Positions 1 to 34,463 of a DNA stretch of 34,463 nt are shown here, piece after piece. How positions within the stretch are numbered: the stretch's first letter is position 1; each line of letters opens with the position of its first letter. Made by a program: the position numbers and the translations under genes. Below the pieces are notes generated by a model. The model was not told the origin of the DNA and did no database searches. It saw only the letters and a list, made by a program, of their open reading frames with translations. The DNA is from a virus, in IMG/VR virus record IMGVR_UViG_3300042463_000551, positions 1 to 34,463 of that record; one strand, written 5' to 3'.

Positions 1-335
1 CGCAAGCCCCTTTACTACAAGAGAAAGAGAAAGAGAAAGAGAAAGAGAAAGATGTGTTTAATTTTAAGTCTGAATTATTAAAACTTGCAGAAAATAAAGA
101 TTTAGTAGAGGATTGGTTGAGAGTGAGGAAAACCAAAAAGGCTACAAACACTAAAACAGCTTTAAATTCTTTTTTGTCTGAAATAGAAAAAAGTGGCATG
201 AGTGTAGATTATGTTTTATATATGTGTGTAAATAAGAGTTGGTCAGGGTTCAATGCTGAATGGATAAAGTCTGATTCTATAACACCGAAAAGCAATATTG
301 CGAAATCAATTTTAGAAGGAGATACAGGATGGTAA
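1..335 (+). CDS. Replisome organiser, C-terminal fragment (cut by window start)
   Basis: The reading frame is open from base 3 and enters from outside the window, so this is the 3' part of the gene that is complete at 33843-34445. It carries five Glu-Lys pairs and then the C-terminal domain, ending with the motif SWSGFNAEWI. A tryptophan-rich motif of this kind is typical of the C-termini of phage replisome organisers and helicase loaders. The stop overlaps the start of the primase-helicase by 7 nt, so the two are probably translationally coupled. A GTG at 54 could serve as a start but would remove the upstream domain, so I treat it as internal. The function is inferred. Confidence 0.75.
   Translation, partial: QAPLLQEKEKEKEKEKDVFNFKSELLKLAENKDLVEDWLRVRKTKKATNTKTALNSFLSEIEKSGMSVDYVLYMCVNKSWSGFNAEWIKSDSITPKSNIAKSILEGDTGW
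21..50. repeat. GAGAAA tandem repeat, 5 units
   Basis: Five perfect units of the hexamer GAGAAA encode (Glu-Lys)5 in the linker of the replisome organiser. The right-hand copy at 34119-34160 has seven units. The unit is a multiple of three, so length changes alter the linker without breaking the frame. Confidence 0.95.
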
Positions 336-2128
336 CTATTTACAGAAACATTTTTGACAAAACACCAAATTACATTCCAGTTGAAAAGGCTTTGGAGCGA
401 ATAAGAATTGGTAAGTCAAAAGAAAAGATTGATGAAATCAGAACGCAACTTGACAAAGAGCGTAGCAATAAGCTAAAACAAAACCTACCGAGTGTTTGTT
501 TCTCAGGCGAATTTAAAGAAAGAACGGATATTGGACTGATTAATCATTCAAAGCTAATTTGTTTAGACTTCGATAATTTAGAGGATGTTAATAATGAAAA
601 ATCTTTATTGTGTGCTAATGAGTTTATTTATGCTTGTTGGATTTCACCAAGTGGAAACGGACTAAAGGCACTTGTAAAAATAGCAGATGGCAAAAAGCAT
701 CGTGAGCATTTTCAGGCATTAAAAGAATTATTTCCTGAAATAGACAATTCAGGCATAAACGAAAGCAGAGTGTGTTATGAAAGCTATGACCCCGAAATAT
801 ACATAGCTGAAAAACCAAGCGTATTTCGCAAAATTAAGGCAATAGAGCAACAAACAACCTACGAGCGTAGCAATTATGCAGAAAGTTTCCAAAAGTTATT
901 AAAATGGCAAATAAACAAGGGTAACGCATTTGCAACTGGTGAAAGAAATATATTCCTTTTTAAACTTGCGGGAGCTTGCTGTAGGTTTGGGATAGGTGAA
1001 AGCGATACGATTTCTTTATGTGCTTTTGAATTTCAAATCGGTGGCGATTCTTTTCCATTTTCTGAATTGGAAAGAGTAGTAAAATCTGCATACAGACAAA
1101 ACAAATCCAAATATGGAACGGCTCAATTTGAAAGAGAAGTGCTTGTTGAAAAGGTTAATCGAAAAGAAATAGAAATTGACGCTGATATATTTAACCCTGA
1201 CATAAAACCTAAAGATGTAATTTTTGGCGAAGATGTAAAGGCAGATGCTTTAAAGATTTATGATAGCGGTTACGAACAGCTTTATGGAATAGGAGTTGAG
1301 GATATTGATAGTCATTTTAAGCTAAAAAGAGGTGAAATAACCTTATTGACTGGGATAGGAAACTATGGCAAATCAACTTTTTTGAAGTGGTATATGCTTA
1401 TGAGGGTTATCCTATATAAGGAAAAATTTGCATTGTTTTCTCCAGAAGATAACCCCGCTCATGAATTTTATCATGATTTAGTAGAGATATATTGCGGAAT
1501 GAAATTAACACCCGATTCAAATTACAGAGTTAGCAGAAGTGAATACGAGCGGATTTATGACGAACTATCAAAGCATTTTTTCTATGTATATCCAAAAGAA
1601 ATAAGTCCGACACCTGAATACATCAAAGAAAGATTTTTGGAATTAGTGATTAAGGAAAAGGTTAGCGGATGCATAATTGACCCTTTTAATCAAATGACAA
1701 ATGAATACGCAAAAAGCGGAGGTCGCTCTGATAAATATTTAGAAACCTTTTTAGCTGATTGCAGCCGATTTGCTCAACAAAACAATATTTACTTTTTTAT
1801 TGTAGCGCATCCCAAAATGATGGTTAAGGATTCAACTGGCAATTATCCATGCCCAGATGTATTTGATATTGCAGATGGAGCAATGTGGAATAATAAAATG
1901 GATAACATATTGGTATATCACAGACCAGAACACCAAAAGAATCCTGATTCAACAGTCTGCGAATTTCACACTAAAAAAATAAGACGGCAAAAAGTAGTAG
2001 GTAAAAAAGGAATTGCTATTTTTAATCTTCACAGAGGATTTAGGAGGTTTGTATTTGAAAGTGGAGACCCTATGGCAAAACTAATTGAAAACAAAAAAGA
2101 TGAAGATTACCCAGACTGGTGCTTTTGA
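329..2128 (+). CDS. Primase-helicase (VirE_N/BT4734-like + DnaB/Twinkle-like)
   Basis: This 599-aa protein is probably the replicative primase-helicase. Residues ~1-170 look like the VirE_N/BT4734 N-terminal domain common in Bacteroidota mobile elements, including ICLDFDN and the ISPSGNGLKAL segment. Residues ~185-260 resemble a PriCT-like primase C-terminal helical domain. From ~310 a RecA-fold helicase begins, with Walker A GIGNYGKST at ~342-350, Walker B CIIDPFNQ with Asp ~451, and a later FIVAHP strand. It starts inside the end of the previous gene (7-nt overlap), so organiser and helicase are encoded as a coupled pair. A copy of its first codons reappears at 34439-34463. Domain names come from motif reading only. 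Confidence 0.85.
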   Translation: MVTIYRNIFDKTPNYIPVEKALERIRIGKSKEKIDEIRTQLDKERSNKLKQNLPSVCFSGEFKERTDIGLINHSKLICLDFDNLEDVNNEKSLLCANEFIYACWISPSGNGLKALVKIADGKKHREHFQALKELFPEIDNSGINESRVCYESYDPEIYIAEKPSVFRKIKAIEQQTTYERSNYAESFQKLLKWQINKGNAFATGERNIFLFKLAGACCRFGIGESDTISLCAFEFQIGGDSFPFSELERVVKSAYRQNKSKYGTAQFEREVLVEKVNRKEIEIDADIFNPDIKPKDVIFGEDVKADALKIYDSGYEQLYGIGVEDIDSHFKLKRGEITLLTGIGNYGKSTFLKWYMLMRVILYKEKFALFSPEDNPAHEFYHDLVEIYCGMKLTPDSNYRVSRSEYERIYDELSKHFFYVYPKEISPTPEYIKERFLELVIKEKVSGCIIDPFNQMTNEYAKSGGRSDKYLETFLADCSRFAQQNNIYFFIVAHPKMMVKDSTGNYPCPDVFDIADGAMWNNKMDNILVYHRPEHQKNPDSTVCEFHTKKIRRQKVVGKKGIAIFNLHRGFRRFVFESGDPMAKLIENKKDEDYPDWCF

Positions 2129-2157
2129 GTTATGGATAAGCAGATTTAAGGATAGGG

Positions 2158-2179
2158 ATTCCATATTCGAATAAGGAAT
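2158..2179. promoter_or_regulatory. 22-bp imperfect palindrome before ninG
   Basis: ATTCC-A-TATTCGAATA-A-GGAAT is symmetrical except for one A/A pair on each side. It lies in the short gap between the primase-helicase and ninG and ends 2 nt before the ninG ATG. It could be an operator or an RNA hairpin controlling access to the start codon. No promoter boxes are evident around it. Confidence 0.45.
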
Positions 2180-2181
2180 AT

Positions 2182-2718
2182 ATGAAAAAATGCAAAATTT
2201 GTAAAGCAGAGTTTGAGCCTAAAAAGCCATTACAATCAGTTTGTGGCTATGAATGTGCTTTGACCTATGCCAAAGGTAAATTAGCGGAAAGACAGGCTAA
2301 GGAATCTAAAAAAAGGCAATCAGAGCGCAAAGAATCACTAAAAAAGAAATCCGATTATTTGAAAGATGCCAAAAAAGTATTTCAACTTTGGATTAGGAAA
2401 AGAGATTTTGACCAACCTTGCATTAGTTGTGGATGCAAAGAATCGAATCAATGGGCAGGTGGTCACTACTTTAGCGCATATCCTTTTACTGGATTAATAT
2501 TTGAAGAAACTAACTGCCATAAACAATGTAACTCTAAATGTAATAAGTTCCTAAGCGGAAACTTAACTGAATATCGAAAAGGACTAATTCAAAGATACGG
2601 AATCGAATACGTTGAAAATTTGGAACGGCTATCAGAAACGCAAAGAACAAAGGCATGGAGCAAAGAGGAATTAATTGAAATGAAAAAAAAATACCTTAAC
2701 TATCTAAAAAATTATTAA
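2182..2718 (+). CDS. ninG: NinG/Rap-like recombination protein
   Basis: The 178-aa product has the layout of lambda NinG (Rap), a structure-specific endonuclease that acts on recombination intermediates. Residues 1-30 hold a zinc-finger-like CKICKAEF...CGYECA motif, followed by a strongly basic helix at ~35-65. The conserved core has CISCG, the WAGGHY motif with its histidine, NCHKQCNSKC and LSGN, and then the Tyr/Leu-rich C-terminal helix. These are the family signature residues and no key cysteine is missing. It follows the primase-helicase by ~50 bp. It would act with the annealing protein and exonuclease encoded at 29601-30894. Confidence 0.88.
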   Translation: MKKCKICKAEFEPKKPLQSVCGYECALTYAKGKLAERQAKESKKRQSERKESLKKKSDYLKDAKKVFQLWIRKRDFDQPCISCGCKESNQWAGGHYFSAYPFTGLIFEETNCHKQCNSKCNKFLSGNLTEYRKGLIQRYGIEYVENLERLSETQRTKAWSKEELIEMKKKYLNYLKNY

Positions 2719-2741
2719 ATTTGTAGCTAAATTCACTAACT

Positions 2742-2972
2742 ATGGAAATCACAAAGGACAATTCAGGACTAATTTTCAAAAACACAAAAAAGTCAGCCGA
2801 CAATCACCCTGACTACAAAGGTCAAATCAAAATAGACGGCAAAGTAAAAGACATCGGACTTTGGGTTCGTAAAGACAAAAACGGAGTTAGCTACTTTGGA
2901 GCTGCTTTAACTGAACCAATGCAAAAAGAATCTAAACCAATGGATTCAGTAAAAGATGACTTGCCATTCTGA
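2742..2972 (+). CDS. Small OB-like protein with SSB-type acidic tail
   Basis: A 76-aa protein with a compact beta-rich core (HPDYKGQIKIDGK...GLWVRKDKNG) and the C-terminus DSVKDDLPF. The final DDLPF closely matches the acidic tip (consensus DDDIPF) that bacterial SSB uses to recruit repair and replication proteins. Similar short proteins with an HPDY/F-G-I core occur in other phages, usually unnamed. Its place next to ninG and the primase-helicase fits a single-strand-binding or SSB-mimicking role, which is inferred. A TAAATTTG sequence ~20 bp upstream resembles a -7 box but has no -33 partner. Confidence 0.6.
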   Translation: MEITKDNSGLIFKNTKKSADNHPDYKGQIKIDGKVKDIGLWVRKDKNGVSYFGAALTEPMQKESKPMDSVKDDLPF

Positions 2973-2973
2973 T

Positions 2974-3180
2974 ATGAAACTAATTGATTTGCCAACTGAA
3001 AAAAGAAGTTTAACTGAAAATGAGTTGCATTACTATATTCAATATACAGACATTAATCAAATTGAAGATATTAGTATGTATAAGATAAACAAAGATTTTA
3101 AGAATCCAGTAATTATTGAAAAGGGTTATGGTCAACAAGCTACAATGTATTTAATAGTAGCCGAAAAATCAACACAATGA
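2974..3180 (+). CDS. Small hypothetical protein
   Basis: This encodes 68 aa from the ATG one base after the upstream stop codon. A longer version from 2956 would add six residues overlapping the previous gene and is less likely. The protein is soluble-looking, begins MKLIDLPTEKRS and contains a mixed alpha/beta segment around NPVIIEKGYGQQATMYLI. I recognise no motif. It is coupled to the next gene by a 4-nt ATGA overlap. Confidence 0.6.
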   Translation: MKLIDLPTEKRSLTENELHYYIQYTDINQIEDISMYKINKDFKNPVIIEKGYGQQATMYLIVAEKSTQ

Positions 3181-3473
3181 AAAAAACAATGACAATTACA
3201 TTCCTTTTAGTATGGTTTGTAATGGATATAACAAAATGCTCAAAACCGCCCCTTTGCCCAAAAGAAAGCGAAGTGATAATAGCCAACCTCTTAAAAGGCA
3301 ATTTCATGGTCAAAATCAATAACAACATCTTAGGAGATGAAATGAATGAAAACCCAAAGATAACTCTGCCTAAAGGGATTTATCCTTTGGAGATACTCGA
3401 CATTCAAAAAAGAGTTGTAAGACGCGATACAATCGAAGTAAAGCCATGTCAAACTGTTTATTATAATATTTAA
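3177..3473 (+). CDS. Small secreted or membrane-anchored protein
   Basis: The 98-aa product begins with a basic MKKT and a hydrophobic stretch at residues ~6-18 (TITFLLVWFVM), consistent with a signal peptide or membrane anchor. It is followed by a cysteine-containing domain (C21, C27, C92) with predicted beta strands. The sequence before C21 does not form a good lipobox, so a lipoprotein is possible but not supported. The ATGA overlap places it in the same unit as its left neighbour. Such genes could act in superinfection exclusion at the host envelope; that is speculation. Confidence 0.55.
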   Translation: MKKTMTITFLLVWFVMDITKCSKPPLCPKESEVIIANLLKGNFMVKINNNILGDEMNENPKITLPKGIYPLEILDIQKRVVRRDTIEVKPCQTVYYNI

Positions 3474-3511
3474 ACCAATTGATTAACAAATAGTTTTATC
3501 TATAATAGATT

Positions 3512-3772
3512 ATGGCTAAGGGTGCTAAAACAGGAGGGCGAACTAAAGGAGCAGTTAATAAGACAACGGCATCAATGAAGCAATGCGTACAATCGACTTT
3601 AGAATGGCTACAAGACCAACCAAGAGTTAATATGCGTGACTGGTCAAAAGAAAACCCAACTGAATTTTACAAGATAGCAGCCAAACTAATCCCAACGGAA
3701 ATAAGCGCAAATGTAGAGATGACAAAAAAAGAGTTACCTCCGTTTATGAAAGCAAATGAAAGCCAATCCTAA
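3512..3772 (+). CDS. terS: Terminase small subunit-like protein
   Basis: This 86-aa basic protein has an N-terminal GGRTKGAVNKTT segment and a helical C-terminal part with NPTEFYKIAAKLIPTEI, as seen in many short Bacteroidota phage TerS candidates. It sits directly before the large terminase and overlaps it by 17 nt. TerS recognises packaging sites on phage DNA and loads TerL. At 86 aa it is shorter than most characterised TerS proteins, so the call rests mainly on position and general composition. Confidence 0.65.
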   Translation: MAKGAKTGGRTKGAVNKTTASMKQCVQSTLEWLQDQPRVNMRDWSKENPTEFYKIAAKLIPTEISANVEMTKKELPPFMKANESQS

Positions 3773-4904
3773 CTTTGATTATCTGCATGAGAAAGTAAAC
3801 GACCAACGGATAACCCTTTTACAAGGTGGCACGAGGTCGGGTAAAACTTATTCAGCTATCCTATTTCTAATTGATTACTGCTTACTTTACAAAGGCATGG
3901 AAATAGATATTTGCAGAGATACTTTTACCGCTTTAAAGGCTACAGCATGGAAGGACTTTAAAGATGTTCTAATGTCATTAAATCTTTATGACGATAGGAA
4001 TCACAATAAAACCGACCATACATACGATTTAAGCGGAAATACAATCAGTTATTATGGAGCGGACACACCCGATAAAATACATGGAAGGTCAAGGGATATA
4101 CTTTGGATTAACGAAGCACACCAATTTCCACAAGAAACAATTGACCAATTATTCCCGAGAACAAGGCATAGAATTATTTGCGACTATAACCCAGCATTAG
4201 GATTAGAACACTGGCTCGACCCTTATATTGAAAAATACCCTCCTTTAATTACAACCTACAAAGACAATCCCTATTTAACAGCAGCGCAAGTTGAAGATAT
4301 TGAAAGCAGAAAGCACAATGATTATTGGTGGAAAATTTATGGAAGTGGAGAAAGGGCAACAAGGGAGGGTTCAATATTTACGAATTGGACTATTGGAAAT
4401 TTTAACAATTCGCTTCCTTATGCTTATGGTCAGGATTACGGATTCAGCATTGACCCGACAACATTAATAAAAGTTGCCGTTGATGAAAAAACAAAAACTA
4501 TATTTGCAGATGAATTACTTTATTCAAGTCAAGGGATGGGAACGGATGCTATTTTACAAGCGAATAAACAACTGATTAGCAAACCAACTGATTTGATTAT
4601 CGGAGATAATTCAGAGCCGAGACTAATTGACGATTTGAAGCGAAAAGGATTAAACATAATTGGATGTGAAAAGGGACAAGGGAGTGTATCAGCAGGAATA
4701 ACTAAAATGCAAGATTATCGACTAATAATAACCGAACGAAGCCATAATCTAAAAAAGGAATTATCTAATTATGTTTGGAATGATAAGAAAGCAGGAATAC
4801 CAGTTGATGCCTTTAATCACGGAATTGACTCCCTTAGATATAGTTTTCAACATTTGACTAAACAAAAATACGCTACTACTATAAAACGAAATTCACTAAT
4901 ATGA
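3756..4904 (+). CDS. terL: Terminase large subunit
   Basis: TerL is the DNA-packaging motor and headful or end-cutting nuclease. The 382-aa sequence has Walker A GGTRSGKT at residues 24-31, Walker B DILWINE at 114-120, and a C-terminal RNase H-like nuclease with candidate metal-binding residues Asp227 (GQDYGF), Asp284 (IIGDN) and Asp357 (HGIDSLRYS). It resembles the Terminase_3/6 type. It starts within terS in another frame and shares a 4-nt overlap with the next gene. The start at 3756 keeps the Walker A motif near the N-terminus as usual. All catalytic motifs look intact. Confidence 0.95.
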   Translation: MKANPNFDYLHEKVNDQRITLLQGGTRSGKTYSAILFLIDYCLLYKGMEIDICRDTFTALKATAWKDFKDVLMSLNLYDDRNHNKTDHTYDLSGNTISYYGADTPDKIHGRSRDILWINEAHQFPQETIDQLFPRTRHRIICDYNPALGLEHWLDPYIEKYPPLITTYKDNPYLTAAQVEDIESRKHNDYWWKIYGSGERATREGSIFTNWTIGNFNNSLPYAYGQDYGFSIDPTTLIKVAVDEKTKTIFADELLYSSQGMGTDAILQANKQLISKPTDLIIGDNSEPRLIDDLKRKGLNIIGCEKGQGSVSAGITKMQDYRLIITERSHNLKKELSNYVWNDKKAGIPVDAFNHGIDSLRYSFQHLTKQKYATTIKRNSLI

Positions 4905-5347
4905 TAACCTCAAGTATTGGAACTCAAATAATTCAAATACCAACTTCATGGCATGACGTGCCGTTCGAAAGATTTATTAACTGGATGGATTGCGAAACAG
5001 CATTGGAGCAAGTCAGTTGTTTACTCGATGTTTCTAAAGACCAGTTAGAACGACTCAATAGCGAATCTTTGGCTTCGATTATGTTAGCTACTTCATTCAT
5101 GAGTGAATTGCCCGATGCCTATGTAGCTGAAGAGAATAAAATGGATATTGGAAAAGAATCCTATGGTAAAGTTGAAGTTGCAAAGGCTCATTTAATTGCA
5201 GCGGAAAAACCATTTAAAGCAATGATACCTATACTAAAAGTATATACGGATGTGGACTATTCAAAGCTACCAACTACCATTTCATATCCTTTGGCTGCTT
5301 TTTTTTTGAACAGTTATCACGATTTTTTGACAAATACAAGCGATTAA
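4901..5347 (+). CDS. Tail assembly chaperone-like protein, zero-frame product
   Basis: A 148-aa acidic helical protein beginning with a small beta segment (IIQIPTSWHDVPFERF), followed by the LLDVSKDQLERL region. This layout matches proteins annotated as tail or virion assembly factors in Bacteroidota phages. The zero frame ends 13 codons after a run of nine T residues at 5299-5307, while the -1 frame stays open to 5574. Lambda G/GT and many other siphophages use such a -1 shift to make a longer chaperone that loads the tape measure. Here the gene sits after terL rather than just before the tape measure. The chaperone role is inferred from architecture. Confidence 0.6.
   Translation: MITSSIGTQIIQIPTSWHDVPFERFINWMDCETALEQVSCLLDVSKDQLERLNSESLASIMLATSFMSELPDAYVAEENKMDIGKESYGKVEVAKAHLIAAEKPFKAMIPILKVYTDVDYSKLPTTISYPLAAFFLNSYHDFLTNTSD
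5299..5307 (+). other. Candidate -1 ribosomal frameshift site (T9)
   Basis: In the zero frame the bases read GCT TTT TTT TTG, which contains a perfect slippery heptamer T-TTT-TTT at 5299-5305. Slipping back one base continues into an open frame reading FEQLSRFFDKYK and onward to 5574. A homopolymer sequencing error (a lost T) would give the same picture. Confidence 0.6.
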
Positions 5348-5574
5348 ACGACTATAAACCCACACAAGCAGAGGTTTTGGCAGATGTGGATAGGTTTAAA
5401 AAGTTTGGGGCTAAAATGACCATTAAAACCATTGGTGAAAAGTATCACAAAACAATGAGTGAAGTAATGGCTTTGCCAGCGGAGGAAATATATGAAGTCT
5501 TATTAATGGACTTTGAGGAAAGTATGTACAAAAAAGACCTCGAGGAGGCGTATCGGATGCTTCAAAAAAAATAA
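5305..5574 (+). CDS. Frameshift extension of the tail assembly chaperone
   Basis: This is the -1-frame continuation, 89 codons, with no ATG or GTG near its beginning; a TTG at 5377 is the earliest usable start and would lose half of the coding-like region. The translated text is clearly protein-like, with FEQLSRFFDKYKRL and later LPAEEIYEVLLMDFEES. Fused to the zero-frame part it gives a product of ~224 aa. By analogy with lambda gpT this part could bind the tape measure protein. It is followed by a 44-bp gap containing a promoter-like -7 box. Confidence 0.6.
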   Translation, partial: FEQLSRFFDKYKRLNDYKPTQAEVLADVDRFKKFGAKMTIKTIGEKYHKTMSEVMALPAEEIYEVLLMDFEESMYKKDLEEAYRMLQKK

Positions 5575-5606
5575 GGCTAACAAAATAAAACGCTATTTAA
5601 ATTGAT

Positions 5607-5614
5607 TACTTTTG
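5607..5614 (+). promoter_or_regulatory. Bacteroidota -7 box, four bases before ATG
   Basis: TACTTTTG matches the Bacteroidota -7 consensus TAnnTTTG and is followed by tcca and then ATG at 5619. Transcription would begin at or next to the start codon, giving a leaderless message. I find no TTTG -33 box at the normal distance. TAAGGCTAA at 5572-5580 resembles, inverted, repeats found before the 13723 gene. Confidence 0.5.
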
Positions 5615-5618
5615 TCCA

Positions 5619-6059
5619 ATGTACAAAGATTTTGTCGATACCATAAGAGAGATAGCCTTTGATATAAATCCGAATGGTACTTTTTATCATGGCAGAGTAT
5701 CGGATGCAAACTTAGCTATTGAAAAACAATCTTTGCCACAAATACATTTATATCCTTTTACAATTAGCAGAGCCGACCAAAACCAAGCAGTCGATACTAT
5801 TCCTAACGTATTAATAGCTTTAATCTTCCAAGATACTCCACACACCAATGATGAAGAAAGACTCGAGATAATCGAGCAAGCGGATATTATGCAAAGAAGA
5901 TTAGAGCAATGGCTAATTGCTAAGAATGTTCAATATACAGGTTATCAAGCAGAGCCATATTTTAAGCAGTTTAACGGAATCACAAGCGGAATGTTTGTGA
6001 GGTTTAATGCTAAAGTAATTTCAACGGTTGTTGATTGTTTACCAACTGAAATAGTATAA
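5619..6059 (+). CDS. Probable tail completion/terminator-like protein
   Basis: A 146-aa protein with an N-terminal helix (YKDFVDTIREIAFDI) and alternating strands, including PQIHLYPFTISRADQN and MFVRFNAKVISTVVDC. A long helix in between carries EEERLEI-like residues. Size and fold pattern are similar to tail-terminator or tail-completion proteins, which cap the tube before head joining. The assignment also rests on the next gene being neck-like. There is no catalytic motif. Translation may be leaderless, given the -7 box placed directly upstream. Confidence 0.45.
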   Translation: MYKDFVDTIREIAFDINPNGTFYHGRVSDANLAIEKQSLPQIHLYPFTISRADQNQAVDTIPNVLIALIFQDTPHTNDEERLEIIEQADIMQRRLEQWLIAKNVQYTGYQAEPYFKQFNGITSGMFVRFNAKVISTVVDCLPTEIV

Positions 6060-6060
6060 A

Positions 6061-6543
6061 ATGGACTTCAACGAATACTTAAATAAATTAGGACTTGAGT
6101 TAACTGATAGGTTGGTTAAAGATATTCAGACTAAAAGAGTGACCAAGTATGGAGCTGTTAATGCTTCAGGGCGTTTGGCTAAGTCAGTTCGTTACGATGT
6201 CAAGAACTCTACTTTAACTGTTTATGCCGAGCAATATATCGGTGCTTTAGAGTTTGGTAGAAAACCTACAACAAACGGCAACAAACCAGGCAAACTTAAA
6301 GATGTAATTAGACAATGGATTGATGAAAAAGGTATAACACCAAAAGACGGGATTAGCAAGGATTCATTAGCTTTTTTGATTACTCGAAAAATACACAGAG
6401 AGGGTACAACTATTTGGCAACAAGGCGGTTCTGATTTAGTGAGCGGAATATTCAATGATGCTTTGACAAAAGAAATAGAAAATGATTTTTACAATTTGAT
6501 TGCAAGTGAGGTTACAAGTGATGTTTTAAAAATAGCAGCATAA
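6061..6543 (+). CDS. Neck / HK97 gp10-like protein
   Basis: The 160-aa protein begins with a helix (FNEYLNKLGLELTDRLVKDI), then ASGRLAKSVRYDV, then VYAEQYIGALEFGRKP. The run of short helix, GxL-S motif, strand and the Tyr-xx-xxE-FG signature is characteristic of HK97 gp10-type head-tail joining or tail-completion proteins. It begins 1 nt after its upstream neighbour ends and shares a base with the next gene (TAATG), so it is part of a coupled morphogenesis operon. Confidence 0.65.
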   Translation: MDFNEYLNKLGLELTDRLVKDIQTKRVTKYGAVNASGRLAKSVRYDVKNSTLTVYAEQYIGALEFGRKPTTNGNKPGKLKDVIRQWIDEKGITPKDGISKDSLAFLITRKIHREGTTIWQQGGSDLVSGIFNDALTKEIENDFYNLIASEVTSDVLKIAA

Positions 6544-7370
6544 TGCCAGTTCAAAAGAATTATAGACAATTAAGGAGTCCACGTCAATGGGTAAGTGCTT
6601 ACCAACCTATTAACTATTTATTTGATGCACCAACTGAATTAGGTAATTTTGGCGTTAGCTTTGGCAATTTAGTAGTAACATCTGGCGTATTCATGAATTC
6701 AGTTACGTTACTAAAAATAGGCGATTTAGTTTACATTACAGCAGGAATTTATAAAGGATATCACACGATTAAATCAGTGGGAGCTTATGCCTATTCAGGA
6801 GGAACACCAATAATAGTAAGTTACACTTTAAATACTGTTTATACCGTTGCTGACACTACTAGGGATATAAAGTACATGCAACCGCCTGTGTTTTCGGTTT
6901 TTAAAGGGTGGCAAACAAGTGAAGTGCCAGTTGGAGTCAGTCCAAATCCATATCCTTATTTAAAAGTTTCGGATTTTTCACCTGAAGGAAATAAAGACGG
7001 ATTTTTTGAATTTAATATTTCAGGATATGTTCAATCTGCATTATTGCCAATAGTTCCACCAAAACAAGGAAGTGTATTTTTTGGTGCGGACAATGGATAT
7101 AATTTATACATGCCGTTTCGAGTGGTATTCTTTGGTTCGTTCATTAGTATACATAGAGGACTTTGTTCAGGAGTTGATACCGAAGATTTGTTCTCAAAAT
7201 ATATAAGCACAAAACAATATCTAGCAGAATCAATAGCAATATCAAGTTGCCAAAGTACCTTTACAACTTTAATTAGCGGTTCGACTTTGACAACGTACAG
7301 ATTTGTAAACCAAGTAATACCACGAAGAGCATTTAATGACAGATTTAATTCAAGATTTTTAAATACATAA
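6543..7370 (+). CDS. Virion structural protein, unknown role
   Basis: This 275-aa protein is rich in aromatic residues, glycine and serine, with many short predicted beta strands and no helix-rich region, signal peptide or enzyme motif. It opens with RSPRQWVSAYQPINYLFDAPT, a type of beta segment seen in tail or baseplate proteins of Bacteroidota phages. Its position between the neck-like gene and other beta-rich tail genes supports a tail-tip or baseplate role. The start shares one base with the upstream stop. Confidence 0.5.
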   Translation: MPVQKNYRQLRSPRQWVSAYQPINYLFDAPTELGNFGVSFGNLVVTSGVFMNSVTLLKIGDLVYITAGIYKGYHTIKSVGAYAYSGGTPIIVSYTLNTVYTVADTTRDIKYMQPPVFSVFKGWQTSEVPVGVSPNPYPYLKVSDFSPEGNKDGFFEFNISGYVQSALLPIVPPKQGSVFFGADNGYNLYMPFRVVFFGSFISIHRGLCSGVDTEDLFSKYISTKQYLAESIAISSCQSTFTTLISGSTLTTYRFVNQVIPRRAFNDRFNSRFLNT

Positions 7371-7373
7371 ACA

Positions 7374-8000
7374 ATGAGTAAAATAGCAGTACAAGCATTA
7401 TCGGACAGTTTATTTAGTGACGTTGGAGCGGATATCACTCCAGCCGATTTAAGGACATTTAATGACGCTTTAATAGATGATTACCAAGAAGAGATACAGC
7501 AACTTACAACGGCTGAAATAACGGCTTTAACGCCAACAAATGGATTGTTAGTTTACAATACCGATTTAGCTAAGTACGGATATTATAACGGGAGTGCATG
7601 GAAGTATTTTTTAACTGAAACGCCAGTTGCGTTAATACAAACTATCAAAGTAACTGTAACGAGTGCGGAAATATTAGATAGCCATGATAATCCAGTTGAA
7701 TTATTGCCAGCATCAGGGGTTAATTCATTTTACCAAGTGATTAACACAACTATCAAAAAAAGTTTTGATACAACTGCATACGATACGAATGTAGATGGTA
7801 TTTTTACAATAGGTACAGAAGTAATTGGTGGCACTTTAGATTTATCTTTTACTCAAACAAGCTATGTTTTTGGAACTGGCTCAGGGAGTATAGATGACAT
7901 AGAAAACCAAGGTTTATTTTTTAGTACCGAAACTGGCAATCCTGAAAATGGTGATGGTGAATTAGTTTTTTACATTACATATCAGATACTTGAACTGTGA
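7374..8000 (+). CDS. Beta-rich tail protein
   Basis: A 208-aa protein. Residues ~20-35 form a helix (ADLRTFNDALIDDYQEEI), followed by a fibre-type signature at ~45-80 (TNGLLVYNTDLAKYGYYNG then SAWKYF) that recurs in tail-fibre and appendage proteins. The C-terminal half is threonine- and glycine-rich beta sequence. It lies 3 bp after its left neighbour and overlaps the next gene by 4 nt. It is probably a tail-tip or fibre-attachment component; the exact part cannot be assigned from sequence alone. Confidence 0.5.
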   Translation: MSKIAVQALSDSLFSDVGADITPADLRTFNDALIDDYQEEIQQLTTAEITALTPTNGLLVYNTDLAKYGYYNGSAWKYFLTETPVALIQTIKVTVTSAEILDSHDNPVELLPASGVNSFYQVINTTIKKSFDTTAYDTNVDGIFTIGTEVIGGTLDLSFTQTSYVFGTGSGSIDDIENQGLFFSTETGNPENGDGELVFYITYQILEL

Positions 8001-8695
8001 AAATAGTTTACAAGTCATATAATCTTTGTGCTACAAATGGAGTTATTAGTGAGCTGTTAGATGCTTTTACTAATACGCCACGTACATTATTAGGCAGATG
8101 GACTGGGAGTGCTTATGTAGCTGTGCCAGCGTGGTTTACATGGACAGGAACGAGCTATACATTTAATATGGCTTCGGTAACTACGGGAACGACTGTAATA
8201 GGATTTTCAGCAGACGGCATAGAATATCTTATAATAATTAATAAAGGAAGTGTATGCGCAGCAGCAGTTATATCATATACACCTGAATGTTGTACTGGAT
8301 TAAATATTGTTTGGCTAAATAGAGAGGGCGGTTACCAAAGTTTTTTATTTGGTGGGAAAAGAGAGATTTATGAAATAAATGATGGGGAAGCCGAAACATT
8401 TAAAACTCAAAATTTAACTTTAAAAAATTCAAGTTTAAAAGATGTTTACAGAGCCGTAGTAGTAAATACAGGCCTAATAGATAAGGAGCTATTATCAGTA
8501 TTAGAATCTTTGCGAAATTCAATACAAGCGTGGGTTTACGATGAAGAGTTGCCCGACTATTTAAACTTTGAGGATAGGTTCACTCCAATTATAGTTGACA
8601 GAGAAAGCATGATTGTCCGAGATACAAGAGAAAGGATAGTTGAAAGAACATTTAGATTTTTGATAGCTAAAGAGTTAAATATACAAGGTCAGTGA
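7997..8695 (+). CDS. Tail/baseplate protein (GTG start)
   Basis: The gene starts with GTG overlapping the previous stop as GTGA. The 232-aa product has a beta-rich N-terminal half and, from residue ~95, a cysteine pair (ECCTG) leading to NIVWLNREGGYQSFLF. A helical segment follows (LSVLESLRNSIQAWVYDE), then a beta C-terminus. The W-L-N-x-x-G-G-Y motif followed by a fold of this type recurs next to baseplate genes in Bacteroidota phages. I cannot name the exact function. Confidence 0.5.
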   Translation: MKIVYKSYNLCATNGVISELLDAFTNTPRTLLGRWTGSAYVAVPAWFTWTGTSYTFNMASVTTGTTVIGFSADGIEYLIIINKGSVCAAAVISYTPECCTGLNIVWLNREGGYQSFLFGGKREIYEINDGEAETFKTQNLTLKNSSLKDVYRAVVVNTGLIDKELLSVLESLRNSIQAWVYDEELPDYLNFEDRFTPIIVDRESMIVRDTRERIVERTFRFLIAKELNIQGQ

Positions 8696-10680
8696 TTCGA
8701 TTAGTAATAAATGGAGTTGATGCGGACGTATTCCAAACTGAAACTATTATTGGTGAATATGCTATTGCACCGATAGGAGATATATCAAAAAGAGTAGGTG
8801 CGAGGTCAATTTCATTTAAGCTACCAAAGACGGCAAACAACAAAGCAATTTTTGAAAGTTGTGAAGTACCTACATCGGTTTCAAATATACCATATGAAAA
8901 AATCAATTGCCGTTTATACGTTGACGGCGTTGATATGAATATGAGATTTTGTACTTTAGAAAAGGTCGACCAGTATTATAATATAAGAACATACGGAACT
9001 AATAGCAATTTGTTTATTGACTTAAAAAATAAAAAATTATCTGATTTAGATTTAAGTGCTTATAACCATCATTGGGGCGTTGAATATTTACCAACGACTT
9101 ATCCTCAAAATTTTCCAATAAAATACCCAGCTATAGATTTTAATACAGATAGCCCCAATGCTGCTATTCCAAATGGGCAAAATTATATATGGATGGGAAC
9201 GCTTTTGCCTTGCGTTTATGAATCCTTTATAATTCAAAAAATATTATCAGAGGCTGGCTATACATTGAATAATGAAACGAAATCGTTAAGTTTTTTTAAT
9301 AATATAGAAACTATAATTCCATTAGGTAGCAAAGAAATGAAGCGTGATACCTTAACTAATAGATATTTAGCGTCATTTCAAATGAATGATGGTACTATAT
9401 CTGTTTCACAACAAGGTAATAGTTATCCTTCTAATTGGCTAATGAAAAATATAATTAGCCAAAACGAAAGGTATTATAATACAACTAATTCAGGGCTTGG
9501 AACGACATACGAAAGACCATTTTTATTGCCCGATGCTTTAATACTTAGGGCTAATTTTCAATTTGAAATAAGAGCAGCAACCACATATAATGATTTAGTT
9601 GGCATTGAAGATACCAATTTTCAGTTTGCAAACAACTCGTATTATACTCCTGTAAGGGTTACTACTAACTGGCAAACAGTAACTATTAATAAATATATAA
9701 ATTGTTATTCTCAAAATATTAATGGTGATTATTTTTTTAAGGTTGTTATAAGACCGTCTACGCAAGGTATTCCAACACATAACGTAGAAGTCAGGAACGC
9801 AAGATTAGACATAACTGAATCTGCAAATTTCAATACTGAGCGTACAAAAATTGAATACGCTACAAATAGGCAAGTTAAAACATATATAACCATTGCAAAC
9901 AATTTACCTGAATTAACACAGGCTGATTTTTTAAAAGATTATTTAGTAAGGTTTAGTTCAACTATAACTCTTAATGAGTTTGTAAATAGTGTAACCATAT
10001 CACCTTATAAAAAAATACTTGACAATATAAATAATGCTATTGACTGGAGTGGTAAATTAGATTATACCGATAAGCCGCAAGTTGATTTTGAACTTGATTA
10101 TGCACAAAATAACAGCTTTTTATATTCAGATGATGAAGCTATAACAAAACCACTTGGAACTGACTTTAGCTTTACAATTCCAAACGAGAATTTAGAAAGT
10201 CAAAAAAATATATTCACAAGCAAATTTACCGCATCTCCACTTGTTATAAGGCAGACAAACAAAGAAATGGCGCAGATACCAATATTTACTGCCCAATTAA
10301 TTAATGAACAAAGCAAACCAAAAATTTTAATAATGGCAATTGAATCAGGAACTTTTACTTATAGAAAAGACATTGCTACTAATACTGGTTCTGTTTCAAT
10401 ATTGCCTCATTGGGTTGGGTATTTCATAAAGCCTAATGTAAGTTCTTTAGGTTTTGGTAACAATATATTTGTCAATTTCTTTAATTATATTTTGGGAATA
10501 GTTACTTCTGCTAAAAAATATGAAGTTAATTTAAAATTAACTCTTAATGATATAAGCACATTTGATTTTTTAAAGCCTGTTTATATCAGAGAACTGGATA
10601 CTTATTTTTATGTGAACAAAATAAAATTTGACTATACATCTAAAAATAGCAGTGTAGTAGAACTTATAAAATTATTGTAA
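8692..10680 (+). CDS. Large minor tail / baseplate protein (GTG start)
   Basis: A 662-aa protein starting with GTG in a GTGA overlap. The N-terminal ~120 residues include SISFKLPKTANNKAIF, a LP-K-T-x-N-N motif typical of large minor tail proteins in Bacteroidota siphophages, probably a Dit/Tal-like hub component. The remainder alternates beta domains with aromatic-rich loops; ARSISFKLP and INCRLYVDGVDM are the best-defined strands. It directly precedes the tape measure gene and shares one base with it. Codon use is strongly A/T-ending, like its neighbours. Confidence 0.6.
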   Translation: MIRLVINGVDADVFQTETIIGEYAIAPIGDISKRVGARSISFKLPKTANNKAIFESCEVPTSVSNIPYEKINCRLYVDGVDMNMRFCTLEKVDQYYNIRTYGTNSNLFIDLKNKKLSDLDLSAYNHHWGVEYLPTTYPQNFPIKYPAIDFNTDSPNAAIPNGQNYIWMGTLLPCVYESFIIQKILSEAGYTLNNETKSLSFFNNIETIIPLGSKEMKRDTLTNRYLASFQMNDGTISVSQQGNSYPSNWLMKNIISQNERYYNTTNSGLGTTYERPFLLPDALILRANFQFEIRAATTYNDLVGIEDTNFQFANNSYYTPVRVTTNWQTVTINKYINCYSQNINGDYFFKVVIRPSTQGIPTHNVEVRNARLDITESANFNTERTKIEYATNRQVKTYITIANNLPELTQADFLKDYLVRFSSTITLNEFVNSVTISPYKKILDNINNAIDWSGKLDYTDKPQVDFELDYAQNNSFLYSDDEAITKPLGTDFSFTIPNENLESQKNIFTSKFTASPLVIRQTNKEMAQIPIFTAQLINEQSKPKILIMAIESGTFTYRKDIATNTGSVSILPHWVGYFIKPNVSSLGFGNNIFVNFFNYILGIVTSAKKYEVNLKLTLNDISTFDFLKPVYIRELDTYFYVNKIKFDYTSKNSSVVELIKLL

Positions 10681-13325
10681 TGGCAGAAGTAGAAGTATTT
10701 AAAATAGACATACAGCCTGTAGTTAGTGAATTGGCTAAGTTAGGTTCTGAATTAGAAAAGGCAAGGGTTAATTATCAAGAAACCAAAAAGGCTCAGGGCG
10801 AATATTCAGAGGATGCAATCAGAGCAAAATCCGAAATAAATGTATTAAGCAAAGAAGTAAACGCTTTAACTAATGTATTGACTAACCAACAAAAAGGATT
10901 AGGGGAACTTGACAAAGCTACTAAGGCAAATATTGATATAACAAAGATTCAAAACAATACAATTGAAACGAATAGAAAGTTATATAACGCTCTTTATAAT
11001 CAACAGTTAAGAAATCCGAGTCCAATAGTTGAAAAGCAGGTAAAAGCATTGAGTGATAAACTAAAAGAACAAGAGGGTTTATTAGGAAACAATACAAGAA
11101 AGGTAGGTGATTATGCAGGTGGAATAGTTGCGGCTGCAAAAGAGTTGAATGTATTTGGAGTTTCAGCAGGTCAATTAAAAAGTGGATTAGATGCAGCTAA
11201 AACAGGATTTCAAGCAGCAGGCGGTGGAGTTAAAGGATTTAGCGCAGCATTAGCTACAACAGGGTTGCCTATAATAATCATGGCGGTACAAGGTTTATTA
11301 GATTTGTTTTCTCAATTCACACCAATATTGGATGCAATAGAAGATGCAGTTGCAAGTGTTGGGGCTGCATGGAGTGCTTTTGTTAGTGGTGGTTCAGTAA
11401 AAGATGCTATTGCCGATGCAAAAAATTATTTAGAAGTTCAAAGAGACATAGAAGATACTGCAAAAGGTTTTGAAATAGTACAGCAAAAAGCTGAAAATCA
11501 AATAGCAAAATTAATAGTTCAAAGTAAGGATAGGACTAAAACAGAGCAAGAGAGGTTAAAGTTAGTTAAAGAGGCCAATGAAATTGAAAAAGAAATATTT
11601 AAAGAGCAAGAAAAAAGGTTATTAGATATCGTTAATAGCCAAGCTAAAGACCTTAGCAATAAACTTGGCATTAGTACACAAAAATTAAAATTATTAGCAA
11701 CAGAAACATCAGAGGAATCAAAAGCTTTAAGAGGCCAATTGGAATCAAGTGGGAAATTAACAGAAGCTAAGAAAAAAGAATTAGAGTTATTCCAATCAAA
11801 TTTTTTGTCGCTATCAAAAATTCAGGGAAGTTATTTGACTTTGCAAGAAAAAAATACAAATAGAGAGGCCTCTTTATTGCAAGAAATACAAGCCGAAAGA
11901 GATAAAGAAAGTGAAAAACAAAAAGAAGCGAGAGATAAAAAAGCAGCGGCAGATGCAGCGGCAAGGGAAAAGCAAAAAGCAGAGGAACAAAAGTATGCAG
12001 ATAATTTAAAGGCATTATCAGAGCAATTTATATTAGATGACAGGCAACGTCTGATAAAAAGTTACGATGATAAAAAGGCAACTATAGCAGATAAAAGTCA
12101 AGAGGAAATAGACTTAAGAGCCGCTATTGAAAAACAAAAAATAGCAGCAGTTGAAAAGTTTGATGAAGATGCTGAAAAGAAACGTCAAGAAAACCAAAAA
12201 AGAATTGAATCCGAAATAATAGCCAACAATGCTAAAGCGTTCAATGATAAAATCGCTTTTAATCAAAAGCAATTAGAATTAGAATTAGGTGCAGTTGATT
12301 TATCCGTTGGAACTGAAAAAGAAAAAGAAAGGCGCAAAGCAGAAATACAATTAACGGCACTTGAAGAACAATTAAGATTAACTAAGCAATTTTTAGGTCC
12401 AGATGGTTCTGGAACTAAAGAGCAGTTACAAGGCATTAAAGTGATTGAACAAGCTATCGCAAAAGCTAAAGATAATTTAAAGTCTAAAGAGGGAGATGCA
12501 ACATTAGGTGACGCTTTAGGTATAAATGAAGAAGCCACAAAAGAAGCGCAAAAATCATTAGAGGAGGTAAGTAAAGCAGTACAAGCGATAGCGGGTATTA
12601 TAAACATGGTTTATGAAACTAGATTGAACAATATTGACAATACAAAGAATGCCGAAATAGATGCGATTAACCAAAGTACGGCAAGTGAGGAAGAGAAAGC
12701 AATAAAAATACAAAAGGCTGAACGTGATGCAGCAAACGCTAAATATCAAATTCAATTAAAGCAATTTCAAGCCAATAAAGCGACATCAATAATTCAAACC
12801 ATAATTAATACAGCTCAGGCGGTAATTGCTCAATTTGCTAACCCAGTGCCATTTGCGGGGGCTATATTGTCTGCACTTGCAGCGGCAACGGGAGCTGCAC
12901 AAATAGCAGTCATAGCTTCACAGCCAGCACCACCAAAACCATCATTCGCAACTGGTGTTATTGGATTAGAGGGTGCGGGAACGGCAACAAGTGATTCAAT
13001 AGATGCTAGACTTTCAAGAGGTGAATCAGTTATCACAGCAAGGGCAACCGAAAGATTTGCACCGATATTAGCGCAAATGGAATTAGCAGTAGGCAATAGA
13101 CCTAACTTCCAAATGGGCAATAAAAGATTTGCAACAGGATTCATTCCTACTGGCGATGGGGGCTATTCAACAAGAAATGCAGGTAGTGATTTAATGGCAC
13201 GCAATGCAACTGAAAAAGCAATGATGCAAGCGGTGTCAGCAATGCCAGCACAAAAATTAGTACTTGAAGAGTTTAGAAACTTTGAAACAAACGTGGATAA
13301 GTCCGTTGCTATTTCGGAACTTTAG
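10680..13325 (+). CDS. Tape measure protein
   Basis: At 881 aa this is the second-longest protein in the window, after the fibre. Long alpha-helical and coiled-coil tracts (residues ~1-150 and ~250-600, rich in Lys, Glu, Ala, Gln) are interrupted by hydrophobic segments at ~195-215 (GLPIIIMAVQGLLDLF) and ~700-745 (an Ala/Ile-rich tract followed by SQPAPPKPSF). The glycine-rich C-terminal part (FATGFIPTGDGGYS) is typical of tape measures. The protein sets tail length; an 881-residue helix would correspond to a siphovirus tail of very roughly 130 nm. Its 3' end runs 17 nt into a convergent minus-strand gene. Confidence 0.88.
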   Translation: MAEVEVFKIDIQPVVSELAKLGSELEKARVNYQETKKAQGEYSEDAIRAKSEINVLSKEVNALTNVLTNQQKGLGELDKATKANIDITKIQNNTIETNRKLYNALYNQQLRNPSPIVEKQVKALSDKLKEQEGLLGNNTRKVGDYAGGIVAAAKELNVFGVSAGQLKSGLDAAKTGFQAAGGGVKGFSAALATTGLPIIIMAVQGLLDLFSQFTPILDAIEDAVASVGAAWSAFVSGGSVKDAIADAKNYLEVQRDIEDTAKGFEIVQQKAENQIAKLIVQSKDRTKTEQERLKLVKEANEIEKEIFKEQEKRLLDIVNSQAKDLSNKLGISTQKLKLLATETSEESKALRGQLESSGKLTEAKKKELELFQSNFLSLSKIQGSYLTLQEKNTNREASLLQEIQAERDKESEKQKEARDKKAAADAAAREKQKAEEQKYADNLKALSEQFILDDRQRLIKSYDDKKATIADKSQEEIDLRAAIEKQKIAAVEKFDEDAEKKRQENQKRIESEIIANNAKAFNDKIAFNQKQLELELGAVDLSVGTEKEKERRKAEIQLTALEEQLRLTKQFLGPDGSGTKEQLQGIKVIEQAIAKAKDNLKSKEGDATLGDALGINEEATKEAQKSLEEVSKAVQAIAGIINMVYETRLNNIDNTKNAEIDAINQSTASEEEKAIKIQKAERDAANAKYQIQLKQFQANKATSIIQTIINTAQAVIAQFANPVPFAGAILSALAAATGAAQIAVIASQPAPPKPSFATGVIGLEGAGTATSDSIDARLSRGESVITARATERFAPILAQMELAVGNRPNFQMGNKRFATGFIPTGDGGYSTRNAGSDLMARNATEKAMMQAVSAMPAQKLVLEEFRNFETNVDKSVAISEL

Positions 13326-13482
13326 AAATTGTTTGTTCGATTTCTTTGATAGTTGCTTTTCTAATAAACTCACTTTCTTTTATTCCTGTATTGAAAATAA
13401 TAGAGTTGAGTTTAGAATCCCAATAAGGGGGCAATGTAGTTTTTCTTTGTTTAGAAAAGTTTGGGTTTTTCTTTTTATCCAT
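13309..13482 (-). CDS. Ribbon-helix-helix-like small regulator
   Basis: Reading the minus strand from the ATG at 13482 gives 57 aa ending in TAG at 13309. It has a basic N-terminus (MDKKKNPNFSKQRK), a beta-strand candidate TTLPPYW, a helix, and SEFIRKATIKEIEQTI. The strand-helix-turn-helix pattern with S-E-F-I-R-x-A is the hallmark of RHH (Arc/CopG-type) DNA-binding proteins. It overlaps the stop of the membrane-protein gene upstream and converges with the tape measure. With its partner it is the only minus-strand coding signal in the phage. It might repress the divergent structural promoter at 13711. Confidence 0.65.
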   Translation of the reverse strand: MDKKKNPNFSKQRKTTLPPYWDSKLNSIIFNTGIKESEFIRKATIKEIEQTISKVPK

Positions 13483-13645
13483 GTTTTGTTTTGATTGCTA
13501 CCGAAAGTATAACAAGAAACAAAAGTCGTGAAATTTCGCCCCATTCCAAAGGATTAGGACTAAATGAAATAAAAGATGAAGTGAAGTAAGCTACCGAAAG
13601 AAAAGTTGTGTAATAGCCTATAAGATACTTAATAGAGTGCTTCAT
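13475..13645 (-). CDS. Small two-segment membrane protein
   Basis: This minus-strand ORF has 56 codons from ATG at 13645 to TAA at 13475. Two hydrophobic segments are visible: residues ~7-28 (YLIGYYTTFLSVAYF) and ~39-51 (SRLLFLVILSVAI), linked by SPNPLEWGEI. The stop overlaps the RHH gene start (ATGGATAA), so the two form a coupled pair. The arrangement of a tiny membrane protein with a DNA-binding partner invites comparison with toxin-antitoxin or exclusion modules, but no family was recognised. It fills most of the 397-bp gap between the tape measure and the protease. Confidence 0.6.
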   Translation of the reverse strand: MKHSIKYLIGYYTTFLSVAYFTSSFISFSPNPLEWGEISRLLFLVILSVAIKTKHG

Positions 13646-13650
13646 AATTT

Positions 13651-13686
13651 TTAGCCTTAATTGTTTTTTAAATAGTTAGCCTTAAT
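13651..13686. promoter_or_regulatory. Two 11-bp direct repeats, candidate operator
   Basis: TTAGCCTTAAT occurs at 13651-13661 and again at 13676-13686, 25 bp apart. They lie between the minus-strand gene pair and the protease gene. RHH proteins typically bind closely spaced short repeats, so these are candidate binding sites for the protein encoded next door. The nine-base core also occurs in coding sequence elsewhere, so specificity is uncertain. Confidence 0.35.
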
Positions 13687-13698
13687 CAAAATACTTCA

Positions 13699-13706
13699 CA
13701 AATATA
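13699..13706 (-). promoter_or_regulatory. Minus-strand -7 box candidate
   Basis: On the minus strand this reads TATATTTG, a perfect TAnnTTTG -7 box, about 54 bp before the small membrane-protein ATG. No clear -33 TTTG lies at the standard distance. It sits back-to-back with the plus-strand -7 box at 13711-13718, so the two promoters could interfere. Confidence 0.4.
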
Positions 13707-13710
13707 GCAA

Positions 13711-13718
13711 TATTTTTG
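13711..13718 (+). promoter_or_regulatory. -7 box, four bases before GTG
   Basis: TATTTTTG matches TAnnTTTG and is followed by tatt and the GTG start at 13723. This is the same four-base spacing as at 5607, 16572 and 28919, which predicts a leaderless transcript. There is no -33 TTTG at 17-20 bp upstream, as at the other structural-gene promoters. Confidence 0.5.
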
Positions 13719-13722
13719 TATT

Positions 13723-14880
13723 GTGAAAAAAGAAAAAATTTACATTAACGGTTATATAGGTTCTGATTCCTTTTTTAATGAATCATCATTTTCACTTGCC
13801 GACTTAAACCAGAAGTTAGATAACTTAAGCAGCGCAACAGAAATTGATGTTTTTATTAATAGCGGTGGCGGTTCTGTTACTGAGGGATTCGCAATATATG
13901 ACCGCTTAATGGCTTTTGACGGCACGATAAATACTTATGTGAATGGTATGTGTGGTTCTATTGCTACTGTTATTTACCAAGCGGGTAAAAAGGGCAAAAG
14001 ATATATGTATTCAAATTCTGAATTTTTTGTCCACAATCCATTTTGGCAACCGACAGCACCCGACCCTATGGAAGCGAAAGATTTAGAACTATTACATGAG
14101 GATTTGAAAGCAGCAGAAAATAAGATTAAAAACTTTTATTCTGAAATAACTGGAAAATCAGTAGAGGATTTAACTCCATTACTTGACCGACAAACAACCC
14201 TATCAGCAAAAGAAGCAATCGAAAACGGATTTGCAGATGAAGTAGCTGGTGGAGAAGTAAAGGCATTCACAAAATACAAGATAGCGGCATATTTAATTAA
14301 CAATAAACAAACAAAAATGGCAGACACAAAAGAATTACAAGCAGAGTTAACAGGGATAAAAGGATTCCTTGCAAAACTTACAAAGAAACTATTTAAAAAC
14401 GCTATGGCGGAAACAACAGACGGGGTTACAGTTTACTTCGATGCGGATGCTGTAGAGGTTGGAACGGCTTTATTTACAGATGAAGCAATGACAGTACCAG
14501 CACCTGACGGCAAACATACCATTGGTGAATATACTTACGTTGTTTTGGGTGGATTAGTTACTGAAATTTTAGAGGTACAAGTAGAAGTAGCAGCAGACGT
14601 TGAGGCTTTGAACGCTAAGATAGCAGAATTGGAAGCGGCATTAGTTGCTAAAGATGAAATCGTAAACGAGAAAGAAGCTTTGCTAAATGAAACCAAAGTA
14701 GAGTTGCAAAACTTTGCGGGTGAAATCAAAAAGTTTGAAGCGTTATTAGTAACGGGACAAAATTTCAAAGCAGAGGGCAACCAAAATAGCGGTCGCAAAC
14801 CAGCAAAGGAGGAAGTTGCTAAAACAGCAATGGAACTTTTGGCAGAAAAGAAAAAGGCAGAAAGAGAATCAAAGAAATAA
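13723..14880 (+). CDS. ClpP-like head maturation protease fused to scaffold-like domain
   Basis: A 385-aa protein. Residues 1-185 form a ClpP/S14-type serine protease with Ser79 (MCGSIATV), His104 (FFVHNPF) and Asp155 (LLDRQTTL); the oxyanion-type glycines SGGGS are at 47-51. From residue ~199 a second region begins, with a small beta domain (VTVYFDADAVEVG...DGKHTIGEYTYVV) and then a coiled coil (~295-350, EALNAKIAELEAALVAKDE). Protease-plus-scaffold fusions are common in capsid assembly. It begins with GTG straight after a promoter-like box and directly precedes the capsid gene. It would digest the scaffold after prohead assembly. Confidence 0.88.
   Translation: MKKEKIYINGYIGSDSFFNESSFSLADLNQKLDNLSSATEIDVFINSGGGSVTEGFAIYDRLMAFDGTINTYVNGMCGSIATVIYQAGKKGKRYMYSNSEFFVHNPFWQPTAPDPMEAKDLELLHEDLKAAENKIKNFYSEITGKSVEDLTPLLDRQTTLSAKEAIENGFADEVAGGEVKAFTKYKIAAYLINNKQTKMADTKELQAELTGIKGFLAKLTKKLFKNAMAETTDGVTVYFDADAVEVGTALFTDEAMTVPAPDGKHTIGEYTYVVLGGLVTEILEVQVEVAADVEALNAKIAELEAALVAKDEIVNEKEALLNETKVELQNFAGEIKKFEALLVTGQNFKAEGNQNSGRKPAKEEVAKTAMELLAEKKKAERESKK
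14317..14880 (+). CDS. Possible internal-start scaffold protein
   Basis: Met199 of the protease fusion (MADTKELQ) is preceded by caataaacaaacaaaa, an A-rich leader very like the caaacaaacaaacaaaca leader of the capsid gene. A separate product of 187 aa from this start would contain only the beta domain and coiled coil, as lambda Nu3 does within gene C. This second start is an inference. Confidence 0.4.
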   Translation: MADTKELQAELTGIKGFLAKLTKKLFKNAMAETTDGVTVYFDADAVEVGTALFTDEAMTVPAPDGKHTIGEYTYVVLGGLVTEILEVQVEVAADVEALNAKIAELEAALVAKDEIVNEKEALLNETKVELQNFAGEIKKFEALLVTGQNFKAEGNQNSGRKPAKEEVAKTAMELLAEKKKAERESKK

Positions 14881-14908
14881 ATTTTTAAAACAAACAAACA
14901 AACAAACA

Positions 14909-15904
14909 ATGAACGCAGTTACATCATTACCCGAAAACAACTCGATAGCATACGAGCTATTTTATGCACCGCTTTTGAATGACCCAAAAGTAAACGCACT
15001 TCCTTTTAATGTTCACATTGGTAAAATTGGAAAAGAATTGTATTTCGATTCTATTTTCACAGCTAATCCAACTTTGAAAGAGGCTTGTGGATGGGAATAT
15101 CAAGAGGGAACTCCAATTACTAAAAAATCACTTTCACCAGTTGAAATTGAACTTTCTTTCCAACAGTGTTATACTGATTTTGTTAAGTCTGTATTTGGTG
15201 ACAAACTTCCTGACGGTTGGAGAAAAGGCGAACTTTATCCTGAATTGATTTCTCGAATAGTTGAAAAGCAATCAAACTCTCTTAACAATGGTTTGTTGCT
15301 TAGAACATTCTTAGCATCTTCAGGCAACGCAACTCCATTTCTTTCAGGCGCTAACGGAGTTTATGCATCACTTTTAGCAGGTGTATCAGCAAATGATGGC
15401 ACAGTTGATGCGGGAACTATTTCTGACAATGATTTGCTACCAGCAAACATCGAAGCTACAATGTTCAAAATCTACGATGCACAAACAGATGAACTTTTGC
15501 AAATCCCTGACGAGCAAAAAGTATTAGTTGTAACTCGTTCAGTAGCTAAAGCATGGAAGCGTTATTTGCAAACTCAAACTGGTTTGACTTCTATAATCCA
15601 AACTGATTACATCACTAAAGGAATCAACGAACTTTCTTACAACGGAATACCTTTCTATGTAGTTGATTTTGTAGACAGAGGATTGAAATTGTTTGATACT
15701 ACAGGTTCACCTGCATCAACAGTAAGTCCAAACAGAGTTATCCTTACAATCGGTGCAAACCATGACATCATGTTAGATGGTACAGGATTCGAAATGATTG
15801 AGCCGTTCTATGACAGAAAGGATGATGTAGTTTACAGCCCTGCTTCTGCAATGGTTGACTATGTATACCGTTTTGGTTTCTATAACGTAATCGCAGGATT
15901 CTAA
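14909..15904 (+). CDS. Major capsid protein
   Basis: The 331-aa reading from ATG 14909 is chosen over an upstream in-frame start at 14816, because the latter lies inside the protease gene and adds a lysine-rich tail unlike a capsid N-terminus. The protein has no enzyme motif. It has long alternating segments such as PVEIELSFQQCYTDFVKSVF, then NGIPFYVVDFVDRGL, and ends MVDYVYRFGFYNVIAGF. Size, position after the protease and the strong A-rich leader point to an HK97-fold capsid subunit. Codon use is shifted towards CTT, ACT and TCT compared with neighbours, as expected for a highly expressed gene. A hairpin follows the stop. Confidence 0.8.
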   Translation: MNAVTSLPENNSIAYELFYAPLLNDPKVNALPFNVHIGKIGKELYFDSIFTANPTLKEACGWEYQEGTPITKKSLSPVEIELSFQQCYTDFVKSVFGDKLPDGWRKGELYPELISRIVEKQSNSLNNGLLLRTFLASSGNATPFLSGANGVYASLLAGVSANDGTVDAGTISDNDLLPANIEATMFKIYDAQTDELLQIPDEQKVLVVTRSVAKAWKRYLQTQTGLTSIIQTDYITKGINELSYNGIPFYVVDFVDRGLKLFDTTGSPASTVSPNRVILTIGANHDIMLDGTGFEMIEPFYDRKDDVVYSPASAMVDYVYRFGFYNVIAGF

Positions 15905-15914
15905 ATATTTAATA

Positions 15915-15931
15915 GGGGGTTAATAGCCCCC
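15915..15931 (+). terminator. Hairpin after the capsid gene
   Basis: GGGGG, a 7-base loop (ttaatag) and CCCCC form a strong stem 10 bp after the capsid stop, followed by tttaacctt. The short, interrupted T tract suggests partial termination or mRNA 3'-end protection, adjusting the capsid to tail-tube ratio. Confidence 0.6.
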
Positions 15932-15955
15932 TTTAACCTTATAAAATAAAATAAA

Positions 15956-16525
15956 ATGGCAAATTGCGTAGACGATATTAGAAGCATAGGAATCAGTTGT
16001 GAAGCTGAAAATCAAGTTGGTGGAGTAGACAAAAGAATTTGGCTTACTCAAAAGCAACAAATTTCATCTTATACAAAAGATGCTAATGGATATGTGAACA
16101 CAATCACAATGGCAGCTAATGGTTCGACAACTTACAAATTAGCAACTATTACTTCAAAGAAAAACAAAAACAGCGGAGCAATCGAAGGAGTAGTAGGTGA
16201 TAATGTAAACCTTGTTAAGCATACAGTTGTATTTAAGATTTATCCTGAAACTCCAACACAAAAAACAGCAATCGAAACTTTGGTGAATGCCGATGAAATG
16301 GTAGCATTTTTGCAAACTGAAAATGGGCAAATACTTGTTTACGGATTGGACAAAGGAATGGAGATGTCGGCACTTGCGGGCGGAACTGGAACTGCTTTAC
16401 AAGATGACACTTCGATAACTTTCACAGCAGCGGGTGACCAAACTACACTTCCTGACTATTTCTTAGTTACTGATTTGGCGGGTTCGATAGCTTATTTGAA
16501 TGCTATATCTGCTCCAGTACTATAG
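15956..16525 (+). CDS. Probable major tail tube protein
   Basis: A 189-aa beta-rich protein starting MANCVDDIRSIGISCEAEN. It shows a series of strands including HTVVFKIYPETP and GQILVYGLDKGMEMS, and a C-terminal glycine-threonine loop (ALAGGTGTALQDDTSI), in the style of tail-tube subunits in Bacteroidota siphophages. It lies right after the capsid gene and before a strong terminator, as an abundant structural protein would. A capsid decoration protein is the main alternative. It sits some 2.6 kb after the tape measure, which is an unusual order. Confidence 0.55.
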   Translation: MANCVDDIRSIGISCEAENQVGGVDKRIWLTQKQQISSYTKDANGYVNTITMAANGSTTYKLATITSKKNKNSGAIEGVVGDNVNLVKHTVVFKIYPETPTQKTAIETLVNADEMVAFLQTENGQILVYGLDKGMEMSALAGGTGTALQDDTSITFTAAGDQTTLPDYFLVTDLAGSIAYLNAISAPVL

Positions 16526-16547
16526 TTTTTAATTTAGATAGAAAAAA

Positions 16548-16572
16548 GCTCACATTATTGTGGGCTTTTTTT
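16548..16572 (+). terminator. Intrinsic terminator
   Basis: GCTCACA-ttat-TGTGGGC forms a 7-bp stem (one G-T pair) with a 4-base loop, preceded by six A and followed by a run of T. It ends the capsid/tail-tube transcription unit. The T tract runs straight into the -7 box of the next gene. Confidence 0.85.
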
Positions 16573-16579
16573 ATTTTTG
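16572..16579 (+). promoter_or_regulatory. -7 box, four bases before ATG
   Basis: TATTTTTG followed by tcct and ATG at 16584. The preceding sequence is the terminator, so a fresh transcript must begin here. The TTTGTCCTAT stretch is identical to the start region of the early promoter at 27220-27229. No -33 box is visible. Confidence 0.55.
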
Positions 16580-16583
16580 TCCT

Positions 16584-16901
16584 ATGGTAACTATTCAATT
16601 CTTAGAAAAGGTTTATGAAGACGTTGTTAGTAAGTCCTATTATGACGTTCCCATCACACAGTTAGCGTTTTATTATAAAGAAATTTATAGTAAGGAATTA
16701 AACACTAAATGCAGCAGTTGTTTAATAGATGCTCATTTGTCAATAAAAAAATATTATCGGGAAAATATTGGTAAGTTTGATGTCGAAAATGCTGAATATG
16801 AAAAGCATAAAAAGTACAAATTGAAATTAGCACTAATTGAGTTCCAAAAATCAGAGCACTTTGAGATTTGCGAATGGATAAAAAACAGAATCAATGGTTA
16901 A
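16584..16901 (+). CDS. Hypothetical protein opening the glycosyltransferase cluster
   Basis: It encodes 105 aa from the ATG four bases after a -7 box; a GTG at 16560 would extend it back into the terminator and is rejected. The protein is helical, with CSSCLIDAH in the middle and a charged C-terminus (HFEICEWIKNRING). The Cys-x-x-Cys plus His might bind metal, but there is no recognisable domain. An 8-nt overlap with the next gene suggests it belongs functionally with the glycosyltransferases. Confidence 0.55.
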   Translation: MVTIQFLEKVYEDVVSKSYYDVPITQLAFYYKEIYSKELNTKCSSCLIDAHLSIKKYYRENIGKFDVENAEYEKHKKYKLKLALIEFQKSEHFEICEWIKNRING

Positions 16902-17532
16902 AACAATAGTAACACGCTCGGCAAATGAAAAATTATACACGCTTGCTAAAGGACTTTGGCAAAGCGATAATAATTTTATTCAGTGTAAACAATTTCAAGG
17001 CTATAACGGTGCTTTAGATTATCTTTTGCATTTGTTTACTCATAACTTTTCAGGCATTATAGTAAATGCAGATGAGGATTTTTTCATTGTCAATGAAGAT
17101 TTATTAGACAATGTAATAAATACAATGGTCGAAAAGGGTTATGCATATTGCGGAGTTCCCGACGGCGGTATAATTAGCCACAGAAATAATTCTGTTTTCA
17201 ATGTTAATCCTTTTTTTAATGTGTTTAATGTAGATTTGATTAAAACAAAAATAGCTTCATTTGACAATTCAAAACAATATCAGTACGCAAATAAAGTTGA
17301 AAAGAATGGAAACTTAAACGAGCCATTTGCAGGGTTTTTATATTGGCTGCATGATAACTTTGTGAGTGCAAATTTCACTGATATAGAAAGTACGGATGGG
17401 GTGAGTACCATAATTAAGATTAATGATAAACCGATGGGCATACATTCATGGTATAGCAGAGAATATGGCAAAGATGTAGCGCAAACTGAAAGAATAGACA
17501 GATGTTATGAATGGGCATTAATTAACCGATGA
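16894..17532 (+). CDS. GT-A-type glycosyltransferase-like protein
   Basis: A 212-aa protein with the look of a nucleotide-sugar transferase. Residues ~50-65 read GIIVNADEDFFIVNED, where strand plus Asp-Glu-Asp matches the metal- and nucleotide-binding acidic motif of the GT-A fold. A His-Ser-Trp motif near the C-terminus (GIHSWYSREYG) could be an acceptor-site element. It overlaps both neighbours, by 8 and 4 nt, and its right neighbour is a clear GT7. The substrate cannot be predicted. A divergent but intact enzyme seems more likely than a remnant. Confidence 0.6.
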   Translation: MVKTIVTRSANEKLYTLAKGLWQSDNNFIQCKQFQGYNGALDYLLHLFTHNFSGIIVNADEDFFIVNEDLLDNVINTMVEKGYAYCGVPDGGIISHRNNSVFNVNPFFNVFNVDLIKTKIASFDNSKQYQYANKVEKNGNLNEPFAGFLYWLHDNFVSANFTDIESTDGVSTIIKINDKPMGIHSWYSREYGKDVAQTERIDRCYEWALINR

Positions 17533-18137
17533 AAATTATCATACCATATAGGAACAGAGAATCGCATTTAAAGCGGTTTGTAGACCATTACAAGGGCTTT
17601 GATATATTGGTAGTAGAACAAGCTAATAAAAAGCTATTTAACAGAGGAAAACTATTTAATATCGGTTTTAATGAAACAAAAGATTCACTTGTTTGTTTTC
17701 ACGATGTGGATTTGTTAGCTCATAATTTAGACCATTACTTAAAACCTATAAAAGGAGCTTTTCACTTTTCAGGATTATGTGAGCAATTTAATTATAAAGT
17801 GCCTTATGAAACTTGCTTTGGAGGGGTTACGGCTTTTGATTCTGATTCATTTTTAAAATGTAACGGATTCAGCAATGATTTTTGGGGATGGGGTGGCGAA
17901 GATGATGACTTATTCAATAGAACTATTTTAGCAGGAATAGAAACTAAGTTTGAGCAGCATAGATACTTCTCATTAGCACACGAAAAACAGCCTATTACAG
18001 ACCAATATAAAGTAAATAAGCACTTAGTATTAGCAACTGGTAAAACATGGCTAAAAAGCGGTTTAAACAGCATGAATTATGAAATATTGAAAAGAGATAC
18101 TATATTTGGAGTTGAAAGAATTTTAGTAAACATTTAA
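17529..18137 (+). CDS. GT7 (beta-1,4-galactosyltransferase-like) glycosyltransferase
   Basis: The 202-aa sequence matches the GT7 family closely: IPYRNRE at 5-11, FNRGKLFNIGF at 37-47, the metal-binding FHDVDLL with DVD at 59-61, FGGVTAF at ~97-103, and GFSNDFWGWGGEDDD at 113-127. These are the signature motifs of animal beta-1,4-galactosyltransferases, which move a sugar from a UDP-sugar onto a terminal GlcNAc or related acceptor. All catalytic motifs are intact. It is cytoplasmic, with no signal or membrane anchor. Targets could be virion proteins, modified DNA or host glycans. Confidence 0.88.
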   Translation: MKIIIPYRNRESHLKRFVDHYKGFDILVVEQANKKLFNRGKLFNIGFNETKDSLVCFHDVDLLAHNLDHYLKPIKGAFHFSGLCEQFNYKVPYETCFGGVTAFDSDSFLKCNGFSNDFWGWGGEDDDLFNRTILAGIETKFEQHRYFSLAHEKQPITDQYKVNKHLVLATGKTWLKSGLNSMNYEILKRDTIFGVERILVNI

Positions 18138-18145
18138 TTAATTAT

Positions 18146-18469
18146 ATGAATTTTTCAAAGTACAAACTAAAAGACGGCATTGGTGAACTTGTTTTTAGAG
18201 ATGAAAATAGGACTATTATCACTATTAATGCTGATAATATCACAGATGAAAAGGTAGAAATTGCCAAACTTAATAATAGAGGGCATTGTTTTGTTGAATT
18301 AAGTGCAGTCAAAAAAAAAGACAAGCCGTTAACTATCCAATCGCTGGAGTCGTTATCAACCTTGAACGAAGTACCGACAGAAGAGAATCTTTCTTTGCCA
18401 GCGCAGCCAAACAAAAGGGATGTTTCGGTTACGAAAAAGAAAGCGGGTCGACCTCCGAAATCGAAATAA
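18146..18469 (+). CDS. Small structural-region protein with AT-hook-like tail
   Basis: The 107-aa product has a compact N-terminal domain (residues 1-55, NFSKYKLKDGIGELVFRDEN then IITINADNITDE) and a low-complexity linker. It ends in KKKAGRPPKSK, an AT-hook-like basic tail common at the end of small Bacteroidota phage proteins encoded near portal genes. At codons 56-58 a run of nine A provides a -1 slippery site, and a GT25 reading frame begins at that point in the -1 frame. The last 150 nt of this gene are therefore read in two frames. Confidence 0.65.
   Translation: MNFSKYKLKDGIGELVFRDENRTIITINADNITDEKVEIAKLNNRGHCFVELSAVKKKDKPLTIQSLESLSTLNEVPTEENLSLPAQPNKRDVSVTKKKAGRPPKSK
18311..18319 (+). 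other. Candidate -1 ribosomal frameshift site (A9)
   Basis: In the zero frame the bases read GTC AAA AAA AAA GAC, containing A-AAA-AAA followed by G, a classic strong slippery heptamer. A -1 slip enters the frame of the GT25 domain seven codons before its first conserved strand. No other start codon can reach that domain. A 9-A run in another gene (30981-30989) causes no frame break, so general homopolymer errors are not obvious. Confidence 0.6.
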
Positions 18470-18963
18470 TACAAGCCGTTAACGGCAAAGAAATTAAAAG
18501 CAAAATAGCAGGCGTTACTGATAATGAGTACGCTTGTATTCAATCGCATTTAAAGGCGTTAAAATATGCAAAGAAACAAGGCTTTGAGTGTGTTGCTATA
18601 TTTGAAGATGATATACTTTTTACAGATACTTTTATTAAAGATTTTCAACTTTATTTATCGGAACTTCCCGATAATTTCCATATCCTTTATTTAGGCGGTT
18701 CGTTTGGTAGACCTCCGCAATACTATGACAAGTTTTTTACCAAACAAATCTACACATGGGGCGCATTTGCTTACGTTGTGCATAAGAGAGCATATAACAA
18801 TTTAATTAATTTATTAAGTAAGGCTAACAAAATAGTAGATGCTATGTATATTGACTACCAAAAACAATATCTTTGCATTAAGCCGAATAAAAAATTGGTG
18901 ATACATCCGCAAGGTGTTTCAACTATTAAAGAAAAGTTTGTAAACTATCAGAATATTGTATGA
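18319..18963 (+). CDS. GT25-family glycosyltransferase, no canonical start
   Basis: Frame -1 relative to the preceding gene is open from 18298 and encodes a GT25 (LPS glycosyltransferase-like) domain: IAGVVINLERSTDRRESFF, then IQAVNGKEI, CIQSHLKALKYAKKQ, VAIFEDDILF (the Glu-Asp-Asp metal site), LYLGGSFGRPP and TWGAFAYVVHKRAY. Between the upstream stop at 18295 and the domain there is no ATG, GTG or TTG; only an ATT at 18298 could be considered. The likely expression route is -1 frameshifting at the A9 site, giving a ~272-aa fusion with the N-terminal domain of the 18146 gene. The stop overlaps the portal ATG (ATGA), which supports genuine translation. Confidence 0.75.
   Translation, partial: RQAVNYPIAGVVINLERSTDRRESFFASAAKQKGCFGYEKESGSTSEIEIIQAVNGKEIKSKIAGVTDNEYACIQSHLKALKYAKKQGFECVAIFEDDILFTDTFIKDFQLYLSELPDNFHILYLGGSFGRPPQYYDKFFTKQIYTWGAFAYVVHKRAYNNLINLLSKANKIVDAMYIDYQKQYLCIKPNKKLVIHPQGVSTIKEKFVNYQNIV
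18321..18333. repeat. 13-bp direct repeat, copy 1
   Basis: ACAAGCCGTTAAC occurs here and at 18471-18483, exactly 150 bp apart. The two copies bound the region read in two frames. It may mark an old duplication or insertion junction, or be chance. Confidence 0.7.
18471..18483. repeat. 13-bp direct repeat, copy 2
   Basis: Second copy of ACAAGCCGTTAAC, lying just after the stop codon of the 18146 gene. In the GT25 frame both copies encode Gln-Ala-Val-Asn. Confidence 0.7.
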
Positions 18964-20090
18964 GTAAATTCAAAAAAACATCAAAAGTACATTTTAGGAA
19001 TATACTCCCTACAACTTTCGAAAACAAAGCATTAGGCTATCATAAGTTCGGATGGAATGATAACTTGCCTTTAGAGATAATCGACATTATAAACAATTCA
19101 GGAACGGCAAAAAAAGCAGCCAAAAAATATGCGGAGTATATAGAGTCCGATGGGTTCGTAAGTGAGCAAGCATCTTTTTTTAAAGTAAATGAAAAAGAAA
19201 CGGCTGATAAATTACTTTCAAAATCTGCTTTATCTTTTGCTTATATGGATTGTGCGGTGTTTCATATTTCGAGATTAGGCAATGGTAGAGTTGGAAAAGT
19301 TACATTAATGCCGTTCCAAAAGATTAGAAAGTCTTTAGATGGGAACTGGATGTATAATCCGACTATTGGACTTGAGAAATTAGATAAAAACGCATGGATT
19401 AAGTTGCAAGACTTTCAGGGTGAAGTGGCAAGTTTTGAGGCTATGACTAAAAACATCACAGATTTTAATTCTAATGGTGAAATTTATTATGTATTTGACG
19501 GCAATCCTTTTGATTCGGATGTTTATGCAATTCCTGACTTTTTAGCCAGCGTTGAAGATGTAAAAACTTCATCAGAACTTTCTAAAATGGATTATGAAGC
19601 CGTTCTAAATGGTTTTAATTTAGGTGGTGTTATGACTTTCTTTGGCGTTGATGACAATGAAAAAGGCGAAGATGGATTAACGGATAGACAAAGAATAGAG
19701 GGTGAAATGGTGCAGTTTACGGGCATGAAGAAAAACAAAGACGGTTTAACTTCACGTTTTGCGGTATTGGTAAACTTTGCTGAAATGGCGGAACAAGCAC
19801 CAATATTTTCAGGCAATGACCCTAAACCAATTTTAGAGGCAAGTAATTCAAAAAGAGATATAATAGAGAGAGCCGTTTGTAGACTTTGGGGCGTGCATCC
19901 AGTTTTATTAGGATATGCAGAGGCGGCTGTTTTAGGGAATGATAATGCAATAAAGCAGGCAATGGCAATGCTTAGACAAACAGTTAATCCAGTTCAAAGA
20001 TTAATTACGCAAGCGTTTAGAAATATGTTTGGCGCTCAAATAGACTGGACTATTTCTGAATTTGGTATAACTAAAGATATTGTACAATGA
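18960..20090 (+). CDS. Portal protein
   Basis: The 376-aa protein has the general layout of siphophage portals: an N-terminal wing (FGWNDNLPLEIIDIINNSGTA), beta segments around VTLMPFQKIRKS and NGEIYYVFDGNPF, and a helical stem/crown region. The C-terminal part reads KRDIIERAVCRLWGVHPVLLGYAE, then IKQAMAMLRQTVNPVQRLITQ, which is very portal-like. The portal forms the dodecameric channel through which TerL packages DNA. It lies ~14 kb from terL, which is unusual. It is coupled to the GT25 frame upstream and the adaptor downstream by 4-nt overlaps. Confidence 0.82.
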   Translation: MSKFKKTSKVHFRNILPTTFENKALGYHKFGWNDNLPLEIIDIINNSGTAKKAAKKYAEYIESDGFVSEQASFFKVNEKETADKLLSKSALSFAYMDCAVFHISRLGNGRVGKVTLMPFQKIRKSLDGNWMYNPTIGLEKLDKNAWIKLQDFQGEVASFEAMTKNITDFNSNGEIYYVFDGNPFDSDVYAIPDFLASVEDVKTSSELSKMDYEAVLNGFNLGGVMTFFGVDDNEKGEDGLTDRQRIEGEMVQFTGMKKNKDGLTSRFAVLVNFAEMAEQAPIFSGNDPKPILEASNSKRDIIERAVCRLWGVHPVLLGYAEAAVLGNDNAIKQAMAMLRQTVNPVQRLITQAFRNMFGAQIDWTISEFGITKDIVQ

Positions 20091-20719
20091 TAAACAACCT
20101 ATTTGCATGGATTGGGATTACGGATATAACTCCGATACTTGCACTTTCGCCAAATACTGATGAAAGCGATTTGAAACTTCATGTTATTGATGCTCAAGAA
20201 ATCGAGTTGCAAAACTTAATTCAAATTGAATTATACCAAGCCATAAATGAAGCAGTAAAAGCTAATTATTCGCAGTTTAAAAATGGTCGCACTTATGAAG
20301 AGGGTGCGAAAGTATTTTATAATTCTGCTTATTACATAGCTTTAGAACAAACAACAACAAGTCCAGAGGATGCTGAATTTTGGACTTCCTATGAGTTAAT
20401 GGATTTCTATTACAACTTTGTGAAAAAATGGTTAGCAACGGCAACTGTAGTGCGTTATTTGCCGTTTCATGGATTGCACGTTACTCAATTCGGATTAGAG
20501 GAGTATACACAAGAGGGATTCGGACAAGTATCTGATAAAAGACGTGCTGAAATGTTGCAAAACTTTAAAGGCAAATCAGATGTTTACAGAACAAGAATGT
20601 TAAACGAATTAGACAGAGTTAAAAGCACATTTGATGGGGTTAAATATGAAGTTGAATTATGCAGAGCGAGAAAGAAAAGAAATCAATTCACAGTATTAGG
20701 AATAGGAAATGGCAGATAA
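20087..20719 (+). CDS. Head-tail adaptor/connector-like protein
   Basis: A 210-aa, mostly helical protein immediately after the portal. Residues ~25-60 are helical (DLKLHVIDAQEIELQNLIQIE) and a short insert at ~67-95 contains Tyr-Glu-Glu-Gly. Helices follow with FYYNFVKKWLATATVVRYLPFHGLH and DKRRAEMLQNFKGKSDVYRTRM. This resembles the gp6/DUF6712-type connector family of Bacteroidota phages. The role (ring between portal and neck) is inferred from position and helical content. Confidence 0.6.
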   Translation: MINNLFAWIGITDITPILALSPNTDESDLKLHVIDAQEIELQNLIQIELYQAINEAVKANYSQFKNGRTYEEGAKVFYNSAYYIALEQTTTSPEDAEFWTSYELMDFYYNFVKKWLATATVVRYLPFHGLHVTQFGLEEYTQEGFGQVSDKRRAEMLQNFKGKSDVYRTRMLNELDRVKSTFDGVKYEVELCRARKKRNQFTVLGIGNGR

Positions 20720-21062
20720 AATAAGAATACCAATTGGCACAGACCACACTTTGAAGTTTGCTTTAGCAGTAAATTCAGAGCCGTTAGATTTAACAGGAGT
20801 TGAAGAGATTGAAGTTAAAGTCTATCAAATGAAAAGCAATATTTTAGCTAACTTTTTACTCTCAGATAATGAAGTGGAAATAACCTCTTTTATTAATGGG
20901 CAATGTAAATGTTTTTTGGCAAAAGAAAGCATTACTAATATACCTATTGGAAAATTGTTTATTCAGATTTCAGTGGACGTTCCTAATGTAAACTTTGATA
21001 GCGGATTTGAGCGATTAATATTAACCGAAACAGAAATAGGCGAACTTGTTGCAATAGCATGA
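20709..21062 (+). CDS. Small fibre-associated beta-sandwich protein
   Basis: A 117-aa protein with the strand pattern IPIGTDHTLKFALAVNSEPLDLTGVEEIEVKVY, followed by NGQCKCFLAKESI. The plan resembles the N-terminal beta-sandwich of BppU-like baseplate proteins that anchor receptor-binding proteins. It is placed directly before the long fibre with a 4-nt overlap. It is probably the fibre adaptor or an attachment domain encoded separately. Confidence 0.5.
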   Translation: MADKIRIPIGTDHTLKFALAVNSEPLDLTGVEEIEVKVYQMKSNILANFLLSDNEVEITSFINGQCKCFLAKESITNIPIGKLFIQISVDVPNVNFDSGFERLILTETEIGELVAIA

Positions 21063-23875
21063 TTATAGAAATTAATATTAATTTTTCAAATCAAATTTTA
21101 GATATTGAAGCCAATTCAGTATCTGAAATAAATATTGATTTTAAAACTACACAAGTTCGAGTAAGTGCTGTTGGTGCTTTGCAGTTTGGAGGGTCAACTC
21201 AAAGCGGAGGTGGGGAGTGGGGTTATATAACAGGCGATATTGAAAACCAAACCGATTTAATAGACTATATTGAAAATAATAGCGGAGGGATAGAATCGGT
21301 AACTGGTGACTTAGTAGACAATACAGACCCTGCTAATCCAATAGTTAACACGCCAACGTTTAATGAAGTACTTACGGAAAACAATGAAACAGACGGGCAA
21401 GATATTTCAATTTCAGATGGTGACCAAATACAATTTGATAATTACGCAAGGATACGCAAAGGGGCAACAGATGCAGGATTAGGAGGGCAAAAAGGCGTTG
21501 CATTAGTTTGTTCAATAGATTATGAATTAAAATGGGAAGCGGGTAGACAATATATAATGCAGCAAGATGGCTTTACCATTCGTGAAGTTAGTCATAATTT
21601 TTCAGTCACACCAACTGTAAATGATGATGATACTAAAGGCTTTGTTGAAGATAGCAGATGGATTTTAGATAATGGTGACGTTTATGTATGTACGGATTCA
21701 ACAGAGGGTGCAGCAGTTTGGGCGTTACAAGGTTCGACTATACCAACTTTGGAAGAAGTTTTAGATGAAAACAATACTTCAGGTCTGAATGACATTGTAT
21801 TCGATGAATTTTATGGATTGTTATTTGATAATAATTCAAGACTTAGAGAGGGTACAATTCCAGCATTAGGAAACAATAGAGGAATTGCACTAATATGTGG
21901 TGCAGGCTATGAATTAAAATGGGCAAATGGAATATTGTATGTAATGGGTAGTTCGGGGAACACCATAAGACAATCACTATATAATTTCACTACTACACCA
22001 ACAGCTACTGATGACGTTACAAAAGGATATGCAGTAGGCTCATTGTGGACATTAGATGACGGCACTACTTATTTATGTACGGATGCAACAGAGGGCGTAG
22101 CGGTGTGGGCGTTACAAGTTCCGAGCGTTCCAACACTTCAACAAGTAACTGATGAAGGAAGCATAACAACCAATATAATAACAGTTGGTGATACTGCAGG
22201 GATATATAGCGAAGTTGATGATTCTTATGTTGGAACTGCAAATAATACAAATGATACTTATGCTTACATCGCTTCGGACGGGTCTTTAGGATTAGGAAAC
22301 GGAACGCATGAAAGTACACTAAAGAATACAAACGTAAACGAAACAGGCATAATATTAGAGTTCCCTGATAAGACAGCGGGAAGCTATACAATAGCCACAA
22401 CGGATGAAATTACAAATGGGACAGTCACTTCAGTAGGGTTAACAATGCCAAGTGCATTTACTGTTTCAAATAGTCCTATTACTTCAAGTGGAGACATAGC
22501 GGTAACGGGTGCAGGATTAGTTAGTCAATATGTAAGGGGAGATGGCACGTTAGCTAATTTTCCAGCATCAACAGGCGGAGGTGCTTCACAATCATTTTAT
22601 TTGAATGGTTCGGTAAGTCAAGGTACTTTTGGAGGAATAGCATTTAAAGAAATGGACAGAGTACCAATATTAGGCGCGGGAACTGACTTTACTATTAATA
22701 CAAACGGATACATTCAATCATTCATTACAGATGCTAACGTACCTAATCAATTACAAATACCAGCAGGAAATTGGAACTTTGAAACCTATTTTAGTGCATC
22801 AAGTAACGGAGGTAATCCTTCATTTTATGTCGAATTATACAAATGGGATGGAGCGACATTATCTTTAATTGCATCTAATTCAGCAAATCCTGAAGGCATT
22901 ACAAATGGTACAGTTACTGATTTATATATAAGTGCTTTAGCAGTTCCACAAACAGCATTATTAGCAACGGATAGATTAGCAGTTAGGATATATGTAAACA
23001 ATAGCGGTCGGACAATTAAATTGCACACCGAAAATAATCATCTTTCTCAAATTATTACTACTTTTTCAACAGGCATAACTGCATTAAATGGATTAACCGA
23101 CCAAGTTCAAAACTTAGCGGTTGGAACGAGCGGAACTGATTTTGCAATTAGTTCAATAAGTCCAACACACACATTTAATTTACCAACAGCAAGTGCATCA
23201 AATAGAGGTGCTTTGAGTAGCGCAGACTGGTCAACTTTTAATGGCAAACAAGATACAATTACGGTTAATAACGTAGGAACTTTAGTAAATGGTTCTGCCG
23301 CTGCTACTCCAAATGATACAGATTTAGTTGCCACAGTAGAAAGTAGTGTATTAAAGAAAATTACATGGACTAATGTAAAGGCATTTTTAAAGACTTATTT
23401 TGATACGCTTTATGTTTATAGCAAGGCTCAGTTATTGGCTGTTTTAGGGATTCAGAATATAGTGCCAACAGGAAGCCCATCTACTACATCTAATTTAGCT
23501 TCTGATGTTACAGGAATGACAGCTACTTTAGAGGCGAATAGTAAATACTATATATTTGGAACGATTGTGCAAGAAACAGGTTCAGGGGGCATTAAATTTG
23601 CCATGTCTTTACCATCAGGAGCACTTGGAGCGTTGGGTGGGAGTGGTTTGGGAACAAGTTTTACATCTATTAATTACAGTGCATTTAATCAATCTGGAGC
23701 ATTGAATCCTACAGCTTGGCAAAGGACTGCAGCTGGGTATAACTGTACTTTTACTGGGTGGATAACTACAGGCGCGAATGCAGGAACTTTTCAGTTAAGA
23801 TTTGCAAGTGGGACAAATGGGCAAACAACAACAATATATAATGAAGGGACTTTTTTAAAAATTGAAAAATTATGA
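21059..23875 (+). CDS. Long tail fibre / receptor-binding protein
   Basis: At 938 aa this is the longest protein in the window. After a ~45-residue beta N-terminus and a Gly-Ser hinge (FGGSTQSGGGEWGYI) it has two diverged repeats of ~130 residues (~105-235 and ~236-365), each ending in a WxLDxGxxYxCTDxTEG motif followed by VWAL. A stalk with GTVTSVGLTMPSAFTVSNSP follows, a motif seen in other fibres. Next come NWNFETYFSA-type and jelly-roll-like beta domains, the recurrent THTFNLPTASASNRGALSSA segment, and a C-terminal beta domain that probably binds the receptor. Its repeats suggest growth by duplication. It is expected to determine host range. Confidence 0.85.
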   Translation: MIIEININFSNQILDIEANSVSEINIDFKTTQVRVSAVGALQFGGSTQSGGGEWGYITGDIENQTDLIDYIENNSGGIESVTGDLVDNTDPANPIVNTPTFNEVLTENNETDGQDISISDGDQIQFDNYARIRKGATDAGLGGQKGVALVCSIDYELKWEAGRQYIMQQDGFTIREVSHNFSVTPTVNDDDTKGFVEDSRWILDNGDVYVCTDSTEGAAVWALQGSTIPTLEEVLDENNTSGLNDIVFDEFYGLLFDNNSRLREGTIPALGNNRGIALICGAGYELKWANGILYVMGSSGNTIRQSLYNFTTTPTATDDVTKGYAVGSLWTLDDGTTYLCTDATEGVAVWALQVPSVPTLQQVTDEGSITTNIITVGDTAGIYSEVDDSYVGTANNTNDTYAYIASDGSLGLGNGTHESTLKNTNVNETGIILEFPDKTAGSYTIATTDEITNGTVTSVGLTMPSAFTVSNSPITSSGDIAVTGAGLVSQYVRGDGTLANFPASTGGGASQSFYLNGSVSQGTFGGIAFKEMDRVPILGAGTDFTINTNGYIQSFITDANVPNQLQIPAGNWNFETYFSASSNGGNPSFYVELYKWDGATLSLIASNSANPEGITNGTVTDLYISALAVPQTALLATDRLAVRIYVNNSGRTIKLHTENNHLSQIITTFSTGITALNGLTDQVQNLAVGTSGTDFAISSISPTHTFNLPTASASNRGALSSADWSTFNGKQDTITVNNVGTLVNGSAAATPNDTDLVATVESSVLKKITWTNVKAFLKTYFDTLYVYSKAQLLAVLGIQNIVPTGSPSTTSNLASDVTGMTATLEANSKYYIFGTIVQETGSGGIKFAMSLPSGALGALGGSGLGTSFTSINYSAFNQSGALNPTAWQRTAAGYNCTFTGWITTGANAGTFQLRFASGTNGQTTTIYNEGTFLKIEKL
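21364..22137 (+). repeat. Two ~390-bp diverged repeats in the fibre gene
   Basis: Approximate units 21364-21750 and 21757-22137 encode parallel protein segments: ENNETDGQDI versus ENNTSGLNDI, ARIRKGATDAGLGGQKGVAL versus SRLREGTIPALGNNRGIAL, YELKWEAG versus YELKWANG, and CTDSTEGAAVWAL versus CTDATEGVAVWAL. Nucleotide identity has drifted, so the duplication is old. Confidence 0.8.
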
Positions 23876-24051
23876 TAGAAGTTAAAGCAAATTTTATAAA
23901 CAATGGCTATTCTCCCGAAAGCATACCAACTCAATTCGGAAGTCACTTCGATGGAGAAAAATTCATATTCTTTGAATCGAAAGAAGAGCAAGAAAATTTT
24001 ATTAAAGAGTTAATTAAAAATCAACCGATAGAAGATGAGATTGTTGAGTGA
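23872..24051 (+). CDS. Small hypothetical protein after the fibre
   Basis: This short gene has 59 codons from ATG 23872 (ATGA overlap with the fibre stop) to TGA 24051. The product starts MIEVKANFINNGYS and continues with GEKFIFFESKEEQENFIKEL and an acidic C-terminus (EDEIVE). A small beta-alpha protein is likely; no family recognised. It overlaps the holin gene by 17 nt. Small proteins at this position may be fibre chaperones or lysis accessories; neither is supported by motif. Confidence 0.6.
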   Translation: MIEVKANFINNGYSPESIPTQFGSHFDGEKFIFFESKEEQENFIKELIKNQPIEDEIVE

Positions 24052-24301
24052 TTTATATGCGACCTTTTCAAGTCAGAAAAGTTTTTTGAGTTCTAAGAAA
24101 ATTGAGCGGTTTGTTTCATTTACAAGTGCGACACTTATAATTGTAATTTATGCGACATTAAGACTTTGTTGTGTGGCGTGTGTAAATGGATTTGATACTG
24201 GTTCTATTGTTCTTTTAAGTTCGACATTGTATGGCTATGGGGCGTACAATTCATTTTTATTGCGAAAAGAAAAAAACGACACGAATGAAAACCAGTCATG
24301 A
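24035..24301 (+). CDS. Putative holin
   Basis: An 88-aa protein with two hydrophobic segments, ~27-48 (FVSFTSATLIIVIYATLRLC) and ~56-77 (GSIVLLSSTLYGYGAYNSFL), and a charged, polar C-terminus (RKEKNDTNENQS). Size, two transmembrane helices and charged tail are typical of class II holins, which form the inner-membrane lesion that starts lysis. It lies two genes before the peptidase, in a lysis-gene order. It overlaps both neighbours by 17 nt. Confidence 0.65.
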   Translation: MRLLSDLYATFSSQKSFLSSKKIERFVSFTSATLIIVIYATLRLCCVACVNGFDTGSIVLLSSTLYGYGAYNSFLLRKEKNDTNENQS

Positions 24302-24542
24302 AGTAAATATACCAACGTCTATCTTGTTGGCAATTATTAGCTTTTTTTTAGTTAAGACTTATAATCGAGTTGAGGAAATTTCAAGTAGACAATATGATTT
24401 TGAAAAGAGAATAACAAGAATGGAAACAAAGTTATTTGGCGAAAATATGCCAAAGGAAAAGCAAATATGCTTTCCAAAGGTTTACGCTGTTTTGAGTTTT
24501 GGGAAAAAGAAAAGGGACTCCGATGTGGAATCCCAATCCTAA
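24285..24542 (+). CDS. Small single-span membrane protein of the lysis module
   Basis: I choose the ATG at 24285 (85 aa) rather than an upstream one at 24231, because this start gives a hydrophobic helix close to the N-terminus (IPTSILLAIISFFLVKTY) and a 17-nt overlap with the holin. The helix is followed by a short coiled coil (RQYDFEKRITRMETKLF) and a basic tail. The shape fits a second holin, antiholin or inner-membrane spanin-like component. An imperfect hairpin (GGGACTCC/GGAATCCC) lies at the 3' end of the gene. Confidence 0.55.
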   Translation: MKTSHEVNIPTSILLAIISFFLVKTYNRVEEISSRQYDFEKRITRMETKLFGENMPKEKQICFPKVYAVLSFGKKKRDSDVESQS

Positions 24543-24575
24543 CCAAAAACCAAATGAAAGCACAAATATAAGAAA

Positions 24576-25082
24576 ATGAAATTAACTACAAATTTTTCTT
24601 TATCGGAATTTACAGCATCCGAAACGGCAATGAAAAATGGATTTGCCGAACAATACAACCCTCCTTTAGAAGTAGTTAATAATTTAAAAAAGTTAGCTGA
24701 AAACTTAGCAGAGCCAATTAGAGCAAAATTTGGCTCATTCAGCCCGACAGTAGCATATAGATGTAAAAAAACAAATGATAAGGTAGGCGGGGCATCAAAG
24801 AGCGAACATTTACGAGGTCAGGCATTCGATGAAACCTTTATTAAAGACAAAGTAAACATTAGTGGCGAAGTCTTTAAATGGCTTTTAAAGTCAGGTTTAA
24901 AATGGTCAAAGTTAATTTGGGAATTTGGCGATGAAAATAACCCACGTTGGCTGCATATAGGATACGATGAAACTAATTTAAATAATGAGATTTTAATAGC
25001 TAAAAAAAACACCTTTGGCAAAACTATCTACATCAATTATAAAGGCTCAAATTTAGAAACCAAACACAAACAAAATGCGTAG
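24576..25082 (+). CDS. Endolysin, peptidase M15A-like
   Basis: The 168-aa protein matches the M15A zinc peptidases, which cut peptide cross-links in peptidoglycan. Key residues visible: YRC at 61-63, His78 and Asp85 in SEHLRGQAFD, and His127 in WLHIGYD, giving the expected H-x6-D ... W-x-H zinc site. There is no signal peptide, so export through holin lesions is expected. The next gene begins 8 nt before its stop. The enzyme looks complete for a single-domain M15 lysin. Confidence 0.88.
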   Translation: MKLTTNFSLSEFTASETAMKNGFAEQYNPPLEVVNNLKKLAENLAEPIRAKFGSFSPTVAYRCKKTNDKVGGASKSEHLRGQAFDETFIKDKVNISGEVFKWLLKSGLKWSKLIWEFGDENNPRWLHIGYDETNLNNEILIAKKNTFGKTIYINYKGSNLETKHKQNA

Positions 25083-25692
25083 ATTAAATTACGACCTTTT
25101 AGCCTTATTAGGCATTACTTTATTACTTGGCTTGTTATTGGGTGCTTATATCACAAACGAGCTTAAAATATGCAATTCTGTTGTTTATTCAAAGGTTGAG
25201 TATAGGGATTCGATAGTAGTGAAAGATACGATTACTATAACCTTAATAAAAGGCAAACCAACAAAAGTAAGGACTAAACCTTTTACCGATACGACAAATA
25301 ATGTCTTGACAAATAATGTCAATTGTCTTGACACTAATTATTTTGAAACCTTTAGTTATCATCCTGATTCATTTAGAGCAAGAATGACAGCAACGGTAAC
25401 GGCAAATAAAATAATAGATGTATCGGTTGAGTTTAAAAACTTGAAACCCGATATTATAAAGATAGTTGAACGGACTAATACAATCGAAAAGAAACAATCC
25501 TTAGTGAAAGTTTATGCTGGGCTTTATGGAGGCGTGGCTTTAAAAGGGCAAACGCTGGCAAATTACAGGGGCGGAGTAGCTTTTGATGCGATTATATCAG
25601 ATAAGCATTTAATCGGCTTAAATGGCGGTATAAATAACAATTTACAGCCTGAAATTGGTATAAGATTCAGCCAAAAAATAAGATTCAAATGA
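25075..25692 (+). CDS. Spanin-like envelope protein
   Basis: A 205-aa protein with a basic start, one strong transmembrane helix (~7-28, DLLALLGITLLLGLLLGAYI), a periplasm-type domain with many Asp/Thr/Val strands (~45-145), and a C-terminal half with amphipathic hairpins (VKVYAGLYGGVALKG ... GIRFSQKIRFK) resembling outer-membrane beta strands. The inner anchor plus outer-membrane-like tail, directly after the endolysin, suits a unimolecular spanin that fuses the two host membranes. It could alternatively be a DUF6808-type envelope protein. Evidence is architectural only. Confidence 0.5.
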   Translation: MRRLNYDLLALLGITLLLGLLLGAYITNELKICNSVVYSKVEYRDSIVVKDTITITLIKGKPTKVRTKPFTDTTNNVLTNNVNCLDTNYFETFSYHPDSFRARMTATVTANKIIDVSVEFKNLKPDIIKIVERTNTIEKKQSLVKVYAGLYGGVALKGQTLANYRGGVAFDAIISDKHLIGLNGGINNNLQPEIGIRFSQKIRFK

Positions 25693-26921
25693 GTTTAAAA
25701 CAACTGATTCAGGAACATCCTCAATTACAGGGTGAAAGTCAACGTGCCTATGCTCGAAGATTAGCAGCGTTTGGAATTGGTACGTACAACTCATTAAGAT
25801 GTGCCATACAATCTGAAATGGTAACTGTCAAACAAAGCCTAAAAAATGGCGAGGTGATTGGTGAAGTTCAAAAATTAGTCACTCCGAGTATTGATATTCC
25901 TGAAAACTTTGCGATTAAAAGAATTTCGACTAATATAAACAGTCAACAGCAGTGGGTAATTGCAGAGCCTGAAAAGAATCGGGAACTAACTATTGAAGAA
26001 ATTAAAGAATGCCTAAAGGAATTAGACTTTAGCAAAATAAATAAGGTTTACACTAAAGTACCAGTTGTAAAGTCTGACAATGTGTTGAGAGTAATTATAA
26101 CTGATGTTCACGTTGGTATGGAAACTAATGAAGACGGGAACGGATTATATGGTGAGGTGTGGAACGAAAAAGTTTTAACTGAAAGAGTGGGTACAATTTG
26201 TACCAAAATTGCACAATTCACAAAAAGTAAACAGTATAAAGAAATTCACTTAATTAATTTGGGTGACTTCATGGACGGATGGGATGGGCAAACAGTCCGC
26301 AAAGGTCATAACCTCCCGCAAAACATGGACAATAAAAAGGCGTTCAAAGTGGGGGTCAATTTTTTTGTTGAATTATTTGCGAAATTGTCAACATTTAACT
26401 TGAAAATAGTAGTTCACTCGATTACTAATTCAAACCACTCAAATGACTTTGATTATATCGTAAATTATTCAGCTAAAGAGATTCTGAAAGCTAAGTACGG
26501 AAAAATAGAATATCACATTTACCAAAGGTTTATAGGGCATTATATAATCGGTAAGCATTGTTTCATACTTTGTCATGGCAAAGATGCAAAGAACCTTAAA
26601 TTCGGCTTTAAACCAATATTAGATGCAAAGCAAAAAGACAAAATCAAAGAATACATTAAACATCATTCTTTAGAAAAATACTTTTGCACGTTTGAAAAGG
26701 GCGATACTCACTTGCAGTTAATTGATTCAATGAGTATGGAGGGGTGCGATTACAATAACTATTTGGCGTTAAGTCCTGCAAGTGAGTGGGTTCAAACTAA
26801 CTTTTCAAAAGGTCGCTCTGGATTCAACATTATGGAGGTCAATTTGAATGAAAACGAAAAAGGATTAACAACTTTCTATTTTGACTGGCAAAAACCTAAA
26901 GACTATGACTTTGGCAGTTAA
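25689..26921 (+). CDS. Calcineurin-like metallophosphoesterase
   Basis: The 410-aa protein has an N-terminal helical region (~1-50, including ESQRAYARRLAAFGIGTYNS, possibly DNA-binding) and a metallophosphoesterase domain from ~130. The motifs are Asp139-x-His141 (ITDVHVGM), Gly192-Asp193 (NLGDFMDG), Asn-His at 249-250 (TNSNHSND), His296 (ILCHGKD) and His341 (KGDTHLQ). The third motif has SNHS rather than the usual GNHE, and the last lacks GH-x-H symmetry, but the metal ligands are present. It may act as a phosphodiesterase or DNA-repair-type nuclease. Position between lysis and early genes gives no clear clue. Confidence 0.75.
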   Translation: MSLKQLIQEHPQLQGESQRAYARRLAAFGIGTYNSLRCAIQSEMVTVKQSLKNGEVIGEVQKLVTPSIDIPENFAIKRISTNINSQQQWVIAEPEKNRELTIEEIKECLKELDFSKINKVYTKVPVVKSDNVLRVIITDVHVGMETNEDGNGLYGEVWNEKVLTERVGTICTKIAQFTKSKQYKEIHLINLGDFMDGWDGQTVRKGHNLPQNMDNKKAFKVGVNFFVELFAKLSTFNLKIVVHSITNSNHSNDFDYIVNYSAKEILKAKYGKIEYHIYQRFIGHYIIGKHCFILCHGKDAKNLKFGFKPILDAKQKDKIKEYIKHHSLEKYFCTFEKGDTHLQLIDSMSMEGCDYNNYLALSPASEWVQTNFSKGRSGFNIMEVNLNENEKGLTTFYFDWQKPKDYDFGS

Positions 26922-27123
26922 TTTTTGCTGGATATTTTTTGTAGAGGACGATTCAGGCGAAAGAATCAATATAACTGTTATGAGTGATACCTATCCAAAT
27001 GCTATTACTAAGATAAAAGCAATGGGCATACCCTATCTAAAGACGTGGTCAAATGTGAATGATGCTCTTAAATTAGTAGAGATATACGAGACCGAAACCG
27101 ATGAAGAGTACTTAGGGGAATAA
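26905..27123 (+). CDS. Small hypothetical protein
   Basis: It encodes 72 aa from ATG 26905, giving a 17-nt overlap; an upstream ATG at 26881 would lengthen the overlap. It looks like a compact alpha/beta protein (WIFFVEDDSGERINITVM then AITKIKAMGIPYLKTW) with an acidic C-terminus (TETDEEYLGE). No family recognised. It is the last gene before the early-region promoter, and a weak hairpin (GGC-tttca-GCC) lies 20 bp after its stop. Confidence 0.55.
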   Translation: MTLAVNFCWIFFVEDDSGERINITVMSDTYPNAITKIKAMGIPYLKTWSNVNDALKLVEIYETETDEEYLGE

Positions 27124-27191
27124 ATTTCTTCCCTACTGCTGCAAGGCTTTCAGCCAATTCTAAAAATTTTAACAAAATAATTGCTGTATTT

Positions 27192-27210
27192 ATTTTTGAA
27201 TATCAAAAAT
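27192..27210. promoter_or_regulatory. Operator palindrome 1
   Basis: ATTTTTGA-ata-TCAAAAAT is a perfect 8-bp inverted repeat with a 3-base centre. It overlaps the -33 TTTG (27195-27198) of the promoter below. A near-identical element covers the -33 box at 28354-28372, so one regulator probably controls both promoters. Confidence 0.6.
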
Positions 27211-27223
27211 AGGTATATCTTTG
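27195..27223 (+). promoter_or_regulatory. Early promoter 1 (-33/-7)
   Basis: TTTG at 27195-27198 and TATCTTTG at 27216-27223, with 17 bp between them, match the Bacteroidota sigma consensus. Transcription should start near 27228, giving a short leader before the ATG at 27254. Confidence 0.8.
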
Positions 27224-27253
27224 TCCTATTAATAACAACAAAAACCAAAAAAA

Positions 27254-27451
27254 ATGACAACAGAAACTCAAAAAATCGAACAATCAAACTACTACAATGT
27301 AGTTGATAGTATGGGCAGACCTACAAGCATTTGCTATTGTGCTTCAAATATTAAAGATGCTTTCAAAATGTTTAAAGCTGATACAGCTAATTTTCAAAAG
27401 CATTACTACGGTAAATTGAAAAGAGGATACAACGGTGGAGTAAGAGGTTAA
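27254..27451 (+). CDS. Early small hypothetical protein
   Basis: A 65-aa basic protein, first gene after early promoter 1. The sequence reads MTTETQKIEQSNYYNVVDSM, then SICYCASNIKDAFKMFKADT, and ends in a Lys/Arg/Gly tail (KLKRGYNGGVRG). The A-rich leader (aacaaaaaccaaaaaaa) is typical of this phage. No family recognised. It is separated from the rest of the operon by a terminator, so it should be the most abundant early product. Host take-over or anti-defence roles are common for such genes but not shown here. Confidence 0.65.
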   Translation: MTTETQKIEQSNYYNVVDSMGRPTSICYCASNIKDAFKMFKADTANFQKHYYGKLKRGYNGGVRG

Positions 27452-27487
27452 AGATAAAAATCCCACAGTATTCGTACAGGGTTGACA

Positions 27488-27510
27488 GGCTGGAAAGACA
27501 GCCATTTTTT
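27488..27510 (+). terminator. Intrinsic terminator, partial
   Basis: GGCTG-gaaaga-CAGCC is followed by ATTTTTT. It lies between the first early gene and the following five without a new promoter in between, so it probably terminates only part of the transcripts. Confidence 0.75.
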
Positions 27511-27531
27511 AAAACCTAAAAACCAAAAAAA

Positions 27532-27708
27532 ATGACAAACGAAGAAAGAAACCAATTAATCAAGTACATTGAAACCAACTTAAGCACTTCGCAACAAATG
27601 TGGGAAAATGAAGAATCCCACGCCAAAATAATTGGAATGCTGGAGGGTACGCTAAAAAGCATTTTAATCCATTTAGAAATTAATAACCATTTAAACCCAA
27701 ACAAATGA
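27532..27708 (+). CDS. Small helical hypothetical protein
   Basis: This gene of 58 codons runs from ATG 27532 (leader aaaaaccaaaaaaa) to TGA 27708. The protein is nearly all helical (NEERNQLIKYIETNLSTSQQM, then SHAKIIGMLEGTLKSILIHL). It has no motif I recognise. It shares an ATGA overlap with the membrane protein downstream. The A-rich leader and coupling support it as a real gene despite its length. Confidence 0.6.
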   Translation: MTNEERNQLIKYIETNLSTSQQMWENEESHAKIIGMLEGTLKSILIHLEINNHLNPNK

Positions 27709-27914
27709 CAGCACAATACATTATTTTCGGAATCATTTTAACGATTGTTTTTTGCTCTTTACTTGCACTATTCACTAAGTTAATTCTAATTGAATTGCGT
27801 GAATGCGATAAATCGAAACTTGAACCAATGGGAACGAAAACGTGTGAAAATTCACAACAATTAGAATTCAATACTTGGGCAAATTATATTCACTCTCACA
27901 ATCGCACAAAATGA
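27705..27914 (+). CDS. Small membrane protein
   Basis: A 69-aa protein with one strong transmembrane helix at residues ~5-30 (YIIFGIILTIVFCSLLALFT) and a polar C-terminal half (ECDKSKLEPMGTKTCEN...). It lies between two ATGA overlaps. Two cysteines flank the soluble part. Function unknown; early phage membrane proteins often alter host envelope or block superinfection. Confidence 0.55.
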   Translation: MTAQYIIFGIILTIVFCSLLALFTKLILIELRECDKSKLEPMGTKTCENSQQLEFNTWANYIHSHNRTK

Positions 27915-28108
27915 AAAAAAGAGAAATCACAGGACTTGCAAAAATAGTAAGGACATCAAAAAAAGGCTCAAAAGTAATAGTCGCAGCCTATCTCAAAGGG
28001 AAAGAACTGATTGATACATTTTCCGAAATGGCTTGTTTGTACGGAAAAGAAACCTTAGAGATACAGCCTATTAACGAGATAGAACACTTTCATCACCAAT
28101 TAAATTAA
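27911..28108 (+). CDS. Small hypothetical protein
   Basis: It encodes 65 aa from ATG 27911 (chosen for the ATGA overlap; a start at 27875 would put 40 nt inside the previous gene). It has a basic beta-rich N-terminus (KKREITGLAKIVRTSKKGSK) followed by VIVAAYLKGKELIDTF and a His-rich end (EIEHFHHQLN). No family recognised. It lies 3 bp before the HTH regulator gene. Confidence 0.55.
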   Translation: MKKREITGLAKIVRTSKKGSKVIVAAYLKGKELIDTFSEMACLYGKETLEIQPINEIEHFHHQLN

Positions 28109-28111
28109 ACA

Positions 28112-28348
28112 ATGAAAAAAAAGACACCAGAAAAACCGCTCGAATTAAGCGCAAAGACAATTTCTTTAATCAGAAAGAATAGAAGCGTAAAACTCAAACT
28201 AATGGTCGCTAATGAGTGCAGTGAGGGAACTCTGCAACGCTGGTTGGATAACAACGACCAACAACTTACACAAGCTACCAACCTTAATATAATCATGCAC
28301 TACATCGACATTCAGGAGCATGAAGTATTGACTGAAAAAAAAGTTTGA
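28112..28348 (+). CDS. Helix-turn-helix regulator
   Basis: A 78-aa basic protein with a DNA-binding HTH core at ~22-55: RSVKLKLMVANECSEGTLQRW, then NNDQQLTQATNLNII. The E-G-T-L-Q-R-W helix is a typical recognition helix and the next helix supports it. It is encoded between the two promoters that share the palindromic operator, making it the best candidate for the regulator that binds there, as autoregulator. It has no oligomerisation or protease domain, so it is not CI-like. Confidence 0.65.
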   Translation: MKKKTPEKPLELSAKTISLIRKNRSVKLKLMVANECSEGTLQRWLDNNDQQLTQATNLNIIMHYIDIQEHEVLTEKKV

Positions 28349-28353
28349 TATTT

Positions 28354-28372
28354 ATTTTTGATTATCGAAAAA
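28354..28372. promoter_or_regulatory. Operator palindrome 2
   Basis: ATTTTTGA-tta-TCGAAAAA differs from operator 1 by a few bases and keeps the same arm lengths and 3-base centre. It overlaps the -33 TTTG at 28357-28360 in the same way. Confidence 0.55.
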
Positions 28373-28385
28373 GAATGTATTTTTG
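28357..28385 (+). promoter_or_regulatory. Early promoter 2 (-33/-7)
   Basis: TTTG at 28357-28360, a 17-bp gap and TATTTTTG at 28378-28385 form a canonical Bacteroidota promoter. It drives 28414 onward, probably through the recombination genes. The leader (~25 nt) is A-rich before ATG 28414. Confidence 0.8.
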
Positions 28386-28413
28386 AATATTATTAACCAA
28401 ATAACCAAAACAA

Positions 28414-28671
28414 ATGAAACACACAGACTACGAATTTACCTTTGAGGGCTTCAACTTTATGGCTACTTTTAAGCTATATCCAAACGGAGTATCAGTAACA
28501 GAATTATTACTTGAATCAAACATTGATGACGAGTTAATACCGGTAACAGATTTACAGCGAATTTATCTTATTGAAAATCATTTAGCCGACAAGTTCAAAG
28601 CAGAGATTGAAGAGATGCAAGAAATGGATGAGCTGGATATTGATGACATGAAATACCACGCTAACAAATGA
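28414..28671 (+). CDS. Acidic hypothetical protein
   Basis: An 85-aa acidic protein with a beta-rich N-terminus (YEFTFEGFNFMATFKLYPNG) and a long acidic helix (KAEIEEMQEMDELDIDD). First gene of the second early unit. The strongly negative C-terminal helix is the sort seen in DNA-mimic or protein-partner roles, but no family is recognised. ATGA overlap with the next small gene. Confidence 0.55.
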   Translation: MKHTDYEFTFEGFNFMATFKLYPNGVSVTELLLESNIDDELIPVTDLQRIYLIENHLADKFKAEIEEMQEMDELDIDDMKYHANK

Positions 28672-28772
28672 GATTCTGTAATTACTTCCGCTCGTTGGGT
28701 TGGATTGCTCAATTAGCTATTTACTTTTTATTATTCACCGCTGTTATTTTAGTAGCAGCATTAATCAAATAA
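28668..28772 (+). CDS. Tiny membrane protein
   Basis: This 34-aa ORF reads MRFCNYFRSLGWIAQLAIYF and ends LLFTAVILVAALIK. It starts in an ATGA overlap with the upstream gene and ends 5 bp before the erf fragment start. One hydrophobic helix covers residues ~12-32. It is very short; the coupling and its fit in the gap are the reasons for calling it. Confidence 0.5.
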   Translation: MRFCNYFRSLGWIAQLAIYFLLFTAVILVAALIK

Positions 28773-28777
28773 ACCAA

Positions 28778-28888
28778 ATGAAAACAAGTCAAACAATCAC
28801 CAAAATTTCAACCGCCTTATTAAAGGCTCAATCTGAAATGGGAACGGCATCTAAAGGTGCTGCAAATCCATTCTTTAAAAGTAAATAG
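28778..28888 (+). pseudogene. erf: Truncated erf (ssDNA annealing protein) remnant
   Basis: Only 36 codons remain: KISTALLKAQSEMGTASKG then ANPFFKSK, followed at once by TAG. This is the conserved N-terminus of ERF-superfamily single-strand annealing proteins, in which the text normally continues as KSKYADL. The sequence breaks right at that conserved site, and 43 bp later a GIY-YIG endonuclease gene begins. No remainder of erf exists downstream; instead a DUF1071 annealing-type gene follows. The gene was therefore probably cut and replaced. The fragment may still be translated from its good A-rich leader. Confidence 0.7.
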
Positions 28889-28896
28889 AAATTAAT

Positions 28897-28926
28897 TTTG
28901 TGATTTAAAAAAAGTGTTTATCTTTG
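28897..28926 (+). promoter_or_regulatory. Endonuclease promoter (-33/-7), leaderless
   Basis: TTTG at 28897-28900, an 18-bp gap, TATCTTTG at 28919-28926, then ctaa and ATG at 28931. It is a complete Bacteroidota promoter whose start point falls on the ATG, so the homing endonuclease carries its own expression signal. Confidence 0.75.
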
Positions 28927-28930
28927 CTAA

Positions 28931-29617
28931 ATGGATAACAAGTATTACATATATGCTCACATTAGGCTTGATACAAATGCAATATTTTATATTGGAAAAG
29001 GCAGTGGCAAAAGGGCTTATATTAAAAGCAATAGAAGTTCGTATTGGAAAAGAATAGTTAATGCTCATGGATATAAGGTTATTTTTCTTGAAGAAAACTT
29101 ATCAGAAGAAGATGCTTTTAATTTTGAAATATCATTAATAGCTACATACAAATCAAGAGGTAATTGTGAAGCGAACTTTACAATAGGTGGTGATGGGGTT
29201 AGGGTTGATAAAAGATGGTGGAACGATAAAATATCAAAGGCTCTAATAGGCAAAAAAGTTCCAAAAGGAAAAGAAAGCAAAAGTTTTAAAGACACTCTTA
29301 GCAAAGAAGTTCTTATTGATTTATATGTGTTACAAAATATGAATACTATTAAGATTTCAGAATTAACAGGTCTTTCTATTCCAACAATATGCAGTCGCCT
29401 TAATTATTATGGAATTAAAAAAAGAAACGCAGGAAGAAGTAAAGTAAAAATAAAATGTGTTGAAGATGGTATAGTTTTCGATTCTATAATGCAATGCGCT
29501 AACCATTATGGACTTTATAGAGAAAACATTAAAAAAGTTCTATGCGGAAAATATAAGCACACCGGCAATAAAACATTTATAACAATACAAAACCAAAAAA
29601 ATGAAAACAGTATTTGA
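28931..29617 (+). CDS. GIY-YIG homing endonuclease
   Basis: A 228-aa protein. The N-terminal GIY-YIG nuclease domain shows YIYAHIRLDTNAIFYIGKG (the two tyrosine motifs), Arg in KGSGKRAY, and the catalytic Glu in FNFEISLIATY. The middle has a second helix-turn-helix type segment (SKEVLIDLYVL, then TIKISELTGLSIPTICSRL). The C-terminus has a NUMOD/intron-encoded-nuclease repeat (VEDGIVFDSIMQCANHYG, then LYRENIKKVL). These DNA-binding modules guide the enzyme to its target. It overlaps the next gene by 17 nt. Its location directly after the broken erf suggests it homed there. Confidence 0.85.
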   Translation: MDNKYYIYAHIRLDTNAIFYIGKGSGKRAYIKSNRSSYWKRIVNAHGYKVIFLEENLSEEDAFNFEISLIATYKSRGNCEANFTIGGDGVRVDKRWWNDKISKALIGKKVPKGKESKSFKDTLSKEVLIDLYVLQNMNTIKISELTGLSIPTICSRLNYYGIKKRNAGRSKVKIKCVEDGIVFDSIMQCANHYGLYRENIKKVLCGKYKHTGNKTFITIQNQKNENSI

Positions 29618-30173
29618 AACATTAGGCTCAGTAGATTGTGCCGACAAAATCGAAAAGAAAAACGGACTATCTTATTTAAGTTGGTCTTGGGCTTGGAATG
29701 AAGTCAAAAAACGATATGCAACAGCGAATTACAGAGTTGTTAACTTTGATGGCAGACCTTACCTATTTGATGAAAACTTAGGGTACTTGGTGCAAACAGA
29801 GGTAACTATTGATGGCGAAACAATCCCGATGCAACTTCCTGTAATGGATGGCGCAAATAGAGCGCAAAAGCACGTTGTGTACCAGAAGTTTAATAAGGAT
29901 GTTATGCCTGCTACGATGTTTGATATTAACACAGCAATTATGAGATGCTTAGTTAAGAACCTTGCAATGTTTGGACTTGGACTTTATATCTATTCAGGTG
30001 AAGATTTGCCAATGATTGATGTGGAGATTGATTTGGAACTTATAAAAGAAAAGTTATCTAAATGCAATAACCTTGACGAGTTAGGCGTATTATACGATTC
30101 TTTACTTCCAGTTGAGCAAAACAAATCAAAGGCTCTATTCACTAAACGTAAAATAGAACTAAATGGAAAATAG
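29601..30173 (+). CDS. DUF1071 ssDNA-annealing-type protein
   Basis: The 190-aa product matches the DUF1071 family, linked to single-strand annealing or binding in phage recombination: LSYLSWSWAWNEVKKRY at ~24-40, GRPYLFDENLGYLVQTEVTI, then MQLPVMDGANRAQK. It is followed by an exonuclease gene (11-nt overlap), the usual annealase-exonuclease pairing for Red-like recombination. The start lies inside the homing endonuclease gene, so the junction is functional. It probably replaces the lost ERF. Confidence 0.82.
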   Translation: MKTVFETLGSVDCADKIEKKNGLSYLSWSWAWNEVKKRYATANYRVVNFDGRPYLFDENLGYLVQTEVTIDGETIPMQLPVMDGANRAQKHVVYQKFNKDVMPATMFDINTAIMRCLVKNLAMFGLGLYIYSGEDLPMIDVEIDLELIKEKLSKCNNLDELGVLYDSLLPVEQNKSKALFTKRKIELNGK

Positions 30174-30894
30174 GAATGGAATGTTTACGGCTTCACGTTG
30201 TGGAGATTTGATGGCAGCAGGAACAGGCAAAACCGCACTAAACTACATCTTTGAAATAGCTGAAAACTTAAACGGACTTAAAAAAGAAGTTAGCACAAAA
30301 CCGATGTTGCATGGGATAGTAAATGAAGTAACGGCAATAGAGATATTAACTTCGATTTACGGAGGCGAACCAAATCAAACATTCTTTAAAGTGAATGACA
30401 AACTTGGGGCTACTCCTGATGCTATTTTAGATGGCAAATGGGTTGCGGATTCTAAGTGTCAATACTCAATATTCAATTATTTTGAACAATGCGATAAGTT
30501 GGCTAAAAAGTACTATCTACAATTACAGGTGCAAATGATGGCATTGAAAGTTGATTATGGTTATCTGATTAACTATTTAACTAAGCCTGAAGAGTTTGGA
30601 CAAGATGACTGGAGCGAATATCCTTTTCCACTTGAAGAAAGATATTTTATTCATGAGATTCCAAAAGATGAAGAAACGTGCGATAATATTTTAGCAACGT
30701 GCGAAGAAAAATATCCTTTAATCGGAGTTGCAGATGAACTATTAAGAAACGCCAAAGTAATGGATGAAGATGAATTTTTCTACATGCAATTTGTGAGCAA
30801 AAAAAGGTATCAAAAGCTAAAGGACATTAACTGGGTGAACTGGGATGGTGAAGTAATTATTAACGAAAAAACAGCGTGGGTATGCAAATCATAA
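30163..30894 (+). CDS. YqaJ/lambda-exonuclease-like nuclease
   Basis: A 243-aa PD-(D/E)xK nuclease: N-terminal FTASRCGDLMAAG, the motif LGATPDAILDG with its metal-binding Asp (~residue 88), the Asp-x-Lys in WVADSKCQYS (Lys ~99), and the QxxxQ helix YLQLQVQMMAL. Lambda Exo degrades one strand of dsDNA ends to create substrate for the annealing protein. The acidic residue before Ser-Lys is Asp in place of the usual Glu. It is coupled to DUF1071 by an 11-nt overlap. Confidence 0.82.
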   Translation: MENRNGMFTASRCGDLMAAGTGKTALNYIFEIAENLNGLKKEVSTKPMLHGIVNEVTAIEILTSIYGGEPNQTFFKVNDKLGATPDAILDGKWVADSKCQYSIFNYFEQCDKLAKKYYLQLQVQMMALKVDYGYLINYLTKPEEFGQDDWSEYPFPLEERYFIHEIPKDEETCDNILATCEEKYPLIGVADELLRNAKVMDEDEFFYMQFVSKKRYQKLKDINWVNWDGEVIINEKTAWVCKS

Positions 30895-31310
30895 ACAGAC
30901 GAAACCAAGTATCATTTACTCGATTCTACGAAAAGGAATATGAGCCTAAGACATTTTCACACATTCATTTTATGGTCGGCAAAAAAAAACCACAGCCAAA
31001 AGACATAACAAATAATGGAGTAAAGCATGAGGAACTTTTAAAGCTGGTTTCTAAATTTACTGGCATTACAATGGAGAAAATACAAGGCAATTCAAGACTA
31101 ACTGATATTGTGATGGTTAGACATATCCATTTTTATTTAGCTTGTAAATATTGTAGCATGACTATTAAAGAAATCGGTAAAATAAACAATCGTGACCATT
31201 CGAGTGTAATACATGGGAGGGATAGGATAACTGCAGATTTGAAATTTGATGGGAAATACACCGATAAGATTAGGGATTATATTGGTCAGATAGTGGCGAG
31301 TATTAATTAA
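30882..31310 (+). CDS. Stand-alone DnaA domain IV-like protein
   Basis: The 142-aa protein (ATG 30882; a GTG at 30876 is an alternative) has an N-terminal basic tail and then a domain like DnaA domain IV: EELLKLVSKFTGITMEKIQG, IVMVRHIHFYLACKYCSM, and IGKINNRDHSSVIHG. The RDHSSVIHG signature contacts DnaA-box DNA in the host protein. The AAA+ ATPase part is absent. It may recognise a phage origin or compete with host DnaA. The stop codon TAA forms the first bases of the repeat at 31308. Confidence 0.78.
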   Translation: MQIINRRNQVSFTRFYEKEYEPKTFSHIHFMVGKKKPQPKDITNNGVKHEELLKLVSKFTGITMEKIQGNSRLTDIVMVRHIHFYLACKYCSMTIKEIGKINNRDHSSVIHGRDRITADLKFDGKYTDKIRDYIGQIVASIN

Positions 31311-31325
31311 CGGTTTGCGTGTATG
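31308..31325. repeat. Cassette-region direct repeat, copy 1
   Basis: TAACGGTTTGCGTGTATG resembles TAACGTTTTGCGTGTTTATG at 31392-31411. The 66 bp between them include the palindrome ACATAA-A-TTATGT. It seems to be a half-site of the attC-like element below. Confidence 0.6.
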
Positions 31326-31391
31326 TTATATCATTCATTAACATAAATTATGTCCGATAAAGCATGAAAAGTCATTCAGATAAATTACGCA

Positions 31392-31481
31392 TAACGTTTT
31401 GCGTGTTTATGTCAGGCGGGCATAGCACGAACTTAATTATTAACCGCAAGCTGTCCGCCCGCTTGCATAAACACGCTGTTA
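31392..31481. repeat. attC-like hairpin 1
   Basis: Outer arms GCGTGTTTATG (31401-31411) and CATAAACACGC (31466-31476) pair over 11 bp. After one bulged T (31412) a second 9-bp stem follows (31413-31421 with 31457-31465, one G-T). The loop is 35 nt. TAAC at 31392-31395 and GTTA at 31478-31481 lie outside the stem. An imperfect stem with an extrahelical base bounded by AAC and GTT is the architecture of integron attC sites. The consensus R boxes are not matched exactly. Its base composition is much richer in GC than the rest of the phage. Confidence 0.6.
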
Positions 31482-31495
31482 GCAGCAGTTATATT

Positions 31496-31735
31496 ATGTC
31501 ATACGGAGAAAAAAGAAGGCATCAATACTTCAAAGTTAAATACCAGTTTAATTATCCATCTGGCAAAAAATGGAAAGAGGAAAGAGAATGTTTATGTTAT
31601 AGCGAAATAGGTGTTAGAGATACTATCAAATGGCTTTTCAAAGGTAAAGATGTTGATATATTATCAATAGAACCTACTGGAAGATTTGCAGGAAGCCCAG
31701 TTTATCCGAGCGGTCACGTTTTGGGTGAATGGTAA
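31496..31735 (+). CDS. Cassette-borne hypothetical protein
   Basis: It encodes 79 aa from ATG 31496 (upstream in-frame ATGs would translate the hairpin and are rejected). The product is basic and aromatic (GEKRRHQYFKVKYQFNYPSG) with RECLCYSEIGVRDTI and a Gly/Pro-rich end. It is bounded by inverted copies GTTAGCAGCAGTTA (31478-31491) and TAATTGCTACTAAC (31733-31746). Short, unrelated single-gene units bracketed this way are typical of integron-type gene cassettes. Function unknown. Confidence 0.6.
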   Translation: MSYGEKRRHQYFKVKYQFNYPSGKKWKEERECLCYSEIGVRDTIKWLFKGKDVDILSIEPTGRFAGSPVYPSGHVLGEW

Positions 31736-31824
31736 TTGCTACTAACGTTAAAAATAAACGATGGTGGCCTATGCGGTTACATAATTTCGGCCACTATTGT
31801 TTATTGATTGTTGCCAGTAGTACG
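31736..31824. repeat. attC-like hairpin 2
   Basis: AATAAACGATGGTGGCC (31753-31769) pairs with GGCCACTATTGTTTATT (31789-31805) over 17 bp with two G-T pairs and a 19-base loop. CTACTAAC (31739-31746) and GTTGCCAGTAG (31810-31820) lie outside and are also complementary in ACT/AGT and AAC/GTT. This is the same plan as hairpin 1, separating two single-gene units. Confidence 0.65.
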
Positions 31825-31846
31825 GATTTTTAAAACAAATTATTTT

Positions 31847-32689
31847 ATGAATGTATTAAGTTTATTTGATGGTATGAGTTGCGGACAAATTGCACTCAAT
31901 AATTTAGGAATAAAAGTAGATAATTACTTTGCAAGTGAAATAAAAAAACACGCAATACAATGTACTAAAGACAATTTTCCAAACACTAAACATATTGGAG
32001 ATGTAACAAAAGTAAAAGCTACTGATTTACCAAAAATTGATTTATTAATAGGTGGAAGCCCTTGTCAAGATTTTAGTCGTGCAAATAGTGTTCGTGATGG
32101 TTTACAAGGAATGAAATCAATGTTATTTTATGAATACATACGATTACTTGAAGAAACAAAACCAAAATACTATTTACTTGAAAATGTAATTATGGACGAT
32201 ATAGGATATAGTACAATATCTGATTTGTTAGGAACTGAACCTGTAAGATTGTGTGGTTCAAAAGTAAGCGGTGCATTAAGAGATAGATTATTTTGGACTA
32301 ATATTGGGCCTGAAAGTTTTGATTTGTTTGGTAATAGAAAATGCGCAATACCACAACCGAAAGACAAAAAGATAATGTTGAATGACGTTTTGGAATACGG
32401 ATATTCAGATAAAAAGAAACACACTTGTTTAAATACAAGTTGTGGTCGAGATGCAAATCAAAGGTATATGTTACACCGATACGTAACTACTGGAATGACA
32501 ACAATAATTTATACAGACGAAACTATGAATGAAAGCAAAGGCGTGAGATATTGCACTCAAACAGAATTGGAAAAGTTGCACAATATCCCAATAGGTTACA
32601 CAAAAAACCTAAACAAAGCACAAGCTGGTAACTTAATAGGTGATGGTTGGAATGTAGGGATTGTGGAGCACATTTTCTCTTATATGTAA
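31847..32689 (+). CDS. C5-cytosine DNA methyltransferase, DNMT3-like
   Basis: A 280-aa DNA methyltransferase read from ATG 31847; the earlier ATG at 31808 lies in the hairpin flank. Motif I is LSLFDGMSCGQIAL, motif IV GGSPCQDFS with catalytic Cys73, motif VI LLENVI with Glu112, motif VIII RDRLFW, and motif X NLIGDGWNV. The VSGALRDRLFWTN stretch and the order of motifs recall eukaryotic DNMT3 enzymes more than classic M.HhaI types. It may protect phage DNA from host restriction. No restriction enzyme is nearby. It sits between inverted GTTGCCAGT/ACTGGCAAC ends. Confidence 0.9.
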   Translation: MNVLSLFDGMSCGQIALNNLGIKVDNYFASEIKKHAIQCTKDNFPNTKHIGDVTKVKATDLPKIDLLIGGSPCQDFSRANSVRDGLQGMKSMLFYEYIRLLEETKPKYYLLENVIMDDIGYSTISDLLGTEPVRLCGSKVSGALRDRLFWTNIGPESFDLFGNRKCAIPQPKDKKIMLNDVLEYGYSDKKKHTCLNTSCGRDANQRYMLHRYVTTGMTTIIYTDETMNESKGVRYCTQTELEKLHNIPIGYTKNLNKAQAGNLIGDGWNVGIVEHIFSYM

Positions 32690-32693
32690 TTAA

Positions 32694-32712
32694 CGTAGTA
32701 TTACTGGCAACG
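32694..32712. repeat. Inverted end of the methyltransferase unit
   Basis: CGTAGTATTACTGGCAACG is the inverted counterpart of GTTGCCAGTAGTACG at 31810-31824. It follows the methyltransferase stop by 4 bp. No long hairpin follows here, so the third site is only partial. Confidence 0.6.
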
Positions 32713-32730
32713 TAAAATAATAAAAGCAGT

Positions 32731-32925
32731 ATGGAAAAAGAAAACAAAATTTTAGAGATACTTGATTTAGTTCAAGAGAAAGTATTAAGCCCCGATGAAG
32801 CACTACCGCAAATATTGCTTTTATTTAGTGTTAGTGGTTCGGTTTGTAAACACGAAAAGGTTATAGGTGTAAGGTGGTGTTATAAATGCACAAATTGTGA
32901 TAAATTGCTCGAGGCGGTAAACTGA
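32731..32925 (+). CDS. Small zinc-ribbon-like protein
   Basis: A 64-aa protein with an N-terminal helix (ENKILEILDLVQEKVLSPDE) and a cysteine cluster (CKHEKVIGVRWCYKCTNCDK) with C-x-H ... C-x2-C-x2-C spacing, suggesting a zinc-binding ribbon. It lies just right of the methyltransferase unit. It may be part of the imported block or the first native gene after it. No family name can be given. Confidence 0.5.
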   Translation: MEKENKILEILDLVQEKVLSPDEALPQILLLFSVSGSVCKHEKVIGVRWCYKCTNCDKLLEAVN

Positions 32926-32994
32926 CCACTAACTACTTTTTAGCATCCGAAAAATTAGGAATTGAAATATTTTTAACCCATAAAATCAATTAAA

Positions 32995-33240
32995 ATGACA
33001 CAAAAACAAGCGATTTTTAACGCCTTACTTTCGGGCGAAGTCTTAACAACTTTAAAGGGAGTAAAAGAATTTGGAACTGTTAAACTACCAACTAGAATAG
33101 ATGAACTGGAGCTGAAACACAAATTTTATTGCAACCGAAAATTAATTAAATTTAAGACAAGGTACGGAACTTCGGGCTATTACTTTGAATACCAAATGAG
33201 GTCTAATGACAGAAAAAAATTGAAAAAATGTATAAAGTAA
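32995..33240 (+). CDS. Winged-helix (HTH) DNA-binding protein
   Basis: An 81-aa basic protein: TQKQAIFNALLSGEVLTTL forms the first helices, KEFGTVKLPTRIDELELKH the recognition helix, and FYCNRKLIKFKTRYGTSGYYFEYQM a beta wing. This matches the small phage winged-helix family that often begins with the text T-x-K-x-x-I-L/F-x-x-L-x-S-G. It is probably a transcriptional or replication regulator. It overlaps the next gene by 13 nt. Confidence 0.65.
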   Translation: MTQKQAIFNALLSGEVLTTLKGVKEFGTVKLPTRIDELELKHKFYCNRKLIKFKTRYGTSGYYFEYQMRSNDRKKLKKCIK

Positions 33241-33464
33241 AAAGGGTATCCAACAAACTAATTGCCTACGATGATACTGGCAATCAAATCGAGAATCTGA
33301 AATCTGACTTTGTTTTTGATTTTGCGGACTTAAAAGGAGTTAAGCTATCGGAAGTTACAGATTGTAACCGACTGCGCCAAATGCTGCCTAAGTTTCAATT
33401 TTCGAGCGGGTTAAGAAACACTATTGAGAATCGGATTAAAGAACTTGAATACCTAACAAAATGA
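33228..33464 (+). CDS. Small hypothetical protein
   Basis: A 78-aa protein with a beta-hairpin start (MYKVKRVSNKLIAYDDTGNQ) and a helical C-terminus (NRLRQMLPKFQFSSGLRNTI). The alternation of basic and hydrophobic residues is consistent with a nucleic-acid-associated protein, but no family is recognised. It overlaps its left neighbour by 13 nt and its right neighbour by 4 nt. Confidence 0.5.
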   Translation: MYKVKRVSNKLIAYDDTGNQIENLKSDFVFDFADLKGVKLSEVTDCNRLRQMLPKFQFSSGLRNTIENRIKELEYLTK

Positions 33465-33733
33465 AAGCATTAAAAGAACTTGAAGAAACTTTACTATCCA
33501 AATCTCACGACTACGGAAAAGAGTTTGAAGTATTTGAATTTGCTGCGGATTACGCCCAAATAGACGTGGAAAAGGTCTTTATGGTAATGATAGCTATTAA
33601 AGTTGCAAGGCTGCGCAATTTGCAGGGTAAACAGGCTAAGAATGAAAGCATAGCAGATACTTTGAAAGATTTAGCTGGGTATTCAATTATTTATAAATCT
33701 TTTTTGGATAAAAATTTGGATACTAAGGAATAA
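33461..33733 (+). CDS. MazG-like all-alpha protein
   Basis: A 90-aa all-helical protein with the layout of small phage NTP-pyrophosphohydrolase-type (DUF1599/MazG-like) proteins: KSHDYGKEFEVFEFAADYA, then IAIKVARLRNLQGKQAKNES, IADTLKDLAGYSIIYKSF. The E-S-I-x-D-T-L-x-D-L-x-x-Y motif corresponds to the metal-binding E-x-x-D helix pair. Such enzymes remove non-canonical or excess nucleotides. The final 20 codons contain the -33 box of the downstream promoter. Confidence 0.6.
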   Translation: MKALKELEETLLSKSHDYGKEFEVFEFAADYAQIDVEKVFMVMIAIKVARLRNLQGKQAKNESIADTLKDLAGYSIIYKSFLDKNLDTKE

Positions 33734-33745
33734 AAGTTATATTTG
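33715..33745 (+). promoter_or_regulatory. Promoter for the leader RNA (-33/-7)
   Basis: TTTG at 33715-33718, a 19-bp gap and TATATTTG at 33738-33745 match the Bacteroidota consensus fully. By the four-base rule seen at other promoters, transcription should begin near 33750. Confidence 0.75.
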
Positions 33746-33749
33746 CAAT

Positions 33750-33837
33750 AAGATTTCCATGAGAGTAGTGCCTGATGGAATTTGATTTTAGGCTCTAATG
33801 CCCCCGATGTAAGCACTACTACAAAGGGGGCTTTTTT
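33750..33837 (+). ncRNA. Candidate kissing-loop RNA / attenuator
   Basis: A short unit with its own promoter and terminator. Hairpin 1 has the stem TTCCAT (33755-33760)/ATGGAA (33775-33780) and a 14-base loop containing AGTAGTGC (33764-33771). Hairpin 2 is the terminator, with a 20-base loop containing GCACTACT (33813-33820). The two loop octamers are perfectly complementary, allowing an 8-bp kissing interaction or a competing long-range stem. An additional GCCT/AGGC pairing is possible. The RNA may be a free ~88-nt transcript or a leader that regulates the replisome organiser gene directly downstream. I match it to no known family. Confidence 0.6.
33800..33837 (+). terminator. Intrinsic terminator at the organiser start
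   Basis: GCCCCC (33800-33805) and GGGGGC (33826-33831) form a strong 6-bp stem followed by six T. The T tract ends 5 bp before the ATG at 33843, so any transcript entering the gene must read through it. Confidence 0.8.
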
Positions 33838-33842
33838 ATTAT

Positions 33843-34445
33843 ATGACAACACATAGATTAGCTTTCAAATTTTTTAAAAGTTATATGGATGTAGCCAACG
33901 AGTTATCTGATAAAGATAGACTTGCTTTTTATGATGCTATAATTAATAAACAATTTTTTGGTATCGAGCCTATTTTAAATGGAATGGCTAAGTTTGCATA
34001 CATATCTCAAAAGCATAATATTGATTCCCAAGTAAAAGGTTATGAAGACAAGAGTGGAATAAAATTAACCCCTACGCAAGGGGGTGCGCAAGGGGGTACA
34101 CAAGACCCTTTGCTACAAGAGAAAGAGAAAGAGAAAGAGAAAGAGAAAGAGAAAGAGAAAGATGTGTTTAATTTTAAGTCTGAATTATTAAAACTTGCAG
34201 AAAATAAAGATTTAGTAGAGGATTGGTTGAGAGTGAGGAAAACCAAAAAGGCTACAAACACTAAAACAGCTTTAAATTCTTTTTTGTCTGAAATAGAAAA
34301 AAGTGGCATGAGTGTAGATTATGTTTTATATATGTGTGTAAATAAGAGTTGGTCAGGATTCAATGCTGAATGGATAAAGTCTGATTCTATAACACCGAAA
34401 AGCAATATTGCAAAATCAATTTTAGAAGGGGATACAGGATGGTAA
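33843..34445 (+). CDS. DUF6291-like replisome organiser / helicase loader
   Basis: The 200-aa protein has a DUF6291-type N-terminal domain (~1-70: HRLAFKFFKSYMDVANELSD, then DRLAFYDAIINKQFFG), common in Bacteroidota phage replication regions. A variable Gln-Gly-Gly linker (TQGGAQGGTQDP) and seven Glu-Lys pairs follow, then a C-terminal helical domain ending SWSGFNAEWI as in helicase loaders. It starts 5 nt after a terminator T tract and overlaps the primase-helicase start by 7 nt. It probably loads the primase-helicase at the origin. The same gene is cut by the left edge of the window. Confidence 0.72.
   Translation: MTTHRLAFKFFKSYMDVANELSDKDRLAFYDAIINKQFFGIEPILNGMAKFAYISQKHNIDSQVKGYEDKSGIKLTPTQGGAQGGTQDPLLQEKEKEKEKEKEKEKDVFNFKSELLKLAENKDLVEDWLRVRKTKKATNTKTALNSFLSEIEKSGMSVDYVLYMCVNKSWSGFNAEWIKSDSITPKSNIAKSILEGDTGW
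34119..34160. repeat. GAGAAA tandem repeat, 7 units
   Basis: Seven perfect GAGAAA units, against five in the left-hand copy. They encode (Glu-Lys)7. The preceding 36 bp also hold an imperfect 12-bp repeat (ACGCAAGGGGGT-like, three times) encoding Gln-Gly-Gly linker residues. Confidence 0.95.
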
Positions 34446-34463
34446 CTATATACAAAAACATTT
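34439..34463 (+). CDS. Primase-helicase start, cut by window end
   Basis: The first eight codons (MVTIYKNI) repeat the start of the gene at 329, with Lys in place of Arg at residue 6. It is the right-hand redundant copy and not a second gene. Confidence 0.85.

Follow-up and report, generated by a model that had tools for sequence, protein, structure and literature searches.

How can a phage make a complete glycosyltransferase when the reading frame of the enzyme begins inside another gene and has no start codon in front of it? This question is raised by a locus in the window analyzed here (the whole stretch of DNA, 34,463 bases), a virus record whose genes include those for terminase, head protease, portal and endolysin. 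Among the matches listed, the nearest relatives of the terminase belonged to Bacteroides phages (32-35% identity), which suggests that the host of the phage is a member of Bacteroidota. The gene of interest (gene 1) carries a glycosyltransferase family 25 (GT25) domain in its -1 frame, and both are located between a gene for a GT7-like enzyme and the portal gene. The features of this region are listed below (window positions; L006 and L007 are relatives described later).

16894-17532, plus strand: conserved 212-aa protein, 5' of the GT7 gene, with a homologue in L006 and L007
17529-18137, plus strand: GT7-like galactosyltransferase gene (PF02709, PF13733), directly 5' of gene 1
18146-18469, plus strand: gene 1, zero frame; 107-aa protein with a predicted folded N-terminal domain (about residues 1-51) and a predicted disordered, Lys-rich tail ending in KKKAGRPPKSK
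18311-18319, plus strand: putative slippage site of nine A residues (A9), read as AAA AAA AAA in the zero frame and including A_AAA_AAA; reading of GT25 continues from the AGA at 18319
18319-18963, plus strand: predicted GT25 glycosyltransferase domain in the -1 frame (PF01755, PHROG), 214 aa after the slip; the frame is open from 18298
18320-18469, plus strand: dual-coded stretch, containing the gene 1 tail (zero frame) and the first ~50 GT25 codons (-1 frame)
18960-18963, plus strand: ATGA, in which the stop of GT25 and the start of the portal gene overlap, kept in all relatives
18960-20090, plus strand: portal protein gene (phrog_11226, E 7e-18; under the Pfam Phage_portal cut-off)

The protein encoded at 16894-17532 had no match in profile searches of Pfam and PHROG; judged by eye, it is possibly a further sugar enzyme.

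According to the original prediction, the first ~50 codons of an intact GT25 domain lie out of frame within gene 1 and no ATG, GTG or TTG precedes the domain, and the window bears this out. The -1 frame matched PF01755 (E 2.9e-15, 57.1 bits, cut-off 24) over residues 19-132 of the open frame, so that the match begins inside the overlap with gene 1, and PHROG glucosyltransferase 2835 (E 5e-9). Its N-terminal INL..R..DRR and acidic FEDD motifs aligned with those of procollagen galactosyltransferase 1 and were invariant across six sequences. By both profile and motifs, the product is a predicted member of the GT25 family, which is established as acting in sugar transfer on lipopolysaccharide and collagen. 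Structure prediction for this domain, based on a shallow alignment, gave a poor model (mean pLDDT 41.5) that was set aside because of its low confidence; thus, the fold assignment rests on sequence profiles. The first ATG, GTG or TTG of the GT25 frame in the window is the GTG at 18778, which lies deep within the domain and would leave 61 aa. Without a usual start codon 5' of the domain, ordinary initiation therefore cannot yield a complete GT25.

For gene 1, structure prediction gave a pLDDT of ~91 for residues 11-50 and ~55 for the tail, and the model confidently points to a small beta-alpha domain extending to about residue 51, followed by a disordered tail. This N-terminal domain had no match in Pfam, PHROG or NCBIfam and none with a Z of 2 or more in the PDB. 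A fold search returned weak viral matches alone, the best of which was an uncharacterised phage protein (E 1.8e-3), with a head-to-tail connector among the others. The end of the zero-frame tail (18437-18466) looks AT-hook-like, and its GRP and KSK are kept in all relatives; an AT-hook assignment was rejected, as the best Pfam score of the window protein was under the cut-off (E 0.76).

The A9 run lies where a -1 slip would join the two frames, as had been noted, and corresponds to residues 56-58 of gene 1, just past the folded domain. Either a -1 slip at this site or one extra A in the mRNA would give the identical fusion of the N-terminal domain and GT25 (58 + 214 = 272 aa). The occurrence of A9 alone is not rare: three such runs were observed in the A-rich window and about six were expected under a second-order Markov model. 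It is the location and conservation of this run that exceed chance.

Conservation was assessed in six viral contigs (L002-L007) of two clades, assembled from several metagenomes; L004 is identical to L005 in this stretch, so that six distinct sequences, including the window, could be compared. GT25 identity to the window was 91-94% in L002-L005 and 65-68% in L006-L007. The layout was the same in all six relatives: the run is A9 or A10 in an unchanged register, GT25 occupies the -1 frame, ATGA is shared with the portal gene, and both frames are conserved. Since the ATGA is common to all contigs, the GT25 frame behaves like any other gene of the operon. Beyond these contigs, gene 1 and the portal gene had no match among 50,697 phage records, GT25 had only remote matches there (28-42% identity), and bacterial-genome scans for relatives found nothing. 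As these searches gave no close relatives, the family rests on IMG/VR contigs. Homopolymers are error-prone on some sequencing platforms and the run sits at the junction, so that GT25 might be suspected to be a broken downstream gene produced by sequencing error or decay. However, the register was identical in contigs of several metagenomes and two clades, the ATGA with the portal gene was retained, and both frames are under selection as described below; this explanation is hardly credible.

The run consists of nine A residues in the window, L002 and L003 and of ten in L004-L007. The original prediction had regarded ten A residues as the mark of a plain fusion gene. The tenth A was indeed found, in the alleles of three relatives, yet the expected fusion did not come with it, because neighbouring substitutions leave the register unchanged: in L004/L005 the additional A arose by substitution (GAC to AGC), and the run of L006/L007 is set in different codons (GAA AAA AAA AAT). 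Such long homopolymers mutate readily and phase variation is typical of glycosyltransferase genes, and replication slippage could thus alter the run length and toggle the fusion between phage genomes. Homopolymers have also been listed as one basis of phase variation (PMC3711429). Nevertheless, all seven contigs, whether A9 or A10, were in the same separate-frame register, with each A10 explained by substitution, and a DNA-pattern scan for more or phase-switched alleles returned the same six contigs only. In addition, the zero frame of the overlap is strongly selected, a constraint that would be superfluous if this frame served only as the 'off' state. Phase variation is therefore very unlikely.

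The more distant contigs further constrain where the frame changes. In L006/L007, a TGA of the GT25 frame directly adjoins the A-run, and the change of frame must therefore occur at or just past the run. The same contigs bear on the idea that GT25 initiates by itself on a non-AUG codon within gene 1, for which the window offers an ATT at 18298 and an ATC in the 18340 region, and L003 an in-frame TTG 5' of the run. However, none of the near-cognate codons 5' of the domain is conserved: ATT and TTG are missing in L006/L007, whose open frame begins at the A-run itself, and the sole common ATC encodes the isoleucine of the INLERS motif. No relative has a conserved start of GT25's own, and we regard self-initiation as highly improbable. 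It should be noted that in L003 (positions 2980-3000) the GT25 frame reaches further upstream and includes a TTG absent from the other contigs.

The claim that both frames are used was supported by several lines of analysis. Among close relatives, the variable columns of the overlap numbered 2, 5 and 10 at zero-frame positions 1, 2 and 3, respectively, the pattern of a selected protein. The wobble position of GT25 in the overlap was held down relative to that of the portal gene (5 of 49 and 109 of 375, respectively; Fisher p 0.004) and did not differ from that in the rest of GT25 (25 of 162). Synonymous shuffles of the GT25 frame left the zero frame open in only 0.6% of cases, and those of the zero frame left the GT25 frame open in only 0.08%. 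The overlap of L006/L007 contains two three-base insertions, both frames being preserved, and the identity between the window and L006 in the overlap was 0.65 and 0.62 in the two frames. We also evolved the overlap in silico to the observed difference count with one frame selected (400 runs per setting); these simulations were simple (fixed substitution bias, several omega values) and the margin was large. For the two distant pairs, 84-97% of the runs acquired stop codons in the frame without selection, and none of them reached the observed identities in both frames. By sequence comparison, the overlap is evidently a dual-coded pair in which both frames are under purifying selection. Of the two, the GT25 frame probably came first and the tail of gene 1 was overprinted upon it, because the overlap motifs (INLERS.DRR) are common to distant GT25s, including procollagen galactosyltransferase 1. 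A 13-bp direct repeat (18321-18333 and 18471-18483), said to bound the doubly read region, is present in the window and not conserved in the relatives. It is thus probably incidental, and its absence from the relatives also led us to reject it as a recombination scar.

Because the relatives keep the layout and both frames, and one-frame simulations essentially never match, recoding is strongly supported. Gene 1 and GT25 very probably form a conserved recoding gene, from which the 107-aa protein and the 272-aa fusion would be made with a common N-terminal domain, as proposed originally; the conserved layout and constant register favor this reading. Expression of gene 1 would mostly yield the 107-aa protein. 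In a fraction of expression events, decoding would slip to the -1 frame on the nine or ten A residues, directly after the folded domain, and in the slipped product a short basic linker would connect the N-terminal domain with the entire GT25. The slip could occur in two ways, either through insertion of one extra A into the mRNA by RNA polymerase or through a -1 ribosomal slip on A_AAA_AAA.

Bacterial RNA polymerase is known to slip on runs of at least nine A residues (PMC1088944, PMC5009743). Nine is also the run length at which selection against slippage appears in many bacteria, and conserved overlapping open reading frames together with a conserved run have been taken as a sign of purposeful slippage (Baranov et al., PMC1088944). 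In our data, a homopolymer of at least nine A residues was present in 7 of 7 contigs, at the overlap of the same open reading frame layout and without indels across homologues. The ribosomal explanation, a programmed -1 frameshift at A_AAA_AAA that sets a fixed ratio of short protein to fusion as in lambda G/GT, is a serious contender to which we give somewhat less than even chances. The zero-frame A_AAA_AAA, a slippery heptamer (X_XXY_YYZ) and a good ribosomal slip site, was likewise in frame at the junction in all seven contigs, and -1 shifts are common in tailed phages, some of them without evident stimulators (PMC5009743). However, a stimulatory hairpin, expected 5-9 bases 3' of such a site, was looked for and not found: pseudoknot-free folding was no better than that of shuffles (z 0.1 to 0.7), and the consensus fold had one compensatory pair and no covarying adjacent stem, its main stem starting >20 bases past the run. 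The conserved run also exceeds the seven bases that a ribosomal slip requires. Since the full run of at least nine A residues is kept, and not just seven bases, and no stimulatory hairpin could be recognised, we lean slightly toward slippage by RNA polymerase.

A second conserved junction in the same phages was also counted in favor of transcriptional slippage. A T9 run (5299-5307) is present in the gene at 4901-5347 (148 aa), whose -1 frame continues for 75 codons past the stop, to 5574, without a start of its own. L039-L042 (96-99% identity) and L043 (51% identity) all retained this extension together with the T9 and the zero frame. The 4901-5574 gene had no family match; its layout resembles that of the tail assembly chaperone pairs of the G/GT type. 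The window has four A9/T9 runs, with conserved frame junctions at two of them. The further A9 runs (2683-2691 and 30981-30989) are located one by the end of a NinG-like gene and the other by a likely start, and a slip scan found no long -1 extension at either.

With regard to function, the GT25 adjoins the GT7 enzyme in the late block, next to the portal gene. A virion protein and a host surface sugar are both reasonable candidates for its target. Our guess is that GT25 would act as a partner of the GT7 enzyme late in infection, glycosylating a virion or host-surface component where the N-terminal domain places it; that this domain tethers the enzyme to its target is a plausible hypothesis. 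A more specific scheme, in which a fixed minority of the copies of a small virion-assembly protein carries GT25, so that this enzyme, made by recoding and tethered, reaches the particle or its assembly site or is incorporated there to modify the virion, is put forward as speculation that we consider rather unlikely. If the recoding is confirmed, it would equip a fixed proportion of a phage late protein with an enzyme, and not with a structural domain, and the same 150 bases would encode both an ancient enzyme motif and a more recent protein tail. Gene prediction programs that depend on a start codon overlook or shorten this GT25, and recoded phage enzymes are probably under-counted. Because one small phage lineage has two junctions at nine-base homopolymers, the choice between ribosome and RNA polymerase is also directly testable. 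In a literature search that was not exhaustive, we found no report of a phage glycosyltransferase made by frameshifting, and we know of no transcriptional slippage that produces a phage enzyme fusion.

Several known systems resemble this locus in part. As in the lambda G/GT tail assembly chaperone and its -1 kin, a small phage protein encoded in a late block would here receive a -1 C-terminal extension through overlapping frames. In contrast to lambda, the extension here is a predicted GT25 enzyme and not a chaperone domain, the N-terminal domain is beta-rich, and the locus lies just before the portal gene and not before the tape measure gene. A short protein with a minority form bearing an added domain is also found in the extensions of T3/T7 gene 10, phage A2 and Listeria PSA (PMC5009743). 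Unlike these Ig-like or C-terminal extensions of capsid and tail proteins, the added domain is here a predicted glycosyltransferase, and gene 1 is no known capsid or tail protein. A conserved run of at least nine A residues at a frame overlap, with no obvious structure, is shared with the transcriptional slippage on A9/T9 of Thermus dnaX, IS elements and Shigella mxiE/spa13 (PMC1088944, PMC5009743); at our locus, slippage at the RNA level is a prediction from sequence. Finally, the mycobacteriophages Che8 and Rita also encode glycosyltransferases, cited in PMC11256854 as proposed to modify virion proteins. Their enzymes are ordinary genes, whereas the GT25 described here would be fused by recoding. 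Thus, the locus appears to be a known kind of phage recoding in a new form, in which the extension is an enzyme.

Follow-up and report, generated by a model that had tools for sequence, protein, structure and literature searches.

Integrons are best known as collectors of resistance genes in bacteria, and there are few reports of them from phages. In classical cassettes the attC site is found 3′ of the cassette gene, and the strand which folds is the one opposite to the gene. A survey of 10,705 genomes (Qi et al. 2023, PMC9892861) revealed 17 CALINs, three complete integrons and a single In0. It found attC clusters in virulent phages and demonstrated recombination with IntI1; one of the clusters, in the Polaribacter phage P12002L, contains DNA methyltransferase cassettes. 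In the parts consulted, an inverted polarity rule, a Bacteroidota integrase family and phage attI platforms are not mentioned.

The DNA studied here (the window) covers an IMG/VR record in full (34,463 bases) and comes from a tailed phage, with matches to a terminase large subunit and a primase/helicase. A DNA search of the cultured-phage collection for close relatives of the window returned only short local matches, and because these are to Flavobacterium and Bacteroides phages, a Bacteroidota host is suggested. Directly after the stop codon of a gene with a DnaA C-domain (31308-31310) starts a block of genes separated by hairpins. We read the stretch 31311-32933, with a probability of about 0.9 and on the grounds of sequence comparison, as three mobile cassettes in an array, belonging to an integron-like system found in Bacteroidota and their phages. 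The sequence-only reading had proposed a cassette block without integrase at 31308-32712, with two units and possibly representing a distinct cassette system. The nature of the block is supported, whereas extent and count have to be corrected: due to a third hairpin (32709-32832) and the cassette of a 64-aa ORF, the array reaches 32933 and not 32712. The features are as follows; an arrow marks a junction or exchange point.

31303-31311, + strand: left insertion junction at the stop codon of the DnaA-C-domain gene, TTAATTAA↓C; array sequence from 31311
31311-31395, + strand: remnant unit without intact gene or hairpin, with R″-like ATTACGCATAAC at its end
31393-31480, + strand: hairpin site B, AACGTTTTGCGTGTTTATG...CATAAACACGCTGTT, by covariance model and folding
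31478-31746, + strand: cassette 1 body, GTTAGCAGCAGTTA, 79-aa ORF (31496-31735), TAATTGCTACTAAC
31744-31812, + strand: hairpin site C, by covariance model (29.8 bits, E 1.7e-5)
31810-32711, + strand: cassette 2 body, GTTGCCAGTAGTACG, C5-cytosine DNA methyltransferase ORF (31847-32689), CGTAGTATTACTGGCAAC
32709-32832, + strand: long-loop hairpin site D, by sequence and folding; contains the start codon of the 64-aa ORF
32830-32933, + strand: cassette 3 body, GTTAGTGGTTC ... GACCACTAAC, with the C-terminal part of the 64-aa ORF (32731-32925)
32931-32950, + strand: right insertion junction, AAC↓TACTTTTTAGCATCC; compare the attI-like AAC↓TATTATATGTA of phages

Each of the three cassettes (31393-32933) consists of a hairpin recombination site followed by one gene, and the two ends of each cassette gene are complementary to one another, as if the unit had once been circular. 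Thus GTTAGCAGCAGTTA (31478) pairs with TAATTGCTACTAAC (ending at 31746) around the 79-aa ORF, and GTTGCCAGTAGTACG (31810) pairs with CGTAGTATTACTGGCAAC (ending at 32711) around the methyltransferase; these inverted ends and the GC-richer hairpins had been claimed before and are present. The 79-aa ORF belongs to no PHROG family, and its longer reading of 123 aa to no Pfam family. The methyltransferase (280 aa) matches PF00145 (1e-31) and phrog_116 (1e-42), and a homologous methyltransferase cassette with other end boxes and other hairpins is found in a further locus (L111). The array ends with CCACTAAC at 32926-32933 (boundary CCACTAAC↓TACTTTTTAGC). As single-stranded DNA of the + strand, hairpins B and C fold better than shuffled sequences (z -3.6 and -3.3), and they are the only two matches of the covariance model R1 over the 34-kb window. 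The match of hairpin B (31381-31492, 66.5 bits) is a training sequence of the model, that of hairpin C (31732-31824) is absent from the training. Hairpin D is not matched by R1; it recurs at 9652-9773 of the related locus L009 with 86% identity.

The N-terminal part of the 64-aa ORF, which is SHOCT-like, is encoded by hairpin D. At 32709-32925 of the window, at L009 9652-9773 and at L017 8477-8660, this constant peptide (..LLFSV) is fused in frame to varying C-terminal sequences, and recombination appears to build chimeric small proteins. At the other end of the array, the stretch 31311-31394 looks like a cassette remnant. It includes an element of about 65 bp (31319-31383, ATATCATTCATTA..GTCATTCAGATAA) with copies at L009 9586, L017 8035 and L020 8216, which precedes genes at other places in relatives and is possibly a regulatory element moved with the array. 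Two features directly precede the DnaA-like gene and the array (29650-30894): a stretch with similarity to phage single-strand annealing proteins and, behind it, a YqaJ-type exonuclease domain (30163-30894).

Sites of this kind are widespread. The pattern AACGTTTTGCAG N40-70 GTGCTGTT, derived from relatives of the window, is matched in at least 120 viral contig stretches and in 62 stretches of genome contigs; the stem-bearing ones among the latter are nearly all from Bacteroidota, and a few matches under Bacteroidota names have no stem either. Exact-pattern matches outside of Bacteroidota (Pseudomonas, Bartonella and others) showed no stem in the site scan and were rejected as chance matches. 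A stem-aware scan found 311 sites in the collected loci, many of which had been gathered via the pattern, versus two in shuffled sequence. When 31 diverse sites were aligned, double-sided changes were seen at 12 of 18 pairs with 95.5% of cells paired, and the covariation score was reached by none of 500 shuffles; these sites had partly been picked for having a stem, those from public-collection matches by their end motifs only. In a single draw from the phylum of 80 Bacteroidota genomes, chosen regardless of sites except for the centre genome, 22 matched R1 at E <= 1e-6. By computed energies the hairpin strand is the more stable one at 233 of 266 sites in viral loci and at 72 of 84 in genomes, where most loci are MAG contigs and some may be prophage. 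The sequence-only reading would have failed if the hairpins were unrelated terminators without counterparts elsewhere; hundreds of structured counterparts were found. The cultured Flavobacterium phage hemulen6-1 carries a run of eight or more sites, interspersed with methyltransferase genes, so bench tests are possible.

The topology of the units is that of integron cassettes. In a unit that was once circular and carried one site, the own ends should be complementary and the ends across a hairpin should not. Of 126 units, 62% show own-end complementarity; when the ends came from different units the share was 4%, and it was 4.5% for the two ends facing each other across a hairpin. About one third of the units are without clear complementarity between their own ends. 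In 189 distinct units, chosen for a good match at the first nine positions, positions 1-9 and 12-15 match and background is reached from position 16 on. At position 11, 158 of them have G opposite T, a fixed mismatch which the selection did not impose. Like integrons, for example the chromosomal one of Vibrio cholerae, the system has one gene and one hairpin site per unit, tandem arrays on the same strand, cassette ends (own R′ and own R″) which pair to form a complete site in the circle, and a structured single-strand hairpin with one strand folding better, as indicated by covariation and computed energies. The breakpoint described below is compatible with AA↓C, the complement of G↓TT. The system would work like an integron.

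The polarity of the phage units is different. Of 211 decided units in viral loci, 209 have the gene pointing away from its own hairpin and two have it the other way round, and in 52 of 148 distinct viral cassette ORFs the start codon is inside the hairpin. In genome loci 70 units have the gene toward the hairpin and 11 away from it, and these 11 may include prophage contigs. The attC-typical position 3′ of the gene is hence seen in most chromosomal units but not in phage units. The better-folding hairpin strand is the same in both sets, which is the strand opposite to the gene in chromosomal cassettes and the gene's own strand in phages. The integron plan suggested from the sequence holds with the amendment that the cassettes have the order of classical ones reversed, the site being located 5′ of the gene.

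A search for tyrosine recombinases (PF00589) found none in the window, as had been stated from the sequence, and none in 11 related records. A PF00589 protein is encoded in seven of 35 other viral records with sites, in six of these directly after the last site. Up to 235 viral stretches encode relatives of five phage integrases used as queries; 80 of these stretches were fetched and 52 had sites. R1 gave 113 site matches in the 80 loci, 111 of them upstream of the integrase on the same strand, and of the 66 loci whose upstream sequence spans 1 kb or more, 49 have an upstream site. The idea of a cluster lacking an integrase thus applies to the window and not to the system, since at least 49 other viral loci have a matching integrase at the array end. 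Between the last TAAC and the integrase start codon many loci contain an attI-like AAC(A)T..ATATGTA. In bacterial genomes a longer relative of about 365-400 aa is located at the array end, convergent with the hairpin orientation. In ten further genomes, drawn regardless of sites, the best match to one such enzyme lies on an array contig, at the array end, in most cases (for example G160, G107, G169 and G124). Several bacterial contigs end shortly after the integrase gene, where the array would be expected.

The best PDB match of the phage integrases is IntI 2a3v (E 1.6e-48), and as in integrons a tyrosine recombinase and an attI-like site stand at one end of the array. The phage array integrases are shorter than the host ones, and the insert specific for IntI is absent from them in the alignment; host integrases match the IntI profile only as two pieces around this insert. 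The compact catalytic domain without the IntI insert is shared with XerC/XerD. However, the array-linked enzymes are split from Xer by a branch with 100/100 support and fall on the side of IntI1, in a tree where IntI1 is on a long branch and the root is drawn at the midpoint. Nine array-linked host integrases (L278, L279, L281, L282, L284, L289, L290, L293 and L294) share an N-terminal region of about 90 residues (..KWS..WHIP..) which has no Pfam match and is absent from the phage enzymes.

Classical integron cassettes with IntI and attC (CALIN), acquired by a phage, would be one other explanation. It draws on the attC clusters already known in phages, among them that of P12002L with one attC recombined by IntI1 (Qi et al. 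2023, PMC9892861), on the attC-like topology and on the rule of a folded strand. Moreover, P12002L is matched by our site model (E 0.0015; R1 site at 30898-30966, - strand), a Bacteroidota phage which shares attC-type sites and methyltransferase cassettes with the window. Part of the site family of the window was therefore probably seen and tested in that study. However, GTTRRRY/RYYYAAC boxes are absent from the window sites in either reading direction, in line with the earlier remark that the classic R-box consensus is not matched. The window boxes read GTTAGCA and GTTGCCA; the R box of the system is GTTA instead of GTTRRRY, with the consensus GTTANNNG, and the conserved AACGTTTTGCAG...GTGCTGTT motif is a further difference to integrons. 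The site is 5′ of the gene in phage cassettes with the polarity reversed (209 versus 2), and the platforms are encoded by phages. No IntI above the TIGR02249 cut-off was found in 31 site-bearing genomes; the region specific for IntI (TIGR02249, IntI patch III) is not a feature of the array integrases, and the host enzymes have an additional N-terminal region. The class 1 integron plasmid R388 gave no match to the site model. Since R boxes, polarity and the IntI domain all differ when tested, we did not file the locus as a classical integron and consider this explanation unlikely. The integron-like system of Bacteroidota and their phages, as proposed above, is the reading we follow.

Comparison of relatives at the insertion junctions reveals alternate occupancy. 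The junction is empty in L007 (TTAATTAA↓TTACTGGCTA), while L008, L009, L012 and the window read TTAATTAA↓CG followed by differing cassettes. Other cassettes between the same flanks are present in L008, L009, L012, L015 and L017; the right flank is the same in L009 after a different cassette, and L012, L015, L017 and L008 read AACTA(C/T)T..TAAGAG. The sequence-only reading would have been at odds with related phages holding the same genes without hairpins, and the close relatives are instead empty or carry other cassettes. Hairpin B and the 79-aa gene recur in L004 (95% identity over 349 bp), where another hairpin follows; as far as its sequence was fetched, this phage has no other close DNA match to the window. 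In this second phage the 79-aa cassette has two different neighbours at two contig ends. L004 and L005 are the two ends of the contig IMGVR_UViG_3300037487_000459; both ends fall within or close to the same cassette and have differing neighbours, as if the contig had been broken in assembly at a cassette polymorphism within one population.

In a pairwise comparison of 382 sites, 25 pairs have their exchange point at AAC↓G, ahead of the hairpin, and four at G↓TT, behind it; the pairs are not independent events, as several share a contig, and the baseline of hairpin sharing is 0.85%. Swaps between different hairpin types fall exactly at AAC↓G. From breakpoints at this position it follows that hairpins usually move together with the downstream gene and not with the upstream one. 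Movement with the upstream gene, the classical expectation, was rejected for phages (one pair versus 14). Identical hairpins ahead of different genes were counted in 613 pairs, and for hairpin B a 100% identical copy of 87 nt precedes a different gene in L179. Because of these pairs and of the four G↓TT cases a second process must also act, for which recombination at the other arm and exchange by homology between hairpins are the candidates.

The repeated hairpins might be taken as mere homology for general phage recombination, with no site-specific recombinase involved. The 613 pairs of identical hairpins common to unrelated units and the YqaJ domain with the annealing-protein similarity upstream in the window fit such an idea. 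But homology exchange does not predict that different hairpin types are swapped exactly at AAC↓G, nor that the own ends of a unit are complementary across the gene, and a tyrosine recombinase family is tightly linked to the arrays in phages and hosts. We regard general recombination alone as quite improbable.

It is very improbable that the hairpins are transcription terminators or mRNA leaders whose exchange is incidental. They are situated between genes and just before start codons, and a role as leader is also quite possible. However, a start codon within the hairpin in 52 of 148 ORFs, AAC and GTT boxes, end complementarity and the breakpoints are not features of terminators, nor is a Bacteroidota-wide site model with an integrase at the array end expected for them. 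From reading the sequence, hairpins B and C stand ahead of genes, and after them come GTT boxes in place of the T-runs of intrinsic terminators. Least probable of all are miniature inverted-repeat or IS200/IS605-type elements moved by a transposase, which would account for the inverted-repeat-like unit ends, but these ends are unit-specific sequences and not shared terminal repeats, and array growth and an integrase with an attI-like site fit the integron plan.

The sites with their covariation, the cassette topology, the breakpoints, the empty and alternate states and the linkage of integrase and array are read from the sequences. From them we infer the following mechanism for the integron-like system, including the position and strand of cleavage, the circles, the identity of the recombinase and its action in trans. 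In the circular cassette the hairpin would come to lie between the end boxes GTTA.. and ..TAAC, which together with it would make up a complete site of roughly 100 nt, comprising a 9-bp R arm, the mismatch at position 11, 4 bp, an asymmetric GTTTT/T loop, GCA/TGC and a variable stem. The IntI-related tyrosine recombinase would act on the folded strand at TAA↓C. Circles would be inserted behind an AAC-type end, which may be the attI-like TAAC↓..ATATGTA beside the integrase gene or a simple TAA↓C junction such as the one after the stop codon of the DnaA-like gene in the window, and the same recombinase would excise them. As the phage gene reads away from the hairpin, the site forms the 5′ leader of the gene and in many cases provides its start codon along with N-terminal codons. 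No integrase is present in the window or its relatives, and movement there would consequently have to use one in trans, from the host or a co-infecting phage.

Taken further, it is probable, though less so than the cassette array itself, that Bacteroidota phages carry an integron lineage of their own. It would be marked by a short, insert-less IntI-related integrase, an attI-like TAAC↓..ATATGTA and arrays of inverted polarity, in which each gene has the hairpin as its leader or as the sequence coding for its N-terminus, and chimeric proteins can arise by recombination; phages without an integrase would draw on the same pool in trans. Judged by the integrase, the related system with its own integrase family extends to up to 235 viral stretches, and judged by the sites to more than a quarter of the sampled Bacteroidota genomes. 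Paper searches for a version of this system in Bacteroidota or phages yielded reviews, surveys and Qi et al. 2023 only. Phage-encoded platforms, inverted polarity and an insert-less integrase family were not reported in the literature searched, with preprints and most subscription journals outside the search, and we consider their novelty as provisional. The opposite polarity in phages and chromosomes would make it testable how an attC-type site and a gene are joined and how polarity is fixed, both long-standing questions. Insert-less integrases at hairpin arrays would likewise test whether the IntI insert is needed for the recognition of hairpin sites.

The array in the window illustrates how small genes, for example those of DNA methyltransferases, could be traded among phages. 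Among 101 sampled phage cassette proteins, including three from the window, seven belong to N6_N4_Mtase and three to DNA_methylase, and most are without a Pfam family. With ten of 101 proteins in the two main DNA methyltransferase families, the earlier suggestion that the system is a route for spreading anti-restriction genes is plausible. One sampled phage cassette ORF matches class I tRNA synthetase domains, which is unusual cargo for a phage cassette.
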